Below, one piece after another: positions 1-64,000 of a stretch of 64,000 bases of DNA. The translations under genes were made by a program, and so were the position numbers. Below the pieces are notes generated by a model, which did not search any database, had not been told where the DNA came from, and worked only from the letters and a program-made list of their open reading frames with translations. The stretch is from Clostridia bacterium. GTDB taxonomy: Bacteria > Bacillota > Clostridia > Oscillospirales > Acutalibacteraceae. The stretch lies in NCBI GenBank assembly GCA_017449935.1, contig JAFSYP010000101.1, forward strand, positions 1 through 64,000, given 5' to 3'. How positions within the stretch are numbered: position 1 is the stretch's first letter; each line of letters begins with the position of its first letter.

Positions 1-1
1 A

Positions 2-718
2 GAGGCGCGCTGTCCGCAGCGGTACCTCACGCAGATCAACGCCTTTGAACGCTGGCTGACTGCGCATTATCTGCCGACGTCTGCGCAGCTTCTGTGGTAC
101 AAGATGATCGCGCTGTTCAACGGGTGCGACTGGCCGGCGTCGGTGCAGGTCGACAGCCGACGGCTGGCCGCTATGATCGCGAAGACGGAGAAAACCGCGC
201 TGCTCGCACGGGACAAGCTGGTCGAGGCGGGACTCCTGCGCTATGAACAGGGCGGCAGGGGTTCCCCGACGCGCTACGAAATGCTCTGGTTTTCTGACAA
301 ACGCGAGGAAAATGACAGTCAGGTTGACGGGACTTTTGACGGAAAAAATTCCAGAGATAATACAGTGCAATCTACCGACATAAATAGAATAGATATAGAT
401 AAGACAAGACAAGAGAATAAAACGCCCGCGCCGCTGCGCGATGCGTTTGCGTCGTATGCACAGATGCGCAGAAAGATTCGTCGGCCTATGACGGCAGACG
501 CCGAGCGAATGATCCTGCGTGAGCTGGAGGAAATGGCGCCCAGCGACTTGCGAAAACAGCGCGCGATCCTCGATCAATCCGTAATGCACGGCTGGTCGGG
601 GGTGTTTCCGCTGCGCGAAAAAAAGCAGGACGCAGACCATCCGCCCGCGTCCTACGATATTGATGAAATGGAAAAGCGTCTGCTGTACGGAAAGATCGAA
701 TACAGGAAACGTGAATAG
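2..718 (+). CDS. Phage-type DnaD-like/helix-turn-helix replication protein, 5' partial
   Basis: The reading frame is open from base 2, so the gene begins before the window; the ATG at 104 is internal. The upstream residues (QINAFERWL...SAQLLWYK) are typical of replisome-organiser proteins of Firmicutes phages and integrative elements. A winged-helix segment follows (LAAMIAKTEKTALLARDKLVEAG), then a charged AT-rich linker at about 330-420, then a DnaD-like tail ending in HGWSGVFPL. Such proteins bind an origin and help load helicase. The AT-rich linker and lack of a chromosomal partner suggest the end of a mobile element lying to the left. It ends 14 bp from the convergent M20 peptidase gene. 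The family assignment is from residue patterns only. Confidence 0.6.
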   Translation, partial: EARCPQRYLTQINAFERWLTAHYLPTSAQLLWYKMIALFNGCDWPASVQVDSRRLAAMIAKTEKTALLARDKLVEAGLLRYEQGGRGSPTRYEMLWFSDKREENDSQVDGTFDGKNSRDNTVQSTDINRIDIDKTRQENKTPAPLRDAFASYAQMRRKIRRPMTADAERMILRELEEMAPSDLRKQRAILDQSVMHGWSGVFPLREKKQDADHPPASYDIDEMEKRLLYGKIEYRKRE

Positions 719-732
719 TCCGCCTGTATGCT

Positions 733-2208
733 CTATTCCGCCATAGCGGACTTGCGCACGTATGATTTGAAGAATTCTACGCCGCCGCGCAGGCAGTCGA
801 TCGGCACGCGCTCATCAGTCGCGTGTGTGCAAAGCAGCAGAGATACGGGTGCGACGAACGGCGAGAAACGGTAAATATTCTCGCAGATCGGCTCATAGAA
901 GCACGCGTCCGTACCGCCCATCACAAGGAAGGGTGCGACGATACGGTTGCGATCCTTTTGCAGACAAATCTCCTCGATGATCTTGAACGCTCTCGAATCG
1001 GTCGGGGAGAAGGCCGACGCCTCTTTGCAGCGCAGGACCTCGACCTCGATGTCCTTGTTGCGCACGACGCGCTTAATATGCTGGACGACGTCGTCGGTCG
1101 TCGTGCCGGGCATCATGCGGAAATTGACCGTGATCTTCGGCGTCTGCGGCAGGACGTTGGGCGCGGGGCTGCCCTGCGCCATGGTGACGGCCGTCGTGGT
1201 GCGCACAAAGCTGGCGGCAGGCGGGATCTGCTTGAACAGCTGCTTGACGGCCGGCAGAAGCGCCGGAAGGTTGCAGGCGATCAGACGGACGGGGTAGGTC
1301 GTGTTGCGGCCGATGCCGTAGATCAGCTCGGAAAGGTACGGCTCAATGCGCGCGGGGAACTGGTGCGATTCAATATCGCGGATGACCTGGGCCATGCGTC
1401 CCATGCCCGTGTGCTTCGGCGGCTGCGAGGAATGGCCGCCCTTGCATTCCAGAGAGATCTCCAGATCAAGGTAGCCCTTTTCGGCGATACCGATGCCGAC
1501 AAGCTGCTTTTCCAGCACGCCCTTGATCCCGATCGGGAGGATCGCGCCGCCTTCGTCCAGAACGGATTCGAGGCGGACGCCGCGATCGCGCAGCGTCAGC
1601 ATCATGTCCTTGGCGCCGCCGTACTGCGCCGCGACGACTTCCTCGTCCTGGCCGAACAGCAGATACACATCGCGTTCCGGTTCGTATCCTTCTTCCAGAA
1701 GCGTTTCGACCGCTTCCATCACGCCGATCAGATGGTTCTTCATATCCATCGCGCCGCGTCCCCAGATGTACGCGCCGTCGTTGTAGCCGTCGAAGGCCGG
1801 ATGCGTCCAGTCGTCCTCGGTGCCGGGCGTGACGGGCACGACGTCCTGATGCCCGAGCAGGGCGATCGGCAGGAGATCGGGGTTCTTGCCCTTCCAGCGG
1901 TACATGAGATTTGCGCGGCCGATCACTTCTTTTTCCAGCTTCTCCGCGATCAGGGGAAACGCTTCGTCCAAAAAGGCATGGAATGCGTCGAAGGCGGCCC
2001 AATCGGTTTTTTCGGGATCGGAATTGGAGATGGTGCGATGACGGATTGCTTCGCTCAGGTGCGCGACGTAGCGTTCCAGATCGACCGCCTCTTCCGGCAG
2101 GTCGTCATAGTTATGCTTTTTGGGCGTATACAGCGCCGCATGCACGGCGTTGCCGACGGCCAGCGCGGCAGCGGACGCGCCGAGGATCACCTTTGTGGAT
2201 TTCTTCAT
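733..2208 (-). CDS. M20 family zinc metallopeptidase (PM20D1/carboxypeptidase S-like)
   Basis: Predicted dinuclear zinc amidohydrolase, 491 aa, acting on N-acyl amino acids or small peptides. Expected metal ligands are visible: GHQD (His), GRGAMDMKN (bridging Asp), QDEEV (catalytic and ligand Glu), DEGG, and a late His in CTHATDE. A hydrophobic N-terminus (VILGASAAALAVGNAVHAAL) suggests a signal anchor, as in PM20D1-type enzymes. The ATG at 2208 is preferred over the TTG at 2223 because GGAGGT lies 6-7 bases before it. The gene has its own sigma-A-like promoter, separating it from polC upstream. Family assignment is firm; substrate is unknown. Confidence 0.85.
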   Translation of the reverse strand: MKKSTKVILGASAAALAVGNAVHAALYTPKKHNYDDLPEEAVDLERYVAHLSEAIRHRTISNSDPEKTDWAAFDAFHAFLDEAFPLIAEKLEKEVIGRANLMYRWKGKNPDLLPIALLGHQDVVPVTPGTEDDWTHPAFDGYNDGAYIWGRGAMDMKNHLIGVMEAVETLLEEGYEPERDVYLLFGQDEEVVAAQYGGAKDMMLTLRDRGVRLESVLDEGGAILPIGIKGVLEKQLVGIGIAEKGYLDLEISLECKGGHSSQPPKHTGMGRMAQVIRDIESHQFPARIEPYLSELIYGIGRNTTYPVRLIACNLPALLPAVKQLFKQIPPAASFVRTTTAVTMAQGSPAPNVLPQTPKITVNFRMMPGTTTDDVVQHIKRVVRNKDIEVEVLRCKEASAFSPTDSRAFKIIEEICLQKDRNRIVAPFLVMGGTDACFYEPICENIYRFSPFVAPVSLLLCTHATDERVPIDCLRGGVEFFKSYVRKSAMAE

Positions 2209-2237
2209 AGATCGAACCTCCAAAACAAGTTAGAAAC

Positions 2238-2266
2238 ATTATACAGCATTCCGGGGAAAAATTCAA
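2238..2266 (-). promoter_or_regulatory. Sigma-A-type promoter of the M20 peptidase gene
   Basis: Read on the minus strand, TTGAAT (2266-2261) and TATAAT (2243-2238) are separated by exactly 17 bases and lie about 30 bases before the start codon, with GGAGGT between. Confidence 0.7.
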
Positions 2267-2286
2267 TATTCTTTCGGCACAAAGCG

Positions 2287-5200
2287 TTAAAAATCAAACA
2301 GACTGATCTGCGTGGTTTTCGGCAGAGCTTCGAGCGCGCCGGCTTCCTCCAGCGCCGTGATCACGCTTTTGGACACGTTGGCACGCGACTGCAGATCCTC
2401 CATCGAGATGTATTTGCCTTTTCCGTCGTCACGCGCGGCCTGCAGCGCCTGTGCCGCGACGCCGCCTGCGCCGCTCAGGGCGGAGAAGGGGAGACGTATC
2501 TTGCCGTTTTCGATGCGGTAAACCGTCGCGTCGGATTTGTAAATATCGACCGGCAGGAACTGCACGCCGCGGGCCATCATCTCGTTGACGACCTGCAAAG
2601 ACGTGTATGTGCCTTCCTCTTTAGCCGTCGCGTCTTTGCCTTTGTTGCGGATCTCAAGCATCCGGTTTCTGACCGCCTGACGTCCGGCCATGATCGCTTT
2701 GGTGTCCAGATCCTCGCCGCGCACGGTCATATACGTCGAATAAAACTCGATCGGCTTGTACACCTTGTACCACGCCAGACGCATGGCCGCTATAACGTAG
2801 GCGGCGGCGTGCGCCTTGGGGAACATGTACTTGATCTTCATGCACGAGTCGATGTACCAGTCCTCGACGCCGGCGTCCTTCATGGCTTTGATATGGTCCT
2901 GCGTCAGCAGCTTTTTTGCCTTTCCCTTACGCACAATCTCCATGATCTTGAACGCGGTAAGATTCGGCACGCCCTTTTGGATCAGGTAGGTCATGATGCT
3001 GTCGCGCGTGCCGATCACTTCGGAGATCGTACAGGTGCCGTTGCGGATCAGATCCTGCGCGTTGCCCAGCCACACGTCGGTGCCGTGCGACAGGCCGGAG
3101 ATCTGTAAAAGATCGGAGAAGGTTTTCGGCTTGGCGTCCATGAACATCTGGCGCACGAACGGCGTGCCCATTTCGGGGATCGCGAGCGTGCCCGTTTCGC
3201 ACTCGATGTCCTCCGACGTGACGCCCAGCGGCGCGGGACTTTCAAACAGCTTGTACAGCACGGGGTCGCATACGTCCACGTCCATGACGCAGACGCCTGT
3301 CGTGTCCTCCAGATACTTATAGATCGTCGGCACATCGTGTCCGAGATTGTCGAGCTTGAGGATCGTGTCATGCAGGAAATGGAAGTCAAAATGCGTGGTA
3401 CGCGTGCCTTTTCCGGCGTCGTCGGCGGGGTGCTGGATCGGCGTGAAGTCCTCCGCGACCTTGTTGCCCGGCACGACGACCATGCCGCCCGGATGCTGTC
3501 CGGTCGTGCGCTTGACGCCCATACAGCCGAATTTCAGCCGTTCCACCTCGGCGTTCGGCAGATCTATCCCGCGATGCTCGAGGTATTTGCGGACGAAGCC
3601 GTACGCCGTCTTTTCGGCGAGCGTGCCGATCGTGCCGGCCTTGAACACGTGCGAGGAGCCGAACAGCTCTTCGGTGTATTTGTGCGCGCGCGCCTGATAC
3701 TCGCCGGAGAAATTGAGGTCGATATCGGGCGACTTATCGCCGTCAAAGCCGAGGAACGTCTCAAAGGGGATGTTGTGTCCGTCGCGCGACATCGGCGTAT
3801 CGCAGTGCGGACAGTTTTTCGGCGGCAGATCGAACCCCGACTGATAGCTGCCGTCAAAGATAAACTCGCTGTGCCGGCAGTTCGGACAAACGTAATGCGG
3901 AAACAGGGGATTGACCTCGGAAATGCCGGCGGCGAACGCGACGAACGACGAGCCGACGGAGCCTCTGGACCCGACGTAGTATCCGTGGTCCTCCGAGTTC
4001 TTGACCAGCTTCTGCGCGATGATATACAGCACAGCGAATCCGTTTTTGATGATGGAACGAAGCTCTTTTTCCAGACGCTCCGTCACGTATTCGGGCGGCT
4101 GTTCGCCGTAGAGCTTGTGGACTCTGTTCCAGCAAAGGCGCGTCAGCTCTTCGTCCGAGCCGTCGATATGCGGCGGGAACGAGCCTTTGGGGATCGGCTC
4201 GAACAACTCGACCAGATCGGCGATCCGGTTGGTGTTTTCGACCACAACCTGATACGCGGTCTCTTCGCCGAGATAGGCGAATTCCGCAAGCATTTCGTCC
4301 GTCGTCCGGTAATACAGCGGCGCCTGTTTGTCCGCGTCCGCGAAGCCCTGGCCGTCCATGAGGATGGCGCGGAAGATGCTGTCCTCCGGGTTCATGAAAT
4401 GCACGTCGCACGTCGCGACGGTCATTTTGCCCAGCTCGTCGCCGAGCGATATGATCCGGCGGTTGATGTTCTCTATATCTTCGATCGTGCGGATATTCGG
4501 ATAGCGCTCGGATTCGAGCAAAAAGCGGTTGTTGCCGTTCGGCTGGATCTCGAGATAGTCGTAAAACCGCGCGACGTCCAGCAGCTCCTCGTGGGATCTT
4601 TCGTCCAGGATCGCGCGGTACAGCTGTCCGGCTTCACAGGCGCTGCCGAGGATCAAACCTTCGCGATGCTCGATCAGGCGGCTTTTCGGGATACGCGGCA
4701 CTTTGCGGAAGTAGTCCAGATTGGACATGGTGATGAGCTGATACAGGTTTTTCAGCCCGACGAGATTCTTGGCCAGAATGATGATATGGTAAGAGGGCAG
4801 CGTCTTGACGTCGCCGCCGATCAGAGAATCGTTGAGCTTTGCGATGCTGCGGATGTCCAGCTGCCGTTCCGAGTCCTCCAGCAGATGCAGAAATATCCCG
4901 GCAAGCGCGCGCGCGTCGTCTGATGCGCGGTGATGGTTGAACTTAGGCAGCTGCAGATGCTCCGCGACCGTGTCGAGCTTGTAGTTTTTCAGGCCCTTAT
5001 ACATCGTGCGGCAGAACGGCACGGTGTCGATCGACGTGTACGTATACGGAATATCGCACCGCTTGCATGCTTCGGAAAGGAAGCCGGTATCGAACGGCGC
5101 GTTGTGCGCGACCAGCACCGCGCCGCCGCAGAAGTCAAAGAATGCGCGCACGGCCTCGTCCTCCGCCGGCGCGTCGGCGACCATATCGTCGGTGATACCG

Positions 5201-6594
5201 GTGAGCTTCACGATGTTCTGCGGGATCGGACGCAGCGGGTTGACGAACGTATTGAACGTATCGACGATCTCGCCGCGGACGATCTTGACCGCGCCGATCT
5301 CCGTCAGTCTGTCGCGTGTTTTGCTAAGTCCCGTCGTTTCGACGTCAAAGACGATAAACGTCCCGTCAAACTCCGTCGCGTCGTTGCCGCGCACGACAGG
5401 GACTTTGTCGTCGACGAGATAGCCCTCCATGCCGTAAATGATCTTGACGCCCGTCGCTCTGGCGGCGTTGACGGCGTCCGGAAATGCCTGCACGACGCCG
5501 TGGTCCGTGATGGCGATCGCCTTGTGGCCCCATTCGGCGGCGCGGCGTACCAGCTTGTCCGCGCCGGTCATGCCGTCCATGGCGGACATATTCGTGTGCA
5601 GATGCAGCTCCACACGCTTGACGGGCGCGTCGTCCGTCTTGTTGATCTTTTGGACCAGCGTGATCGCTTTGGCGTTGATGACGGACATGTGCATGAAATC
5701 ATCGTCCCGCACAAGTCCGCGCAGCAGCACCGTGACGCCGTTTTTCAGCTCCTTCAGCAGCTCTTCGCAGTTTTCCTTCACCTCGAAGATCTTGACCGTG
5801 TAGGAGCTCGTATAGTCTGTGATGTTGAACGTGATGATCGTCCGGTCGCCCTTCTTGGTGTCCTTCGCTTCGAGCGCGAACACGTCGCCCCAAACGACGA
5901 CGGTATCGGACAGGGGAGAGACGCTCTTGATTGTTTGCGGCTTTGCGCGGATCTGGCTCTGGCCGTAGATTGCCTTCGCGTTTTTCAGCGAAATGGGGAT
6001 GTCCGCGTAGTCGAGCTGTTCCTTCTCCGGCGCGATCGGCTCCGGCTCCGGCTCGGCGATGCGCAGCTCCTGCACGCTGTCCTGGATGCGGATATACTCC
6101 TCGCTCTTGGTGTCCAGCTTCTGCTTTTCGCAGAACATGATCTCGCGCCGGACGCCGAAGCGCTCCGACAGCAGACGACTCAAATGCGTGTGCGCGGCGG
6201 ACTGCTCGAGCACGTCCTTGCCGCCGTGACGCAGCATGACGCGCACCGAAGCGCCGTCGTCCTCGAACGCGGCGTCGTCCAGAAAGCCGTTCACGGTCGG
6301 GACAAGCCTGCTAAGCTCCGGCAGAACGTACTGCATCGTCACGGTGTTGAACGTCTCGGGCGGGAAATGATAGGAAAACTCCAGCGATTTCAGCTCAAAA
6401 ATGCGTCGGCACTGTGCGGCCAGATCGGCGATCTCCGCATACTGAAACGGCTTCGGGAAGGCGGCCTCCAGACGCATCGAGCGCTTGGCCGCATCGGCGG
6501 AAATGTCAAGCAGCTCGCCGCCCCGAAAGGCAGCGAGCGCTTGTTTATTGGGTATATATTCTTCAAAAAAGGATATAAAATCCAGCGGTTTCAT
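2287..6594 (-). CDS. polC: DNA polymerase III alpha subunit, PolC type
   Basis: Gram-positive replicative polymerase with built-in proofreading, 1435 aa, normal family length. Visible order: N-terminal region and OB fold (to about residue 320), PHP domain starting at RVELHLHTNMSAMDG, DEDDh exonuclease inserted in PHP (FDVETTGLS, then HNAPFD and HHRASDDA), PHP remainder, a zinc-ribbon pair (CPNC...CPHC), the polymerase palm (SPDIDLNF catalytic Asp residues), and C-terminal HhH/tau-binding region ending KTTQISLFDF. It starts 12 bases after the GtrA-family gene with no clear Shine-Dalgarno, consistent with translational coupling. PolC is restricted to Firmicutes and relatives, which supports the taxonomic inference. 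Confidence 0.98.
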   Translation of the reverse strand: MKPLDFISFFEEYIPNKQALAAFRGGELLDISADAAKRSMRLEAAFPKPFQYAEIADLAAQCRRIFELKSLEFSYHFPPETFNTVTMQYVLPELSRLVPTVNGFLDDAAFEDDGASVRVMLRHGGKDVLEQSAAHTHLSRLLSERFGVRREIMFCEKQKLDTKSEEYIRIQDSVQELRIAEPEPEPIAPEKEQLDYADIPISLKNAKAIYGQSQIRAKPQTIKSVSPLSDTVVVWGDVFALEAKDTKKGDRTIITFNITDYTSSYTVKIFEVKENCEELLKELKNGVTVLLRGLVRDDDFMHMSVINAKAITLVQKINKTDDAPVKRVELHLHTNMSAMDGMTGADKLVRRAAEWGHKAIAITDHGVVQAFPDAVNAARATGVKIIYGMEGYLVDDKVPVVRGNDATEFDGTFIVFDVETTGLSKTRDRLTEIGAVKIVRGEIVDTFNTFVNPLRPIPQNIVKLTGITDDMVADAPAEDEAVRAFFDFCGGAVLVAHNAPFDTGFLSEACKRCDIPYTYTSIDTVPFCRTMYKGLKNYKLDTVAEHLQLPKFNHHRASDDARALAGIFLHLLEDSERQLDIRSIAKLNDSLIGGDVKTLPSYHIIILAKNLVGLKNLYQLITMSNLDYFRKVPRIPKSRLIEHREGLILGSACEAGQLYRAILDERSHEELLDVARFYDYLEIQPNGNNRFLLESERYPNIRTIEDIENINRRIISLGDELGKMTVATCDVHFMNPEDSIFRAILMDGQGFADADKQAPLYYRTTDEMLAEFAYLGEETAYQVVVENTNRIADLVELFEPIPKGSFPPHIDGSDEELTRLCWNRVHKLYGEQPPEYVTERLEKELRSIIKNGFAVLYIIAQKLVKNSEDHGYYVGSRGSVGSSFVAFAAGISEVNPLFPHYVCPNCRHSEFIFDGSYQSGFDLPPKNCPHCDTPMSRDGHNIPFETFLGFDGDKSPDIDLNFSGEYQARAHKYTEELFGSSHVFKAGTIGTLAEKTAYGFVRKYLEHRGIDLPNAEVERLKFGCMGVKRTTGQHPGGMVVVPGNKVAEDFTPIQHPADDAGKGTRTTHFDFHFLHDTILKLDNLGHDVPTIYKYLEDTTGVCVMDVDVCDPVLYKLFESPAPLGVTSEDIECETGTLAIPEMGTPFVRQMFMDAKPKTFSDLLQISGLSHGTDVWLGNAQDLIRNGTCTISEVIGTRDSIMTYLIQKGVPNLTAFKIMEIVRKGKAKKLLTQDHIKAMKDAGVEDWYIDSCMKIKYMFPKAHAAAYVIAAMRLAWYKVYKPIEFYSTYMTVRGEDLDTKAIMAGRQAVRNRMLEIRNKGKDATAKEEGTYTSLQVVNEMMARGVQFLPVDIYKSDATVYRIENGKIRLPFSALSGAGGVAAQALQAARDDGKGKYISMEDLQSRANVSKSVITALEEAGALEALPKTTQISLFDF

Positions 6595-6606
6595 AGCGGT
6601 TAGAAA

Positions 6607-7149
6607 TCAATTATCTTTCTTGTGACGATGGATGACGAAACGGTTCAGAGGATAGGTCCACGCCGTGGCGAGCGCCGCAACGATCGGCTTGCCGATGGCG
6701 TCGCCAAGCGCCTGATGGCCCTTGGCAGCCATGAAGATCTGGAACTTCGTGCCGATCCAGGCGGTCATGCCGATGGTGAAGATGACCATGATGATGTACA
6801 GGAACGTGCTCAGAAGCACGTTGGAATCGGCCTTGAAGGTCGTCTTTCTGTTGAGGATAAAGGCGATGATATAGCCGATGGTGGTGGAGATCACGTACGC
6901 GTAGAAGTAACCCATGCCGTCGGCAAGTCCGGTGAACTTGACGAAATTAAAGAACGCGTTGTCCGGCATCGGCGCCGTGAGCGTCGCCTTGAACACGACG
7001 TATTGCAGCAGATAGAACACGCCGAGCTCCACAAGCGTGGACGAAAAGCCGACAATGGAAAACTTAATGAATTTCCAAAGCTCTGCGTATTTCTCGGTGA
7101 ATTTGACTTTTTCGGTGGTTTCGGTTATGTTTTCGGGTTTGTTAGACAT
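6607..7149 (-). CDS. GtrA-like family membrane protein
   Basis: 180 aa with four hydrophobic segments and the GtrA pattern (FIKFSIVGFSSTLVELGVFYLL near the start; YVISTTIGYIIAFILNRKTTF in the middle). The family is linked to surface polysaccharide or teichoic acid glycosylation, probably moving polyprenyl-linked sugars across the membrane. AGGGAG lies 8 bases before the ATG. It sits between a metallophosphoesterase (21-base gap) and polC (12-base gap), so the three are probably one transcript. No glycosyltransferase partner is adjacent, so the substrate cannot be inferred. Confidence 0.8.
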   Translation of the reverse strand: MSNKPENITETTEKVKFTEKYAELWKFIKFSIVGFSSTLVELGVFYLLQYVVFKATLTAPMPDNAFFNFVKFTGLADGMGYFYAYVISTTIGYIIAFILNRKTTFKADSNVLLSTFLYIIMVIFTIGMTAWIGTKFQIFMAAKGHQALGDAIGKPIVAALATAWTYPLNRFVIHRHKKDN

Positions 7150-7170
7150 GCTGTATACTCCCTTTCAAAA

Positions 7171-8358
7171 TTATAAACGCGCAATAACGAAAGCGATACC
7201 GGCAATTCCTCCGGCGCAGAGCAGCGCCTTGACGAGCGGCGGGATCGGCAGGCACAGCGATACGATGATGACCGCCAGACACGCGAGCAGCTTGGAACCG
7301 GCCACGACGCCTGCGTCGACCGAAGTCGGGATCTTGTCGTAAAAGCTCTTCTGGAACGGTTTGATGACCTTCTTGCCGAAGAGCTGACGGTATGTGACAA
7401 CGTACGTGCGATACTTGCGGATATCCTTCTCGTTGAGCTCGATGATGCGGCAGCCGCGCTCCACGCCGTTGCCGTATTCGTTGAAGCCGCAGGACGGGCC
7501 GTAACCCATATCCACGCCCTTGTAATTGCCGACGAAGTTGTTCTGATGGTCGTGGCCGAAATACATGGCGAATACTTCGCCCTTTTCCGTCAGTGCGTCG
7601 AACTCGCCGGTGTTGACGTCCGAAATGGACGCGGGCTCATAGAGCTTGACGTCGTCGTGCACGAACTCGTCCTTGAGCTTGAAGAACTGCCCCTTATGGA
7701 TGCGGTACGTTTTGACCGCGTCCGGGTGCTTCTTGTCCACTTCGTCAAAGAGATTGTATATCTCGTGCACGGGGATATGCTGAAACACCATGGACGGGAC
7801 GTAACGGCCCCATTTTTCATGCAGCTTTTCACGCACGGCGCGATACCAGTCGATCTTTTCCGTTTCGACGGACTGATAGCCGCCCTCCGGCGCGCTGCCG
7901 CCGGAATCGATCATATAGAGGTTCACGGCCGGTTCTTCGCTCTCGCTGCCGTAGATCGGCAGGCTGAACGTGCCGGGGCCGTAGCTGAGCTCCTCGTCCG
8001 GGATGATGCAGCTGTCGAATACCTCGTACATCTTCATCTGCTCCGCGGTGGAATAGCCGACCTGCGGGTCGTGGTTGCCGAACGTGACGGCAAAGGGGAT
8101 GCCTCTGCGGTCGATCGGCTCGGTGTAATTGTCGATCGCCTGTTCGACCTTCTTATGCTTGTCGCCGTGCAGATAAGACAGGCCGTATCCTTTGATCTGG
8201 TCGCCCGTGATGACGACAAGATCGGGCTTTTCCTGATCCAGAACGCCCTCGATCAGACGCGAGGTGTCCGGCGTTTTTTTGCAGATCCCGTGGACGTCCG
8301 TGAGCTGAAGGATCTTGAACGTGCCGTCCTTGCGGAACCGCAGCTTTGGATTGCGCAT
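7171..8358 (-). CDS. Metallophosphoesterase with C-terminal membrane anchor
   Basis: Calcineurin-like phosphoesterase, 395 aa from the preferred ATG at 8358 (GAGG nine bases upstream; a TTG at 8406 is less likely). Metal-site motifs are intact: LQLTDVHG, VITGDQ, TFGNHD, FQHIPVHE and FGHDHQNN. The last 45 residues are hydrophobic (LLACLAVIIVSLCL and ALLCAGGIAGIAFVIARL), suggesting one or two C-terminal transmembrane segments. The architecture resembles Icc/PhoD-like nucleotidases or purple-acid-like phosphatases; the substrate is unknown. First gene of the unit that continues into GtrA and polC. Confidence 0.82.
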   Translation of the reverse strand: MRNPKLRFRKDGTFKILQLTDVHGICKKTPDTSRLIEGVLDQEKPDLVVITGDQIKGYGLSYLHGDKHKKVEQAIDNYTEPIDRRGIPFAVTFGNHDPQVGYSTAEQMKMYEVFDSCIIPDEELSYGPGTFSLPIYGSESEEPAVNLYMIDSGGSAPEGGYQSVETEKIDWYRAVREKLHEKWGRYVPSMVFQHIPVHEIYNLFDEVDKKHPDAVKTYRIHKGQFFKLKDEFVHDDVKLYEPASISDVNTGEFDALTEKGEVFAMYFGHDHQNNFVGNYKGVDMGYGPSCGFNEYGNGVERGCRIIELNEKDIRKYRTYVVTYRQLFGKKVIKPFQKSFYDKIPTSVDAGVVAGSKLLACLAVIIVSLCLPIPPLVKALLCAGGIAGIAFVIARL

Positions 8359-8411
8359 TGTATCCGACCTCAATTCTTTAGGATTGATTCTTTTGGACTC
8401 AAACAAATTAT

Positions 8412-8440
8412 ATTATACATAAATAATCATGTATCGTCAA
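8412..8440 (-). promoter_or_regulatory. Sigma-A-type promoter of the phosphoesterase-GtrA-polC unit
   Basis: On the minus strand TTGACG (8440-8435), a 17-base spacer, and a perfect TATAAT (8417-8412), about 50 bases before the ATG at 8358. Confidence 0.8.
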
Positions 8441-8451
8441 GTATAAAAAAC

Positions 8452-8491
8452 AAAAAAAGATTGCGCCGCAAACCGAAAAGGCAGCGGCGCA
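8452..8491 (-). terminator. Rho-independent terminator of the nfeD-stomatin unit
   Basis: Arms TGCGCCGC (8462-8469) and GCGGCGCA (8484-8491) are perfectly complementary; on the minus strand the stem is followed by a T-rich run (8460-8452). It lies just past the stop codon of the stomatin-like gene. Confidence 0.85.
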
Positions 8492-8514
8492 CGCATCAGA
8501 CAGGATCGATTTGA

Positions 8515-9432
8515 TTATTTTTTCAGCAGCTCGGAAACGCCGGTCGCAAGGCCGGCGACGCCCTGAAGATCGCTGGGGATGATGATCTTTGTCGACTGAC
8601 CGTCGGCGGCTTTCTCGAACGCTTCGAGGCTTTTGAGCGTGATAAAGCCTTCGCCGGGGGCCGCTTCATTGATCATGGCGATCGCTTCGGCGTTGGCCTT
8701 TTGCAGCTGCAGGATCGCTTCCGCTTCGCCCTGCGCTTCAAGGATCTTCGCCTGTTTAACGGCGTCGGCGCGCAGGATCGCGGCTTCCTTTTCCGCCTGC
8801 GCCTGGAGGATCTGGCTTTCCTTCTGGCCCTCCGCCACAAGGATCTTGCTGGCCTTTTCGCCTTCGGCGCGCAGGATCGCTTCACGGCGCTGACGCTCCG
8901 CCTTCATCTGCTTTTCCATCGCGTCCTGGATCTCCGAGGGCGGGATGATGTTTTTCAGCTCGACGCGGTTGACCTTGATGCCCCACGGGTCAGTCGCTTC
9001 GTCGAGGATGACGCGGATCTTGGCGTTGATCGTATCGCGCGAGGTGAGCGTGTGGTCCAGCTCCAGTTCGCCGATGATGTTACGCAGCGTCGTCGCGGAC
9101 AGATTCTCGATCGCCGAGATGGGATTTTCCACGCCGTAGGTATACAGCTTCGGATCGGTGATCTGGAAAAAGACGACCGTGTCGATCTGCATCGTCACGT
9201 TATCTTTCGTGATCACGGGCTGGGGCGGGAAATCCACGACCTGTTCCTTCAAAGAAACGTTCTTGGAAACGCGCTCGATGAACGGGATCTTGATGTGCAG
9301 GCCCGTCTGCCACGTCTCCTTGTACGTGCCCAGACGCTCGACGACGTACGCGCGCGACTGCGGCACGATCTTGATGTTGCCGATCACGACGATCAGGATG
9401 ACCAGAATAAGACCGATGAAAAAGTACAGCAT
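8515..9432 (-). CDS. SPFH/band 7 (stomatin-like, paraslipin) protein
   Basis: 305 aa. One N-terminal transmembrane segment (FFIGLILVILIVVIGNIKIV), an SPFH domain beginning IVPQSRAYVVERLGTY, and a long Ala/Glu/Gln-rich heptad-type helix (EKEAAILRADAVKQAKILEAQGEAEA), matching the slipin-2/QmcA group. These proteins oligomerise into membrane microdomain scaffolds. GGAGG lies 6 bases before the ATG. An NfeD gene sits 12 bases upstream, the classic nfeD-stomatin pairing, which supports the assignment. Role in this organism unknown; envelope organisation or protein quality control is likely. Confidence 0.9.
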   Translation of the reverse strand: MLYFFIGLILVILIVVIGNIKIVPQSRAYVVERLGTYKETWQTGLHIKIPFIERVSKNVSLKEQVVDFPPQPVITKDNVTMQIDTVVFFQITDPKLYTYGVENPISAIENLSATTLRNIIGELELDHTLTSRDTINAKIRVILDEATDPWGIKVNRVELKNIIPPSEIQDAMEKQMKAERQRREAILRAEGEKASKILVAEGQKESQILQAQAEKEAAILRADAVKQAKILEAQGEAEAILQLQKANAEAIAMINEAAPGEGFITLKSLEAFEKAADGQSTKIIIPSDLQGVAGLATGVSELLKK

Positions 9433-9444
9433 AAAAATCCTCCT

Positions 9445-9882
9445 TTATTCTTTGACGGATACAATGAGCTTCACGCCCTCGATGCGTTCCACCGTGACGG
9501 ATGCGCCTTGTGCGATCGGTTCGCCGTCTGCGGAACGCGCCGACCACACGCTGCCGCCGACCAGAACGGTCCCGCAGGCCTTTGTGTTGTCGATCGCGTC
9601 CTGCACAACGCCGACCTGATTCAGGACGCGGTCTGCGTTGGTCGGAACCTTATCCGTGCGCGTCAGCTTTTTGGCAAGCGGGCGTGTCAGAATCAGCGCG
9701 GCGGTCGAGACGACGGCAAACAGCGTGATCTGCAGCCAGAGCGGCGCGTGCAGAATGGACGCCAGCAGCGCGGCCAGCGCGCCGAGCGCAAACCAGATCG
9801 TCACCAACTGCGTCGTCGCGGCTTCCAGAAGGGAGAGCACGAGCATCAATCCCAGCCACAGGGCCGTCAGTTTCCAGTCCAT
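9445..9882 (-). CDS. NfeD family membrane protein (short form)
   Basis: 145 aa, short NfeD type without the ClpP-like protease domain. Two or three hydrophobic segments occupy the first half (LTALWLGLMLVLSLLE, TIWFALGALAALLA, ITLFAVVSTAALIL). A small C-terminal OB fold follows, with the family signature DNTKACGTVLVGGSVWSARSADGEPI. The ATG at 9882 is chosen because GGAGG is 8 bases upstream; the in-frame GTG at 9891 overlaps that site. NfeD OB domains pair with SPFH proteins, and the next gene encodes one. Confidence 0.88.
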   Translation of the reverse strand: MDWKLTALWLGLMLVLSLLEAATTQLVTIWFALGALAALLASILHAPLWLQITLFAVVSTAALILTRPLAKKLTRTDKVPTNADRVLNQVGVVQDAIDNTKACGTVLVGGSVWSARSADGEPIAQGASVTVERIEGVKLIVSVKE

Positions 9883-9912
9883 CTCATCCACCTCCGATTC
9901 AATTTCAAGATA

Positions 9913-9941
9913 AACATATCATATTTTTTTCACAAAATCAA
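9913..9941 (-). promoter_or_regulatory. Probable sigma-A promoter of the nfeD-stomatin unit
   Basis: On the minus strand TTGATT (9941-9936) and TATGTT (9918-9913) with a 17-base spacer, about 30 bases before the ATG. The -10 is imperfect. Confidence 0.5.
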
Positions 9942-9991
9942 GAAATTCGCCGTTAAAAAGTTAATAAATTAAAAATTTTTTCAGAATAGAC

Positions 9992-10020
9992 TAAACATTT
10001 TCAAAAAACTGTGTTATAAT
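9992..10020 (+). promoter_or_regulatory. Sigma-A-type promoter of the penicillin-binding protein operon
   Basis: TAAACA (9992-9997), 17 bases, then perfect TATAAT (10015-10020), followed by AAGGAGG at 10034-10040. Confidence 0.75.
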
Positions 10021-10049
10021 ACAAATACGTATAAAGGAGGATTGTGTCC

Positions 10050-12341
10050 ATGAGCCGAGAATCCCGCACGGACCGGAATGCGGTCCATATCTCCGGCGGA
10101 CAGGCCGCAGCGCCCGAACCGAAGAAAAAACGTAAAAAGAAAAAGAAAAAGCACACGGCGCTTTCCGTGGTGCTATCTTTTCTGCTGATCTGTTTTCTGA
10201 CTGCGTGCGTCGTTGGCGGATACATTTTGACGAACGCGTTTCTTGTGATCGGCGGCAAGCCCGTCGTGAATCTCGAGGACGAGAAGACGAATCAGAACCA
10301 GACCTCCTTTATTTATGCCTTTGACGACAACAACAAGCGCTATGAGTACATGCGCCTGCACGGGGAGATCAACCGCATCTGGGTCGGTTATGACGAGATC
10401 CCGAAGGACCTGATCAATGCGTTCATCGCGCTCGAGGACAAGCGTTTCTGGTCGCACCGCGGCGTCGACTGGTACCGCCTGGGCGGCGTGGTGTCTTCGC
10501 TGACGTTTGACGAGGGCGCGTCGACCATCACGCAGCAGCTCATCAAAAACGTCACCGGGCACAACGAGGTCACGATCGTGCGTAAGTACAACGAGATCCT
10601 CAGCGCGCTCAACATGGAAAAGAATTATGACAAAAAAGATATTCTGGAAGCGTACTTAAACGTCGTTTACCTCGGCAGCGGCTGCTACGGCGTCAAGACG
10701 GCCGCCGAAACGTACTTCGGCAAGGATTTGAGCGAGCTGAATCTGTCCGAATGCACCGTCCTCGCCGCCATCACTAAAGCGCCGTATTCCTACAATCCTT
10801 TATACAACCCCGAAAAGAACCGTTCGCGCCAAAAGGAGTGTCTGGACAAGATGCTCGATCAGGGCATGATCACCCATGTCCAGTATGCCGACGCGATGCG
10901 GTACGATCTCATTTTGACCAACGACTCCCGCTACGAAGCCGACGAGCAGGAGGAGGAAGAAGAGAAAGAGGAACAGTATCAGAATTTCTATATCGACTTC
11001 GTGATCGATCAGGTCATCGACGATCTGATGTCGCAGCTCGGCTATACGCGTTCGGAAGCGACGAAGATGATCTACTACGGCGGCCTGCACATCGACTGCG
11101 CCGTCGATACGAGGATCCAGGAGATACTTGAGGATATTTATACGACGCGTTCCGCGTTCCCGGACCCGAACGAAACGGATACCGAGGAGCATCCCGCCGT
11201 GCAGTCCTCGATGACCATTATGGATTATAAAGGCCGCGTGGTCGCCATCGTCGGACAGGCCGGCGAAAAGGACGGCGTGCGCTGCCTGAACCGCGCGGCG
11301 GATTCTCCGCGCCAGCCCGGTTCCAGCATCAAGCCTCTGTCCGTGTACAGTCCGGCGATCGAAAAGAACGCGATCACATGGTCGACGTATATCAAGAATC
11401 AGGCGATCGCGTTCAACGGCACGTATTGGCCGAAAAACGTGGACGGCAGCACGAGCGGTTCATCCAGAACGGTGCAGTATGCGCTCGAAGTGTCGCTCAA
11501 CACCGTGCCCGCGCGCATCGTGTACGACGGCATTTTGCCCGGCGGCGTTTCGACCTGCCTCGATTATATGACCAATCACTACCACCTCAGCCACGTCGAT
11601 ATGGTCAACGACGCGTCGCTGCCGCCCGTCTGCGTGGGCGCTATGACATACGGTGTGACGACGCTCGAAATGGCCGCGGCGTATGCGACGTTCGGCAACG
11701 GCGGCGTCTACTACAAGCCGTACAGCTATTACGAGGTCCGCGACAGCGCGGGCGAGGTGATCCTGTCCAATCGCGAACCGAAAGGGGAGCAGGCCATTTC
11801 CGCCGATACGTCCGACGTGATGTGCGAGCTGCTGCAGACCGTGCCGATCTCCAGCTACGGCAGCGGCTATACCGTACAGAAATTCAACGTCATGTGCAAG
11901 ACCGGTACGACGGACGAGGATATGAACCGCTGGTTCTGCGCCGGCACGCCGTATTACGTTTCCGCGATCTGGTTCGGCTACGATCTGCAAAAGAATCTGC
12001 ATTCAACGGTCAATCCCTGCGGACGCATCTTCCTGGAGGTGTTCAGCCGCATCCACCGCAATCTCGACGCGGGCAAGACGTTCCCCAAGAGCGGCCAGAC
12101 CATCCGCAAGGCGTACTGCGCCAATACGGGACTGCTTGCCGGTTCAAGCTGTCCGGTCGGCGGTTACGGCTGGTACAAGACGAGCGACCTGCCGAAGCAG
12201 TGCTCCGGCTGCTACTCATCCAGCAGCTCGGACGACGATTCGGATGATTCTGACGACAGCTCTGTCGAAGAAGCCGTCAGCAGCGCGGCCAACACGATCG
12301 GCGAAGCGATTGGCAATTTCCTGCAAGACGCATTCGGGTAA
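10050..12341 (+). CDS. Class A penicillin-binding protein (PBP1A family)
   Basis: Bifunctional peptidoglycan glycosyltransferase/transpeptidase, about 763 aa. A short basic cytoplasmic tail (PKKKRKKKKKKH) precedes one transmembrane segment near residues 40-60. The GT51 domain carries ALEDKRFWSHRGVD and GASTITQQLIKN, including the catalytic Glu. The transpeptidase domain has SSIK (within RQPGSSIKPLS; Ser nucleophile), SLN and KTGTT. The C-terminus is Ser/Asp-rich (SSSSSDDDSDDSDDSS). The ATG at 10050, nine bases after AAGGAGG, is preferred to the GTG at 10044. It heads a unit with ruvX, a VanZ-like gene, an amidase and radA. Confidence 0.95.
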   Translation: MSRESRTDRNAVHISGGQAAAPEPKKKRKKKKKKHTALSVVLSFLLICFLTACVVGGYILTNAFLVIGGKPVVNLEDEKTNQNQTSFIYAFDDNNKRYEYMRLHGEINRIWVGYDEIPKDLINAFIALEDKRFWSHRGVDWYRLGGVVSSLTFDEGASTITQQLIKNVTGHNEVTIVRKYNEILSALNMEKNYDKKDILEAYLNVVYLGSGCYGVKTAAETYFGKDLSELNLSECTVLAAITKAPYSYNPLYNPEKNRSRQKECLDKMLDQGMITHVQYADAMRYDLILTNDSRYEADEQEEEEEKEEQYQNFYIDFVIDQVIDDLMSQLGYTRSEATKMIYYGGLHIDCAVDTRIQEILEDIYTTRSAFPDPNETDTEEHPAVQSSMTIMDYKGRVVAIVGQAGEKDGVRCLNRAADSPRQPGSSIKPLSVYSPAIEKNAITWSTYIKNQAIAFNGTYWPKNVDGSTSGSSRTVQYALEVSLNTVPARIVYDGILPGGVSTCLDYMTNHYHLSHVDMVNDASLPPVCVGAMTYGVTTLEMAAAYATFGNGGVYYKPYSYYEVRDSAGEVILSNREPKGEQAISADTSDVMCELLQTVPISSYGSGYTVQKFNVMCKTGTTDEDMNRWFCAGTPYYVSAIWFGYDLQKNLHSTVNPCGRIFLEVFSRIHRNLDAGKTFPKSGQTIRKAYCANTGLLAGSSCPVGGYGWYKTSDLPKQCSGCYSSSSSDDDSDDSDDSSVEEAVSSAANTIGEAIGNFLQDAFG

Positions 12342-12345
12342 TACG

Positions 12346-12777
12346 ATGATTATTCTTTCAGTTGATCTCGGCGACAGCCGCACCGGCGTCGCGGTGTGCG
12401 ATAAGCTGGAGATGCTCGCGTCTCCGGTGACGGTGATCCATGAACGGTATGTGCCGAACATCCTTTCGCAGATCAGCCGGATCGCCGAAACGACCGGCGC
12501 GGAATTGATCGTGGTCGGGCATCCGAAAAATATGGACGGCAGCGAAGGCGAACGCGCGGAGAAGTGCGCCGCCTTTGCGCGCGACCTTTCCGAAGCGTGC
12601 GGGATCGAAACCGTGCTCTGGGACGAAAGGCTGACGACGGTCAGCGCGCATTATGCGCTGAATGAGACGGGCGTCTTCGGCAAAAAGCGCAAGTCGGTCG
12701 TCGACAGTGTGGCCGCTGTCATGATACTGCAATCCTATCTCGACCGTCGGAGAATTCAAAATGCACAGAATATATAA
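12346..12777 (+). CDS. ruvX: Holliday junction resolvase-like RuvX/YqgF
   Basis: 143 aa, full family length. RNase H-like fold with catalytic acidic residues visible in SVDLGDSRTGVAV, DERLTTVSA and VDSVAAVMIL. YqgF proteins process pre-16S rRNA 5' ends and may act on Holliday junctions. The ATG at 12346 is four bases after the PBP stop, so translation is probably coupled; the open frame extending further upstream is inside the PBP gene and is not used. The 3' end overlaps the next gene by 17 bases. Confidence 0.93.
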   Translation: MIILSVDLGDSRTGVAVCDKLEMLASPVTVIHERYVPNILSQISRIAETTGAELIVVGHPKNMDGSEGERAEKCAAFARDLSEACGIETVLWDERLTTVSAHYALNETGVFGKKRKSVVDSVAAVMILQSYLDRRRIQNAQNI

Positions 12778-13654
12778 AGAAAAACCGTTCCTGCATCCCG
12801 TGGTACAATGGTTATGTGCGGCGGTCTGCGGCGCGCTGTACGCGGCGTGCTGTTTGCCGTCGTTTCGTCTGATCGGACATTTTGCCGTGCAGATGGCGCT
12901 GTCGGTCGTTTTGTCGGCGCTTTGCACGGCGATCGTCTTTTTTGCCGTGCCGCGCAGTCTGACCGTGCTCGGCAAAGCGCTTTCGCTGTTTTTACTCTGT
13001 ATGCTGCTGGCCGCCGTGATCGCCCAGATCCGCGCGCAGGCGGCCGTCGGGACGTTTTCGTTCTGGCGTCAGACCTTCTTTTACGACAAGCCGCTGACCG
13101 TCGCCGTCGTCTGGGCGGTCGGCTACACGTCCGTGATGCTGCTTCGTCTGCTGTGTCCGCAGTCTGAGGCGCTTCGCGCGTTCCGGACGGATTACATGCG
13201 GTTTTTCCGCGACAGCACCGGCGTGTTCCTCGTCTTTTATATCTGCGTTTTGGTCTACTGCTTTTTGCTACAGCGCCGGCCGGGCGGGGACGCGGGGATG
13301 AATCTCGTCCCGTTTGCGATGATCATCACGTACATCGGCGCGGCGTCGTATGCGTACGAAACGCTGTTTTACCTCGTGGGGAATCTTCTCTGTTTCTTCC
13401 CGTTCGGATTCTATTACCGCATCTACCGCGCCGACAGGACGTATATGGTCCGCATTATGCTGCTGCCGGTCGTCATTTCTCTGCTGATCGAACTCTCGCA
13501 GCTCGTTTTCAAGATGGGCGATTTCGACGTCGACGACATCCTCATGAACGCGTTCGGGTTTTATTTCGGCTTTTTCCTTTCCTATTTGTTCGACGTCATC
13601 CGTCAAAAACGTACGGCAGGGGAGGAGCGCTCGATTTTTTTTAAGGAAACATAA
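12761..13654 (+). CDS. VanZ-like family membrane protein
   Basis: 297 aa with about seven or eight hydrophobic segments. The C-terminal half is a VanZ-like domain: NLVPFAMI, NLLCFFPFGF, then LIELSQLVFKMGDFDVDDILMNAFG, the conserved family core. The N-terminal four segments are less typical. VanZ homologues confer low-level teicoplanin resistance or affect lipoprotein and envelope traits; the exact activity is unknown. It starts inside the end of ruvX (17-base overlap), so it belongs to the PBP-ruvX operon. Confidence 0.8.
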   Translation: MHRIYKEKPFLHPVVQWLCAAVCGALYAACCLPSFRLIGHFAVQMALSVVLSALCTAIVFFAVPRSLTVLGKALSLFLLCMLLAAVIAQIRAQAAVGTFSFWRQTFFYDKPLTVAVVWAVGYTSVMLLRLLCPQSEALRAFRTDYMRFFRDSTGVFLVFYICVLVYCFLLQRRPGGDAGMNLVPFAMIITYIGAASYAYETLFYLVGNLLCFFPFGFYYRIYRADRTYMVRIMLLPVVISLLIELSQLVFKMGDFDVDDILMNAFGFYFGFFLSYLFDVIRQKRTAGEERSIFFKET

Positions 13655-13695
13655 TTGCTTCTTTTTTCGCATACCCTTTTGGCGGGGTGATGCGA

Positions 13696-14415
13696 ATGAA
13701 AAACAGAAACCTTTGGGTTATTTCCGCTGCGTTGTTTTTGCTGTTTGCCGCAAGCGGGATCTATGCCGCCTATGAAAACGCGCGGTCCGTGCAGGCCTCC
13801 GTCGCGGGTGAGACGCCGAAGGTCGTCGTCATCGACGCGGGCCACGGCGGGATGGACGGCGGCGCCGTGTCGGTCGACGGCACGTGCGAAAAAGAGATCA
13901 ATCTCGCTCTCGCGCAGCGTTTGCAGTCGCTGCTGCAGTGCGCCGGCGTCGAAACGGTCATGACGCGCACGACGGACGATTCCATCCACGATCCGCAGTA
14001 TACGACAGTGCGCAAACAGAAAATATCGGATATTCACAATCGTCTGAAGATCATGGAAGAAACCGACGACTCCGTTTTCGTCAGCATCCATCAGAACTTT
14101 TTTACAAGCGCGCGCTATTACGGAACGCAGACGTTCTATTCCGATACGGACCCGCGCAGCCGGACGCTCGCGCAGTGCATCCAGGACGCCGTCGTGTCCT
14201 CCGTCCAGCCGGAGAACAAACGTGCGATCAAGAAAAGCGGAACGGAGATCTATCTGCTGTATCATGCGGTTCGTCCCGCCGTGATGGTGGAGTGCGGCTT
14301 TTTGTCTAATCCGCAGGAGGCGGCGCTTTTGAAAACGCCGAAGTATCAAACAAAAATGGCGCTGGCGATCATGAAGGGGATCTTTGATTTTTGGGAGAAA
14401 GTCGAGGGAGTTTAA
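13696..14415 (+). CDS. N-acetylmuramoyl-L-alanine amidase, CwlD-like (Amidase_3)
   Basis: About 239 aa. An N-terminal membrane anchor or signal (LWVISAALFLLFAASGIYAA) is followed by an Amidase_3 domain with its zinc-binding and catalytic residues: VIDAGHGGMDGG (His), CEKEINLALA (Glu), VSIHQNFF (His) and VMVECGFLSN (catalytic Glu). The enzyme cuts the bond between MurNAc and the stem peptide. Size and sequence resemble CwlD, which prepares muramic-delta-lactam in spore cortex; with spoIIGA-sigE in the same window a cortex role is plausible but unproven. GGGGTGAT at 13684-13691 points to the ATG at 13696 rather than GTG 13687 or ATG 13690. Confidence 0.82.
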   Translation: MKNRNLWVISAALFLLFAASGIYAAYENARSVQASVAGETPKVVVIDAGHGGMDGGAVSVDGTCEKEINLALAQRLQSLLQCAGVETVMTRTTDDSIHDPQYTTVRKQKISDIHNRLKIMEETDDSVFVSIHQNFFTSARYYGTQTFYSDTDPRSRTLAQCIQDAVVSSVQPENKRAIKKSGTEIYLLYHAVRPAVMVECGFLSNPQEAALLKTPKYQTKMALAIMKGIFDFWEKVEGV

Positions 14416-14420
14416 CAGCC

Positions 14421-15800
14421 ATGGCGGGGAAGATCAAATCGGTCTACGTGTGCTCGGAATGCGGGCATGAAACGCAGAAGTGGTTCGGCTGCTGTCCGGG
14501 CTGCGGACAATGGAATACGCTGACGGAAGAGGTCCGGCAGATACAGACCGGCGCCAAAACAGCCGCCGCGGCAAAGGCTTATCCGCACGCCGCAAAAGCC
14601 GAACGGCTGCAAACGATCGCCGCGGTCGGCGAGCATCGGTACCATACGGGGCTTTCCGAGCTGGACCGCGTGCTCGGCGGCGGTCTGGTGAAGGGTTCGC
14701 TTGTGCTGGTCAGCGGCGATCCCGGCATCGGTAAATCCACGATCCTTTTGCAGATCTGTCAAACGCTCGGCCGCGAGCTGGAGATTTTGTATGTATCCGG
14801 CGAAGAATCCGCGCACCAGATCAAGCTGCGCGCCGAACGGCTGCACGTCAATACCGAACATTTGTACGTACTGTGCGAAACGGACGTCCAGACCGTCACG
14901 CAGACGATGCGCGCCGAACAGCCCGGCCTCGTCATCATTGACTCGATTCAGACCATGAGCATCGAGGAGCTCAACTCTTCGCCGGGAAGCATTACACAGG
15001 TGCGCGAGTCGACAAATCTGCTGATGCGCACGGCAAAGGAACTGGATATCCCGATGTTTCTGGTCGGCCACGTCAACAAGGACGGCAATATCGCCGGACC
15101 GAAGGTGCTCGAACATATCGTGGACGCCGTGCTGTATTTTGAAGGGGAGAGGAATTATTCCTACCGCATCCTGCGCGCTGTCAAGAACCGTTACGGCTCC
15201 ACCAATGAGATCGGCGTATTTGAGATGTCCGACGCAGGCCTCGTCGAGGTCGAGAATCCGTCGCTCATGCTCATTTCCGGCCGGCCGACGAACACGTCCG
15301 GCACATGCATCGCGTGTCTGATGGAGGGCTCGCGTCCGCTTCTCGCGGAGGTACAGGGGCTTGTCACGCAAACGGGCTTCGGCAATCCGCGGCGCATGAC
15401 GACGGGATTCGACTACAACAGACTGTCCATGCTGCTGGCTGTGCTGGAAAAAAGAGCCGGCTACTTTTTCGGCAATCTGGACGCTTATATCAACGTCGTC
15501 GGGGGACTGCGTCTGGACGAGCCCGCGTCCGATCTGTCCGTGGCGCTCGCGCTCGTGTCCAGCTTGAAGGACGTCGCGCTGCGCGACGATACGATCGCAT
15601 TCGGCGAGATCGGACTTGCCGGCGAGATCCGTTCCGTGAACGCCTGCGCACAGAGAATCCGTGAAGCTGCAAGACTCGGCTTTGCGCGGTGCATCGTTCC
15701 GAAGCATAACCTGAAGAATCTGACGCCGGACCTGTCCGAGCAGATCGAGATCGTCGGCGTGCGCACCATCCGACAGGCGTTCGAGGCCGCGACGATATGA
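14421..15800 (+). CDS. radA: DNA repair protein RadA
   Basis: 459 aa, normal length. An N-terminal C4 zinc finger (CSECG...CPGCG), a RecA-like ATPase with Walker A GDPGIGKST and Walker B region LVIIDSIQ, the RadA-specific KNRYG motif, and a C-terminal Lon-protease-like domain (GGLRLDEPASDLSVALALVSS). It promotes branch migration in recombinational repair. The ATG at 14421 follows GAGGGAG by 10 bases and begins five bases after the amidase stop; upstream in-frame codons lie inside that gene. Confidence 0.97.
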   Translation: MAGKIKSVYVCSECGHETQKWFGCCPGCGQWNTLTEEVRQIQTGAKTAAAAKAYPHAAKAERLQTIAAVGEHRYHTGLSELDRVLGGGLVKGSLVLVSGDPGIGKSTILLQICQTLGRELEILYVSGEESAHQIKLRAERLHVNTEHLYVLCETDVQTVTQTMRAEQPGLVIIDSIQTMSIEELNSSPGSITQVRESTNLLMRTAKELDIPMFLVGHVNKDGNIAGPKVLEHIVDAVLYFEGERNYSYRILRAVKNRYGSTNEIGVFEMSDAGLVEVENPSLMLISGRPTNTSGTCIACLMEGSRPLLAEVQGLVTQTGFGNPRRMTTGFDYNRLSMLLAVLEKRAGYFFGNLDAYINVVGGLRLDEPASDLSVALALVSSLKDVALRDDTIAFGEIGLAGEIRSVNACAQRIREAARLGFARCIVPKHNLKNLTPDLSEQIEIVGVRTIRQAFEAATI

Positions 15801-15864
15801 CGTTTTGTCAGAAGCCGCCGGAAGGGAACTGTCGACATATTGCACAAAAAAACAGGTCTAACTG

Positions 15865-15884
15865 CGTAAAATAAATGTTTTACG
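15865..15884. repeat. Short perfect inverted repeat upstream of the recombinase gene
   Basis: CGTAAAA (15865-15871) and TTTTACG (15878-15884) form a perfect 7-bp inverted repeat with a 6-base spacer in the radA-recombinase intergenic region. There is no downstream T run, so an operator is more likely than a terminator. No regulator can be named. Confidence 0.35.
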
Positions 15885-15908
15885 AAGTTAAGGGGAGAAA
15901 AACGCGGC

Positions 15909-15936
15909 TTGTCAGATACATTTATAGTATTATAAG
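15909..15936 (+). promoter_or_regulatory. Possible promoter of the tyrosine recombinase gene
   Basis: TTGTCA (15909-15914), 16 bases, TATAAG (15931-15936). The -10 is only five bases before the ATG at 15942, which would give an almost leaderless mRNA; TATAGT at 15924-15929 is an alternative -10. Confidence 0.35.
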
Positions 15937-15941
15937 ACGTT

Positions 15942-16931
15942 ATGAAACAAAATGACTTTTCCGATCTGCCGGAGCTTGTGCAGAACTATCTGAATTATTT
16001 ATCCTCGACCAAAGGAAAATCCGATCTGACGATCCGCGGTTACGCGCTGGATCTGCAGATCTTTTTCCGCTTTCTTAAACAGCGTCGCGGATGTGTTCCT
16101 GCGGACGCTGCGTTTGATTCTATTGATGTACGCGACGTGGATATCGACCTGATGGGCTCCGTGAAGCTCGAAGACGCGTACGCTTTTCTGGCATACTGTC
16201 AGCGTGAGCGCGGCAACGACGCCGCGGCGCGTGCGCGCAAGGCTGTGGCGATCAAACGGTTCTATCGGTATTTGTCGCTTGATCAGCGTTATTTGGAAAA
16301 AAATCCCTTGCAGGAGCTGGAATCGCCGAAGATCAAACGTTCGCTTCCGAAATATCTGACGCTGGAACAGAGTCTGGATCTGCTTCAATGTGTAGAAGGG
16401 AAAAACAGGGAACGTGATTACTGCATTTTAGCGCTGTTTCTGAATTGCGGTCTGCGCGTTTCGGAAATGGTTTCGCTGAATCTTTCGGATATTCGGCGCG
16501 ACGATACGATGCGCGTGGTCGGCAAGGGCAATAAGGAACGCACGATCTATCTGAATCCGACGTGCGTTTCAGCCATTCGCCGCTATTTGCAGGTGCGTCC
16601 GGCGGACGGGATCGCCGATCGAAACGCGCTGTTTATCAGTCGGAACAAACGGCGGATCAGCGTGCGCGCCGTGCAGAACGTCGTCGATAAATTTCTCACA
16701 AAAGCCGGCCTTGACGGTCAGGGATATTCCGCGCACAAGCTGCGCCATACCGCCGCGACGCTGATGTATCAGCACGGCGACGTCGACGTGCTGCTGCTCA
16801 AAGAAATCCTCGGTCATGAGAATCTCGCGACAACGGAGATCTATACGCATATCGTCGATTCGCAGCTTCGTGAGGCGATGCAGCAAAATCCGCTCGGCCA
16901 CCTCTCCCCTTCCGACGATCAGGAAAATTGA
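15942..16931 (+). CDS. Tyrosine recombinase, XerC/XerD family
   Basis: 329 aa. A SAM-like core-binding domain (LVQNYLNYL...LTIRGYALDLQIFFRFL) precedes the catalytic domain, which retains the R-K-H-R-H-Y set: GLRVSE, KGNKERT, AHKLRHTAA, LGHENLATTEIYTH with the nucleophilic Tyr. Length and motifs match chromosomal Xer enzymes that resolve chromosome dimers, rather than phage integrases. No convincing ribosome binding site is seen. The 3' end overlaps the convergent SpoIIM-like gene by 13 bases. Whether it is the housekeeping XerC, XerD or a third paralogue cannot be told from this window. Confidence 0.88.
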   Translation: MKQNDFSDLPELVQNYLNYLSSTKGKSDLTIRGYALDLQIFFRFLKQRRGCVPADAAFDSIDVRDVDIDLMGSVKLEDAYAFLAYCQRERGNDAAARARKAVAIKRFYRYLSLDQRYLEKNPLQELESPKIKRSLPKYLTLEQSLDLLQCVEGKNRERDYCILALFLNCGLRVSEMVSLNLSDIRRDDTMRVVGKGNKERTIYLNPTCVSAIRRYLQVRPADGIADRNALFISRNKRRISVRAVQNVVDKFLTKAGLDGQGYSAHKLRHTAATLMYQHGDVDVLLLKEILGHENLATTEIYTHIVDSQLREAMQQNPLGHLSPSDDQEN

Positions 16932-17566
16932 AAATACCCGGAGAATACCGTATGCAGCGCCGTTTCCAATACGGCGGCGCCGACCGCGAAGCCGACCGCG
17001 ATCAAAAAGCGGACGCAGTATGCGCGAAAGACAGGCCGTTCGCCCGCGTCGTTTTGCAGCAGATCGGCCATCAGCGCGCGGCTCATGCCGATCGCGGCCG
17101 CGCAGGCAAATTGCAGCGCCGCAACGGTCAGGACCTGTCCCGGATACAGGATCAGCGCACAATATCCGATGCCTTTCAGACGATAGGTATGGTACAGATA
17201 CGCGCCGATCAGCCCCGTGCCGCAGCCGTAAGCGATCGGCAGCAGATACAAAAACGGCATTCCCACCGCACACAGGCCGATACAGAACGGCGTCAGAAAC
17301 AGCAGAAGCTGCCGGAACAGCGCCGATGCGAAATTGACCGCAAAGCTCTGCTTCGCCTTTACGGTAATATAGTTTTCAAATAACGTCAGCAGCCGCTCGA
17401 GCAGCAGGCTGCTGTTTTTTCGCACGGCCAGCGTGCCGATGAAAACGCCGGCAAGAAAGAGAAAGAATATAAACAATTCCTGCGAATACGACCGTTTTTG
17501 CAAAGGCACGGCCTGCACGCGCGGGAGCCTGCCCGTCCTTTTTTTGATGACTCTGAACATTTTCAT
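16919..17566 (-). CDS. spoIIM: SpoIIM-like membrane protein (stage II sporulation protein M family)
   Basis: 215 aa with a basic N-terminus and about five transmembrane segments, matching the SpoIIM/DUF95 pattern: SQELFIFFLFLAGVFIGTLAV, then internal GLIGAYLYHTYRLKGIGYCALILYPGQ, and a last segment near the C-terminus. SpoIIM joins SpoIID and SpoIIP to remodel septal peptidoglycan during engulfment. AAAGG precedes both ATG 17566 and ATG 17560, so the start is ambiguous by two codons. The gene begins after the terminator of the obg-aminotransferase unit and converges on the recombinase gene. Confidence 0.75.
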   Translation of the reverse strand: MKMFRVIKKRTGRLPRVQAVPLQKRSYSQELFIFFLFLAGVFIGTLAVRKNSSLLLERLLTLFENYITVKAKQSFAVNFASALFRQLLLFLTPFCIGLCAVGMPFLYLLPIAYGCGTGLIGAYLYHTYRLKGIGYCALILYPGQVLTVAALQFACAAAIGMSRALMADLLQNDAGERPVFRAYCVRFLIAVGFAVGAAVLETALHTVFSGYFQFS

Positions 17567-17619
17567 CCATCCTTTCAGCGCATTTTATGCGAAAAGCACG
17601 GAGAATAGAACAGAAAGAA

Positions 17620-17661
17620 CACAGGCCTTTCCTTCGTCCATAGATGAAAGAAAAGCCTGTG
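17620..17661 (-). terminator. Hairpin ending the obg-to-aminotransferase unit
   Basis: Arms 17620-17635 and 17646-17661 can form a 16-bp stem. The two imperfect pairs are C-A on the plus strand but G-U wobbles on the minus strand, so it is built for the minus transcript. A T/C-rich stretch follows. It is 19 bases past the aminotransferase stop. Confidence 0.65.
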
Positions 17662-17679
17662 AACGGATGGTATACAGCT

Positions 17680-18879
17680 TTATGCGTTTAAAACAGTTGC
17701 GGCGAATGTGCCCAGACGCTTGATCCCTTCCTCCAGCTTCTCGTCGGAAGGTGTGGAGAAGTTGATGCGGAAGCAGTGGCTCGTCCCCTTTTCGTCGCAC
17801 AAAAACGCGTTTCCGGGTACGATCGCGACCTTGTAATCCGCCACGGCGCGCTTGCAGAAATCCGCCATGTCGACCGATTCGGGAAGCGTGCACCAGATGA
17901 ACAGGCCGCCCTCGATCGGATGATATGTAATGCCGTGCGGCACGACGTAACGGTCCAGCAGCTCCATCGCGAACTGCGCCTTGCGCCGATACAGCGCGCG
18001 CAGATTGGCGAGATTCTCGTCAAAATCATAGCGCGTCATAAACTCATAGCAGATCATCTGCGCCAGGATGTTCGTATGCACGTCCTCGCCCTGCTTGCCG
18101 ACGACCATCTTTTTGATGATCTCCGCCGGCGCGACGCAGTACCCGACGCGAAGACCGGGCGCAATTACCTTGGAGTAGCTTCCGGAATAGATGACCAGAC
18201 CTTCTTCGTCAAAGGACTTGATGTTCGGGAGATTTTCGCCCGAATAGCGCAGATCGCCGTACGGGTTGTCCTCGACGATCAGCACGCCGTACTGCTTCGC
18301 CAGCGCGTACATCGTGCGGCGCTTTTCCAGAGACATCGTGATGCCGGACGGGTTCTGGAAGTTCGGAATGGTATAGATGAACCGCGCGCTCGGCGTATCT
18401 TTCAGCACCTCGGCGAGCTTTTCCATGTTCATGCCGTCCGGATCGACCGGCACGCCCTTGAGCTTGGCGCCCAGACTGCGGAAGCAGTTGAGCGAACCGA
18501 TGAAGCTCGGGTCCTCGCAGATCACGACGTCGCCTTCGTTGCACAGCACTTTGGCGGAAAGCTCCATGATCTGCTGGGCGCCGGACGTCACCAGCACGTC
18601 GTCAAAGTCGCGGCCGACGTTGTGACGCGAGAGCATATAATCGCGGATGAAGGCGCGCAGCTGCGGATAGCCCTCGGTGACGCTGTATTGCAAAGCGTCG
18701 ATGGGACGCGTCGCGAAGATGTCGCGGACGATCTCGCCGATCTGCTCCTTCGCAAAAGCGTCGGGCGCGGGATTCCCTGCGGACAGAGAGACGACGGCGG
18801 GGTCTGCGGCATACTTGAAGATCTCACGGATCGCGCTTGGCTTGAGCGTGCTGATCCGGTCGGAAAAATGATATTGCAT
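17680..18879 (-). CDS. PLP-dependent aminotransferase, class I/II (2-aminoadipate/aromatic type)
   Basis: 399 aa fold-type I aminotransferase. Residues SLSAGNPAPDAF near the start, VTSGAQQ (phosphate-binding region), YTIPNFQNPSG, VEDNPYGDLRY (Asp to the PLP ring nitrogen), and SGSYSKVIAPGLRVGY with the Schiff-base Lys. The set matches the LysN/KAT II-like group, stand-alone relatives of MocR regulators; substrate may be 2-aminoadipate, aromatic or branched-chain amino acids. GGAGG lies 10 bases before the ATG. It begins five bases after the GH27 stop and is the last gene of the unit. Confidence 0.88.
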   Translation of the reverse strand: MQYHFSDRISTLKPSAIREIFKYAADPAVVSLSAGNPAPDAFAKEQIGEIVRDIFATRPIDALQYSVTEGYPQLRAFIRDYMLSRHNVGRDFDDVLVTSGAQQIMELSAKVLCNEGDVVICEDPSFIGSLNCFRSLGAKLKGVPVDPDGMNMEKLAEVLKDTPSARFIYTIPNFQNPSGITMSLEKRRTMYALAKQYGVLIVEDNPYGDLRYSGENLPNIKSFDEEGLVIYSGSYSKVIAPGLRVGYCVAPAEIIKKMVVGKQGEDVHTNILAQMICYEFMTRYDFDENLANLRALYRRKAQFAMELLDRYVVPHGITYHPIEGGLFIWCTLPESVDMADFCKRAVADYKVAIVPGNAFLCDEKGTSHCFRINFSTPSDEKLEEGIKRLGTFAATVLNA

Positions 18880-18884
18880 GATAC

Positions 18885-20612
18885 TCAGTCCTCCTTGTTT
18901 TCCATGGCGCGGATGCGGAATACCTTGACGCCGTGCGCCGGTATGCGAACGGAAAGCGTTCCGTCGGTTTCATAATCGGATTTCTCCCAAAGCTCCGTGC
19001 AGCGGTACATCGACGACGTCCGCAGTCCGGAGAAGCCGTCGGCGGCGATCTCACGCACGTCGAAGCTGCGGCAGACGAAATCCGACGTTTTGTTGAAGAT
19101 ACAAACGGCTGCTTCGCCGCCTTCGAGCGGCTTTACGAGCATATCCACAAGACCGCTCGTCTTGACACGGCGGCACTGTACGCCGAGCGCGTCCTGATCG
19201 ATCGCGATCAGCGCGCGGTTGGTGACGATCTTATACGTCGGATCGTCCGTGTTCGGCGTGCCGTCGTCCTTTACGAACAGCCGCACGTCGTTGCCGAGGA
19301 TCAGAGGCGCCGCCATCATGCACCAGAGCGTGAAGTGCGTGCGGTTCTCCTCGGCCGTCAGCGAGCCGTTTCCGACCTCCAGCATATCGGGATCGTTCCA
19401 ATGGCCGACGCCGGAATACTTGGCCAGCCGGACGTTGAATTCGTAGATTGCCAGCACCGAAGCCCAGAACGGCTTGATGTCCGGCGTCGTGCGCCAGAGG
19501 TTGCCGGCGCAGCGGCCCCATCTCCACGGGAAATTCATGCCCCACTCACAGATGGAGTAGCAGATCTTCTTTTCCGGTTTGCCGGTCTTTTCGGCGTATT
19601 CGCGTGTGGCGCGCTGAAGCTGCTTGCCCATTTCGCGGTACTGGATGGCGGAGCTGAGCTGACGCGACGCGACGGGATTGGAAAATTCGATCGTATTATC
19701 GCCCTCGCGCAGAACGATCTCTAACTGATGGCGGCCGTTCGTCGTCAGCGTCATCGTGGGCGGCACCGTGATCTTATAAAGATCGGCGCCGTTGACGAGG
19801 ATCTCCGCGAATTTGAACGCGTTGCTCTTTTTGCGCATCCCGATCGTCAGCGTATACGCGCCGGCGTGCGCGACGCTGCAGGTGAACACGGCCTTGCCGA
19901 GCGCACCGGACAGACCGTCGATATATTTGCCCGTTTCAAGCGAATCGTCGGTCACGATGCGCGCGTTGCCGGAAAGCTCGGCGGCGTCCGCGGTCCAGAC
20001 GGACTCGACGCCGGCCTCGTCCCGCAGCATGATCTGCTCAATAGCGGGCGCGCGGAACGGGATCGGCTTGTTATGACAGAAATCGTACTTGAAATACTCG
20101 ATACCCCATTCGGCGAACGTGTCGGCGTCGATCGCTTCGTTGCCGAGGCTCGCGGGCATGTCCTCGCACGTATACGTCCCGTTCGAGGAATAGATGCCGA
20201 CCTTCAGACCGAGCGCGTTGAGCTTGTCGCAAAGCGTGCCGATCCCGGACGGGAACGTCGACAGGTCGCCCTGCAGCTTGCCGTCGGCGTCTCTGGCGGA
20301 GGACTGCCAGCAGTCGTCCAGATTGAGATAGCGGTAGCCGGCGTCCAGAAGACCGCTGTCCTTCATGGCGCGGCCGATCTCCAGCATCAGATCCTCGTTG
20401 ATCTTGTTGCGGAACAGGTTCCAGCTCGACCATCCCATCGGCGGCGTGAGCGCCAGACCGTTCTGCATCTCGTCCCACTCGGGGATCGGGAATTTGACAG
20501 CCTGCACCGCCAGCTTGCCGATGCTGCGGTAGTCGACCGACTTGGCCCGACGGGCGGCGGCGTGCGCAACCTTGGACGCTGCCGTGCCGATGGATTTGAT
20601 TTTTTCGTTCAT
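18885..20612 (-). CDS. Alpha-galactosidase-like glycoside hydrolase family 27 with inserted beta-sandwich
   Basis: 575 aa. Residues 53-180 are a GH27 barrel start: LTPPMGWSSWN, YRYLNLDDCW, GLKVGIYSSNGTYTCE and EYFKYDFC, whose Asp177 is the expected nucleophile. The barrel resumes near residue 350 (ICEWGMNFPWRWG) with HWNDPDMLEVGN, carrying the expected acid/base Asp, and ends in a C-terminal beta domain. About residues 200-325 between them read as a carbohydrate-binding-module-like beta-sandwich insertion. No signal peptide is seen, so it probably acts in the cytoplasm on imported alpha-galactosides. AGAGGGAAC precedes the ATG. Confidence 0.88.
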   Translation of the reverse strand: MNEKIKSIGTAASKVAHAAARRAKSVDYRSIGKLAVQAVKFPIPEWDEMQNGLALTPPMGWSSWNLFRNKINEDLMLEIGRAMKDSGLLDAGYRYLNLDDCWQSSARDADGKLQGDLSTFPSGIGTLCDKLNALGLKVGIYSSNGTYTCEDMPASLGNEAIDADTFAEWGIEYFKYDFCHNKPIPFRAPAIEQIMLRDEAGVESVWTADAAELSGNARIVTDDSLETGKYIDGLSGALGKAVFTCSVAHAGAYTLTIGMRKKSNAFKFAEILVNGADLYKITVPPTMTLTTNGRHQLEIVLREGDNTIEFSNPVASRQLSSAIQYREMGKQLQRATREYAEKTGKPEKKICYSICEWGMNFPWRWGRCAGNLWRTTPDIKPFWASVLAIYEFNVRLAKYSGVGHWNDPDMLEVGNGSLTAEENRTHFTLWCMMAAPLILGNDVRLFVKDDGTPNTDDPTYKIVTNRALIAIDQDALGVQCRRVKTSGLVDMLVKPLEGGEAAVCIFNKTSDFVCRSFDVREIAADGFSGLRTSSMYRCTELWEKSDYETDGTLSVRIPAHGVKVFRIRAMENKED

Positions 20613-20638
20613 GTGTTCCCTCTCTTCCTTTCTCCCTG

Positions 20639-21514
20639 TCAGAGATCATCCCGGCGGCGGAAGCCCTCTCCGAGCACTTCGCCGGCTTCTGTGATGATCG
20701 TGAACGCCGTTTCGTCCACGGTTTTGAGTACCTTGTATATTTTCGCCACATCCGTGCGGCGGATCGCAACGACCAGCATACTCTTTTTCTCGCCCGTATA
20801 CGCGCCGGTCACGGGCAGGATCGACACGCCGCGTCCGACGTGCTGCATGATGGCGTCGGCAAGCTGCTGCGGCTTTTCCGTAATGATCATCAGCATCTTG
20901 CCCTTGCCGAGACCATAAACGATATAGTCAAGCACACGGCCGCTGAGCACGATGACCACGACGGCGTACATGGCGCTTTCGACGCTGCGGAACGTGATCG
21001 CGCCGATGACCACGACAATCGCGTTCGCGACGGCGACGCCGGTGCCGAGACTGACCTGCGGAAAGAATTTCTGCACGATCTTGCCTGCGATGTCCGTACC
21101 GCCGGAGGTCGCGCCGCGCGTCATGACAAGGCCCAGACCGACGCCCGTCAGCGTACCGCAGAATATAGAAGCCAGCAGCGGATCGCCCGTATACGCCGGC
21201 AAAAACAGCGTCGTGACGTCCAGCGCGGCGGAGAGGATCACAACGACCCAGACCGTGCGCGCGACGAACAGCCGTCCCAGAACGAACCACGCCAGAATAA
21301 ACAGCGGGATGTTGATGATGAAGTTGGCCGCGCCGACCGGAATGTGCCAGAAGTGATTGGCCACAATCGCAAGTCCGGTCACGCCGCTCTGCGCGATGTT
21401 GTTCGGCACGGCAAAGACGTTGATCCCCGCGGCATAGCATACGCTGCCGACGGCAAAGAACAACGTGTCGATCAGAAAATGCAGGACGGATTCTTTTGAG
21501 ATCTTATTGCTCAT
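20639..21514 (-). CDS. YitT family membrane protein (DUF161 + DUF2179)
   Basis: 291 aa. Five or six transmembrane helices in the first two thirds (FLIDTLFFAVGSVCYAAGINVF, GATSGGTDIAGKIV, GTGVAVANAIVVVIGAI) carry the YitT pattern. A cytoplasmic DUF2179 domain follows (KGKMLMIITEKPQQLADAI ... HVGRGVSILPVTGAYTGEKKSMLVV), ending near LGEGF. Function is unknown; these are common in Firmicutes and proposed to be transporters. It overlaps mrnC by 11 bases and lies 26 bases before the GH27 gene. Confidence 0.9.
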   Translation of the reverse strand: MSNKISKESVLHFLIDTLFFAVGSVCYAAGINVFAVPNNIAQSGVTGLAIVANHFWHIPVGAANFIINIPLFILAWFVLGRLFVARTVWVVVILSAALDVTTLFLPAYTGDPLLASIFCGTLTGVGLGLVMTRGATSGGTDIAGKIVQKFFPQVSLGTGVAVANAIVVVIGAITFRSVESAMYAVVVIVLSGRVLDYIVYGLGKGKMLMIITEKPQQLADAIMQHVGRGVSILPVTGAYTGEKKSMLVVAIRRTDVAKIYKVLKTVDETAFTIITEAGEVLGEGFRRRDDL

Positions 21515-21956
21515 GTTTACAAAGCGTCTCCTTTTCCTTCCGATCGAAGATACGGCAGATCTCGTCGAATATCACGCGCAGACGCGTTTCGTCCCCGGAA
21601 AGATACAAATAACCGAACAGCGCTTCCAGACCGGTCGCCAGATGATAATCGCACTCCGTCGCGTTTTTCGGAAGATGGTTCGTGTGCGCGTTGCGTCCGC
21701 GGCGAAGCACGGCGGTTTCCTCGTCGGTCAGAAAGCCGCTTTCCGTAAGCTCACGTGCGGCGTATGCCTGCGACGCGGCGCAAACGCGTTCCACGGCCAG
21801 CTTATGCAGCTTGTTGGACGGACGGTTCGCTTCGCGCACGAGCATTTCCCGCACGAACAGATCGAACACCGTATCGCCCAAAAACGCGAGCGTCAGCGGA
21901 CTCAGGAGCTTCGGATCGGAAGATCGGTCAGTCGATGAATTCAAACTCAAGGTCAT
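21504..21956 (-). CDS. mrnC: Mini-ribonuclease III
   Basis: About 150 aa. A single RNase III catalytic domain lacking the dsRNA-binding domain: LAFLGDTVFDLFVRE (signature with catalytic acidic residues), RRGRNAHTNHLPKNA, and DYHLATGLEALFGYLYL. In Bacillus MrnC matures 23S rRNA ends. The start is uncertain; ATG 21956 lies inside the 3' end of obg (29-base overlap), and an upstream ATG at 21995 is less likely. It is followed by yitT with an 11-base overlap. Confidence 0.9.
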   Translation of the reverse strand: MTLSLNSSTDRSSDPKLLSPLTLAFLGDTVFDLFVREMLVREANRPSNKLHKLAVERVCAASQAYAARELTESGFLTDEETAVLRRGRNAHTNHLPKNATECDYHLATGLEALFGYLYLSGDETRLRVIFDEICRIFDRKEKETLCKHEQ

Positions 21957-23199
21957 AAATGGATACCGTGTCCCCTTCCTGAATCCCTTTATCACGCAGC
22001 GCTTTCAGGATGCCGCTGGTTTCCAATACGCGCTGGAAATACTGCAAGGCCTCGTAGTCGTCGAGATCGGTGCGCTGTAATATTTTCAGAAGCCACTCCG
22101 CTTCCACAAAATACACGTGATCCTCCGCGCGGATCGTGAAGCCGGAATTCTTCTTCTTTTCAAAGATCTCCTTCGGGATCTCCTCACTGTCATACCGTAC
22201 GATGGGCGGCAGCGTCTTGAGCTTGGCGGCGACAGCCTGCACGACCTCGCGCGTGCCCTCGCGGATCGGCGCGCACATCGTATAAAACTCCAGACCTTCC
22301 TGTTCGCAGAACGCGCGCAGACGCTCGATCTGCTCGTCCGTAGCCAGGTCGATCTTGTTGGCGACGACGATCTGCGGCCGCTGTGCCAGAAGCGGATCAA
22401 AACGCTGCAGCTCGCGGTTGATCGTGCGGAAATCGTCGATCGGATCGCGTCCCTCGCTGCCTGCCGCGTCGAGGATATGCACCAGCATCCGGCAGCGCTC
22501 CACATGTCGCAGGAAGTCGTGCCCGAGGCCGATCCCCTCGCTGGCGCCCTCGATCAGACCGGGGATGTCCGCCATCACGAAGCTGTCCCCCTCGCCCATC
22601 GTGACGACGCCGAGCACTGGAACGATGGTCGTGAAATGATAGTCGGCAATGATCGGCTTCGCTTCGCTGACAACGGAAATGAGCGTGGATTTCCCCACGT
22701 TCGGAAAGCCCAGCAGACCGACGTCGGCCAGCAGCTTCAGCTCAAGCTGCACTTCCCATTCCTCGCCCGGCGTGCCGCACTTGGCAAACCGGGGCGTCTG
22801 GCGCGTGGGCGTGGCGAAATGCTTGTTGCCCCATCCGCCTCGACCGCCCTTCGCGGCGATGAACGAATCGTCCGAGGAAAGATCGGCCATGATCGCGCCG
22901 CTTTCACACTCGCGGATAACCGTGCCGCGCGGAACGCGAATGATAAGATCCTCGCCCCTCTTTCCGCTGCGGTGGCCGGACTCGCCTTTGCCGCCGTTGG
23001 GCGCCGTATATTTACGTTTGTATCGGAAGTCCGCAAGCGTGGACAGATTGTCGTCGACCTGAAACACGATGTTGCCGCCGCGTCCGCCGTCGCCGCCGTC
23101 CGGACCGCCGGACGCGACGTATTTTTCCCGGTGGAACGCGACAGCGCCGTCGCCACCGTCGCCGGCTTTTATCTTGATTTTAGCTATATCAACAAACAA
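21928..23199 (-). CDS. obg: GTPase Obg/CgtA
   Basis: 423 aa with the three-domain Obg layout. The glycine-rich Obg fold (AGDGGDGAVAFHREKY, GGDGGRGG) is followed by a G domain with G1 GFPNVGKST, G2 FTT, G3 DIPGLIEGA and G4 NKID, and by a C-terminal OCT domain. It is an essential factor in late 50S assembly and stress response. The start is TTG at 23199 (reading MFVDIAKIKIKAGDG), with GGGAGGG six bases upstream; the open frame further upstream has no family similarity. First gene of the minus-strand unit. Confidence 0.97.
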   Translation of the reverse strand: MFVDIAKIKIKAGDGGDGAVAFHREKYVASGGPDGGDGGRGGNIVFQVDDNLSTLADFRYKRKYTAPNGGKGESGHRSGKRGEDLIIRVPRGTVIRECESGAIMADLSSDDSFIAAKGGRGGWGNKHFATPTRQTPRFAKCGTPGEEWEVQLELKLLADVGLLGFPNVGKSTLISVVSEAKPIIADYHFTTIVPVLGVVTMGEGDSFVMADIPGLIEGASEGIGLGHDFLRHVERCRMLVHILDAAGSEGRDPIDDFRTINRELQRFDPLLAQRPQIVVANKIDLATDEQIERLRAFCEQEGLEFYTMCAPIREGTREVVQAVAAKLKTLPPIVRYDSEEIPKEIFEKKKNSGFTIRAEDHVYFVEAEWLLKILQRTDLDDYEALQYFQRVLETSGILKALRDKGIQEGDTVSIYDLEFEFID

Positions 23200-23253
23200 A
23201 ACGGACCCTCCCGTGGGATTGCAAACGGTGATCGCCGCTTGAAGAATACATGT

Positions 23254-23282
23254 ATTATACAATTTTATATAAGAAATTGCAA
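23254..23282 (-). promoter_or_regulatory. Sigma-A-type promoter of the obg unit
   Basis: On the minus strand TTGCAA (23282-23277), 17 bases, perfect TATAAT (23259-23254), about 55 bases before the TTG start. Confidence 0.75.
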
Positions 23283-23300
23283 GCAATACAAAGAAAAAAC

Positions 23301-23329
23301 TATACATTATTTGCCGAATATGTTACAAT
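23301..23329 (+). promoter_or_regulatory. Probable promoter of the MFS transporter gene
   Basis: TATACA (23301-23306), 17 bases, TACAAT (23324-23329), then GGAGGACGGAG before the ATG at 23356. It runs divergently from the obg promoter. Confidence 0.5.
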
Positions 23330-23355
23330 ACCCAAAAAGGAACGGAGGACGGAGT

Positions 23356-24690
23356 ATGGAAAACAGAAAACTGTCCGGCTCGATCTGGTTTAATCTGATC
23401 CTGTTCGGCTTTATGGGGCAGATCGCGTGGGCGGTCGAAAACGTCTATTTCAACACGTTTTTATTCAACTATATCGGCGGCAGCACGCGCGATATATCGA
23501 GGATGGTCGCGCTCAGCGCGGTGACCGCGGTCGTCACAACATTCCTGATGGGCACGTTCAGCGACCGCGTCGGCAAGCGAAAACCGTTTATCAGCATCGG
23601 CTATATCCTGTGGGGCCTGACGGTGTCGCTGTTTTACGGCATCAGCCGCGACAACATCGGGCGGCTGTTCTCTCTGCAGGACAGTACGGCTGTCGTGGCG
23701 GCGACGGTCAGCGTCGTGATCGTGATGGACTGCGTGATGACGTTTATGGGCTCGACCGGCAACGACGCGGCGTTCAACGCGTGGATCACCGACGTTACGG
23801 TACCTGAGAATCGCGGCGTCGCGGAGGGCGCGTTGTCCGTTTTGCCGATCCTTGCCACGCTGCTTGTCAGCATCGGGTTCGGCGCCGGCGTCACGGCGAT
23901 CGGCTATCCGAAATGTTTCCTGCTGCTCGGCGCGATCGTGACGCTCTGCGGCGTCGTCGGTCTGTTCAGCGTGCGGGAGCCAGATATAAAGCCGTTGAAA
24001 AATAACGGATATTTCAAAGATCTTATCTACGGCTTCCGGCCTTCCGTCGTGCGTGAAAACAAGTTCCTCTATCTTTCCCTGTTATGTTTGTGCATTTTCA
24101 ACACCGCCGTTCAGGTGTTCATGCCGTATCTGTTCATTTATATCCAGCACTATCTTCATTTTGATTTCGGTACCTTATTATCTTCGCTCAGCGTTCGTCT
24201 GGTCGTGATCGCCGCGCTCGTTCTGGTCGGGTTCGTCGCCGTAATCGTCCTGTTCGGAAAATTGCTCGACCGATTCGGCAAGAAGCATTTCATTCTCGCG
24301 TCCACAGCCGTTTTCATCGGCGGACTGCTCCTTGTCTCCGGCGCGAAACGGATCGGCACGTTCGCGCCGCTTGCCGCGCTGATGTTCTGCGGTTACGGCC
24401 TTATGATGATCATCATCAACGCGACAGTGCGTGATTTCACGCCGGAAGGCAAGGTCGGCCAGTTCCAGGGCGTGCGCATGATCTTTGCCGTGCTGATCCC
24501 CATGGTCGTCGGCTCCTATCTTGGTTCGTTCGTCACGGAATCCTTTGCCGCACGTCACGCGCTCGGAACGTACGTCAACGACTTCGGCGAGTCCGTTCTG
24601 GTCCCCGTTCCGGAGATCTTTACGGCTTCCGCGCTGATCTGCATCCTGATCGTCGTGCCCGCGGTGTTACTGCGCAGGCGCATCCGCTGA
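23356..24690 (+). CDS. MFS transporter (glycoside/sugar-type)
   Basis: 444 aa with about 12 transmembrane segments. The MFS A-motif-like loop FSDRVGKRKPFI lies between helices 2 and 3, and VGLFSVREPDIKPL begins the central cytoplasmic loop. The overall pattern (GQIAWAVENVYFNTFLFNY, GSTGNDAAFNAWITDVT) matches the GPH/SLC45-like sugar transporter group seen in Clostridia. ATG 23356 follows GGAGG; an open frame extending far upstream is antisense to obg and is rejected. It might import the galactosides used by the divergently transcribed unit's GH27 enzyme, but that is inference. The 3' end overlaps the convergent gene by 24 bases. Confidence 0.85.
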   Translation: MENRKLSGSIWFNLILFGFMGQIAWAVENVYFNTFLFNYIGGSTRDISRMVALSAVTAVVTTFLMGTFSDRVGKRKPFISIGYILWGLTVSLFYGISRDNIGRLFSLQDSTAVVAATVSVVIVMDCVMTFMGSTGNDAAFNAWITDVTVPENRGVAEGALSVLPILATLLVSIGFGAGVTAIGYPKCFLLLGAIVTLCGVVGLFSVREPDIKPLKNNGYFKDLIYGFRPSVVRENKFLYLSLLCLCIFNTAVQVFMPYLFIYIQHYLHFDFGTLLSSLSVRLVVIAALVLVGFVAVIVLFGKLLDRFGKKHFILASTAVFIGGLLLVSGAKRIGTFAPLAALMFCGYGLMMIIINATVRDFTPEGKVGQFQGVRMIFAVLIPMVVGSYLGSFVTESFAARHALGTYVNDFGESVLVPVPEIFTASALICILIVVPAVLLRRRIR

Positions 24691-25452
24691 CGCTTTCGCC
24701 TGATCGCGCAGAACGTCCCGCAGAAAACAGACCACGCTTTGCCTGTACAGCGGCAGAAAGACGGCGATCGGGATCACGGCGGCGCACAGAAACACATACG
24801 GCAGAAATGACAGCTTCAACAGCAGCAGCTTTGCCGTGTGCCCTTCCATCATTTCCATACTGCTTTGCAGGACGTCTCCGGTCTTATCGTGCGGCGAACG
24901 CGCCAGCAGGATCGGCGCGAGCGCGTACTTCTGTATTGTCACAAGCAGCGCGGCCGCAGCGCAGACGAAGCTCACGCAGCCTGTCGTCAACAGCACGATG
25001 CGCATGGTTTTCGTATCGACGCCGTATTCTTCCGCGCGCAGCAGGATATAGAATATAACTGCCGACGGCGCCAGATAAAAAACGCACCAGAACAGCTTGC
25101 GCAGCAGGATGCGCGTGAACAGCGCCGCCGCGCGCAGTCCCCGGCCCCGCCGCATCCAGTACACGATCTGAACGCCGGACGGCTCTTTTCGGCCGGCCGC
25201 TCTGAGAAGCCAGGCTTGTCCGCCCTGCCTGAGCGAGCCGAGCACGCCGACCGTGCCGACCAGCAGCGTCGATTGCGCAAGGCATTGGTACGGCAGTTTT
25301 TGAAGTACGCCGACGGGATACTGCCGCAGCATAAACGACGCGAGCCCCGACAGTATGCCGACGACCGCCGCCAGCAGAGGTATGCGGAACGCGCGCAGCG
25401 TTTTGTTTTGCAGACACTTTTTCGCGTGTCGTCTGTATTCCGACGTTCGCAT
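24667..25452 (-). CDS. DUF975-like integral membrane protein
   Basis: 261 aa with a basic N-terminus (SEYRRHAKKCLQNKTLRAFRI) and about five hydrophobic segments. The phrase SMEMMEGHTAKLLLLKLSFLPYVFL near the C-terminus resembles the DUF975 signature (S-x-x-LM-x-G-x-K-x-x-LF-x-L-x-LSF). Function is unknown. The ATG at 25452 has GGGAGG eight bases upstream and is preferred over the longer frame from 25533. Convergent with the MFS gene. Confidence 0.6.
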   Translation of the reverse strand: MRTSEYRRHAKKCLQNKTLRAFRIPLLAAVVGILSGLASFMLRQYPVGVLQKLPYQCLAQSTLLVGTVGVLGSLRQGGQAWLLRAAGRKEPSGVQIVYWMRRGRGLRAAALFTRILLRKLFWCVFYLAPSAVIFYILLRAEEYGVDTKTMRIVLLTTGCVSFVCAAAALLVTIQKYALAPILLARSPHDKTGDVLQSSMEMMEGHTAKLLLLKLSFLPYVFLCAAVIPIAVFLPLYRQSVVCFLRDVLRDQAKASADAPAQ

Positions 25453-25764
25453 TTTGACCGCCTCCCTATCAGCGGATAGTCTTCCCTTTTTTCGGAAATC
25501 TATACATATTTTATATATATGTGCTGATCGCAATTCTTTTCGTGATTTTCAACAAATGTTCCACTTCGGAATATTTGTTGATTTTTTTGTGAAATATCTA
25601 TTAAATTTATGTGTACTTTTTGCGCATTCCCACGAAAAAATCAAAAAAATTTGCACTTTTTCCGAAAATACTCTTGCATTATCAGTCCCGATTGTGTAAA
25701 ATGTATATGTTTAGATTGTCATTTTGCATAACTGTGATGATGATGAAGAAGAGGAGTTTTTCAG
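25453..25764. other. Intergenic region, AT-rich, 5' of the ftsEX locus
   Basis: 312 bases without a supported gene. The left half carries the ribosome binding site and presumably the promoter of the minus-strand membrane protein gene. The right half is strongly AT-rich with A/T tracts (25555-25670), ends in a good sigma-A promoter and leads into the regulator gene. No RNA structure of a known riboswitch class is recognised. Confidence 0.6.
25674..25702 (+). promoter_or_regulatory. Sigma-A-type promoter of the regulator-ftsEX-hydrolase locus
   Basis: TTGCAT (25674-25679), 17 bases, TAAAAT (25697-25702), preceded by long A/T tracts that could act as an UP element. About 60 bases before the regulator ATG. 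No other strong promoter is evident until the terminator at 34.5 kb. Confidence 0.75.
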
Positions 25765-26850
25765 ATGTCAAACAGATTGTTTCAGGGTGTTATTCATCAG
25801 ATGCGTGATGCAATGAAACGCATGGTCGGCGTGATCGATGAAACGGGTACCGTCATTTCGTGCAGCGAGCTGGGCAGGATCGGCGAGGTTTTGTCCGGCT
25901 TACCGGAGGACCTGTTCACCGAGCAGACGGCGATGCAGGCCGACGGGTTGACTTTCCGTTCCTTCGGCTCGCAGGCGAAGGCCGAGTATGCCGTATTTGT
26001 GGAAGGCACCGACGACATGGCCGTTCGGTTCGTCGATCTGTGCTGCGTTTCGCTCGAAGCGATCAAGCAGCTCGGCGACGAAAAGTACGACCGCGGCAAT
26101 TTCGTCAAAAACGTTATTCTCGACAATATCCTGCCCGGCGATATTTATCTCAAGGCGCGCGAACTTCGTTTTAATAACGAGGTTTCGAGAGCTGTGCTGC
26201 TGATCCGCCTGTCGGACGGCAGCGACGTTTCCGTCTTTGACGTGATGCAGAACCTTTTCCCGGACAAATCAAAGGATTTCGTGATCAGCATCAACGATAC
26301 CGACATCGCGCTGGTCAAGGAAGTGCGGCCGAATGTGGAGACCGGGGATTTGGAAAAGCTCGCGCGTTCGATCTCGGATTCGCTCGGCTCGGAGTTCTAT
26401 TCTCAGCCCTTGGTCGGTATCGGCACGACCGTGAAGGACATCAAGGATCTGGCCCGTTCGTTCAAGGAGGCGCAGGTCGCGCTGGAGGTCGGCAAGGTGT
26501 TCGACACGGAAAAGGTCATCGTCAGCTATGACAATCTCGGGATCGCGCGGCTGATCTATCAGCTCCCCACAACGCTGTGCGACATGTTCCTGCGCGAAGT
26601 ATTCAAGAGCAATTCCATCGAATCGCTCGATCAGGAAACGCTGTTTACGATTCAGCGCTTCTTTGAAAACAACCTGAACGTATCCGAAACCTCCAGAAAG
26701 CTCTTCGTCCATCGCAACACGCTCGTCTACCGCCTTGAAAAGATCAAGAAGTTCACCGGACTGGATCTGCGTGAATTCGACGACGCGATCGTCTTCAAAG
26801 TGGCTTTGATGGTGAAGAAGTATCTGGACGCCAAGCCCGTGAAATTCTGA
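25765..26850 (+). CDS. CdaR/PucR-like transcriptional regulator
   Basis: 361 aa. The N-terminal ~120 residues (MVGVIDETGTVISCSELGRIGEV) resemble the sugar-diacid-recognition domain of CdaR. A GGDEF-like middle region is followed by a C-terminal PucR helix-turn-helix: NVSETSRKLFVHRNTLVYRLEKIKKFTGLD. GAGGAG is eight bases before the ATG. It is 27 bases upstream of ftsE on the same strand and apparently in the same transcript. It could autoregulate this locus or control distant genes; the ligand is unknown. Its position beside ftsEX is unusual for a metabolic regulator. Confidence 0.78.
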   Translation: MSNRLFQGVIHQMRDAMKRMVGVIDETGTVISCSELGRIGEVLSGLPEDLFTEQTAMQADGLTFRSFGSQAKAEYAVFVEGTDDMAVRFVDLCCVSLEAIKQLGDEKYDRGNFVKNVILDNILPGDIYLKARELRFNNEVSRAVLLIRLSDGSDVSVFDVMQNLFPDKSKDFVISINDTDIALVKEVRPNVETGDLEKLARSISDSLGSEFYSQPLVGIGTTVKDIKDLARSFKEAQVALEVGKVFDTEKVIVSYDNLGIARLIYQLPTTLCDMFLREVFKSNSIESLDQETLFTIQRFFENNLNVSETSRKLFVHRNTLVYRLEKIKKFTGLDLREFDDAIVFKVALMVKKYLDAKPVKF

Positions 26851-26877
26851 TCGACTGTGAAGTGAGAAAGGAAAGCT

Positions 26878-27753
26878 ATGATTGAGTTTAAGCACGTTTC
26901 CAAAGTATATGACAACGGCACCCGTGCGCTGGATGACGTCAATATCTCCATCTCGGACGGCGAGTTCGTTTTTATCGTCGGCGCTTCCGGCGCCGGCAAG
27001 AGTACCTTCCTGAAGCTGATGATGCGTGAGGACGTTCCGTCCAGCGGCTCCATCCAGGTGGGCGACTTCAATCTCGGCGCGCTCGCCAAGCGCAAGATCC
27101 CCTATTTCCGCAGAACGATGGGCATCGTGTTTCAGGATTTTCGCCTGATCCCCACCATGACCGTCTATGACAACGTCGCGTTCGCCATGCGCGTGATTGG
27201 CACCAAAGAAAGCCAGATCCGCAAGCGCGTGCCGTACGTGCTCAACCTCGTCGGTCTGGCCAACAAGGCGCGCAATCTGCCGCTGGAGCTTTCCGGCGGC
27301 GAGCAGCAGCGCGTCGCTCTCGCGCGCGCGCTGTCCAACAACGCCGACATCATCATCGCGGACGAGCCGACCGGCAACGTCGACCCGCAGATGTCGCTGG
27401 AGATCGTCGAGCTGCTTACCCGTCTGAACGAGGGCGGCACGACGGTCATCATGGTCACCCATGCGCACGAGCTGGTCCAGCAGTTCGACCGCCGCGTCGT
27501 GATATTAGAGAACGGCCGCGTCGTGTACGACGGCAATTCCAAGGACAGCGGCGACATCCTCGCTTCCTCGCAGGGACACCTCGACAGAGCGTATATGGAC
27601 AATTTCGATCCCAGCTTTGCCATCAAGGCGGAGAGCAACGCCTCCGCGCTCGATGCGTCCATCAAGAAATACGGCAACTCCAAGTTGGCGGACACGTCCG
27701 GTGACTTCAACGTCTATCTGGATAATTCCGGCAACGAAGAAGCGCAGGATTAA
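26878..27753 (+). CDS. ftsE: Cell division ATP-binding protein FtsE
   Basis: 291 aa ABC ATPase. Walker A GASGAGKST, Q-loop VFQDFRLIPTMTVYDNVAF (typical FtsE), signature LSGGEQQR, Walker B IIIADEPTGN, and a H-loop His in MVTHAHE. FtsE drives FtsX, which in other bacteria switches on peptidoglycan hydrolases at the septum. The protein is about 60 residues longer than the usual ~230; the tail (SQGHLDRAYMDN...NEEAQD) is hydrophilic. GAAAGG precedes the ATG. ftsX follows after 16 bases. Confidence 0.96.
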   Translation: MIEFKHVSKVYDNGTRALDDVNISISDGEFVFIVGASGAGKSTFLKLMMREDVPSSGSIQVGDFNLGALAKRKIPYFRRTMGIVFQDFRLIPTMTVYDNVAFAMRVIGTKESQIRKRVPYVLNLVGLANKARNLPLELSGGEQQRVALARALSNNADIIIADEPTGNVDPQMSLEIVELLTRLNEGGTTVIMVTHAHELVQQFDRRVVILENGRVVYDGNSKDSGDILASSQGHLDRAYMDNFDPSFAIKAESNASALDASIKKYGNSKLADTSGDFNVYLDNSGNEEAQD

Positions 27754-27769
27754 GAAAGGAGTTGTACAT

Positions 27770-28696
27770 ATGTTTTCCGGCAGTCTTCGTTACCTCACCA
27801 AAGAGGGCTTTCGTAACGTCTGGGTCAACCGACTCATGAGCATCGCTTCCGTCTGTGTTCTGATGTCGTGCCTTATCATGATCGGCGTGGCGTTCATGAG
27901 CTTCGTCAACGTCCAGGCTTTGCTGGACGAGGTGGACGAGCAGAACGTCGTCATGGTCTTTGTCGACAACAACCTCTCCCCCGAACAGATCGAGGTCATC
28001 GGCAACAGCATTGAAGCGCTCCCGAATATCCAGAACATCATTTACCATACCGCGGAAGAAAACAGCAAGGATTTTTACGAAAAGAACAAGAATGAACTGT
28101 ACGTCGATTATTTCGATGATGAAGAAGCGGAAACGATCCCGGCTTCTTTTGAGGTGCATCTGAACGACATGTCGCTGTTTGACGATACGCTCGACAAGAT
28201 CAACGCCATCGAAAACATCCAGCACGTCCGCCAGAGCAAGGAGCTCGCGACCTTCCTTGTATCGCTGCGACGTTCCGTTTCCGTCATCAGCATCGGCGCC
28301 GTCGCGATGCTTCTGCTTGTTTCCCTGTTCATCATTTCCAATACCGTCCGCATCACCATGCACAGCAGACGGCTGGAGATCTCCATCATGAAAAACGTCG
28401 GCGCGACGAATTCGTTCATCCGCTGGCCGTTCATGGTTGAGGGCATGATCCTCGGCGCGTTCTCCGGTCTGGTGTCTTTGGGCATCGTTTACGGCCTGTA
28501 TCAGCTGATCGTGACGTCCACGAGCGGCGCGTTCGGCGTGCTCAAGCTCATCCATCTCGTCGATTTCAAGGATTATTGGTATTGGATTCTGATCGGCTTT
28601 GAGGCGATCGGTATCATCACGGGCAGCTTCGGCAGCGCGATTTCCATTAAGAAGTATCTTAAGGAGAAGGATTATGACGAGGTCACGGATAATTGA
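27770..28696 (+). CDS. ftsX: Cell division protein FtsX
   Basis: 308 aa. The FtsX layout is clear: N-terminal YLTKEGFRNVWVNRLMSIASV leading into transmembrane segment 1, a roughly 120-residue extracellular loop, then three transmembrane segments (ISIGAVAMLLLVSLFIISN, MVEGMILGAFSGLVSLGIVYGLY, WILIGFEAIGIITGSFGSA) with MHSRRLEISIMKNVGATNSFI between them. It couples FtsE ATP hydrolysis to an external hydrolase. ATG 27770 follows AAAGGAG. The 3' end overlaps the first M23 hydrolase gene by 23 bases, implying coupled synthesis. Confidence 0.96.
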   Translation: MFSGSLRYLTKEGFRNVWVNRLMSIASVCVLMSCLIMIGVAFMSFVNVQALLDEVDEQNVVMVFVDNNLSPEQIEVIGNSIEALPNIQNIIYHTAEENSKDFYEKNKNELYVDYFDDEEAETIPASFEVHLNDMSLFDDTLDKINAIENIQHVRQSKELATFLVSLRRSVSVISIGAVAMLLLVSLFIISNTVRITMHSRRLEISIMKNVGATNSFIRWPFMVEGMILGAFSGLVSLGIVYGLYQLIVTSTSGAFGVLKLIHLVDFKDYWYWILIGFEAIGIITGSFGSAISIKKYLKEKDYDEVTDN

Positions 28697-30311
28697 TTTC
28701 CGATCTGTCGTCTGTCTCATTCTGACGCTGACGCTGTGCGTCTGCACGGTCATGCCGGCGTACGCGGAGTTCACCTACTACAATATCACGACGACCAAAA
28801 AGACAACCACCTCTGCGCAAGCGTCGGAAGCGGAACCACAGTCGCCGCAGGACGAGAACGCGGACGCGCCGTCGACGACCGCGGAGCCGACCACGACGAG
28901 CGAACAGCTCTCGCAGCTCCAGGAGCAGTATGACAAGCTGGAAGAAAAGATCCAGCAGGGCGAAAAATCGCTCGGCGAGCTGGAAGACGGCAAGACGCAG
29001 CAGAACAAAAACATCCAGGTCATTCAGTCCAACATCAAGGACCTTGACGGACAGATCGACATTTTGGAGCAGCGCGTTTCCGTCCTGAATTCCGACATCA
29101 CGAAGCTGAATTCGTCCATCACCGTCCTCAACAGCGAGATCGCGACGCTCAATTCATCCATCACCAGGACGGAAGACAGGATCTATGAAACGACCTGCAA
29201 AACGGATTACCTGTACGGAAAGATCAAGGGCAGGCTCGTCCTGAATTACATGTACGGTCCGGTTTCCAATCTGGAGATTCTCGTCGGCGTGCGCGACCTG
29301 CCTACCCTGCTGACCAAGCTGCAGATCATTAACAATCTCTCTCAATACGATCAGAAGATCGTCGACGAGTTCGAGAAAAACCTGACAGAGCTGAACAACC
29401 TCAATTCCGTCCTGTCCGCCGACAAAAAAGCGCTGGACGTCAAGCAGACAAGCCTCTCCGGCGAAAAGGAAACGCTGTCAGGCCGGCAGTCCGACATGGA
29501 ATCTTCACAGTACGTGCTCGATCTCAAGAAGGAGCTGTCGGAGCATAAGTATGCAGAAGCGGTCGAGTATCTGAAAACGCTCGACAAGACCAGCATTGAA
29601 TACAATTCCGTGCTGCGCCTTCTGGAAAAAGAGCAGGACAAGGTCGACGACCAGATCAACGCGTATCTGCTGCGGTACGGCTCCTCCGCGGACAAGCCTG
29701 CGGCCGAGGGCGTGACCAACGCTTCCGGCGACGGCGACGCATCCACCTCGAGAACGAAGCCTTCGCAGACGAAGCGCACCATGCCGATGATCTCGGCGTC
29801 CTATGCACCCAAGACTACGCAGACGTCGTCCGAAAATACGCCGGACGCGTCAGATATCACGTTCCCGCAAACGTCTGTGGCCGTCGTTTCGCCGGAATCC
29901 ATAGATCTGATCTGGCCTTTGCCGTATAAGAATTGCTATATCTCCGCGTATTACGGCCAGTATCCTTCCGGCGGCGAACACCACGGACTGGACATTTGCG
30001 TCAGCGGCGGCACGGAGGGCAAGAACGTCGTGGCCGCGGCGGACGGCACCGTCATTTCGTACGGCTTCAACCACTGGTCAATGGGCAATTATGTCATCAT
30101 CGACCACGGCTGCGGACTGTTCACGGCCTATTACCATATGCAGAAGCTGTTTGTCGAAGAGGGCGACCATGTCAAGCAAGGTCAGGTGATCGGTCTGGCC
30201 GGCCACACCGGCAACACAACCGGTCCGCATCTTCACTTTGAGGTCCGCGTCAGCCGCGGCGGTACGATCACGCGAATGGATCCTTTGAAATTCGTGTCGA
30301 TGCCCGACTGA
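28674..30311 (+). CDS. Coiled-coil M23 (LytM) peptidoglycan hydrolase, paralogue 1
   Basis: 545 aa secreted protein. The signal peptide ends near AYA (about residue 31). A short Thr/Ser-rich stretch, two long coiled-coil helices (about 75-250 and 255-345, Q/E/K/L-rich) and a second low-complexity linker precede a C-terminal LytM domain. Zinc ligands are intact: His436 and Asp440 (GGEHHGLD), HLH at 519-521. Architecture matches EnvC and other FtsEX-controlled M23 factors. AAGGAGAAGG precedes ATG 28674, which lies inside the end of ftsX. Control by FtsEX is inferred from family knowledge and position. Confidence 0.88.
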   Translation: MTRSRIIDFRSVVCLILTLTLCVCTVMPAYAEFTYYNITTTKKTTTSAQASEAEPQSPQDENADAPSTTAEPTTTSEQLSQLQEQYDKLEEKIQQGEKSLGELEDGKTQQNKNIQVIQSNIKDLDGQIDILEQRVSVLNSDITKLNSSITVLNSEIATLNSSITRTEDRIYETTCKTDYLYGKIKGRLVLNYMYGPVSNLEILVGVRDLPTLLTKLQIINNLSQYDQKIVDEFEKNLTELNNLNSVLSADKKALDVKQTSLSGEKETLSGRQSDMESSQYVLDLKKELSEHKYAEAVEYLKTLDKTSIEYNSVLRLLEKEQDKVDDQINAYLLRYGSSADKPAAEGVTNASGDGDASTSRTKPSQTKRTMPMISASYAPKTTQTSSENTPDASDITFPQTSVAVVSPESIDLIWPLPYKNCYISAYYGQYPSGGEHHGLDICVSGGTEGKNVVAAADGTVISYGFNHWSMGNYVIIDHGCGLFTAYYHMQKLFVEEGDHVKQGQVIGLAGHTGNTTGPHLHFEVRVSRGGTITRMDPLKFVSMPD

Positions 30312-30366
30312 TTTATGTAGATTCAACATCAAATACTGATATTTAAGAAAGGAGCGTGTTTGCTTT

Positions 30367-31893
30367 ATGCACGGAAAGAGCCTGCGAATCAAAGCCGTTC
30401 TATCGGTTCTTCTGGCTGCCGGGATCGCGTTTTCGGCGACTGCCCCGATCTCTCATGCCGAGGAATCCGTTGCCGAGCTGCAGGCGCAATACGAACAGCT
30501 TGAGAAACAGATCAAAGAAAACCAGAAAAAAATCGACGAAAAGAAGAAAGAGTCGAAGGATCAGTCTGCGGTCGTATCGGAGATCGAAGACGAGATCAGC
30601 GACCTGAATACGCAGATCACCATCTTAGACAAAAAGATCGATCTCCTGAACGGCCAGATTGAGGGATTGAGCGGCAGCATCTCCACCCTTGACAACGAGA
30701 TCCAGGTGTTGGACGAGCAGATCCTGCAAACGAAGGAAAACATCATCGTTTCCAAAATACAGATCGACCAAACGTACCATAAGCTCGTCGAACGCCTGTC
30801 GAAGTCCTATATGGCCGGCAGCGCGTCGGAGCTGGAGCTGCTGCTGGGCGCAAAGAATCTGAAAGACATTCTGACGTGGCAGCAGTATATTCACAACGCT
30901 TCGGCGTACGATCAGCAGATGATCGATTCACTCAAGACCAATATTGAGGCGCTCGAGGGCTTGCAGACCGAGCTGGACGCCACCGTCGAGGTCGCCAACA
31001 CGAAAAAGGAAGAAGCGAAGACGCAGCTTGCCGAGCTTGAGACCAAGAAGACCGAGGCGTCCTCGTCGGCTGAAGACCTGACTTTAAAAAAGAATACGGC
31101 GAATTCCAAGCGCAACGAAGCCTATGCGATGCTCAAGACGATGAACAAAGAGAGCAAGGAGTATCAGGAGCTCAACGAACAGATGCGCGCGGAAGAGGAA
31201 CGCCTGGACGCGGAGCTGAACAGTATGCTGCGCAAAAAAGCGTCCGTCATGCAGGACCCCGTTCCCGTAACGACGACGTCCGCCACGACCGCAGCGCCGA
31301 CAACGACTGCGCCGACGACCACCACGACGACTGCCGTGACGAAACCCTTCGATCCCGACGCGCCGGCGACCGAAGCGGAATCCGAGACGGAAACGACGAC
31401 CGAAACGACTACGACGACCACGACCGCGACGACGGAAGCGACCACGGTTTCCTCCGGCAGCGGCTATTCTCCGAAGTCGCGCGGTTTGATCTGTCCGATC
31501 CAGGATCCCCATGCCTACGTCAGCGGCACATATCCCTACTATCGCAGCGGCGGCGAGCATCACGGCATTGATATCGTCGTCTCGGATACCGGCAAGACGT
31601 ACGGGCATGACATCGTCGCGCCGCAAAGCGGCACGGTCATCACGCTTGAATACGGCGACGCCTCCCGCGGCAACTATATGGAGATTGACCACGGCAACGG
31701 TCTGGTGACACGGTACTATCACTGCAGCTCTATCAGCGTCTCTTTGGGACAGAACGTCTCTAAGGGACAGGTGATCGCCAAGGTCGGCGACACCGGCAAC
31801 GTGACGGGACCGCATTTGCACTTTGAGGTACTGCTGAACACGACATCCGGTCTGATCCGTCAGGACCCGCTCGACTACATCTCCGTGCCTTGA
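30367..31893 (+). CDS. Coiled-coil M23 (LytM) peptidoglycan hydrolase, paralogue 2
   Basis: 508 aa. A signal peptide (VLSVLLAAGIAFSATAPISHA) is followed by coiled coils from about residue 37 to 285 (VAELQAQYEQLEKQIKENQ...). A long Thr/Glu-rich linker at about 300-360 encodes runs of Thr. The LytM domain has His398/Asp402 (GGEHHGID) and HLH at 483-485, so it should be active. The catalytic domain differs more from paralogues 1 and 3 than those do from each other: it has a different loop after the first His (SDTGKTYGHD). AAGAAAGGAG precedes the ATG. Confidence 0.88.
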   Translation: MHGKSLRIKAVLSVLLAAGIAFSATAPISHAEESVAELQAQYEQLEKQIKENQKKIDEKKKESKDQSAVVSEIEDEISDLNTQITILDKKIDLLNGQIEGLSGSISTLDNEIQVLDEQILQTKENIIVSKIQIDQTYHKLVERLSKSYMAGSASELELLLGAKNLKDILTWQQYIHNASAYDQQMIDSLKTNIEALEGLQTELDATVEVANTKKEEAKTQLAELETKKTEASSSAEDLTLKKNTANSKRNEAYAMLKTMNKESKEYQELNEQMRAEEERLDAELNSMLRKKASVMQDPVPVTTTSATTAAPTTTAPTTTTTTAVTKPFDPDAPATEAESETETTTETTTTTTTATTEATTVSSGSGYSPKSRGLICPIQDPHAYVSGTYPYYRSGGEHHGIDIVVSDTGKTYGHDIVAPQSGTVITLEYGDASRGNYMEIDHGNGLVTRYYHCSSISVSLGQNVSKGQVIAKVGDTGNVTGPHLHFEVLLNTTSGLIRQDPLDYISVP

Positions 31894-31915
31894 TTTGGTG
31901 AAAGAAGGTGCACAA

Positions 31916-33253
31916 ATGCGCAAATCGAATCCGCATGTGAAGATCCTGCGTTGTCTGTGCAGCTTGTCTCTCGCGCTCATACTGGCGCTTTCTTCGTCGG
32001 TTTTTCCGCAGACCGCCCATGCGCAGACTGTGGAAGAATTGGAAGAGAAGTATAACAAGCTGGAAAAACAGCTGAAAGAAAACGAAAAGAAGCTGTCGGA
32101 CAATGCGGAAGACCGCGTGGAGCAAAAGGACAAGATCGCATCGCTCGAGTCGCAGATCAACGATCTGAACGAGCAGATCGACATCCTTGACGCGAAGATC
32201 GCCGTGCTCAATTCCGATATTCAGGGATTGAACGACAATATCCTTGCGCTGGACGCCGAGATCGAGGACGTCAATGCGCAGATCACGGCGACCAGGATCG
32301 AAATCAACATGGCTGAAACGAACATCAGTCAGACGTACAAAAAATACATGGAACGGATGAAGCTGTCCTATATGATGGGACAGTCGTCCCGGCTCGAGCT
32401 GCTGATCGGCGCCGACAGCTTGTCCGACATCCTGACGCGCCAGCAGTTTTTGCAGAACGCGGCGAAATACGACAACGAGCTTATTAAGAGCATTGAGGAA
32501 GACATCGACAGTCTGAACGAGATGAACGTGTCGCTCGACGCCGCGATGGACCGCGTTACGCAGAAGAAGGCCGAGGTTGAAAAGGAGAAAAAGGAATTGC
32601 AGGCGAAGCAGGCCAGCGTCCAGTCGACCGAAAGCGACCTGACCGCCAAGAAGTATACCGCCGACGCCAAACGCGGCGACGCCGTCGCGATGCTGAAAAC
32701 GCTCGACAAGGAGAGCGAGGAATACAAGCGCATGAATGAGCAGCTTGCCGCAGAAAAGATTAAGGTGTCCGCGGAGATCGACGCTTTGATCGCCGCGCAG
32801 GGTTCGTCGGAGGGCGACGAAATGCCTGTCGAGACCAAAAACGACGGCTCGCTGATCTGGCCGCTGCCGTACCCGAACTGCTATATCTCCGCCTATTACG
32901 GCCAGTATCCCTCCGGCGGCGAGCATCACGGCGTCGACATTTGCGTCAGCGGCGGCACGGAAGGTAAAAACATCGTCGCGGCGCAGAGCGGACGCGCGAT
33001 GACCGTCGGATACGGCCACTGGTCGATGGGCAACTATATCATTCTGGACCACGGCAACGGTTTGTTTACGGCATACTATCACTGTAGCCAGATCCTGATC
33101 AGCGAAGGCCAGACCGTCAAGCAGGGACAGGTAATCGCCAAAGCCGGCCAAACCGGAAACACGACAGGCCCGCATCTGCATTTTGAAGTCAGAAAGAATC
33201 AGAACGGAACTGTCGTGCGGCAGAATCCCCTGAACTACGTTTCCATGCCGTGA
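31916..33253 (+). CDS. Coiled-coil M23 (LytM) peptidoglycan hydrolase, paralogue 3
   Basis: 445 aa. A signal peptide ends near AHA (about residue 37). Coiled coils (VEELEEKYNKLEKQLKENEKK and onward) run to about residue 300, followed directly by LytM with no long Thr-rich linker. Ligands are His337, Asp341 and HLH at 420-422. The LytM segment, including WPLPYPNCYISAYYGQYPS, is nearly the same as in paralogue 1, at DNA level too (about 29.93-30.1 kb against 32.87-33.04 kb), implying recent duplication or gene conversion. ATG 31916 has AAGAAGGTG six bases upstream. It precedes the S41-like gene by 13 bases. Confidence 0.88.
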   Translation: MRKSNPHVKILRCLCSLSLALILALSSSVFPQTAHAQTVEELEEKYNKLEKQLKENEKKLSDNAEDRVEQKDKIASLESQINDLNEQIDILDAKIAVLNSDIQGLNDNILALDAEIEDVNAQITATRIEINMAETNISQTYKKYMERMKLSYMMGQSSRLELLIGADSLSDILTRQQFLQNAAKYDNELIKSIEEDIDSLNEMNVSLDAAMDRVTQKKAEVEKEKKELQAKQASVQSTESDLTAKKYTADAKRGDAVAMLKTLDKESEEYKRMNEQLAAEKIKVSAEIDALIAAQGSSEGDEMPVETKNDGSLIWPLPYPNCYISAYYGQYPSGGEHHGVDICVSGGTEGKNIVAAQSGRAMTVGYGHWSMGNYIILDHGNGLFTAYYHCSQILISEGQTVKQGQVIAKAGQTGNTTGPHLHFEVRKNQNGTVVRQNPLNYVSMP

Positions 33254-33266
33254 CGAAGGAGCTGAC

Positions 33267-34466
33267 ATGAGCAAAAAGATTTCTTTTGGCGTGACGCTCG
33301 CGCTGGTGCTTGCCGCGATCGCGGCGACCTTCGCGATCACAATGGCGTTCTCGCAGTCTGTCTATAACCGATTGATCTCGAATATTTCCGGACGCGCGGA
33401 GATGTATGCCGCGGTGGACGACATTAACACGCTCATCCGCAACAACTACTTCTATTACGCGTCCATAAACAACGAGAACATCAATCAGAGCATCGCCAAC
33501 GGCTACATCGAAGGTCTGGACGATCCGAACAGCCGGCTGCTGACCGCGGAAGAATACGCCGATTACAACAACCGCCTGAACGGAAAAGCGTCCGGCGTCG
33601 GCATCACGACGGCATGGGACGCGTCGGCGCGTTCCCTGGTCGTCACGTCCGTGGCAAACGGTTCCTCCGCCGCGGCCAAAGGGATCAAAAAAGACGACGT
33701 TATCCTGCGTATCGCGGGCGAACGCGTCAATGCGCAGAATTACGAACAGCTTCTTTCGTCGCTCAGCGGCGACACGCTTTCAACGATTTCCGTGACCTGC
33801 AAGCGTAAGGACACGGAGCTGGAATTTAATGTGACGGTCGGGTACAGCTATGTTTCCGTGACGCGCAAATCGCTCGGCTCTGTGGGATATGTCCGCATCA
33901 CGGACTTTTACGCCAACACGCAGGAACAGCTCAAGGAGGCCGTCGGCGCACTGCAGGATTCGGGCGCAACGGCGATCGTGTTCGATCTGCGCGGCACGTC
34001 GAACGGTACGGTTGAATATGCCGCCGCGGCGATCGACTGTATCACGCCGATCTGCAGCAACCAGAACGAAGTGCTGGTCAATCTGGTCGGACGGGACGGA
34101 AAGATCCTGCTCTCCTACCCTTCCACATCCAACGATCTGAATGTACCGATGGCCGTATTGACGGACGAAAAGACCGCCGGTCCGGGCGAACTGTTTGCCT
34201 GCGACCTGCATGATTTCGGAAAAGCGATCCTCGTCGGAACAACAACGGCCGGCGTCGGCACCGCGCAGCAGGCGTTCACGCTCGAGGACGGCAGCGCCGT
34301 GATCCTGACGACTTCCAAGATCGAGTCGTACAAGAAGACGCCGTTCAACGATACCGGTCTGTCGCCGGACTATGAAGTCAAATTGGAAGGCTCGGACACG
34401 CCGGAGCTTTTGAGCGAAAAGGACGACGTCCAGCTGCAAAAAGCCGTTTCGTTATTAAAACAGTAA
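33267..34466 (+). CDS. S41-family protein with PDZ domain, probable pseudoprotease
   Basis: 399 aa. N-terminal membrane anchor (VTLALVLAAIAATFAITMAF), a CtpA-type N-domain (YIEGLDDPNSRLLTAEEY), a PDZ domain at about 105-190 (VVTSVANGSSAAAKGIKKDDVILRIAG), and an S41 core from about 200. At the place of the usual SASASE catalytic serine the sequence reads TAGPGE (Gly307), and at the catalytic lysine of TFGKG it reads TAGVG (Val330). Both dyad residues are therefore missing, so proteolysis is unlikely. AAGGAG is seven bases before the ATG. Last gene of the ftsEX locus; a scaffold or regulatory role for the hydrolases is an inference. Confidence 0.8.
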   Translation: MSKKISFGVTLALVLAAIAATFAITMAFSQSVYNRLISNISGRAEMYAAVDDINTLIRNNYFYYASINNENINQSIANGYIEGLDDPNSRLLTAEEYADYNNRLNGKASGVGITTAWDASARSLVVTSVANGSSAAAKGIKKDDVILRIAGERVNAQNYEQLLSSLSGDTLSTISVTCKRKDTELEFNVTVGYSYVSVTRKSLGSVGYVRITDFYANTQEQLKEAVGALQDSGATAIVFDLRGTSNGTVEYAAAAIDCITPICSNQNEVLVNLVGRDGKILLSYPSTSNDLNVPMAVLTDEKTAGPGELFACDLHDFGKAILVGTTTAGVGTAQQAFTLEDGSAVILTTSKIESYKKTPFNDTGLSPDYEVKLEGSDTPELLSEKDDVQLQKAVSLLKQ

Positions 34467-34480
34467 AACAGGATATGAAG

Positions 34481-34520
34481 ACGCCCGGAAGATCGTGAAT
34501 GCTTCCGGGCGTTGTTTTAT
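34481..34520 (+). terminator. Rho-independent terminator of the ftsEX-hydrolase locus
   Basis: Perfect 11-bp stem ACGCCCGGAAG (34481-34491) / CTTCCGGGCGT (34502-34512), a 10-base loop, then TGTTTTATTT. It overlaps the convergent ylmH stop codon. Confidence 0.92.
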
Positions 34521-35272
34521 TTATACTGTTCGATCTCGATAAAGATCCTGTCTTTTTTGGACACGCCGAGCACGGCGCGGAGCACGGCTTTGCCCTTGCC
34601 GCGCAGCGTGATCTTATCGCCTTGCGCCACCTTTTGATCTTTTTTTATGATCTCCATGCCGTTGACAAAGACGCGTCCGGCCTCGATATACGCCGCCGCG
34701 TTTCCGCGAGACAGACGAAACGCCGCGGATACCACGCTGTCCAGCCGCAGCGTGCTGACGGTTTCGCGCACGACGGTGATCCCGGCCTGCGGTACGGTCA
34801 GCGCATCAAAAGAGATCGGGACGGCGCGGAACCTTGCGCGGCCCGCCTGTTCAAAATTCGACAGCAGAAAATCCTGTATGTCGGACAGGATCAGAATATC
34901 GGCGCCGTCCTGCCGGACGAGGATGTCCCCGACCGTTTCCCGACGCAGTCCCATGCCCATCAGCGCGCCGAGATAATCGCGGTGCGTCAACGGCTTCGGC
35001 AAAGCCGCGGCCGTCTGTACGCGGATCGCCGAGATCCCGGCAAAGTCTGCTTCGTCCAGATATTCGGGCAAAAACGCGCAGACGCGACGCTCGGCGTCCT
35101 CGTATCCGCCGGGGAAAACGGGACGCGTATCAGGCGAGTAGCGAAAATGCGCCGTCAGCAGCGACTGCTGCCGCACGTCCAGAAACGCGGTGAATGCGGG
35201 AATAATCCGCGTCATGCACCGCCGCTGCAGATCCTCTGCATGGGAGATCAGGAATAAATCTTCTTTTTCCAT
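34517..35272 (-). CDS. ylmH: YlmH-like S4-domain RNA-binding protein
   Basis: 251 aa. An N-terminal domain typical of YlmH (DLFLISHAEDL, YLGALMGMGLRRETVGDILV) precedes a C-terminal S4 RNA-binding domain (LDSVVSAAFRLSRGNAAAYIEAGRVFVNG ... DKITLRGKGK). YlmH binds ribosomes with stalled peptidyl-tRNA and takes part in quality control; the gene is often near division genes, and here it converges on the ftsEX locus. No clear Shine-Dalgarno precedes the ATG at 35272. Confidence 0.87.
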   Translation of the reverse strand: MEKEDLFLISHAEDLQRRCMTRIIPAFTAFLDVRQQSLLTAHFRYSPDTRPVFPGGYEDAERRVCAFLPEYLDEADFAGISAIRVQTAAALPKPLTHRDYLGALMGMGLRRETVGDILVRQDGADILILSDIQDFLLSNFEQAGRARFRAVPISFDALTVPQAGITVVRETVSTLRLDSVVSAAFRLSRGNAAAYIEAGRVFVNGMEIIKKDQKVAQGDKITLRGKGKAVLRAVLGVSKKDRIFIEIEQYK

Positions 35273-35305
35273 ATATGTTTTTAATGTGATATGTTCATTC
35301 CAATA

Positions 35306-35351
35306 ACAAAGAAGCCTCTCTTGTCATGGCAAACAAAAGAGGTTTCTTTGT
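35306..35351. repeat. Hairpin-forming inverted repeat upstream of ylmH
   Basis: Arms 35306-35319 and 35338-35351 pair over 14 positions with one wobble and an 18-base loop. The T-rich right arm has no separate T run beyond it. It could be a transcript end for the AT-rich orphan gene or part of the ylmH leader. Confidence 0.45.
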
Positions 35352-35366
35352 ATGATTAAAGATTAT

Positions 35367-35399
35367 GATTTTAACAAAAACGTTGTAATCGTTAAAATC
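35367..35399. repeat. Perfect 9-bp inverted repeat near the end of the orphan gene
   Basis: GATTTTAAC (35367-35375) and GTTAAAATC (35391-35399) are exact complements separated by 15 bases, 24 bases past the orphan gene's stop codon. No recognised operator. Confidence 0.4.
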
Positions 35400-35422
35400 A
35401 ATACCCCCTCGATCATAAAAAC

Positions 35423-35950
35423 TCACTGATCAAATGATTTCGATTGTACTTGAACTGTTTTATCAAAAAGCGGATTCCAATAATTCAAAGAATATGAAAA
35501 CCCGTGTTTGTTCAAGTGATTTCTGAACTCATCTTCTTTAAAGACGAATCCAAACATCTCCTGTACACTCTTATCTGATTCTTCTTTTGACAAAAAGCAG
35601 CTACCATACCATTTTCCTTTACAGTCTTTTATCGTGGCGGTGCAAACGTTGTTGCTGAAGATGTCCGATATTCTCGTTAGCATATCCTCATAATCTCCTT
35701 GATATGCCTCATAATGCGCATGGTGTTCAGAAAAAAACAGTGTAAACCTTCCACTGTCTCCGATGTTTATCTCAAGCGGACTTCCGCCATACGGGTTTTC
35801 GAAAACGATGCATATTGAATCGTCTTCTTCCAGCCAATCGTATCCGGCGTCTTGTTTTGAAAAAACCTTTGGATTATAATCAGCAAAACTATTCAAAATG
35901 TCCTTTTCCTTTTCAAGAGGGACTATTTCTATGTAAGATTCTTTGTCCAT
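35423..35950 (-). CDS. Hypothetical protein, AT-rich orphan gene
   Basis: 175 aa, acidic, no signal peptide or membrane segment, no family recognised. The sequence has many aromatic and acidic residues (YDWLEEDDSICIVFENPYGG, FFSEHHAHYEAYQGDYEDM). Size and composition resemble immunity-type or phage-defence orphan proteins, but nothing specific supports that. ATG 35950 follows AAAGGA; the frame further upstream runs through the terminator and tRNA. It is markedly more AT-rich than all neighbours and sits directly behind tRNA-Pro, so it was probably acquired horizontally. Confidence 0.65.
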   Translation of the reverse strand: MDKESYIEIVPLEKEKDILNSFADYNPKVFSKQDAGYDWLEEDDSICIVFENPYGGSPLEINIGDSGRFTLFFSEHHAHYEAYQGDYEDMLTRISDIFSNNVCTATIKDCKGKWYGSCFLSKEESDKSVQEMFGFVFKEDEFRNHLNKHGFSYSLNYWNPLFDKTVQVQSKSFDQ

Positions 35951-35972
35951 AATCAAAGTCCTTTCTCGTTTA

Positions 35973-36012
35973 TAAAATAGGATTGCTATTTTTGTTAAAA
36001 TAGCAATCCTAT
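35973..36012 (-). terminator. Terminator of tRNA-Pro
   Basis: A perfect 16-bp stem, arms 35977-35992 and 35997-36012, with a 4-base loop, starting three bases after the tRNA CCA end on the minus strand and followed by TTTAT. The orphan gene's ribosome binding site lies just beyond, so it would need its own promoter or read-through. Confidence 0.85.
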
Positions 36013-36014
36013 GA

Positions 36015-36091
36015 TGGTCGGAGTGACGGGATTCGAACCCATGGCCTCTTGGTCCCGAACCAAGCGCGATACCAAACTTCGCCACACCCCG
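36015..36091 (-). tRNA. tRNA-Pro (anticodon CGG)
   Basis: 77 nt on the minus strand with CCA encoded. The acceptor CGGGGTG pairs with CACTCCG (one G-U), followed by discriminator A. The anticodon stem CTTGG/CCAAG encloses loop TTCGGGA, giving CGG, which reads CCG proline codons. The T-arm GGGTTCGAATCCC is perfect. It has its own promoter and terminator. Confidence 0.96.
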
Positions 36092-36108
36092 ATGTCGACG
36101 ACTTTTGT

Positions 36109-36137
36109 ATTATATACTAAAGCCGTCGAAAAATCAA
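36109..36137 (-). promoter_or_regulatory. Promoter of tRNA-Pro
   Basis: On the minus strand TTGATT (36137-36132), 17 bases, perfect TATAAT (36114-36109), ending 17 bases before the tRNA 5' end. Confidence 0.85.
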
Positions 36138-36161
36138 GTCTTTTTTTAACTTTTTTATTGA

Positions 36162-37586
36162 TTATTCCACATCATTGTCCCAATGCTCGGAAATGTCGGG
36201 ATATGCGGAGAGCACTTCTTTGAAAATTCCGCGGATCTCCAAAAGACCTTCACGTGTCGTCGCTTCAAAAATCAGCACCAGCTCCGGCAGATTGGAGGAC
36301 GCGCGCACAAGCCCCCAGCCGTTTTCAAACTGGACGCGCGCGCCGTTGACGTCGATCACCTTGCCGGGATAGCGCGCCTTGAACGTCTCGACGATCCTGT
36401 CGACGATCCCGTATTTTTTATCGTCCGCGCAGTGCGCCTTGATCTCCGGCGAGGTCACGTACTGCGGGAATTTTGCGATGGCCTCGGCGATCGTGTCCGT
36501 ATCCCACGAAAGCGCCTCCACGAGCTTTGCCGCGACGAATACCGCGTCGTCAAAGCCGTAATAACTGTCGCCGCCGATGAAGATATGGCCGCTGCGTTCG
36601 CCCGCGATGTCTGCGTTCAGCTCGTGCATTTTGGCCTTGATATAGGAATGCCCCGTCTTCCACATGACCGGATTGCCGCCGTTGTTCTGTACGACTTCGG
36701 TGAGCGCCTGCGAGCATTTCACATCGTACACGACCGTGATTCCCGGCTTTTTCTGCAGCAGGTTCTTGGCGATATACGCCAGGATGATGTCGCTCCAGAT
36801 GTTGTTGCCCTTGTCGTCAATCACGCCGATGCGGTCGCCGTCGCCGTCGAAGGACAGTCCGAGGTCGGCGTGGATATACGGATGCAGGATCATTTCGCGC
36901 AGCTTCTCTCTGCCCTTGAGCTCGGACGGATTCGGGAAGTAGTTCGGGTACGTCACGTCGGGATCGCAGTGCAGCTGGAACGTCATGCAGCCCAGGCGCT
37001 GGAACACTTCATAGATATATATTCCGGCGCCGCCGTTTGCCGCGTCCAGCACGACGCGCAGCTTCTTCGGGCCCATATGGATGCGGGAAACGACCGATTC
37101 GATATACGCGTCGCGCACGTCGATCTCGGTCAGCTCGCCCGTCGGCAAGTCCGCATACGGCGCGTCGTCCGTGTCCACCAGCTCGTAGACCTCGCGGATA
37201 TCCGCAGGCTCCAGTGTTTTGGAATAGCCGTTCGCCAGCTTGAAGCCCGACCAGCCGTTCGGATTGTGGCTCGCTGTCACCATGACAGCGCCTTCGCATT
37301 TCAGGTGATACTGCGCGAAGTACGTCACGGGACTGAGCGTCAGACCGATATAGAATACGTGTATGCCGATCTCGCGCAGGGCGCGGATCGCCGCATCGGC
37401 GAAGGCGGGCGAACAGTCGCGGTTGTCGTATCCGACAACGGCTCGATCCATGCCGCGGCGGTTCAGGTATTTGGCATACGCCTTGACGATACGGTATACG
37501 TTTTCGGGGCAAAGCTCCGCGTCGCTGACTCTGCCGCGAATATCATACTCGCGGAACATGCTGTTGAATTCCGGTGTAAACGCCAT
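36162..37586 (-). CDS. Phosphomannomutase/phosphoglucomutase
   Basis: 474 aa alpha-D-phosphohexomutase. Domain 1 has the phosphoserine loop TASHNPNGWSG, domain 2 the metal loop DGDGDRIGV, domain 3 the sugar-binding loop GERSGH, and domain 4 a phosphate-binding region near VRASSNLPEL. It interconverts hexose 1- and 6-phosphates and so can supply glucose-1-phosphate for the RfbA reaction encoded further along, or mannose-1-phosphate. GAGGAGG is about 11 bases before the ATG. Last gene of a three-gene minus-strand unit. Confidence 0.92.
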   Translation of the reverse strand: MAFTPEFNSMFREYDIRGRVSDAELCPENVYRIVKAYAKYLNRRGMDRAVVGYDNRDCSPAFADAAIRALREIGIHVFYIGLTLSPVTYFAQYHLKCEGAVMVTASHNPNGWSGFKLANGYSKTLEPADIREVYELVDTDDAPYADLPTGELTEIDVRDAYIESVVSRIHMGPKKLRVVLDAANGGAGIYIYEVFQRLGCMTFQLHCDPDVTYPNYFPNPSELKGREKLREMILHPYIHADLGLSFDGDGDRIGVIDDKGNNIWSDIILAYIAKNLLQKKPGITVVYDVKCSQALTEVVQNNGGNPVMWKTGHSYIKAKMHELNADIAGERSGHIFIGGDSYYGFDDAVFVAAKLVEALSWDTDTIAEAIAKFPQYVTSPEIKAHCADDKKYGIVDRIVETFKARYPGKVIDVNGARVQFENGWGLVRASSNLPELVLIFEATTREGLLEIRGIFKEVLSAYPDISEHWDNDVE

Positions 37587-37599
37587 CGCTGTCCCCTCC

Positions 37600-38073
37600 T
37601 CAATCTACGATGCGCACAGTCTTCATACGCTGTACGTCAAGAGGTTTATCCATCGCGTTCGTGCGGACGTTCGCGATCTCGTCGACCACGTCCATCCCCT
37701 CGGTCACGCGGCCGAACGCGGCATACTGGCCGTCCAGGAACGTGCCGTCCTGATGCATGATAAAGAACTGCGACGAAGCGGAGTTCGGGTCCTGCGAACG
37801 CGCCATGGAGATCACGCCGCGTCTGTGCGAGATCGGATTCGGCACGCCGTTGGCGAGAAACTCGCCCTTGATATTCTCTTTGGAACCGCCGTAACCGTTG
37901 CCTTGCGGATCGCCGCCCTGGATCATGAATCCTTCGATCACGCGGTGAAAGATCAAACCGTCGTAGAATCCTTCGGAAACGAGCTTTTCAAAGTTTGCCA
38001 CCGTCAGCGGCGCGGCCTGTCTGTCAAGCTCCAGCCGGATCACACCGCCGTTTTCCATTGTGATTTCGATCAT
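37600..38073 (-). CDS. Cyclophilin-type peptidyl-prolyl cis-trans isomerase
   Basis: 157 aa single-domain cyclophilin: FYDGLIFHRVIEGFMIQGGD (catalytic Arg within FHRV), GVISMARSQDPNSASSQFFI, and YAAFGRVTEGMDVVD. No signal peptide, so cytoplasmic. It assists proline-limited folding. GGAGG lies before the ATG, and 13 bases separate it from the phosphohexomutase gene. Confidence 0.95.
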   Translation of the reverse strand: MIEITMENGGVIRLELDRQAAPLTVANFEKLVSEGFYDGLIFHRVIEGFMIQGGDPQGNGYGGSKENIKGEFLANGVPNPISHRRGVISMARSQDPNSASSQFFIMHQDGTFLDGQYAAFGRVTEGMDVVDEIANVRTNAMDKPLDVQRMKTVRIVD

Positions 38074-38098
38074 TGTGTTTCCTCCTTATCAAACGGGC

Positions 38099-39994
38099 TT
38101 AACCCATTCTGTCAAAAAGCTGCGTGTATTTTTTGGTCTTTCCGTAGTACAGCTGATACGTACCGGTGATCGAATTGTAGTGACTGCGGAAATAGATATA
38201 TTCGCCGACGTCCGCGGCAATATCATGCACGTCGTTGTAGTCGCTCAGGACATGCTCCGAACCGACACCCTTGATATAGCACAGCGTACCGCTGCCGAGC
38301 GTGTAATCCTTAAGATAGTAGAGGTAGCCGCCGTCGGTGACGGTAAGACCGCCGCCGCCCTTGGACGAATATACGTTCTCGGCCGCGCGGATATTCTTGC
38401 CGCCCTTGATGCAGTGCAGCTCGTTGTCGGAATTGACGTAGTACAGCACTTCGCCGTCGCAGGACAGCTCAAACGACAATACGCGCGCGGCGACCTCTTT
38501 GCGGTCGTTTTTGCGGACGGTGCACGAATACAGATGCTCGTTGTTATCGAGATAATAGAGGACCTTGCCGTCCGGCGTGATGCGGAAATACTTGCCGACG
38601 GCGCCCGTATCGGTGCAGACGAGCTTTCCGTCGATCCGCTGCACGTGACCGGAGGCGTCCGTGAATACAGTCTTCGCAAAGGTCGTCAGCGGTGTGATGA
38701 CCGCCTTGCCCGAGCTGACCTCGCGCTGCCCGTAGGGATAGATCGGCGAAAAACCGACGGATAGCTTTTCTTTATCCTTGTCGGTCGTATAGAGAAAATA
38801 GTTGCCGCTCTTGCCGGTGATGCTGAAGACGAGCTGCGTATAATCCCGGTTCAGATATACGCTCAACCGTTTCCCGTCGGCAAATTCGCCGAGCTTTACG
38901 TCGGTATCGGCGAACTTGGCAAAGAGCTTCTGCACCCAGACGTCCTCGATCTTGTCGTACTTCACATAGTAAAACCGCGACGCGTCGTCGGAAACGGCGA
39001 TCGGCAGCGCGTTGCGTCCGATGGACTTGGACTCTTTTTTAGTGAGATTGAAATAATAGCCCTCAAAGCTCTCGCCGTTCTCGTCGCTGACCGTATACGC
39101 GAGCGATTCGCCGCAGGGAGAAAGAGATACGGAATCGCAGGAAACGTGATTTGCGATGATCGGCGCGGAAGCGTCCGCGCTGTTATACAGGAAAAGAGAC
39201 GTATTCGGATAGCCGAGATAATCCTGCGCGCCGGCGGGCACGTACTCCGTCGTGCTTTCCGTCGACAGCTCTTCGTCCGCAAGACTGCTGCGCACGTCCT
39301 CCGTCTCCTCCTCCTCTGTGGACGATTCGGACGTATCGGACGGCTCCGGCGCCGTCTCCACGACGTACGCCAAACGCGTGCCGTCCGCGCTCAGAACGAA
39401 GTGCTTCACCGATTTTGCGACGGGAACGAGTTTTTCCTGCGTGATATAGTACAGCTCTCCGCTTTCTGTCAGCGCGGCCTGCTCCATGCCGTCGTCGGAG
39501 CTGGACGTACGGTCGATCTTTCCGGAGATCGTTTTATCAAAGATATTGCCGGACAGCACGATGCTCGTCTTCTGCGTCGTTCCGGAATAGAACATCTGGA
39601 TCCGCTTGGATTCGATCGAGTCCCCGCGATGCGCGTGGACGGCGATCAGGATAGGGACAAGGATGATGAAACAAAGGATCAACGCGCACGCGGCGAGGAA
39701 TTTCGGATTCCACCGTGTCTTGGGTTGACGGCGGAGGGCTTGTCCCTGCCGCGCGCCGTTTGCCGCGGGCCTTCTCTGTGCGGGATTGGCCGGTCTTTGC
39801 GCGTTAACGGGACGGCGCGTCGCCGCATACGGCTGCCTTTGCCTGTTCGACGGCCGGCGCCCCGTCGCGCCGGACTGCCTTTGCGAAGCGGAAGCGGACG
39901 GCGAAGGACGACGGTACTGCTGCAGCGGTCTGCCGCAGATCTCGCAAACATTGGAAGCGGATGAGTTTTCACAGCCGCAATGCGGACAACGCAT
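38099..39994 (-). CDS. Zinc-ribbon membrane protein with extracellular beta-propeller-like domain
   Basis: 631 aa. An N-terminal zinc ribbon (CPHCGCE...CEICGRPL) is followed by a basic Arg/Pro/Gln-rich linker (about 25-95) and one transmembrane segment (FLAACALILCFIILVPILIAV). About 500 extracellular residues then show repeated YY-x-(5-10)-D and GELYYI/GGYLYYL patterns like DUF5050/TolB-type propeller blades, with an acidic Glu/Ser/Thr stretch near 200. The layout suggests a sensor or scaffold with a cytoplasmic zinc-binding head; no enzyme motif is seen. A GGAGGG ribosome binding site and a clear promoter precede it. Confidence 0.65.
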   Translation of the reverse strand: MRCPHCGCENSSASNVCEICGRPLQQYRRPSPSASASQRQSGATGRRPSNRQRQPYAATRRPVNAQRPANPAQRRPAANGARQGQALRRQPKTRWNPKFLAACALILCFIILVPILIAVHAHRGDSIESKRIQMFYSGTTQKTSIVLSGNIFDKTISGKIDRTSSSDDGMEQAALTESGELYYITQEKLVPVAKSVKHFVLSADGTRLAYVVETAPEPSDTSESSTEEEETEDVRSSLADEELSTESTTEYVPAGAQDYLGYPNTSLFLYNSADASAPIIANHVSCDSVSLSPCGESLAYTVSDENGESFEGYYFNLTKKESKSIGRNALPIAVSDDASRFYYVKYDKIEDVWVQKLFAKFADTDVKLGEFADGKRLSVYLNRDYTQLVFSITGKSGNYFLYTTDKDKEKLSVGFSPIYPYGQREVSSGKAVITPLTTFAKTVFTDASGHVQRIDGKLVCTDTGAVGKYFRITPDGKVLYYLDNNEHLYSCTVRKNDRKEVAARVLSFELSCDGEVLYYVNSDNELHCIKGGKNIRAAENVYSSKGGGGLTVTDGGYLYYLKDYTLGSGTLCYIKGVGSEHVLSDYNDVHDIAADVGEYIYFRSHYNSITGTYQLYYGKTKKYTQLFDRMG

Positions 39995-40030
39995 AGTACT
40001 CCCTCCGATGATTCAAAATATATCATTCCC

Positions 40031-40059
40031 ATTTTACCGATTTATGACATTTAAGTCAA
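40031..40059 (-). promoter_or_regulatory. Sigma-A-type promoter of the zinc-ribbon/cyclophilin/phosphohexomutase unit
   Basis: On the minus strand TTGACT (40059-40054), 17 bases, TAAAAT (40036-40031), about 37 bases before the ATG. Confidence 0.75.
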
Positions 40060-40103
40060 TAGGATTCTGCATAAAATCCTCGATTTTGCGCAATTCCTTT
40101 GCT

Positions 40104-40150
40104 TTCGACACCATATCTTGACATTTCTTCCGCGGATCATGATGTATAAT
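40104..40150 (+). promoter_or_regulatory. Spo0A-dependent spoIIG-type promoter with 0A box
   Basis: A perfect 0A box in reverse orientation (TTCGACA, 40104-40110) lies seven bases before a perfect -35 TTGACA (40118-40123), which itself overlaps a weaker 0A-like CTTGACA. The perfect -10 TATAAT is at 40145-40150, giving a 21-base spacer. The Bacillus subtilis spoIIG promoter is known for an overlong (22-base) spacer and Spo0A~P activation from boxes next to the -35, so the resemblance is strong. Confidence 0.8.
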
Positions 40151-40178
40151 ACGGCCAATAAAACTGCGGAGGCACGTT

Positions 40179-41243
40179 TTGAATGTAACGATCTATGCGG
40201 ATACGCTGGTATTCCTGAACGTCTTTGTCACCTATTTTCTGCTGCGCACTACGCAGCTTTTGTGCAAGCGTCCCCTGCGGCGCGCGCGAATGCTTTTCGC
40301 GTCGGTCCTCGGCGGGTGCTATGCGCTCACGCTGCTGCTGCGGCCTTTCCCGCTCGCGCTGTCGCTGACGGTGCGAGCTGCCGTCTGCGTGCTGCTGTGT
40401 GTGAGCGCGTTCTCGTTCGTTTCCCTGCACGTTCTCGTAAAAACGGTCGCGGTCTTTCTGCTCGTCAACGGTTTGTTTGCAGGCTGTATGTTCGCCTGTC
40501 AGACGGTATTTCCGCAAATCACGTACAGCTCCGGCGTCGTCTATTTTGACGTCGGCGTCCCCTTTCTGGTCTTGTCGACGCTGGCGATCTATGCGCTGAT
40601 CCGGCTGGTCACGGCGTTCTTTGACTTGCGCTCGTCCGGCTCGAAGCTCGCGCAGGTGACGGTGCGCATCGGCGGGCAGAGCTTCTGCGGAACGGGGCTT
40701 TTCGACACGGGACACCAGCTCGCCGACCCGTTCACCGGAAAACCGGTCCTGATCGTCCGGCCGCATTTTCTGCAGTCGGTTTTTCCGCCGAAGGTTTCCG
40801 AGTTCATGGACGGCAAGGACGCTATGCTGTCCGACGTTCCGGATGAATGGCGCGGAAGACTGCGTCTGTTTCCGTACAACAGCCTGGGCGGGAACGGGCT
40901 ACTGCCGGCGTTTCGCAGCGACAGCGTGACGGTCAGACGTACGCAGTGCGCCTGCACGAAAGAGGATCTGTATATCGCGGTCGCGCCGCGGCAGCTCGCG
41001 CACGGCGAATACGACGTTCTGATCCCCGCCGCAATACTTGATGAGATCACGGAAGGAGAACAAATCCATGCTGCACCCTCTGTCCGAACTGAAAACGCTT
41101 CTGCTTCGCGTGCTGCCGCGCTTTTTGCCAAAGCGCGCGGTGTATTACATCAACGGTCCGCAAACGCTTCCGGCGCCTCTGAAAAAACAGGAGGAAGCGG
41201 CCGTGCTCGAACGGCTTCGGTCCGGCGACGAAACGGCCCGTGA
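40179..41243 (+). CDS. spoIIGA: Sporulation sigma-E factor-processing peptidase SpoIIGA
   Basis: 354 aa. Five N-terminal transmembrane segments ([20 protein letters not shown] onward) are followed by an aspartic-protease-like domain with [20 protein letters not shown] containing the catalytic Asp. It cleaves pro-sigma-E at the forespore septum in response to SpoIIR. The start is TTG 40179 with GGAGG six bases upstream. The recognisable domain ends near [10 protein letters not shown] (about residue 288). The last ~65 codons run in another frame into sigE, a 176-base overlap that is far longer than usual and may reflect loss of the original stop codon. Confidence 0.88.
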
Positions 41244-41787
41244 GGAGCTGATCGTGCACAATCTGCGTCTGGTCGTGTACATAGCGAAGAAGTTTGAAAG
41301 CAAGGGCGTGGACATTGAGGATCTCATATCCATCGGCACCATCGGGCTTATCAAGGCGGTCAATACGTTTTGTCCCGACCGCGGCATCAAGCTGGCGACG
41401 TACGCCTCGCGATGCATCGAAAACGAGATCCTGATGGTCCTGCGCAAGAACAGCACGTCCAAAACGGAAGTGTCCATGGACGAGCCGCTGAACATGGATT
41501 GGGACGGCAACGAACTGCTGCTGTCCGACGTTTTAGGCAGCGATCCCGACGTCGTCCACCGCATGATCGAGGAGGAGGACGAACGCAGCATCCTGTTCCG
41601 CACGATCGAAACGCTCGACGACCGCGAGAAGCTGATATTGTATATGCGATTCGGCGTCGCGGGCAACCGGGAGCATACGCAGAAAGAGATCGCGTCGCTG
41701 CTTGGGATCTCGCAGAGCTATATTTCACGGCTGGAAAAACGGATAATCCGGAAATTAAAAGAGGAAATGGTCGAAAGAATCGGATAA
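41068..41787 (+). CDS. sigE: RNA polymerase sporulation sigma factor SigE (pro-sigma-E)
   Basis: 239 aa. A pro-sequence of about 30 residues with the typical processing region ([15 protein letters not shown]) precedes sigma region 2 ([37 protein letters not shown]), region 3 ([22 protein letters not shown]) and the region 4 helix-turn-helix ([23 protein letters not shown]). It directs mother-cell gene expression after asymmetric division. AAGGAG is nine bases before ATG 41068; the gene starts inside spoIIGA. Strong match to the sigma-E family. Confidence 0.96.
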
Positions 41788-41803
41788 TCCTGCGCGTCCG
41801 GGG

Positions 41804-41832
41804 TTGCATTCTGTCTGAAAATTTGTTATTAT
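41804..41832 (+). promoter_or_regulatory. Promoter of the exonuclease gene
   Basis: TTGCAT (41804-41809), 17 bases, TATTAT (41827-41832). An alternative perfect -10 TATAAT at 41837-41842 has a poorer -35. Confidence 0.65.
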
Positions 41833-41861
41833 AGAGTATAATAAATTGAAGGACTGACGCG

Positions 41862-42728
41862 ATGTATTATATAATCCTGGATCTGGAATGGAACAATACC
41901 TACGGCCGGAAAACCAAGAGCTTCATCAATGAGATCATCGAGATCGGCGCCGTCATGCTGGATGACGATCTGCGCGAGGTCTCCAGATTCTCCAGTCTGA
42001 TCCGTTCGCAGATCGGCAAAAAGCTGCGCGGATCGGTCAAGCAGCTCACGCATATCACAAACGAGGATTTAGACAACGGCATCCCGTTCACCAAGGCGAT
42101 CTCGCAGCTGCGGCATTGGATCGGCAGCCGCGACAATACCGTCGTGACCTGGGGCGACGGCGATATCCGCGTATTGATCGAGAACTGCCGGTATCTCAAC
42201 GGGATCGAGATCGTACCGTTTCTGTCCAACTACGCCGATCTCCAGGCATATTTTCACAGCATCTTCAATTCGCACCCCTCGCGCCAGGTCGGTCTGTCCA
42301 CCGCCGCGCAGCTGCTCGGCATCGACGAAGAGAGCTTTTCGCACCACCGCGCGCTGGACGACAGTCTTTTGACCGCGGAGATCTTTCGCAAGATCTTCGA
42401 TCGCGACACGTTCGCCGCCTGTATCCGTCCGTGCACACGCGACTTTTACAGCCGCCTGTCCTTCAAGCCCTATGTGATCGGCAATATCAACAATCCCTTA
42501 GTGGACAAAAGCAAGCTGTCCTATACGTGTGAGACATGCGGCCGCCCCGCGCGTCGGCTGACCGAATGGCGATTTGTCAGCCGCCATTTCCGCGCTCTGT
42601 ACTATTGCCCGTACTGCGACCAGAAGATCAAAGTCGGCGTCAGCTTCAAAAAGCTGTATGACCGCGTAGAAGTCAAAAAAACGTCCGTCCTTGTGGTGGA
42701 GCAGAAACAGGCCAACGAGGAGGCCTGA
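41862..42728 (+). CDS. DEDDh 3'-5' exonuclease with C-terminal zinc ribbon
   Basis: 288 aa. The exonuclease domain has motif I ILDLEWN, motif II at VVTWGDGDIRVL and motif III HHRALDDSLLTAEIF (His and Asp), matching the ERI-1/KapD-like group. The last third carries CETCGRP and CPYCDQK, a probable zinc ribbon not usual in KapD itself. In Bacillus, KapD is linked to the sporulation regulator KinA; here it sits behind sigE but has its own promoter and a terminator. RNA or DNA as substrate is undetermined. The ribosome binding site is weak (GAAGGA). Confidence 0.82.
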   Translation: MYYIILDLEWNNTYGRKTKSFINEIIEIGAVMLDDDLREVSRFSSLIRSQIGKKLRGSVKQLTHITNEDLDNGIPFTKAISQLRHWIGSRDNTVVTWGDGDIRVLIENCRYLNGIEIVPFLSNYADLQAYFHSIFNSHPSRQVGLSTAAQLLGIDEESFSHHRALDDSLLTAEIFRKIFDRDTFAACIRPCTRDFYSRLSFKPYVIGNINNPLVDKSKLSYTCETCGRPARRLTEWRFVSRHFRALYYCPYCDQKIKVGVSFKKLYDRVEVKKTSVLVVEQKQANEEA

Positions 42729-42735
42729 GCGTCAA

Positions 42736-42763
42736 ACGCTGTCCGGTCACGGGCAGTGTTTTC
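42736..42763 (+). terminator. Terminator after the exonuclease gene
   Basis: Arms 42736-42745 and 42750-42759 form a 10-bp stem with two G-U wobbles on the plus strand and a 4-base loop, followed by TTTCCGTTTT. Confidence 0.65.
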
Positions 42764-42780
42764 CGTTTTCGGAGGAAACC

Positions 42781-44316
42781 ATGAAACGATTCTGTACAGT
42801 GATCCTGATCCTTTTGCTGCTCGCGTCCTGCGCTGCGCAGTCCGTACCGACGCAGGATACGACGGCTTTGTGCGAAATGTATTCCGCGGACGACGCCGAT
42901 ACGTCCGATATTGCCGTGCCATTTGAAACCGGTACGGAAACCGCCTCTGAACTGCCGACGTCGACGGAACGCGCGGTCGGCACGACCGAAAGCGCGGTCA
43001 GTAGTCCCTCGCAAAGCATGACAGACGCGAACAAATCGTCCTCCGCCGAGACGGAGAAGACGACGCAGACGACCGCCGCGCCCAGAACCACAACCGCCGC
43101 AGGAAACACACAGAAAGCTCAAACGACGACCGCGCGTCAAAGCTCGACGACGACGGTGGCTGCGGCAGCACCGGCAACGACGCAAATCGCGGCGCCCGAT
43201 CCGGTCTATTCGTCCGAGATCCGCGCCGTGTGGATCACGTTTTACGAGCTTACGATGGAAGCGCCGCACAATACGGAAGCCGACTTTCGCGCACTGACGC
43301 GGGAAATGGTGCACAACATCCGTAACGCAAAGATGAACACCGTGTTTCTGCATGTGCGCTCACATTCCGACGCGTTTTACCGCTCGAATGTCTTTCCGTT
43401 TACTTCGCGCATCTCCGGCACGGAAGGAAAAGACCCGGGCTTCGATCCGCTGGCAATATTCTGCGAGTACGCCGCGGCGTCGGGCTTGTCCGTGCACGCA
43501 TGGATCAATCCCTTCCGCATCGGCAACGCGTCCGAAATGTCGTCGAGATCCTCCAAAAACCCGGCCAAGCGCATCCTGCAGGACGGCGATCCCGACAATG
43601 ATTCGCAGGTCGTGCAGGTCGGCTCCGTGCTGTATTACGATCCCGCGTCGCCGCAGGTCCACGATCTGATCCGCGGCGGCGTGCGCGAGCTGCTCGAGAA
43701 TTATCGGATCGACGGCGTCCATATCGACGACTATTTTTATCCCGGTACCGACGCGTCCATCGACGCAAAGGAATATAACGCGTATAAAAACAGCGGCGGG
43801 ACGCTCGGCCTCGGCGATTGGCGGCGTTCGGTCGTCAGCGCGTGGGTGGCCGATCTCTACCGGACCGTGAAATCCTACGGCAGCGAAAAGATATTCAGCA
43901 TCAGTCCGGCGGTCAGCGTCGAAAGAAACCGCAGCGAGCTTTACGCGGACGTCGAGCGCTGGGGACGCTACGACGGTTACTGCGACTGGATGATCCCGCA
44001 GCTGTACGTCGGCTTCGAGCATCAGACGGTCCCCTTCCCTTCCGCGGCTGCGCAGTGGCGCGCGCTGATGCGCAATCCGAACGTCCGGCTGATTTTCGGG
44101 CTTGCGGCGTATAAATGCGGAACGCGGGACGGTTACGCGGGCTCCGGCGCGAACGAGTGGCAGAAGCACTCGGATATTTTGTCGCGCCAGCTCTCTTACG
44201 CACGGTCCGTCTCCGGCTTCGGCGGGTTTGCTCTGTTCTCCTATTCCGGCGTTTTCGGCAGAAATCTGTCGGATAATTCTAATGAAGAAATGAAATTGTT
44301 TAAAGCTATGTTATAA
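42781..44316 (+). CDS. GHL10/DUF187 family glycosyl hydrolase-like lipoprotein
   Basis: 511 aa. A lipoprotein signal with lipobox (ILLLLASC) and a Thr/Ser-rich linker to about residue 140 precede a GHL10 barrel: EIRAVWITFYEL, MNTVFLHVRSHSDAFY, GLSVHAWINPFRIG, YRIDGVHIDDYFYPG, SISPAVSVERNRSELYADV, DWMIPQLYVGFEH. Members are thought to be surface glycan hydrolases acting on peptidoglycan or other polysaccharide, with acidic residues as likely catalysts. GGAGG is six bases before ATG 42781. The next gene carries a related but degenerate barrel and an amidase, so both probably act on the cell wall. Confidence 0.85.
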   Translation: MKRFCTVILILLLLASCAAQSVPTQDTTALCEMYSADDADTSDIAVPFETGTETASELPTSTERAVGTTESAVSSPSQSMTDANKSSSAETEKTTQTTAAPRTTTAAGNTQKAQTTTARQSSTTTVAAAAPATTQIAAPDPVYSSEIRAVWITFYELTMEAPHNTEADFRALTREMVHNIRNAKMNTVFLHVRSHSDAFYRSNVFPFTSRISGTEGKDPGFDPLAIFCEYAAASGLSVHAWINPFRIGNASEMSSRSSKNPAKRILQDGDPDNDSQVVQVGSVLYYDPASPQVHDLIRGGVRELLENYRIDGVHIDDYFYPGTDASIDAKEYNAYKNSGGTLGLGDWRRSVVSAWVADLYRTVKSYGSEKIFSISPAVSVERNRSELYADVERWGRYDGYCDWMIPQLYVGFEHQTVPFPSAAAQWRALMRNPNVRLIFGLAAYKCGTRDGYAGSGANEWQKHSDILSRQLSYARSVSGFGGFALFSYSGVFGRNLSDNSNEEMKLFKAML

Positions 44317-44368
44317 TAGTATAAATTTCGTCGTGCATATCATCATTTTTTGAGGAAAGGATCGAATC

Positions 44369-47362
44369 ATGCTAAAGAAAAAAACCATGATAGCCGCGCT
44401 GGTCGTCGTGCTGACGGCCGTGTGTGTGCTCAGCGGCGTTTTGATCAGCGGACGATACCAGAAGCCTCAGTCAGAAGCGGAAGAGACGACCGAGGCGCAG
44501 GTCGACGCGGTCGCGCTGCCGCTTGCCTCCGGCAAAAAAGCGACCGTTCCGAAGGCGGTCCGCGGCACAAAGGCGTTTATTTCAGAGGAATCTTTTAAAA
44601 AATCGTCTCCCGACGCCGTCATGCAGAAGATCGCGCAGTGCGGATTCAACGCCGTACTGTTTCAGCGCGAGCGCAGCAATACCGCATTCCCGCCGAACGA
44701 GGGCGTCTCGGCGCTGAAGGAATACGTCGCGGCCGCGCGCAAGACCGGACTGTATACCGCCGTTTCCGTCTCGGGCGAAGCGGCGCAGCCGATCGCGGAC
44801 TTTGCCGCCTCCAGCGGCGCGGACTGCCTTGTGCTGTCCGACACGTTCGCGTCTTCCGGCTCGATGGACTATGACGCGCTCTCCAAAAAGATCAGCGAGC
44901 TGGAGACAGCCGTCCGCCCGTCGCAGGTCAGTCTGCTGCTGTGGCAGCTCCCCTATAACGCAAGGCGCTCCGCCGAAAATGCCGGCTTCCTCGCCGCTTT
45001 TTCCAAAGCGATCGGCGAGAGCGGCTGTACGGGCGTGTACACGTATTCCGACGCGGCGAACGATTCGTTTGTCAACGACGCCGACGGCTGGATTACCTAC
45101 TGCGCGGACAAGCCGCTCTGGTTCTCGCTGACCGATACGTTCGCGCCGAAGGAAAAAGGCTTTTTACACATGGAAAACGCGCTGCGTCAGACGTCCATGC
45201 TGCTGCCGCTGGGCACGGACGACTCGCCTGTTTCATTCATCTTCGGCGCGTATGCCGATTTCGCGGACGACGCGGAATGCTGCAAGATCGTCAAGAGCAG
45301 CATGACGGACGGCGTCATACCGGAAAGCTATCTCAAGACGTTCAAGATCACCAATTACAATTCGACGACGATCTCGACGACCGAATCCAAGATCAATTTC
45401 ATCGGCGAATGCAATCCGACGTATACGCTCCAGTGCAACGGCGCCGTCATTCCCGTCTCGGACGAGGGGTATTTCTCCTGTGAATACACGCTGAAGGTCG
45501 GCTCGAATACGTTCAACTTCACCTGCAACGGCAAATCCTATCCGTATACCGTCCAGTATACGTTGGACCTGATCCGCAGCATCACGCCTTCGGGGAATCT
45601 GAATTCGCCCGGCGGCAGCACAGTGGATATCTACGTCGTCGCGCACCGCGGCGCTTCGGTCTATGCGACGCTCGGCGGCGCCAGGATCCCGCTCACGGCG
45701 ACCGGCGCGCTGACTTCCGGCGCGGACGGCGGGCACATCGACATGAACTCCGATTACGTGACGTTTACCGGCAAATACACGCTGCCGGCAAGCCAGTCGT
45801 CCACGGTTTCCGTCGGCACGATCCAGGCCTTTGCGAGCTATCAGGGCATGTCGGATTCGATCACGGGCGCGCGTGTTTCCGTCACGGCGCAGCAGAAGGT
45901 CGAAGCGCTGCCGGTGGTAGACACGACGCCGCAGCCGACGCAGGTCACAACGACGACCACGACCACAACGAAGGCGGCGCCGACGACGTCGGAAACAACC
46001 GCGGACCCCGACGCGACGGATGATTTGGATCTGTCCGAATCCGGCTCCGAGAGCGAGGGGAAATCCACGACAGGCGCGTCCTCCACAACGTCGACGACAA
46101 CGACCTCTGCCACGCAATCCACCACGCAGACGAACCTCGGCCCGGTCATCACGCCGTATTCATATCAGGGCCTGCCCGGCACGAAACGCATGTGTAAGGT
46201 CACGACGTACTATACGGAGACGATGCCGCTTTCGCCGCTGAACGATCTGTCCGATCCGCTGTCGACGCCGCTGCTTATCGGCACATTCGATTTCATCACG
46301 GGCGAAAGCAGCTTCGATACGCACACCTACTACAACCTCGGCTCCGGCAAACGCGTCTACCGCAAGGACGTCGAAGTCATTGAAAAGGCGTATGCGATGC
46401 CCGCAAACACGCTGACGGTCGTCAACTCCGGAACGTACTCCGGCAAGACGAGCATCAACCTGCACACCAAATGGAAGGTTCCGTTCAACGTCATTCTGAA
46501 CGGTCAGAAATACATCAACGACGCGCACAACAACCGCGAATTCGCCGTCTCTTCGCTGAACGCGCGCAGCCTCGATCTCACGTTCTGCTATACGGCCAAA
46601 GCCGTCGGCACGCCGAACGTCTCCTCGAGCGGCATCATCAGCGGCTGCGAATGGGTCCAGTCCGACTCGCAGACCTGCACGCTGCGGCTGTATCTGCGCT
46701 CCGCTTCCCGTTTTTACGGTTATTCCGTCAGCTATAATTCGGACGACACGCTGAACATTTCCGTCAAAGAAAAGGGCGGCGACTCCATATCCGGTAAAAC
46801 GATCATGCTCGATCCCGGACACGGCGGCCCCGATCCGGGCGCGACCTGCGCCGTAAACAGCGGTACATACTGCGAGTCCAAGATCGCGCTTGCGATCGCC
46901 GAGAAAACAAGATCGAAGCTCCAGTCCATGGGCGCTTCCGTCATCATGACGCGCACATCCGAGATCGATCTGACGATGGATTCAAGAAAACGCATGGCGC
47001 GGCAAAGCTTCCCGGACGCCTTTGTCGCCATCCATCTCGACGCCGCCGGCAGCTCCAGCGCGGCCGGCACGACCGCTTTCTATTACAGACCGTATTCCTA
47101 TGCGCTCGCGAAGAGCATCCATTCCCAGCTTGTCTCCGCCTACAATCAGAGTATATACGGCGCATACCGAAGCACGACCGACCGCGGGACCATCTTCTTC
47201 CCGTTCAGCGTCACACGGATCGAGGAGTGTCCGTCCGTACTGATCGAATGCGGATTCGTTTCCAACCTGGAGGAATGCAGAATTTTGCAGACGCCGAAGC
47301 ATCAGGAAACGATTGCGCAGGCGATCGCAAACGGTATCCGGGACTTCTTTGCGAATAACTGA
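44369..47362 (+). CDS. Large secreted N-acetylmuramoyl-L-alanine amidase with N-terminal barrel-like domain
   Basis: 997 aa. A membrane anchor or signal (MIAALVVVLTAVCVLSGVLI) precedes an N-terminal ~290-residue region with a GHL10-like beta/alpha rhythm (MQKIAQCGFNAVLFQRERSN, TGLYTAVSVSG). Ig-like beta domains (about 320-515), Thr-rich linkers (about 525-585) and a beta-rich domain follow. The C-terminal Amidase_3 (about 805-997) has its residues intact: LDPGHGGPDPG, CESKIALAIA, VAIHLDA and LIECGFVSN. It should cut MurNAc-L-Ala bonds in peptidoglycan. AGGAAAGGA lies before the ATG. The amidase call is firm; the N-terminal domain call is tentative. Confidence 0.85.
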   Translation: MLKKKTMIAALVVVLTAVCVLSGVLISGRYQKPQSEAEETTEAQVDAVALPLASGKKATVPKAVRGTKAFISEESFKKSSPDAVMQKIAQCGFNAVLFQRERSNTAFPPNEGVSALKEYVAAARKTGLYTAVSVSGEAAQPIADFAASSGADCLVLSDTFASSGSMDYDALSKKISELETAVRPSQVSLLLWQLPYNARRSAENAGFLAAFSKAIGESGCTGVYTYSDAANDSFVNDADGWITYCADKPLWFSLTDTFAPKEKGFLHMENALRQTSMLLPLGTDDSPVSFIFGAYADFADDAECCKIVKSSMTDGVIPESYLKTFKITNYNSTTISTTESKINFIGECNPTYTLQCNGAVIPVSDEGYFSCEYTLKVGSNTFNFTCNGKSYPYTVQYTLDLIRSITPSGNLNSPGGSTVDIYVVAHRGASVYATLGGARIPLTATGALTSGADGGHIDMNSDYVTFTGKYTLPASQSSTVSVGTIQAFASYQGMSDSITGARVSVTAQQKVEALPVVDTTPQPTQVTTTTTTTTKAAPTTSETTADPDATDDLDLSESGSESEGKSTTGASSTTSTTTTSATQSTTQTNLGPVITPYSYQGLPGTKRMCKVTTYYTETMPLSPLNDLSDPLSTPLLIGTFDFITGESSFDTHTYYNLGSGKRVYRKDVEVIEKAYAMPANTLTVVNSGTYSGKTSINLHTKWKVPFNVILNGQKYINDAHNNREFAVSSLNARSLDLTFCYTAKAVGTPNVSSSGIISGCEWVQSDSQTCTLRLYLRSASRFYGYSVSYNSDDTLNISVKEKGGDSISGKTIMLDPGHGGPDPGATCAVNSGTYCESKIALAIAEKTRSKLQSMGASVIMTRTSEIDLTMDSRKRMARQSFPDAFVAIHLDAAGSSSAAGTTAFYYRPYSYALAKSIHSQLVSAYNQSIYGAYRSTTDRGTIFFPFSVTRIEECPSVLIECGFVSNLEECRILQTPKHQETIAQAIANGIRDFFANN

Positions 47363-47744
47363 CCGCTTCATTAATCCACGCACAGAAGAAATCGGCGGGA
47401 ATGCACAGCGCGAACCACAGCGCCGTAAACAGCGGACAGACCTGCCCGTTCCAGTGATACGGCAGCGACGAATAATCCCAAACGTGCATCCCCAGCCGAC
47501 AGTTCACCAGCGTTCCGACCGCATATTCAAGCACGGTGATGCATACGCAGCCGGCCAGACAGCGAACCAGCCGTCCGGCCGGCTTTGCTGTCGTATAGAT
47601 CCGGAACACCATCGTCATGGCAAGCCCGCCCGTGAGCATCATCGTCCAGTGCGTGTACCCGCGAAAGCAAATCTCCAGCACGCTGTACGCCGTCATTCCG
47701 AACCAGAACGCAAAGATATATCCGGCCGATTTATCCACATCCAT
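47211..47744 (-). CDS. ABC-transporter type IV-like (CmpB/DUF1113) membrane protein
   Basis: About 177 aa. Residues 1-130 hold four transmembrane segments and the family signature LEYAVGTLVNCRLGMHVWDYSSLPYHWNGQVCPLFTALWF. The C-terminal ~50 residues (SYSQRSPGYRLRSPAQSF...) are basic and fall on the strand opposite the end of the amidase gene, a 152-base tail-to-tail overlap. This extension has no family support and probably results from loss of a stop. Function of the family is unknown. The start is either ATG 47744 or GTG 47738; a GGGTGATGG-like site overlaps. Confidence 0.68.
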   Translation of the reverse strand: MDVDKSAGYIFAFWFGMTAYSVLEICFRGYTHWTMMLTGGLAMTMVFRIYTTAKPAGRLVRCLAGCVCITVLEYAVGTLVNCRLGMHVWDYSSLPYHWNGQVCPLFTALWFALCIPADFFCAWINEAVSYSQRSPGYRLRSPAQSFPDASASAKFCIPPGWKRIRIRSVRTDTPRSV

Positions 47745-47814
47745 CACCCGAATTTATTGTTTGCAGATCGCGCGGTTTTATCATGCCGGCTAAAAATGCG
47801 TCACAATACAAGGG

Positions 47815-47842
47815 TATCAAATTTGTAACAATTTATTTGATA
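47815..47842. repeat. Nested inverted repeat upstream of the rfb promoter (candidate operator)
   Basis: TATCAAAT (47815-47822) and ATTTGATA (47835-47842) are exact complements around a 12-base centre that itself contains the palindrome TTGTAACAA. It ends three bases before the -35 of the rfb promoter, a position suited to an activator or repressor. Confidence 0.45.
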
Positions 47843-47844
47843 AT

Positions 47845-47873
47845 TTGACAGGAACCAGCAAATATGGTAAAAT
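47845..47873 (+). promoter_or_regulatory. Sigma-A promoter of the rfbACD operon
   Basis: Perfect TTGACA (47845-47850), 17 bases, TAAAAT (47868-47873); about 70 bases of leader precede the GTG start. Confidence 0.88.
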
Positions 47874-47950
47874 CGAAAACGTATGAATGCAAATATTGAC
47901 AGAGTGATGCATACAGTTTACAGAAAAACAGATTCAAGGGGTGTCCTGTT

Positions 47951-48901
47951 GTGAAAGGTATCATACTCGCAGGCGGTTCCGGTACGCGGCTGTATCCGTT
48001 GACCATGGTCACCAGCAAGCAGCTGCTGCCCGTCTATGACAAACCGATGATCTACTATCCGCTGTCGACGCTGATGCTGGCAGGGATTCGCGATATTCTG
48101 ATTATCTCCACGCCCGAAGATACGCCGAAATTTGAAGCGCTTCTCGGCACGGGCCTCCAGCTCGGACTCAGGCTCAAGTACGCGGTGCAGGAAAAGCCGG
48201 AAGGCTTGGCGCAGGCTTTCATCATCGGCGAAGACTTTATCGGCGACGACCGCGTGGCCATGGTGCTGGGCGACAATATCTTTTACGGAAACGGCCTGGG
48301 CCATATGCTGCGCACCGCCGTGAAAAACGAGCACCGCGCCACGATCTTCGGCTATTACGTCGACAATCCGGAATCCTTCGGCGTCGTGGAATTCAACGCG
48401 AGCGGCATACCCGTTTCCATTGAGGAAAAGCCGAAGGAACCCAAATCCAACTATGCCGTGACCGGCCTGTACTTTTACGACAACCGCGTCGTGCAGTACG
48501 CCAAATCCCTGACGCCGTCCGCGCGCGGAGAGCTGGAGATCACGGACATCAACCGCATCTACCTCGAAAACGGCGAGCTGGACGTGCAGCTGATGGGACG
48601 AGGCTTTGCGTGGCTGGACACCGGCACGGTCGAAAATCTGATGAACGCCGCGCAGTTCGTGCGCACAATCGAAACGCTTCAGGGCATCAAGATCTCCGCG
48701 CCGGAGGAGATTGCCTACAACATGCGCTGGATCTCCAAGCGCAGGCTTTTGGCGTCGGCCGAAAAGTACGGAAAATCCTCCTACGGTCAGCATCTGTACC
48801 GCGTCGCGGAGGGCAAGATCCTGTATTCCACGTCTCCCGGAAAACGCCCGCGCTGGGGCCGTGAGGACGACAGTCAGGCGGAGATCTATTCTCAGCCGTA
48901 A
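47951..48901 (+). CDS. rfbA: Glucose-1-phosphate thymidylyltransferase
   Basis: 316 aa nucleotidyltransferase making dTDP-glucose from dTTP and glucose-1-phosphate, the first step to dTDP-L-rhamnose. Motifs: [14 protein letters not shown] (nucleotide loop), [34 protein letters not shown] (metal Asp), VEFN and EEKP. The usual length is about 290; the last 25 residues ([17 protein letters not shown]...) are an extra hydrophilic tail. The start is GTG 47951 with AAGGGGTG upstream. First gene of the rfb operon. Confidence 0.95.
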
Positions 48902-48950
48902 CACACGCGCCGCCGTCAGAGCTGCGCCGTCATAAGGAGAACATATATCC

Positions 48951-49505
48951 ATGAAAAAGATCGAAACCGCGCTTTCCGGCTGCTATGTGATCGAGCCGCA
49001 GGTCTTCGGCGATGCGCGCGGATGGTTTTACGAGTCTTACTCGAAGGCGCGCTTTTCCGAAATCGGTATAGATACGGTATTCGTTCAGGATAACCGGTCC
49101 TTTTCCGCACAGAAGGGCACGCTGCGCGGATTGCACTGTCAGACGGACCCGCACGCACAGACCAAGCTGATCTGCTGCACGCGCGGCAGTCTCTTAGACG
49201 TTGTGGTCGACGTTCGCGAGGGCTCGCCAAGCTTCATGCAGCATATCCGTATCGAATTGAGCGCTGAAAACAAACGGATGCTCTATATTCCGAAGGGCTT
49301 TCTGCACGGCTTTCTGACGCTGACCGACGACGTTGAGGTGTTCTACAAGGTTGACGATTTCTACTATCCGGAAAACGACCGCAGCGTGCGGTACTGCGAT
49401 CCGGCGTTCAGCATCGAATGGGGCGTCGCCTCCCCTGTTCTTTCCGTTAAGGACAGCACGAACGCTTTGTTCTCCGAGTCCGATATTCATTTTACCTGGG
49501 AGTGA
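48951..49505 (+). CDS. rfbC: dTDP-4-dehydrorhamnose 3,5-epimerase
   Basis: 184 aa cupin-fold epimerase: GCYVIEPQVFGDARGWFYESY, VQDNRSFSAQKGTLRGLHCQ (catalytic His), GSLLDVVVDVREGSPSF, LYIPKGFLHGFLTL, and FYKVDDFYYPENDRSVRYCDP. It converts dTDP-4-dehydro-6-deoxyglucose to the L-rhamno form. AAGGAG is about ten bases before the ATG. The gene lies between rfbA and rfbD. Confidence 0.96.
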   Translation: MKKIETALSGCYVIEPQVFGDARGWFYESYSKARFSEIGIDTVFVQDNRSFSAQKGTLRGLHCQTDPHAQTKLICCTRGSLLDVVVDVREGSPSFMQHIRIELSAENKRMLYIPKGFLHGFLTLTDDVEVFYKVDDFYYPENDRSVRYCDPAFSIEWGVASPVLSVKDSTNALFSESDIHFTWE

Positions 49506-49510
49506 ATCGT

Positions 49511-50353
49511 ATGGAGCGTGTTCTGGTGACCGGCGCGAACGGTCAGCTCGGATACGACGTCGTTCTTCGTCTGCGTGCGCTCGGATACGACGTATACGCG
49601 GCGGATATGCCGGAAATGGACGTCACGTCTTCCGACGCGGTCCGGTCTGTCTTTGACGAATTCCGGCCCGAAGCCGTCATCCACTGCGCTGCCTATACCG
49701 CTGTGGACAAAGCGGAGAGCGAGCCGGTCGCCTGCGCGAGGATCAACGTCGACGGCACGCGCAACGTCGCCGAGGCCGCGCAGCGCGCCGGCGCGAAGAT
49801 GATCTACATCAGCACGGATTACGTTTACGCCGGCTCCGGCTGCTGCCCGATGTGCGAGGACGCGCCGAAGGCGCCCTGCAACGTCTACGGCCGCACGAAG
49901 TTCGACGGCGAACAAGCGGCGAAGGCTTGTTCTCGACTGTTTATCGTGCGTACCTCCTGGGTGTTCGGACGGCACGGCGGCAATTTTGTCAAAACGATGC
50001 TGCGCCTTGCCGAGGGCCGCGATACGCTTCAGGTCGTCTGCGACCAGATCGGCTCCCCGACGTTCACCGAGGATCTTGCCGCGCTGCTGTGCGAGATGCT
50101 CCGTACCGAAAAATACGGCGTATACAACGCGTCGAACGACGGCTTCTGCTCTTGGCATACGTTCGCCGAAACAATCTTTCAGCTTGCCGGAAAGAAGGTC
50201 TGCGTTCAGCCGGTCAAATCGTGCGACTATGCCTGCGCGGCGGTTCGACCGCTCAACTCGAGACTTTCCAAGCAGTCACTGATCGTCGCCGGTTTTTCCG
50301 TGCTGCCGCATTGGAAGGACGCGTTGGCGCGGTTCCTGCATTCCGAAATATAA
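49511..50353 (+). CDS. rfbD: dTDP-4-dehydrorhamnose reductase
   Basis: 280 aa extended SDR. Nucleotide-binding TGANGQLGYDV, AAYTAVDKAE, STDYVYAG, catalytic YGRTKFDGE (Tyr-x3-Lys), RTSWVFG and DQIGSPTF. It reduces the RfbC product to dTDP-L-rhamnose. The ATG at 49511 is used because GGGAG ends eight bases upstream; GTG 49502 lies inside the end of rfbC. A terminator follows. No rfbB dehydratase gene is present in this operon. Confidence 0.95.
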   Translation: MERVLVTGANGQLGYDVVLRLRALGYDVYAADMPEMDVTSSDAVRSVFDEFRPEAVIHCAAYTAVDKAESEPVACARINVDGTRNVAEAAQRAGAKMIYISTDYVYAGSGCCPMCEDAPKAPCNVYGRTKFDGEQAAKACSRLFIVRTSWVFGRHGGNFVKTMLRLAEGRDTLQVVCDQIGSPTFTEDLAALLCEMLRTEKYGVYNASNDGFCSWHTFAETIFQLAGKKVCVQPVKSCDYACAAVRPLNSRLSKQSLIVAGFSVLPHWKDALARFLHSEI

Positions 50354-50366
50354 TATTGTAATGCTC

Positions 50367-50395
50367 TGCAGTTCGGTCGTCCGGACTGCATTTTT
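50367..50395 (+). terminator. Rho-independent terminator of the rfbACD operon
   Basis: A 10-bp stem TGCAGTTCGG/CCGGACTGCA (50367-50376, 50381-50390) with one T-G wobble and loop TCGT, followed by TTTTT (50391-50395). Confidence 0.9.
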
Positions 50396-50484
50396 CCGTG
50401 ATGAACCTTTTTTCGGTCTATTGCGTACGGTCGGCCGCATATACATGGGTGAAACCTATCGAATGCTCCGGGAGTGACCGCCGT

Positions 50485-50745
50485 ATGAATCTGATGCAAT
50501 CCGCGTTTCTTCTTTCCGCGCCGACGCAGGAGCTTCTGGCCATGCTGTTCCGCCAGTCCAAAATCACCGGCAGCGTACAGATCAATTTTGTCGCCGCAAA
50601 GCTGGATCTGTCCCACGCCGAAGCCGTGCAAACGATACGACGTTTGCAGGAGCTGGGGCTTGTAACGTATGAAAAGTACGGAAAGATCTCCCTGACCGAC
50701 AGCGGCAGGGCCTACGGCAGTCAGCTTGTGAAAACGGTCGGATAA
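50485..50745 (+). CDS. Small winged helix-turn-helix protein
   Basis: About 86 aa. SAPTQELLAMLFRQSKITGSVQINFVAAKLDLSHAEAVQTIRRLQELGLVTYEKYGKISLTDSGRAYG reads as a single winged-helix domain like the DNA-binding half of DtxR/MntR or MarR regulators, without a metal-binding or dimerisation domain. GGGAGTGA ends seven bases before ATG 50485; the longer frame from 50398 starts in the terminator tail and is rejected. Target unknown; it lies between the rfb operon and the carD-like gene. Confidence 0.65.
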   Translation: MNLMQSAFLLSAPTQELLAMLFRQSKITGSVQINFVAAKLDLSHAEAVQTIRRLQELGLVTYEKYGKISLTDSGRAYGSQLVKTVG

Positions 50746-50773
50746 AAAACTTGCGCGAAATGCAAAAAAACCT

Positions 50774-50802
50774 TTGAAAATTGTTCTGTTTTCTGTTATA
50801 AT
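50774..50802 (+). promoter_or_regulatory. Sigma-A promoter of the carD-like gene
   Basis: TTGAAA (50774-50779), 17 bases, perfect TATAAT (50797-50802), 33 bases before the ATG. Confidence 0.85.
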
Positions 50803-50835
50803 AGAAGCATCAATCCGACAAAAGGGGCGTCGGTC

Positions 50836-51360
50836 ATGCTTCAAAAGTATCAAAAAGGCGAATATGTCTGCTACGGCGTCAACGGCGTTTGTCTGATCGA
50901 CGACGTTTGCGAAATGACGGTTGCGAAAAAACGCGAATGGTTTTACATTCTGCGGCCGATCACCGATCGGAGCTCGACTTTTTTTATTCCTGTCGCGAAT
51001 GATGCGCTGACGGGCAAGCTGCGCGCTGTGCTCAGCCGCGAGGAGATCGACGAACTGATCGACTCCGTTCACGGCGACACGGATCTCTGGATCGAAGACA
51101 GAAAAGAACGGATGGAGCATTTCCGCTCTATGCTGCGTGAATGCGATCCGCGCGGACTGCTGCGGATGGCTGCGATGCTGTACTACAAAAAGCAGGAGTT
51201 GTCCGCCGAGGGCAAAAAGCTCTCCCCTTCCGACATCAGCGTCCTCAAGCAGGCGATCAGTCTGACGGATAATGAGTATGCCTTCGCGCTGCAGCTTTCT
51301 CCCGACGAGATTGGGCATTATATCCGCACAAGAGTCGGGATCGCCGATCCGGTCAATTGA
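50836..51360 (+). CDS. CarD/CdnL family transcriptional regulator
   Basis: 174 aa. The N-terminal Tudor-like RNA-polymerase interaction domain (YQKGEYVCYGVNGVCLIDDV, FYILRPI, STFFIPV) is followed by an alpha-helical C-terminal domain, the CarD layout. CarD proteins bind the beta subunit of RNA polymerase and stabilise open complexes, mainly at rRNA and housekeeping promoters. Strong own promoter. An acyltransferase gene follows after 22 bases. Confidence 0.85.
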   Translation: MLQKYQKGEYVCYGVNGVCLIDDVCEMTVAKKREWFYILRPITDRSSTFFIPVANDALTGKLRAVLSREEIDELIDSVHGDTDLWIEDRKERMEHFRSMLRECDPRGLLRMAAMLYYKKQELSAEGKKLSPSDISVLKQAISLTDNEYAFALQLSPDEIGHYIRTRVGIADPVN

Positions 51361-51382
51361 ATAAGCGAAAGGATGTAATCTT

Positions 51383-52471
51383 TTGGCGGCTGTAAAAAGA
51401 AACGGGAATATCGAACTGCTTCGATTTGTTTTTTGCGTCTGTATCATGATGCTGCATTTCGGAGGAAAAAGCGGGATCGGAACGTTCTTCCGTTCCGGCT
51501 TTTTGGGCGTGGAATTCTTCTATATGGTCTCCGGCGTCTTTCTCGCGAAAAAGCTGTCCCAATCATCCGACGACGCGCAGCCGCTCGGCGAAACGATGCG
51601 CACGACCGGCCTGTTCGTGTGGCGGCGCATATGCTCGATCTATCCGTTTTTCTTTGCTTCCACGGCAATCAGCTATCTGCTGCGCCTTGTGTATACGCGT
51701 TTTCAGTTCAGCCTTCTGTACAATCCGCTGCTGCTTTTGTCCGATCTTTTATTATTAAAGAATCTCGGCTTTGCCAACGAAAACAGCATCGGTACGGTCT
51801 GGTATCTGTCCTCTCTCTTTATTGCGTACTTCCTGCTGTATCCGTGGATGAAGCGGTTTTACAGGACGTTCACGGAGTATTGCGCGCCGTTTATCGCCCT
51901 GTTTATCTTCGGCGCATTGACGATGAAATACGGCAAGCTGGATCTGCCGTGGGACTTTTGGGGCGTCGCCAACACCGGCACGCTGCGCGCAATCGCGTCG
52001 ATCTGTCTTGGCGCTTTTGTTTTCCGTTTTTCCGAACGCGTGCCGCAGATCGGCCCTCACTCCGCGGCGCTGTGGGGCGCGGTGGAATGTTTACTGTATC
52101 TGGCTGTATTCGGCTATATTCTGTTGTTCAACAGCCGCGAGACGGATTCGATCGTCGTGCTGATCCTGGCTGCCGCGCTGACGGTAACGCTCAGCGGCAG
52201 GAGCGTTTTCCATCAAAGATTCGACAATGCTTTTACGATGTTTTTGGGCAAATCGACGCTCGTTTTGTTCATGAACCATTTCTTCTGGATGCGCTATATC
52301 GACGCTATGGCCTCGTCGCTTTCGCTGCCGACGGACGTCAACATGAACGCGCTGCTCGGTCTGGCGCTTTCCGCGCTCACGAGCGCCGCCGCTTACGGGC
52401 TCGGACTGCTTCTTCGCAAAGCCGCCGCCGCGTTCCGCGCAAAACACCTGATCCGAGCCGAAGCCGAATAA
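51383..52471 (+). CDS. Acyltransferase 3 family membrane protein
   Basis: 362 aa with about ten transmembrane segments. The start GNIELLRFVFCVCIMMLHFGGKSG and GFLGVEFFYMVSGVFLA are the Acyl_transf_3 signature, including the histidine and FFYMVSG loop. Members O-acylate surface polysaccharides or peptidoglycan. The start appears to be TTG 51383 with GAAAGGATG upstream. It could modify the rhamnose-containing polymer implied by the nearby rfb genes; that link is inference. A terminator follows. Confidence 0.85.
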   Translation: MAAVKRNGNIELLRFVFCVCIMMLHFGGKSGIGTFFRSGFLGVEFFYMVSGVFLAKKLSQSSDDAQPLGETMRTTGLFVWRRICSIYPFFFASTAISYLLRLVYTRFQFSLLYNPLLLLSDLLLLKNLGFANENSIGTVWYLSSLFIAYFLLYPWMKRFYRTFTEYCAPFIALFIFGALTMKYGKLDLPWDFWGVANTGTLRAIASICLGAFVFRFSERVPQIGPHSAALWGAVECLLYLAVFGYILLFNSRETDSIVVLILAAALTVTLSGRSVFHQRFDNAFTMFLGKSTLVLFMNHFFWMRYIDAMASSLSLPTDVNMNALLGLALSALTSAAAYGLGLLLRKAAAAFRAKHLIRAEAE

Positions 52472-52489
52472 CTACCCTGTTCGTTATTG

Positions 52490-52517
52490 CACCGTACCGA
52501 TCGGCACGGTGTTTTTT
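52490..52517 (+). terminator. Terminator after the acyltransferase gene
   Basis: CACCGT...ACGGTG with an inner CCG/CGG extension (52490-52511), followed by TTTTTT (52512-52517). Confidence 0.85.
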
Positions 52518-52552
52518 GTTTGTAAAAAGTATGTAAAAAACACCGGAAAGTA

Positions 52553-52581
52553 TTGCATCGTCGGTTGGAATGTGCTATTCT
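52553..52581 (+). promoter_or_regulatory. Promoter of the myo-inositol operon
   Basis: TTGCAT (52553-52558), 17 bases, TATTCT (52576-52581). About 58 bases separate it from the iolC ATG. Confidence 0.6.
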
Positions 52582-52591
52582 AATCTTTGGT

Positions 52592-52613
52592 ATATTATTT
52601 CTACAAATAGTAT
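52592..52613. repeat. Inverted repeat just downstream of the iol promoter (candidate operator)
   Basis: ATATTATTT (52592-52600) and AAATAGTAT (52605-52613) pair at 8 of 9 positions with a 4-base centre. The position around the expected transcription start suits a repressor such as a GntR- or DeoR-type IolR, but no such gene lies in the window. Confidence 0.4.
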
Positions 52614-52639
52614 ATGAAATTCAAAAACAGGAGGCAATC

Positions 52640-53653
52640 ATGCAGTATATTGCGTTCGACACAAGCCGTCCGCTCGACCTGATCCCGATGGGCAGGATCG
52701 CCATCGACTTCAATCCCGTGGACTATTTCAAGACGCTCGCCCAGAGCGACACGTTCAAAAAATACGTCGGCGGCTCGCCCGCAAATATCGCGGTGGGACT
52801 TGCGAGACTCGGCAAGAAGGTCGGCTTCATCGGCAAGGTGTCCGACGACCGTTTCGGCGACTATGTGACGGAGTTTTTCAAAAATGAAGGCATCGACGTG
52901 TCGCATGTTTCGCGCGCCGTCAACGGGGAAAAGATCGGTTTGACGTTCACCGAGATCCTCTCCCCGACCGAAAGCAGCATCCTGATGTATCGCGACGGCA
53001 TCGCCGATCTGATGCTTCATCCGGACGACGTGGACGAAGAATACATCGCATCCGCAAAGGCGCTGCTCATCAGCGGCACAGCGCTCTCGCAGAGTCCCTC
53101 GCGCGAAGCGTGCCTGAAGGCGATGTATCTGGCCAAAAAGGTCGGCACGCGCATCGTGTTCGATATCGACTACCGTCCGTACAACTGGAAATGCAGCGAC
53201 GAGATGGCGATCTATTATTCCATCGTTGCGGAAAACAGCGACATGATCATGGGCTCGCGCGAGGAGTTCGATCTGACGGAAGCCATCAGCGCCCCCGGCC
53301 GCAGCGACCGCGAAACGGCGGACTACTGGCTCTCGAAGGGAAACAAGATCATCATCATCAAGCACGGCAAGGAAGGCTCCACCGCCTATACGAACGACGG
53401 CAGCTACTCCATCAAGCCGTTCCCGGTAACTGCGCTGAAATCGTTCGGCGGCGGCGACGGCTACGGCTCGGCGTTCCTGTATTCGCTGTTTGAGGGCAAG
53501 GACATCATGGACTGTCTGGAGATGGGCAGCGCGTCCGCGTCGATGCTCGTCGCGGCGCACGGCTGTTCTCTGTTCATGCCGACCGTCGAAGAGATCGAAG
53601 CCTTCATCCGCGAGGAAAAGGCGCAGTACGGCGAAATGGTCGCCAGAGGATAA
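52640..53653 (+). CDS. iolC: 5-dehydro-2-deoxygluconokinase
   Basis: 337 aa PfkB-fold kinase phosphorylating 5-dehydro-2-deoxy-D-gluconate, step five of inositol breakdown. PLDLIPMGRIAIDFNP, KYVGGSPANIAVGLARLG and GKVSDDRFGDYV are IolC-typical. The ATP/catalytic loop reads FGGGDGY where GAGD is usual; the catalytic Asp is kept. CAGGAGG is seven bases before ATG 52640. First gene of the operon. Confidence 0.93.
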   Translation: MQYIAFDTSRPLDLIPMGRIAIDFNPVDYFKTLAQSDTFKKYVGGSPANIAVGLARLGKKVGFIGKVSDDRFGDYVTEFFKNEGIDVSHVSRAVNGEKIGLTFTEILSPTESSILMYRDGIADLMLHPDDVDEEYIASAKALLISGTALSQSPSREACLKAMYLAKKVGTRIVFDIDYRPYNWKCSDEMAIYYSIVAENSDMIMGSREEFDLTEAISAPGRSDRETADYWLSKGNKIIIIKHGKEGSTAYTNDGSYSIKPFPVTALKSFGGGDGYGSAFLYSLFEGKDIMDCLEMGSASASMLVAAHGCSLFMPTVEEIEAFIREEKAQYGEMVARG

Positions 53654-53665
53654 GGAGGATAACCG

Positions 53666-54421
53666 ATGTTTGCTTATCCCGAGTTTGTGAACGGGAAAAA
53701 GATCCTGTCCGAGAAAAGCAGCGACATGCTCATGGATATCGCCGTCTATCGGATGAACGCGGGCGATACGCTGTCTTTTCGCAGCGAGAGCATGGAAACG
53801 GCTGTTCTGCTGGTCAGCGGCGCGGTCACGCTCGGCTGGAACGGGAACACGGCGAAGGTTTCGCGCAAGGGCTTGTTTACGGAAGGCCCGTCGTGCCTGC
53901 ATGTCTGCAAATTAACGGACGTGACGGTCGCCGCAGATGAAGACAGCGAGATCCTGGTCCAGCAGACCGATAACGAAAAAGCGTTCGACGCCGTTTTATA
54001 CCGTCCCGAGGACTGCGTGTACGCCGTTTCCTGCGAGGGAAAATGGGAGAATACCGCCGTGCGCGACGTCGTGACGGTGTTCGATTACAGCATCGCGCCC
54101 TATTCCAATATGGTGCTCGGCGAAGTATACGCCCGTCAGGGAAGATGGTGGAGCTACACGCCGCACTGGCACCCGCAGCCCGAGGTCTACTACTACAAAT
54201 TCGACCGTCCGGAAGGGTTCGGCGCGTGCTTTATCGGCGAAAAGGCCTATACCGTCAAGGACGGCAGCGTCGGCTGCTTCACGGGCGGCAACACCCATGC
54301 GCAGGTCACGGCGCCCGGTTACCCGATGTATAATGTGTGGATGATCCGGCATCTGCCCGGTGATCCATGGGATAAAACGCGTATCGTCGATCCGCGTTAC
54401 GCATGGCTGGACGAAGAATAA
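53666..54421 (+). CDS. iolB: 5-deoxy-glucuronate isomerase
   Basis: 251 aa double-cupin isomerase converting 5-deoxy-glucuronate to 5-dehydro-2-deoxygluconate. HWHPQPEVYYYKFDRPEGFG provides the metal ligands (His, His, Glu) and GGNTHAQVTAPGYPMYNVWMIRHLPGDPW is the second conserved block. AAGGAGG precedes the ATG; 12 bases separate it from iolC and 11 from iolD. Confidence 0.94.
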   Translation: MFAYPEFVNGKKILSEKSSDMLMDIAVYRMNAGDTLSFRSESMETAVLLVSGAVTLGWNGNTAKVSRKGLFTEGPSCLHVCKLTDVTVAADEDSEILVQQTDNEKAFDAVLYRPEDCVYAVSCEGKWENTAVRDVVTVFDYSIAPYSNMVLGEVYARQGRWWSYTPHWHPQPEVYYYKFDRPEGFGACFIGEKAYTVKDGSVGCFTGGNTHAQVTAPGYPMYNVWMIRHLPGDPWDKTRIVDPRYAWLDEE

Positions 54422-54432
54422 AGGAGGCTGCT

Positions 54433-56379
54433 ATGAAAGACACGACTCCCACTGTTCGCCTGACCGCAGGCGAAGCGATCGTGCGCTATCTCGACAACCA
54501 GTATGTAGCTATCGAGAAGGACGGCAGGATCGTCGAAAGCAAATTTGTAGAATACTTCTACGCCGTGTTCGGCCACGGATGCGTGCTGGGCGTCGGCGAG
54601 GCGCTCTCGCAGGCTGAGCATTCCATCCGCGTGATGCAGGGCAAAAACGAACAGGGCATGGCGCAGGCCGCGACGGCTTACGCGAAAATGCATGACCGGA
54701 TGAAGATCATCCCCTGCATGTCCTCCATCGGCCCCGGCGCGGCGAACATGGTCACGGCAGCCGCGACCGCCACAGTCAACAACATTCCCCTGCTGCTGTT
54801 CATGGGCGACACGTTCGCATCGCGTCAGCCCGATCCTGTTTTGCAGCAGATGGAGCAGCCCGGCGATCTGACCGTCACAACGAACGACGCGTTCAAGGCC
54901 GTCACGCGCTTTTTCGACCGCATCACACGGCCCGAAATGGTGATGACCTCTCTGACGAACGCCATGCGCGTGCTGACCGATCCCGCCCACACCGGCGCTG
55001 CGGCGATCGCGCTGTGTCAGGACGTACAGGGCGAGAGTTATGATTATCCCGAAACCTTCTTCCGCAAGCGCGTGCATTTCATCGCCCGCCGTATTCCCGT
55101 ATCTTATGAGATCGAACTTGCGGCCGAAGCGATCCGCGGCGCGAAAAAGCCGCTGGTGATCGTCGGCGGCGGCGTGCGGTACAGCTTCGCCGGCGAAGCG
55201 GTCGCCGCGTTCTGCGAAAAGCACAACATCCCGTTTGCCGAAACGCAGGCCGGCAAGAGCGCGATTCCCTCGTCGCATCCGCAGAATCTCGGCGGCGTCG
55301 GCGCGACGGGCAACGCATCGGCCAACACAATCGCGGCGCAGGCCGACCTGATCCTCGGCGTCGGCACGCGTTTCACCGATTTCACAACGTCCTCGAAGTG
55401 GCTGTATGCCGGCGCGCAGGTCGTCGCGCTGAACGCGTCGGATTTCCACGCCGCCAAACTGGACGCCCTCTCTGTCCGCGCCGACGCGCTGGAGGGTATC
55501 CGCGCCCTTGACAATGCGCTTGAGGGTTACACGAGCGCATACACGACCGAGATCGACGACGCAAAAACGCTGTGGAAAGAAGAAATGGCGCGTCTTTGCA
55601 GCGTGGAATATACGGGAGAGGATTTCGTTCCCGAAAACAAAGCGCGCCGCGCAGACGCGCTGGAGGAATTCCGCAAGGCCACCGGTGGCGTGATCTGCCA
55701 GACGGCGGCGATCGGGCTGATCCGTGAGATCATTCCGCACGACGCGGTGATCGTCGGCGCGTCCGGCTCGCTTCCCGGCTGCCTGCAGCGTATGTGGACG
55801 ACTGACGCGATCGGCTCATACAATATGGAATACGGCTATTCCTGCATGGGCTATGAGATCGCCGGCGCGTTCGGCTCCAAGCTCGCCTGCCCCGACAGGG
55901 AGGTCTATGCGATGGCCGGCGACGGCAGCTACAACATGCTCCATTCCGAGATGCTGACCGCCGTGCAGGAAGGCAAAAAGATCAACGTGCTGCTGTTCGA
56001 CAACGCTTCGTTCGGCTGCATCAACAATTTGCAGATGGGCCAGGGCGTCGACGCGCTGTGTACGGAGCTGCGGTATCGCAACGGCGACGAGCCGATCCGC
56101 GCCGGAGAGTTTTTGAACGTGGACTACGCCATGTGCGCCAAAGGCTACGGCTTCGCAACGTACACGGCAAGGACGATGAACGAGCTGCGCGACGCGCTGG
56201 TCGACAGTCTCAAGCAGACGAAGCCCGTTCTCATCGACATCAAGGTTTTACCCAAGACCATGACCGACGGTTACGGCAGCTGGTGGAACGTGGGCTGCTC
56301 CGACGTGCCGCGCACGGATGGCGGCAGACAGGCGCTCGACGCACGGACCGCGCATCTTTCAGAGGCCAGAAAATATTAA
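54433..56379 (+). CDS. iolD: 3D-(3,5/4)-trihydroxycyclohexane-1,2-dione acylhydrolase
   Basis: 648 aa thiamine-diphosphate enzyme that opens the inositol-derived ring. It has the three TPP-family domains: PYR with the activating Glu in the first 180 residues (LGVGEALSQAEHS, MSSIGPGAANMVTAAATATVN), a central Rossmann-type domain (AKKPLVIVGGGVRYSF), and PP with the cofactor motif GDGSYNMLHSEMLTAVQEGKKINVLLFDN. AAGGAGG precedes ATG 54433. Confidence 0.95.
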   Translation: MKDTTPTVRLTAGEAIVRYLDNQYVAIEKDGRIVESKFVEYFYAVFGHGCVLGVGEALSQAEHSIRVMQGKNEQGMAQAATAYAKMHDRMKIIPCMSSIGPGAANMVTAAATATVNNIPLLLFMGDTFASRQPDPVLQQMEQPGDLTVTTNDAFKAVTRFFDRITRPEMVMTSLTNAMRVLTDPAHTGAAAIALCQDVQGESYDYPETFFRKRVHFIARRIPVSYEIELAAEAIRGAKKPLVIVGGGVRYSFAGEAVAAFCEKHNIPFAETQAGKSAIPSSHPQNLGGVGATGNASANTIAAQADLILGVGTRFTDFTTSSKWLYAGAQVVALNASDFHAAKLDALSVRADALEGIRALDNALEGYTSAYTTEIDDAKTLWKEEMARLCSVEYTGEDFVPENKARRADALEEFRKATGGVICQTAAIGLIREIIPHDAVIVGASGSLPGCLQRMWTTDAIGSYNMEYGYSCMGYEIAGAFGSKLACPDREVYAMAGDGSYNMLHSEMLTAVQEGKKINVLLFDNASFGCINNLQMGQGVDALCTELRYRNGDEPIRAGEFLNVDYAMCAKGYGFATYTARTMNELRDALVDSLKQTKPVLIDIKVLPKTMTDGYGSWWNVGCSDVPRTDGGRQALDARTAHLSEARKY

Positions 56380-56400
56380 ACACGGAGAGGATACAACAGT

Positions 56401-57294
56401 ATGGATGCAAACAAGATCAAACTCGGGATCGCTCCCATCGGCTGGACGAACGACGATATGCCGGATCTCGGCGGCGAGATCACCTTTGAACAGTGCGTTT
56501 CCGAAATGGCGCTGGCCGGTTACGCGGGCTGCGAGATCGGAAACAAATATCCGAAGGACGTCGCAGAGCTGCTGAACAAATTGAACATTCGCGGTCTTCA
56601 GATCGCGAACCGCTGGTTTTCCGCTTTTCTTTTGACAAAGCCGTTTGCCGAGGTTGAAAAGGATTTCCGGGAAAACTGCGCGTTTCTGCAGGCCGTCGGC
56701 GCAAAGCGCATCGGTGTTTCCGAACAGAGCTACTCCATCCAGGGACAAATGGACACGCCGGTTTTTGAAAAGAAATACGTCATGAACGACGCCGAATGGG
56801 ACACGTTCAATTCCGGACTTTCCAAGCTCGGCGCGATCGCCAAGGAATACGGCATAACCATGACGTACCATCATCACATGGGTACCGTCGTACAGACGGC
56901 GGCCGAGATCGACCGCATGATGGACGGCACCGACGCGGACAGCGTATTTCTGCTGTTCGACTCCGGGCATCTGGCATACTGCGGCGAGGACTATATGGCC
57001 GTGCTGAAAAAATACGCCGACCGCATCCGGCACGTCCATCTCAAGGACATTCGTCCCGACGTCGTCCAGCGCGTCAAAGACGAACATCTGTCCTTCCTGA
57101 AGGGCGTGCGCATGGGCGCGTTCACCGTGCCGGGCGACGGCGCGATCGACTTTGCGCCGATCTTCGACGTCCTGGACGCATCCGGCTACGAGGGATGGCT
57201 GCTGGTCGAAGCCGAGCAGGACCCCGCGATCGCCAATCCGTTTGAATACGCCGTCAAGGCGAGAGAGTATATCCGCAAAACCGCAAATCTTTGA
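56401..57294 (+). CDS. iolE: Myo-inosose-2 dehydratase
   Basis: 297 aa xylose-isomerase-like TIM barrel dehydrating scyllo-inosose. LGIAPIGWTNDDMPDLGGEITFEQCVSEMALAGYAGCEIGNKYP is the IolE signature; metal ligands are expected in TYHHHMGTVVQ, LLFDSGHLAYCG, HVHLKDIRPDV and LLVEAEQD. ACGGAGAGG precedes the ATG. Placed between iolD and iolA. Confidence 0.95.
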   Translation: MDANKIKLGIAPIGWTNDDMPDLGGEITFEQCVSEMALAGYAGCEIGNKYPKDVAELLNKLNIRGLQIANRWFSAFLLTKPFAEVEKDFRENCAFLQAVGAKRIGVSEQSYSIQGQMDTPVFEKKYVMNDAEWDTFNSGLSKLGAIAKEYGITMTYHHHMGTVVQTAAEIDRMMDGTDADSVFLLFDSGHLAYCGEDYMAVLKKYADRIRHVHLKDIRPDVVQRVKDEHLSFLKGVRMGAFTVPGDGAIDFAPIFDVLDASGYEGWLLVEAEQDPAIANPFEYAVKAREYIRKTANL

Positions 57295-57306
57295 GAGGTG
57301 TTGACT

Positions 57307-58809
57307 ATGGAGATCCTGAAGTATTTTACCAACAACGAGTTTTATGAATCCGCGACGACCGAGTATTATGACGTGTACAACCCCAGCACCGGCGAGCTGA
57401 TCGCGAAATCGCCGAAGATGCCGCTGGAGGAAGTGCAGGCTGTGATCGCCAACGCCGCCGAAGCGTACAAAACGTGGAGCCGCGTTCCCGTCATCAAGCG
57501 AGTACAGATCCTGTATAAGGTGCGCGAGCTGCTGGTCGAGAACATGGACGAGCTGACGATGCTGTGCGCGAAGGAGCACGGCAAGGTCTGGGCGGAAGCG
57601 CAGGGCGATATCCTCAAGGCAAAGGAAGGGACCGAGCTCGCGTGCAATCTGCCCACGCTCATGCAGGGCGATTCTCTGATGGACGCGTCTTCGGGCTACG
57701 ATACCGTGACGTACCGCGAATCTCTGGGCGTGTTCGCTGGCATGGCGCCGTTTAATTTCCCGGCCATGATCCCGATGGGCTGGATGGCGCCGATGTGCAT
57801 CGCCTGCGGCAACACGATCGTGCTCAAGCTCGCGGGCGCGACGCCGCTGACCAGTCTGCGCATCGCCGAGCTGTACCGCGAAGCGGGCCTGCCGGACGGC
57901 GTGCTGAACGTCATCACCTGCGACCGCACGGTCAATAAGGAACTGCTGACAAATCCGACGATCAAGGGCGTGTCCTTCGTCGGCTCCACCTCTGTGGGCA
58001 AATACGTTTACAAGACCGCTGCCGAGGCCGGCAAGCGCGTGCAGGCGCTGTGTGAAGCGAAGAACCATGCGCTCGTGCTGGAAGACGCCGCCATCGACAG
58101 GACGGCCGCAGGCATCGTCAACGCGGCATACGGCTGCGCGGGCGAGCGCTGCATGGCGCTGCCCGTCGTCGTGGCGCAGGAATCTATCGCGGACGAACTC
58201 GTCGCTAAGATCAAGGAGATCGCGTCCAAGCTCGTCGTCGGTCCCGCATACGACAAGACGTCCAAGCTCGGCCCCGTCTATTCCGCCAGACATAAGCAGC
58301 GCGTGACCGACTGGATTAACAAGGGTCTGGAAGAAGGCGCGGAGCTGGTTCTGGACGGCCGCAATATCACGGTGCCCGGTTATGAAAACGGCTTCTATCT
58401 CGGCCCGACGATCCTCGATAAGGTAACGCCGGAAATGACGGTCGGCACGTTTGAAATCTTTGGCCCGGTGCTGTGCATCAAGCGCGTCAAGACGTTTGAG
58501 GAAGGTTTGGCGCTCATGAACGCGAACCCCTTCGCAAACGGTTCCGTGATCTACACGCAGAACGGCTACTATGCACGTGAGTTTGCCCGCAACACCGACG
58601 GCGGCATGACCGGCATCAACGTCGGCATCCCCGTTCCGGTCGGCGTATTCCCCTTCTGCGGCCACAAGAATTCCTTCTTCAGCGATCTGCATACGCTCGG
58701 CAAGGACGGCTTCCGCTTCTACACGGAAACGAAGAGCGTCACCACGCACTGGTTCGACGAGCATGAAATGAAATCCACAAAGGTCTCCACCTGGGACGGC
58801 ACAATCTGA
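57307..58809 (+). CDS. iolA: CoA-acylating methylmalonate-semialdehyde dehydrogenase
   Basis: 500 aa ALDH-fold enzyme converting malonate semialdehyde to acetyl-CoA and CO2 with NAD, the final inositol step. GMAPFNFPAMIPMGWMAPMCIACGNT and CAGERCMALPV with the catalytic Cys are specific to the MmsA/IolA group. ATG 57307 follows GAGAGGTG by six bases. Usual length. Confidence 0.94.
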   Translation: MEILKYFTNNEFYESATTEYYDVYNPSTGELIAKSPKMPLEEVQAVIANAAEAYKTWSRVPVIKRVQILYKVRELLVENMDELTMLCAKEHGKVWAEAQGDILKAKEGTELACNLPTLMQGDSLMDASSGYDTVTYRESLGVFAGMAPFNFPAMIPMGWMAPMCIACGNTIVLKLAGATPLTSLRIAELYREAGLPDGVLNVITCDRTVNKELLTNPTIKGVSFVGSTSVGKYVYKTAAEAGKRVQALCEAKNHALVLEDAAIDRTAAGIVNAAYGCAGERCMALPVVVAQESIADELVAKIKEIASKLVVGPAYDKTSKLGPVYSARHKQRVTDWINKGLEEGAELVLDGRNITVPGYENGFYLGPTILDKVTPEMTVGTFEIFGPVLCIKRVKTFEEGLALMNANPFANGSVIYTQNGYYAREFARNTDGGMTGINVGIPVPVGVFPFCGHKNSFFSDLHTLGKDGFRFYTETKSVTTHWFDEHEMKSTKVSTWDGTI

Positions 58810-58831
58810 TATACGAAAGGAACATAGCATC

Positions 58832-59857
58832 ATGATGAATGTTGGCATTATCGGCGCCGGCCGGATCGGCAAGGTCCACGGCGAATCCATAATGCGTTAC
58901 GTCAAGGACGCGACGGTCAAGGCGATCGCCGATCCCTTTATGAACGCGGATACCGAGGCTTGGGCAAAGGACCTGGGCATCGCGGAGGTCTATACGGACT
59001 ATCACAAGATCCTTGAGGACAAGGACATCGAGGCGGTTTTGATCTGCTCCTCGACCGACACGCATTCCGCCATCTCTCTCGAAGCGATCGCCGCCGGCAA
59101 GCATATCTTCTGCGAAAAGCCGATCGACCATGACGTGAACAAGATCCTCGAAGTCAAAAAAGCGCTCGAAAGCGCAAACGTCAAATATCAGGTCGGCTTT
59201 AACCGCCGTTTTGACCACAACTTCAAGGGTGCCAGAGCCGCCGTCGAGGCAGGCAAGATCGGCACGCTCGACGTTTTAAAGATCTGCTCACGCGATCCCG
59301 GCGCGCCGCCCGTGGAATACGTCAAGGTATCCGGCGGCATTTTCCTGGATATGACGATCCATGATTTCGATATGGTTCGCTTTATGTCCGGCGAAGAAGT
59401 CGAAGAAGTGTTCGCATACGGCGCAGTGCGCGTCGACCCTGCGATCGGCGAAGCCGGCGACATCGACACGGCCGTGATCTCCATGAAACTGCAGAGCGGC
59501 GCGATCGCCGTCATCGACAACAGCCGCGAAGCGAGCTACGGATATGACCAGCGCGTCGAGGCGTTCGGCCGCAAGGGTCAGGTCGCCGTGACCAACGATA
59601 CCGAGTCCACCGCCGTGATCTCCGACGCCGACGGCGTACACGCCGAAAAGCCGCTGTATTTCTTCCTGCAAAGATATATGCAGGCGTACGTGGCGGAGGT
59701 TTCCGAATTCATCGACTGCATCGTCAACGACAAAGAAGTATCCGTCGGCATCGACTGCGGCCTGCAGCCCGTTTTGATCGGCCTTGCCGCAAAGCGTTCT
59801 CTTGCCGAAAACAGGCCCGTTAAGATCGCCGAGATCGCCGCGGAATACGGTCTTTAA
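58832..59857 (+). CDS. iolG: Myo-inositol 2-dehydrogenase
   Basis: 341 aa Gfo/Idh/MocA oxidoreductase, first enzyme of the pathway, oxidising inositol to scyllo-inosose with NAD. Rossmann GIIGAGRIGKVHGE, EKPIDHD with the conserved Lys, and GGIFLDMTIHDFDMVRFMSGEEVEEV with the catalytic Asp-His region. GAAAGGAAC precedes the start; either of two adjacent ATGs (58832, 58835) is possible. A hairpin with a T run follows. Confidence 0.93.
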   Translation: MMNVGIIGAGRIGKVHGESIMRYVKDATVKAIADPFMNADTEAWAKDLGIAEVYTDYHKILEDKDIEAVLICSSTDTHSAISLEAIAAGKHIFCEKPIDHDVNKILEVKKALESANVKYQVGFNRRFDHNFKGARAAVEAGKIGTLDVLKICSRDPGAPPVEYVKVSGGIFLDMTIHDFDMVRFMSGEEVEEVFAYGAVRVDPAIGEAGDIDTAVISMKLQSGAIAVIDNSREASYGYDQRVEAFGRKGQVAVTNDTESTAVISDADGVHAEKPLYFFLQRYMQAYVAEVSEFIDCIVNDKEVSVGIDCGLQPVLIGLAAKRSLAENRPVKIAEIAAEYGL

Positions 59858-59865
59858 AGAATCGG

Positions 59866-59892
59866 GGCTGCCGCGAAAAACGGCAGCCTTTT
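59866..59892 (+). terminator. Intra-operon hairpin with T run between iolG and iolJ
   Basis: Perfect 8-bp stem GGCTGCCG (59866-59873) / CGGCAGCC (59881-59888) followed by TTTT. Its position inside the operon suggests partial termination or an mRNA processing/stability element that would lower downstream expression. Confidence 0.75.
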
Positions 59893-59908
59893 CTGAAAGG
59901 AAACGCAC

Positions 59909-60757
59909 ATGGCATTAAGATCGAACTATGATTTGATGCAGAACGCGCTGGAAAAGCGTCAGGCTGTTCCGGCATTCAACATCGACAACCTCGAATCCGC
60001 GCTGGCTGTGGCCGAAGTGCTGCGTGAGACCGGATCGCCCGTGATCGTGCAGACGATCCCGCGCACGCTCCGTTACGGCGGCGTATCGACGTATCCTGCG
60101 CTGATGCGCGAATTGATGCGCGGCTGCGATACAGACTACGCGATGCATCTTGACCACGGCAGCAGTCTGGCTTTGGCCGCCGAATGTATCAAGGCGGGCT
60201 TTACTTCCGTGATGTTTGACGGCAGCGCGCTGTCCTTTTCGGAGAATATCGACAAAACGCGCGAAGTGACCGCTATGGCGCTGCCGCTCGGCGTTTCGGT
60301 CGAGGGCGAGCTCGGCGCCATCGGCGGCAAGGAAGAGGGCGACACAGACCTGGAAGCGAGCTATACGAAGGTCGACGAAGCCGTGAAGTTTGTCGCCGAG
60401 ACCGGCGTAAACGCGCTCGCGATCGGCGTCGGCACGGCGCACGGCGTTTACAAAGGCACGCCGCATATCCGCGTCGACCGCATCCGCGAGATCCACGACG
60501 CGACAAGCGTGCAGCTCGTTCTGCACGGCGCGTCCGGCCTGTCGGACGACGTACTGCGCGCGTGTATTGACGCCGGGATCTGCAAGATAAACTTTGCGAC
60601 CGAGCTGCGGCAGGCATATACCGCCGGCATCCGCAAAGCGCTCGCCGCCGATCCCGATGTATTTGATCCGAAGCTGTATATGCGTACAGCCATCGACGAG
60701 ATCAAGGCGGTGCTTCGCCAAAAAATCGCGGTTTGCCGGGGAAAGAAGGACGAATGA
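59909..60757 (+). CDS. iolJ: 6-phospho-5-dehydro-2-deoxy-D-gluconate aldolase (class II FBA-like)
   Basis: 282 aa class II aldolase. VPAFNIDNLESALAVAEVLRE, YAMHLDHGSSL (Asp base and zinc His), GELGAIGGKEEG, GVGTAHGVYKG (zinc His) and LHGASGL are the family blocks. It splits the IolC product to DHAP and malonate semialdehyde, the IolA substrate. The position in the iol operon decides IolJ over a fructose-bisphosphate or tagatose-bisphosphate aldolase. GAAAGGAAAC precedes the ATG. Confidence 0.9.
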   Translation: MALRSNYDLMQNALEKRQAVPAFNIDNLESALAVAEVLRETGSPVIVQTIPRTLRYGGVSTYPALMRELMRGCDTDYAMHLDHGSSLALAAECIKAGFTSVMFDGSALSFSENIDKTREVTAMALPLGVSVEGELGAIGGKEEGDTDLEASYTKVDEAVKFVAETGVNALAIGVGTAHGVYKGTPHIRVDRIREIHDATSVQLVLHGASGLSDDVLRACIDAGICKINFATELRQAYTAGIRKALAADPDVFDPKLYMRTAIDEIKAVLRQKIAVCRGKKDE

Positions 60758-60759
60758 AT

Positions 60760-61647
60760 ATGAAATACGCATCCATCATCATGGGACACATTTCCCTTGA
60801 CTATAACACGGACCATCTCGACAATACGGTCGAAGTGATCGGCGGCGCCGTCACATTTTCCTCCGCGTCGGCCTATGCGCTCGGACACCGCGTCGCGGCG
60901 TTTACGAAAGTCGCGCCCGCCGACCGTAACCGTTTGTCCGGTCTTGTGATCCCGCGCGAGGATATTTTCTGCCTGCCGGCGGATTCCTCGACCGTCATGA
61001 AAAACAAATACTTCACCGCGGACAAGGAACGCCGCACATGCGAGAACGTCAGCGTCGGCACGCCGTTTACCGTCGACGATATTCCCGACCTCGATGCGGA
61101 TATTTTTCATTTTGCCGGACTGATCTACGGCGACTTCAACAACGAGATGATCCGAAAGGCTGCTGAACGGTACGACGTTGCGGTCGATGTGCAGACGCTT
61201 TTGCGCCATCGCCGCAGCGACGGCAGCATGTACTTTGAAGACTGGGCGGACAAAGAGGAAATGCTCCCCTATATCCGCTATCTGAAAACCGACGCGGCCG
61301 AGGCGGAGATCCTGACCGGGACCGACGACCGAAAGAAAGCCGCGCAGATGCTGTTCGACTGGGGCGCGAAGGAGATCCTTATCACGCACAACACGGAAGT
61401 GCTCGCGTTTGACGGCAAGGATTTTTATACATGTCCGATCCGCGCGCGCAATCTCTCCGGTCGGACCGGCCGCGGCGACACGACTTTTGCAGCGTATTAT
61501 TGCGAACGTCTTTCGCAGGACGTCCCGACGGCGCTGCTGTACGCCACGGCGACCGTTTCCGCAAAGATGGAGAAGCCCGGTCCCTTCCGCGGCACGAGAA
61601 AGGACGTCGACGCGTATATTGACGAAGTATACCCGGAGTACAGGTGA
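60760..61647 (+). CDS. PfkB-family carbohydrate kinase of unknown substrate
   Basis: 295 aa. An N-terminal sugar-binding region (IIMGHISLDYNTDH, VIGGAVTFSSASAYALGH) and the PfkB C-terminal signature SGRTGRGDTTFAAYY with the catalytic Asp. It is clearly different from the IolC of the same operon. AAGAAGGA suits ATG 60760 (nine bases); ATG 60754, overlapping the iolJ stop, is an alternative. The context suggests it handles an inositol-related or other sugar acid; the substrate cannot be assigned. Confidence 0.82.
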   Translation: MKYASIIMGHISLDYNTDHLDNTVEVIGGAVTFSSASAYALGHRVAAFTKVAPADRNRLSGLVIPREDIFCLPADSSTVMKNKYFTADKERRTCENVSVGTPFTVDDIPDLDADIFHFAGLIYGDFNNEMIRKAAERYDVAVDVQTLLRHRRSDGSMYFEDWADKEEMLPYIRYLKTDAAEAEILTGTDDRKKAAQMLFDWGAKEILITHNTEVLAFDGKDFYTCPIRARNLSGRTGRGDTTFAAYYCERLSQDVPTALLYATATVSAKMEKPGPFRGTRKDVDAYIDEVYPEYR

Positions 61648-61648
61648 T

Positions 61649-62182
61649 ATGAATTACCCGATCGAGATCATTCGCTCCGACCGTACGACGGTCGCGCTGG
61701 AGATCACAAAAGAGCTGACCGTGCGGATCCGCGCGCCGAAAGGCGTGCCGGACGCGGAGCTTTACGCGATCGCCGAAAAACACGCGCAGTGGATCGAAAA
61801 ACATATGGAAGTGATGCGCCGGAAGAATTCGGCGCGCACCGCGTACGAATTGACCGAGGAGGACGCCGAACGGCTAAAGTCGCTTGCGCGAAAGGTCATT
61901 CCGCCGAAGGTCGAGCATTACGCAAAGCTCATGGGCGTCAAGCCGAAAAGCGTCCGGATCACCTCGGCGCATTCGCGCTTCGGCAGCTGCAGCGCGCAGA
62001 ACGGTCTTTGTTTTTCGTATATTCTTATGCGCTATCCGGAGGAAGCGATCGACTACGTCGTCGTACACGAACTGGCACACATCAAGCATCACAATCACAG
62101 CCGCTCTTTCTATGCGTTTATCGGTAAATTCATGCCGGATTATAAGCGGCGCGAGACGATGCTCAGGGAGGATCAGTATTGA
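61649..62182 (+). CDS. YgjP/DUF45-like zinc metallopeptidase
   Basis: 177 aa with YgjP/WLM layout. The N-terminal beta region (YPIEIIRSDRTTVALEI...LTVRIRAPKGV) and AHSRFGSCSAQNGLCFSYILMRYPEEAIDYVVVHELAHIKHHNHSRSFYAFI carry the HExxH zinc motif (HELAH) and a third His in NHS. The substrate is unknown; relatives include SprT-type and wss-type proteases. AGGTGAT lies next to the ATG. Two bases separate it from the kinase, so it is in the iol transcript, though function is probably unrelated. Confidence 0.85.
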   Translation: MNYPIEIIRSDRTTVALEITKELTVRIRAPKGVPDAELYAIAEKHAQWIEKHMEVMRRKNSARTAYELTEEDAERLKSLARKVIPPKVEHYAKLMGVKPKSVRITSAHSRFGSCSAQNGLCFSYILMRYPEEAIDYVVVHELAHIKHHNHSRSFYAFIGKFMPDYKRRETMLREDQY

Positions 62183-62826
62183 CAATGCGGTATCAATTTG
62201 CGATATTTGATATGGACGGAACTCTGGTCGATTCCATGAAATACTGGGATACGGTCTGTACGGAGTTTTTGCAGGCGCTTGGAATACACGACGAAAGCGT
62301 TTTCGATATACTGAAACCCATGACGGTCGAGCAGACCGCCGATTATCTCAAAGAGAATTTCGGCTGTCCGCTGTCGGCAGCTCAAATGTCGGAAAAGATG
62401 TGCGGCATCATGCGCGAGCATTACCGGCACGACGTGCAGGCAAAAAGCGGCGCTTCGGCGTTTTTGCAGACTCTGCGCGAGAACGGCGTGCGCATGTGCG
62501 TCGCGTCCTCGTCTCCGGTCGACCTTGTGGAGCTGTGTCTGCGGTCGGTCGGTCTGTACGAATATTTTGAGTTTATTGTTTCCGCAGAGACGGTCGGCAT
62601 AGGAAAGACCGATCCGGATATTTATTGGTACGCCTCGGACAAGCTGGGCTCGATGCCTGAGGACACGATCGTGTTTGAGGATGCGCTCGGCGCCGGCCTG
62701 ACCGCCAAACGCGCAGGGTTTGCCGTCGCCGCGGTCTATGATGAAACAAGCGCCGCGGAATGGACGGAATTCTGTACGATCGCGGACTATTCCGTCTCCG
62801 ATTGGCGCACCGCGCAGATCGACTAA
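62179..62826 (+). CDS. HAD-superfamily phosphatase
   Basis: 215 aa, beta-phosphoglucomutase/CbbY-like HAD hydrolase: FAIFDMDGTLVDS (nucleophile and acid Asp), CVASSSPVDLVEL (motif II), GKTDPDIYWYA (motif III Lys) and VFEDALGAGLTAKRAG (motif IV). Substrate unknown, perhaps a sugar phosphate. The start is either TTG 62179 (GGAGG seven bases upstream, overlapping the previous stop) or ATG 62185. Last gene before the MITE-like element. Confidence 0.87.
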   Translation: MTMRYQFAIFDMDGTLVDSMKYWDTVCTEFLQALGIHDESVFDILKPMTVEQTADYLKENFGCPLSAAQMSEKMCGIMREHYRHDVQAKSGASAFLQTLRENGVRMCVASSSPVDLVELCLRSVGLYEYFEFIVSAETVGIGKTDPDIYWYASDKLGSMPEDTIVFEDALGAGLTAKRAGFAVAAVYDETSAAEWTEFCTIADYSVSDWRTAQID

Positions 62827-62843
62827 TCCTCAATTTAGAATAA

Positions 62844-63006
62844 AGGCAACACCGCACAATTCGCGATGCACGCCTTGCTCGAATCTTATTCCGTCATGCT
62901 GCACAATAATCTCTTGACTTGCGTCAGCAAGCCTTCGAGCTTTTTGTACAACCTGACGAAAAATCTTGCTTCGCAATCCGCACACCGGAATTGTGCGGTA
63001 TTGCCT
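62844..63006. mobile_element. 163-bp MITE-like element with 19-bp terminal inverted repeats
   Basis: The left end (62844-62862) and right end (62988-63006) are inverted repeats matching at 18 of 19 positions (AGGCAAC/TACCGCACAATTC). The 7-base direct repeat AGAATAA flanks both sides (62837-62843 and 63007-63013), as expected for a target-site duplication. The interior codes for nothing supported. Size, termini and duplication fit a non-autonomous miniature element mobilised by a transposase encoded elsewhere. Confidence 0.8.
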
Positions 63007-63011
63007 AGAAT

Positions 63012-63053
63012 AACGACGCAGAAAAGCATCCTGTTCCGCTTTTTTGCGTCGTT
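63012..63053. terminator. Hairpin between the MITE and the pseudouridine synthase gene
   Basis: Arms 63012-63026 and 63039-63053 pair over 15 positions with one G-T wobble around a 12-base loop. It is 11 bases past the stop of the minus-strand rsuA-family gene. The T runs are within the arms, so it may act in both directions. Confidence 0.65.
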
Positions 63054-63063
63054 GTTATATCTT

Positions 63064-63771
63064 TTATTCTGTCATGGTGTCCAGCTCGTCTTTTCGCAAA
63101 AGACGCGACCCCCCGGGCGGCAGCTGCGGATCGAGCGAAACGCCGCCGATCGACTCGCGGTGCAGCTCGACGACCTGATTGCCGAGAGAAGCAAACATCC
63201 GTTTGACCTGATGATACCTACCCTCGCGCAGCGTCACGCGTACGCACCGCGGATCGTCGGTCTGCTCGAGCTTTGCGGACAGGCACTGCGTCCCGTCGCC
63301 CAGCAGCAGCCCTTGCGAAAAACGATCGGCATATTCCTCCCCCGCCGGATCGCGAAGCGTCACGCGGTAAACCTTTTCAACGTGTTTCTTCGGCGACAGG
63401 ATACGATGCGCAAAATCGCCGTCGTCTGTGATGAGCACAAAACCGGTCGTATCGCGGTCCAACCGGCCGGCCGGAAACAGTCCGTTTCGGCGGTAATCCT
63501 CAGGCAGAAGGTCGAGCACCGTCCTGTCACCCGGCGCGACCGATACGCTGACGACTTCCTTCGGCTTGTGGAGCATGATGTAGATATGCTTGTCGGCAGC
63601 GAGGATCTCCCCGCGAAAGGAAACCGAATCGCCGTCCTGCACATATGCCGACGGATCTGTCACGGTCCGATCGCCGATACGCACCGCGCCCTCGCGCACG
63701 AATGCTTTGATCTCCTTGCGGCTGTACGGCGTGCGATCCGCCAGCCATTTATCGAGTCTTTCCCGATTCAT
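63064..63771 (-). CDS. RsuA/RluB-family pseudouridine synthase
   Basis: 235 aa. An N-terminal S4 domain (RLDKWLADRTPYSRKEIKAFVREGAVRIG) is followed by the synthase domain with the catalytic motif PAGRLDRDTTGFVLITDDG, then HVEKVYRVTL and REGRYHQVKRMFASLGN. It converts a uridine in 16S or 23S rRNA to pseudouridine; length and motifs suggest RsuA (16S). Its ATG overlaps the stop of the upstream gene (ATGA), so both are translated together. Confidence 0.92.
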   Translation of the reverse strand: MNRERLDKWLADRTPYSRKEIKAFVREGAVRIGDRTVTDPSAYVQDGDSVSFRGEILAADKHIYIMLHKPKEVVSVSVAPGDRTVLDLLPEDYRRNGLFPAGRLDRDTTGFVLITDDGDFAHRILSPKKHVEKVYRVTLRDPAGEEYADRFSQGLLLGDGTQCLSAKLEQTDDPRCVRVTLREGRYHQVKRMFASLGNQVVELHRESIGGVSLDPQLPPGGSRLLRKDELDTMTE

Positions 63772-64000
63772 ACAAACAGCATGGATACGATCCGTCCGAA
63801 AACGGAAAGAACGGACTGCACTGTTTTTGTAAAGACGGACATCTGCGGCGTCGGATCTTCGCGCACGCGCAGCGCGACCGAACCGGCGTCGATACGCACG
63901 CTCTCCCCGTTCTCCACGGCATAGCTCTCTGTTGTTATGGCGTCTTTGCCGAAATGCAGCACGCTGTAAACCGGATTCTTCTGCGGGTAGGCGTAGTCCG
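63768..64000 (-). CDS. Hypothetical protein C-terminus, 5' partial
   Basis: The frame is open to the window edge, so only the last ~77 residues are present. They form a beta-rich stretch (VLHFGKDAITTESYAVENGESVRIDAGSVALRV) followed by a hydrophobic C-terminal tail (SVLSVFGRIVSMLFV) resembling the membrane anchor or amphipathic end of low-molecular-weight PBPs such as DacF. That comparison is weak. The stop overlaps the start of the pseudouridine synthase gene. Confidence 0.5.
   Translation of the reverse strand, partial: DYAYPQKNPVYSVLHFGKDAITTESYAVENGESVRIDAGSVALRVREDPTPQMSVFTKTVQSVLSVFGRIVSMLFV

Follow-up and report, generated by a model that had tools for sequence, protein, structure and literature searches.

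The window analysed here is a stretch of 64,000 nucleotides from a Clostridia bacterium. Open reading frame analysis of the window placed seven genes on one strand between a conserved promoter and a strong hairpin: a CdaR/PucR-like regulator gene, ftsE, ftsX, three genes for M23 proteins and a gene for an S41-like protein. The intergenic gaps in gene order are 27, 16, −23, 55, 22, and 13 bases, the negative value being the 23-base overlap of the ftsX and M23-1 reading frames. These values agree with the original prediction, which described seven same-strand genes with small gaps and an ftsX overlapping the first M23 gene. Together with the conserved promoter and the terminator, the gaps are consistent with a single operon, and the seven genes would be read as a single transcript. 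Some weak sites found by a pattern scan count against a single clean unit, namely one + strand promoter-like site (30863) and five + strand terminator-like sites inside the genes. Over the 16 kb scanned, promoter-like sites numbered 14 (8.6 ± 3.1 expected) and terminator-like sites 26 (18.7 ± 4.5 expected).

The promoter (25674..25702, + strand) reads TTGCAT-N17-TAAAAT with TGTG before the −10 element. The −10 region (ATTGTGTA) is unchanged in 9/9 aligned loci of the genus; at the −35 element TTG is retained in all nine and the full TTGCAT in six. Outside the genus, 43 of 97 loci, which are related and so not independent counts, have the −10 core TTGTGTA(A/T)(A/T)AT ahead of the regulator gene, compared to 0.2 in shuffled sequence. 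This conservation within and outside the genus rules out a chance match. The site had been claimed from the start, and it is conserved in the genus loci even though the pattern scan missed it because its −35 element matches the consensus at 3/6 positions. The leader (25703..25764, + strand) contains a stretch of partial conservation, which reads AGATTGTCATTTTGCATAA in the window and is similar in most of the nine genus loci. At the other end, the strong terminator that had been proposed is an intrinsic hairpin (34480..34513, + strand) with a 12-bp stem, −24.4 kcal/mol and a z-score of −4.8; it is missing from the pattern scan because its loop exceeds the limit of the scan. The promoter pattern was also searched in 11 genomes of the genus; eight of them contained 13 exact matches between them, and the reversed control gave none. 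The known ftsEX promoters account for six of these matches. For five of the remaining seven, the neighborhoods were examined (L231, L232, L234, L235, and L237, with G002:C8 and G004:C55 left out); all five precede unrelated genes, one being tRNA-Gly in the genome of the window. A CdaR regulon based on this pattern was therefore rejected, and the matches were taken as ordinary promoter grammar.

The first gene (25765..26850, + strand) encodes a CdaR/PucR-superfamily regulator of 361 aa. HTH_30 (66.6 bits) and GGDEF_2 (49.4 bits) were found in it and in all members of a 22-member family alignment with 73% mean column identity. It had been called a "diacid-type" regulator, a label that fits only in part: the HTH_30 and GGDEF_2 domains are clear, but Diacid_rec scores 14.6 bits against a cut-off of 23.6 in the window protein (13/22 aligned members match at E ≤ 0.01), and the CdaR equivalog score is 73.8 against 612. 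A CdaR/PucR-like gene lies upstream of ftsEX in 49/54 close loci and 29/40 class loci, and in 0/20 phylum loci outside the class. The pairing of such a regulator with FtsEX, at first thought to be out of the ordinary, is thus the usual order in the class.

The next two genes encode FtsE and FtsX. FtsE (26878..27753, + strand, 291 aa) scores 278.7 bits against the curated model TIGR02673 (cut-off 264.85). Its C-terminal tail is longer than that of distant FtsE proteins; the idea that this tail is specific to the genus was not borne out, as named relatives are also long-tailed (median 102). FtsX (27770..28696, + strand, 308 aa) scores 241.4 bits against FtsX_Gpos (NF038347, cut-off 225), and its extracellular domain FtsX_ECD (PF18075) scores 49 bits against a cut-off of 23.5.

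Gene order was compared across relatives of the host, itself a relative of gut Ruminococcaceae. The close-relative set leaves out six of the 59 other genomes, five with only short or weak matches (G015, G017, G020, G030, and G040) and one whose match is split across two contigs (G029). The class sample is the best match from each of 40 of 71 genomes over the cut-off and the phylum sample that from each of 20 of 74, where both totals count the genome of the window as well as one or two genomes that the order or class sample already covered. Class and phylum loci were taken in handle order with one best FtsX match per genome. L091 and L167 are duplicates of L039 and L065 in FtsE + FtsX. The alignments comprise 25 FtsX rows and 22 regulator rows. 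A FastTree of 139 loci draws on 12 of the 60 loci from class and phylum, and loci with a weak FtsX or no FtsE were left out of it. In the 20 phylum loci outside the class, an M23 gene follows ftsEX in 18 and an S41 gene is present in 19. A novel gene order was therefore rejected. A lack of conservation in relatives, which would have spoken against the original prediction, was not seen; the form with three M23 genes occurs in four of the eight complete genus loci, with independent parallels elsewhere.

The three M23 proteins score 100.1, 91.9, and 98.5 bits against Peptidase_M23 (PF01551, cut-off 28.7). The earlier view that a single FtsEX is followed by three M23 enzymes related to each other is supported. 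Copy 1 (28674..30311, + strand, 545 aa) has a long tether of 77 residues and belongs to a paralogue clade of 11 rows. Copy 2 (30367..31893, + strand, 508 aa) has a long tether of 83 residues rich in Thr, Ser, and Pro and is the youngest copy in a quick M23 tree. Copy 3 (31916..33253, + strand, 445 aa) has a short tether of 18 residues, within the range of 8–41 residues seen in 36 rows outside the genus. Within the genus, tethers measure 76–105 residues in first copies (10/10), 80–83 in middle copies (3/3) and 14–21 in short copies (9/9). The M23 alignment covers 58 of 217 M23 rows, and the quick tree omits three further tandem rows (L223). In this tree, a single ancestral M23 effector underwent one duplication at the base of the genus and another within it.

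Three M23 genes could also reflect dosage amplification, with redundant FtsEX effectors and tethers that are neutral drift in low-complexity sequence. Tandem M23 copies also arose separately in other lineages: in the quick tree, the copies of G012, G023, G031, and G039 group with one another (support 100), as do those of G027 (support 87), and therefore duplication is easy here. Moreover, the long tethers are of Thr/Ser/Pro-rich composition. Counting against the reading by reach that is favored below, copies 1 and 2 are similar in tether length and the G031 tethers (19, 41, and 34 residues) follow no long-to-short order; tether length may simply be drifting. However, the tether classes hold in 22/22 genus rows although copies 1 and 2 of the window are only 44–45% identical to copy 3, and the long branch of copy 2 (0.72) suggests a change of function. 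Dosage is an unlikely explanation, if far from a negligible one.

FtsEX is usually described with a single hydrolase or activator. In the FtsEX-EnvC systems of E. coli and P. aeruginosa, the same FtsE and FtsX orthologues are found with one effector, compared to three here. The M23 profile matches the EnvC architecture over nearly its full length: it covers positions 52–437 of 440 of the FtsEX-bound P. aeruginosa EnvC (8i6o_E, E 4e-48), and also matches EnvC chains 8hd0_E (53–437) and 6tpi_A (55–437). EnvC is described as an amidase activator (PMC11627006). In contrast, the LytM domains here have the full zinc and catalytic set H-D-H-H-H (HxxxD, YxH, HxH) in 58/58 aligned M23 proteins, window copies included, and on the strength of these residues they should be enzymes. 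In the P. aeruginosa complex, the EnvC residues reported to touch FtsX at the coil hinge are Y121, L122, L125, L126, and Q128 (PMC11627006). These contacts align with a conserved SxLExLLGA motif, at a residue offset of 19 inferred from matching letters, and the motif is present in all three window copies. The M23 proteins are thus predicted to be EnvC/PcsB-type effectors, with a coil that carries the hinge motif followed by a hydrolase-type domain. The coiled-coil region was not found, when read by eye, in the three other M23 proteins of the genome.

The catalytic domain is CHAP in PcsB and NlpC/P60 in CwlO, unlike the M23 domain found here, and this locus has several effectors, placed immediately after ftsX. 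The likeness lies in a coiled-coil effector that is itself a hydrolase, as described for S. pneumoniae PcsB and B. subtilis CwlO (PMC11627006), and the PcsB coiled coil is reported to bind FtsX (PMC6355983). CC_PcsB is detectable in 44/58 M23 proteins at E ≤ 0.001. In the window, only copy 3 is over the cut-off (30.2 bits); copy 2 reaches 20.3 bits, and CC_PcsB is not among the 25 families listed for copy 1, whose coil tip has its own signature (FTKLQII-like instead of LTxQQ-like). From this, it could be argued that one copy is the FtsEX effector and that the others, although in the operon, have moved to other partners, to sporulation or to elongation. The FtsX-contact motif in every copy speaks against this, as does the fact that 8/8 complete genus loci have kept both copy 1 and one or more short-tether copies after ftsX, and the explanation is quite unlikely.

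The last gene (33267..34466, + strand) encodes an S41/CtpA-like pseudoprotease of 399 aa with a PDZ domain. An S41 core (PF03572, 99.2 bits, cut-off 24) and PDZ_2 (35.4 bits) were found; the score against NCBIfam prc is 159.8 bits, below the cut-off of 218.6, and the best solved-structure match is CtpB (4c2f_A, E 4e-22). The S41 core and PDZ are, by sequence, common to this protein, B. subtilis CtpB and P. aeruginosa LbcA-CtpA. CtpA is reported to need each of Ser302 and Lys327 for proteolysis (PMC11021448). Unlike CtpB and CtpA, the window protein has Gly305 for the catalytic Ser and Val330 for the Lys, and so it cannot be a Ser-Lys protease; this supports the pseudo-S41 protein proposed at the outset. 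In 8/8 genus rows the Ser is replaced by Gly and the Lys by Val, Asn, or Thr, and the dyad is intact in 25/25 resolvable class rows and 19/19 phylum rows (63 of 119 readable S41 rows were aligned, and seven with a gap at the dyad column were assigned to neither state). A second S41 was not found in the genome of the window or in the other genus genomes searched.

The dyad changed state seven times on the FastTree of 139 loci (83 with a readable S41 state) and eight times on a quick tree built with IQ-TREE from 82 loci. Five independent contrasts on supported branches reduce this to at least five changes, with the protein retained. That the class and phylum samples have Ser-Lys suggests that the direction of change was loss. 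The S41-like protein is under purifying selection as a retained pseudoprotease: dN is 0.11–0.16 and dS 1.0–2.4, giving a dN/dS of about 0.05–0.14, similar to FtsX, where the estimates are rough because dS is near saturation. A gene decaying towards loss is very unlikely, since, despite the absence of an operon S41 from some relatives, the protein has this selection, a nearly constant length (399–414 aa in 8/8 genus rows), 80 and 84% amino-acid identity to two close species, and a dyad that changed repeatedly while the protein was kept. L052 and its relatives, a related clade of which several have three M23 genes, have the operon without S41; for L052, no S41 was found anywhere in the genome (G031), and the S41 partner is therefore dispensable there. 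A link between M23 multiplication and S41 inactivation was not supported on the 82 loci: over five supported S41-contrast pairs, the M23 trait differed in the direction of the S41 state in 0.3, in the opposite direction in 0.3 and not at all in 4.4 on average, a comparison of little power. With M23 copy number and S41 state unassociated, the pseudoprotease is not explained by several effectors.

The locus is a standard clostridial FtsEX wall-hydrolase operon in which the effector has been amplified and the S41 protein turned into a pseudoprotease, its two uncommon features. We favor, with a probability of about 0.6, a reading of the sequence in which one FtsEX motor drives three interchangeable hydrolases of different reach, together with a non-proteolytic CtpA-like partner. 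FtsE as ATPase and FtsX as membrane transmitter would form the motor. Each M23 protein would dock on FtsX through the hinge of its long coiled coil, which is followed by the tether and a zinc LytM endopeptidase, and the coil, on the model of EnvC and PcsB, would keep LytM inactive until the FtsEX ATP cycle frees it. The P. aeruginosa FtsEX-EnvC complex has a reported stoichiometry of 2:2:1 (PMC11627006). By analogy with this other species, exchange or competition would be favored over simultaneous assembly, and with one effector per FtsEX dimer, the three M23 proteins most likely alternate or use different dimers. The short tether of copy 3 may restrict it to peptidoglycan near the membrane, and the long tethers of copies 1 and 2 may reach more distant layers. 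Regulation of the operon probably falls to its own CdaR/PucR-like protein, which would respond to a signal.

The ancestor of the S41-like protein would have been a CtpA-type protease, probably trimming or degrading the M23 effector; four of the substrates described for LbcA-CtpA are predicted to be wall hydrolases, and two of these belong to M23 (PMC8764530). With the S41 core and PDZ kept and the dyad lost, the protein most likely still binds hydrolases, as a scaffold, chaperone or brake that does not cut. A dead hydrolase relative that controls live hydrolases is described for DipM (PMC10336132). The idea of a dead relative as regulator is shared with DipM and EnvC; here, however, it is a protease relative that is dead, and the LytM proteins are live, judged by their motifs. 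A more specific and rather improbable proposal is that the pseudo-S41 is an effector selector, whose PDZ and dead tunnel hold the M23 tails or tethers and choose which M23 goes to FtsX. If this were true, the operon would be a set of exchangeable wall cutters graded by reach, driven by one ATP-powered motor, with a retired protease doing the sorting.

The FtsEX system itself is known, and what is new here is the number of effectors and the pseudo-S41 variant, for which interchangeable hydrolases with a non-cutting partner would supply the mechanism. Several apparently intact hydrolases with a shared docking motif and different tethers are found at one FtsEX, an arrangement that evolved more than once, and the locus is a natural test case for whether tether length sets the site of FtsEX wall cutting. 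The regulator often accompanies ftsEX across the class and shows strong conservation, so its signal would be worth finding. Finally, the dyad was lost repeatedly beside FtsEX and the protein stayed, which suggests an additional, cutting-independent role in binding for S41 proteins near ftsEX.

The window operon spans positions 25765-34466 and contains seven genes on one strand, encoding a CdaR/PucR-like regulator, FtsE, FtsX, three M23 proteins (copies 1, 2, and 3), and an S41-like protein, separated by 27, 16, -23, 55, 22, and 13 bases, in that order. The original prediction is confirmed in both arrangement and gaps, and the promoter it placed at 25674-25702 (plus strand) is upheld by conservation in the genus and beyond. 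Its ATTGTGTA is invariant in 9/9 aligned genus loci, and the -35 element starts with TTG in all nine and reads TTGCAT in six. Outside the genus, the -10 core was present in 43 of 97 upstream regions, compared with 0.2 in shuffled sequence. The strong terminator also predicted corresponds to a hairpin closing the operon (folding energy -24.4 kcal/mol, z -4.8). Inside the operon genes, a pattern scan returned one weak promoter-like and five weak terminator-like matches on the plus strand. We infer one transcript for all seven genes. The stretch separating the promoter from the minus-strand ORF upstream of it holds an inverted repeat of 14 pairs with a T run after it (25549-25581); this element aligns poorly among relatives.

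The window's contig is 65 kb long and belongs to a draft genome of 2.95 Mb (87% complete). Judged by FtsX (81% identity), the closest named relative is the MAG Ruminococcaceae bacterium RUG13553, whose FtsE and FtsX are the same as those of genus member G002. Gene order was compared in a close sample (54 loci, made up of the window plus 53 of 59 other genomes), a named sample of 80 loci (two duplicating close-sample loci), and two outer samples, one drawn from the other orders of the class (40 loci) and one from the phylum outside it (20 loci). Genes in all samples were placed using profiles built on the 54 close loci. In the phylum sample, ftsE lies ahead of ftsX in 20/20 loci, M23 follows in 18/20, and S41 is present in 19/20; in the class sample, where some contigs are cut, M23 follows in 35/40 and S41 is present in 27/40. 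The conservation check proposed with the original prediction found the order kept in relatives; the arrangement is of a known kind, and its conservation is deep. Parts of it are presumably also present in Clostridium acetobutylicum and B. subtilis.

The combination with a CdaR/PucR-like regulator had been called unrecognized, yet it proved ordinary. Counted when it lay upstream of ftsE on the same strand, at no more than 1.5 kb and with no other profile gene in between, the regulator was found in 49/54 close, 63/80 named, and 29/40 class loci, and in 0/20 outside the class. Because it is common in the first three samples and absent from the last, it was added at the level of the class to an ftsE-ftsX-M23-S41 order that is older. 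Among the five close loci where it was not counted, L038, L047, and L081 are cut by contig ends, L052 carries it about 1.8 kb upstream, beyond the counting distance, and a search of L080 found none. The protein has clear GGDEF_2 and HTH_30 domains and a weak Diacid_rec match; solved structures match its profile in the C-terminal HTH part only. Its conservation is strikingly high, with 58-89% identity to the window protein over 21 relatives and a mean column identity of 73%, compared with 49% for FtsX (25 rows), over differing row sets. In G017 and G030, which belong to the window's family and are both 99% complete, FtsX matches were weak and partial (E 6e-5 and 5e-7) and a search for S41 found none, which suggests loss of the whole system.

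In a quick tree, the genus M23 proteins form one clade (25 rows, support 97) that splits into copy 1 (11 rows, 100) and a copy 2/3 group (14 rows, 99). Inside the latter, copy 2 sits on a long branch (5 rows, 100) and genome G007 has its own M23 pair (98). These splits indicate a first duplication older than the genus, followed by one or more inside it. Three M23 genes are present in four complete genus loci (the window, L039, L040, and L042) and two in another four (L043-L046); the remaining three of the 11 (L038, L041, and L047) are cut by contig ends. At least two M23 genes directly follow ftsX in 14/54 close loci. Tandem copies also arose separately in G012, G023 (second copy 5.4 kb off), G031, and G039 (support 100), and in G027 (87). 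Three M23 genes were also found in one phylum locus (L223) and in 8/80 named loci, one being G002 again. In related loci L052, L102, L106, L112, L113, L119, and L120, three M23 genes follow ftsX and no operon S41 was found; L098 resembles these, its contig ending shortly past the third M23.

The M23 profile covers positions 52-437 of 440 of EnvC in the P. aeruginosa FtsEX-EnvC complex (8i6o_E). Reported EnvC hinge contacts with FtsX are Y121, L122, L125, L126, and Q128 (PMC11627006). With a residue offset of 19 taken from matching letters, they would fall on the stretch YLKLLLNQ, which the alignment pairs with a conserved M23 motif, SxLExLLGA (SNLEILVGV, SELELLLGA, and SRLELLIGA in the window copies). 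The three remaining M23 proteins found in the genome are of another build and, on inspection by eye, are without the coil-hinge region. Unlike EnvC, the aligned M23 proteins should be able to cut, since the H-D-H-H-H set is kept in 58/58 rows. Among the window copies, the curated CC_PcsB model exceeded its cut-off in copy 3 alone, which speaks against equal effector membership of the three.

What sets the copies apart is the tether from coil to LytM, which measures 76-105 residues in 10/10 first copies, 80-83 in 3/3 middle copies, and 14-21 in 9/9 short-tether copies (copy 3 in the window), with 8-41 in 36 rows outside the genus. On this basis, the short tether may serve peptidoglycan near the membrane and the long tethers more distant layers. 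The similar tethers of copies 1 and 2 count against such a model, as do the G031 tandem tethers of 19, 41, and 34, ordered otherwise than in the genus.

The FtsX extracellular domain (within 27770-28696, plus strand) has a lobe whose end, preceded by an acidic stretch, reads IPASF or VPASF in the 8 aligned genus rows (YVDYFDDEEAETIPASF in the window); NPLP occupies this position in 10/17 non-genus rows. Like the first M23 duplication, this change is genus-wide. The FtsE C terminus (within 26878-27753, plus strand) extends 119-156 residues past Walker B in 9 distinct genus rows, with medians of 59 in 15 phylum rows and 102 in 42 named rows, where long tails also occur.

The S41 protein aligned to CtpB across residues 54-372. 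The nucleophile and base are Ser309/Lys334 in CtpB and Ser302/Lys327 in CtpA, whose activity is reportedly abolished by S302A and by K327A (PMC11021448). The window protein has Gly and Val at these positions, and in 8/8 genus rows Ser is replaced by Gly, and Lys by Val, Asn, or Thr. The full dyad is missing in 19/24 rows of the window's family (genus included) and 3/19 rows of the order's other families; Ser-Lys is present in 25/25 resolvable class rows (two more are cut) and 19/19 phylum rows. Two trees gave 7 or 8 state changes, and supported branches carry five contrasts that are independent. Because the outer samples are Ser-Lys, it follows that these changes would be losses. No association between S41 state and M23 number was found among loci on the tree. 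Exactly one S41 match was found in 9/11 genus genomes and none in G004 and G009, both of which have a cut operon contig; the match is the operon copy in eight of the nine and lies untyped on another contig in G005. With at most one match each, no active S41-family protease was found in the genus genomes within draft completeness, the typed copies being the eight operon ones. In four pairs, dN was 0.11-0.16 and dS 1.0-2.4, giving a dN/dS of about 0.05-0.14, near that of FtsX, a rough value with dS near saturation. In L079 (7179-9541), two adjoining S41 genes follow M23, the first with Gly and Ile (dyad lost) and the second with Ser-Lys, possibly an intermediate stage of pseudoprotease birth.

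P. aeruginosa LbcA-CtpA is reported to degrade predicted M23 and NlpC/P60 hydrolases (PMC8764530), and on that account an S41 gene adjoining an FtsEX hydrolase could plausibly have begun as the protease of that hydrolase. With the dyad lost and the fold kept, it would become a binding protein. Since FtsEX binds EnvC at a reported 2:2:1 stoichiometry (PMC11627006), three effectors that share a docking motif would be competitors for a single FtsEX motor. The coil of PcsB and of EnvC is described as holding back the catalytic or LytM domain (PMC11627006). For the window operon, we infer this whole mechanism by analogy.

Among the matches listed, open-access titles and abstract openings gave no description of multiple FtsEX hydrolases sharing an operon or of a pseudo-CTP beside ftsEX, and none of the listed open-access titles on pseudoproteases and S41 concerned S41 peptidases. 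C. difficile is described as lacking FtsEX (PMC12140426), so a C. difficile model misses this system. The window operon differs from the known order in its triplicated, tether-diverged effectors and retained pseudoprotease, which, judged from sequence, are what is new in it.
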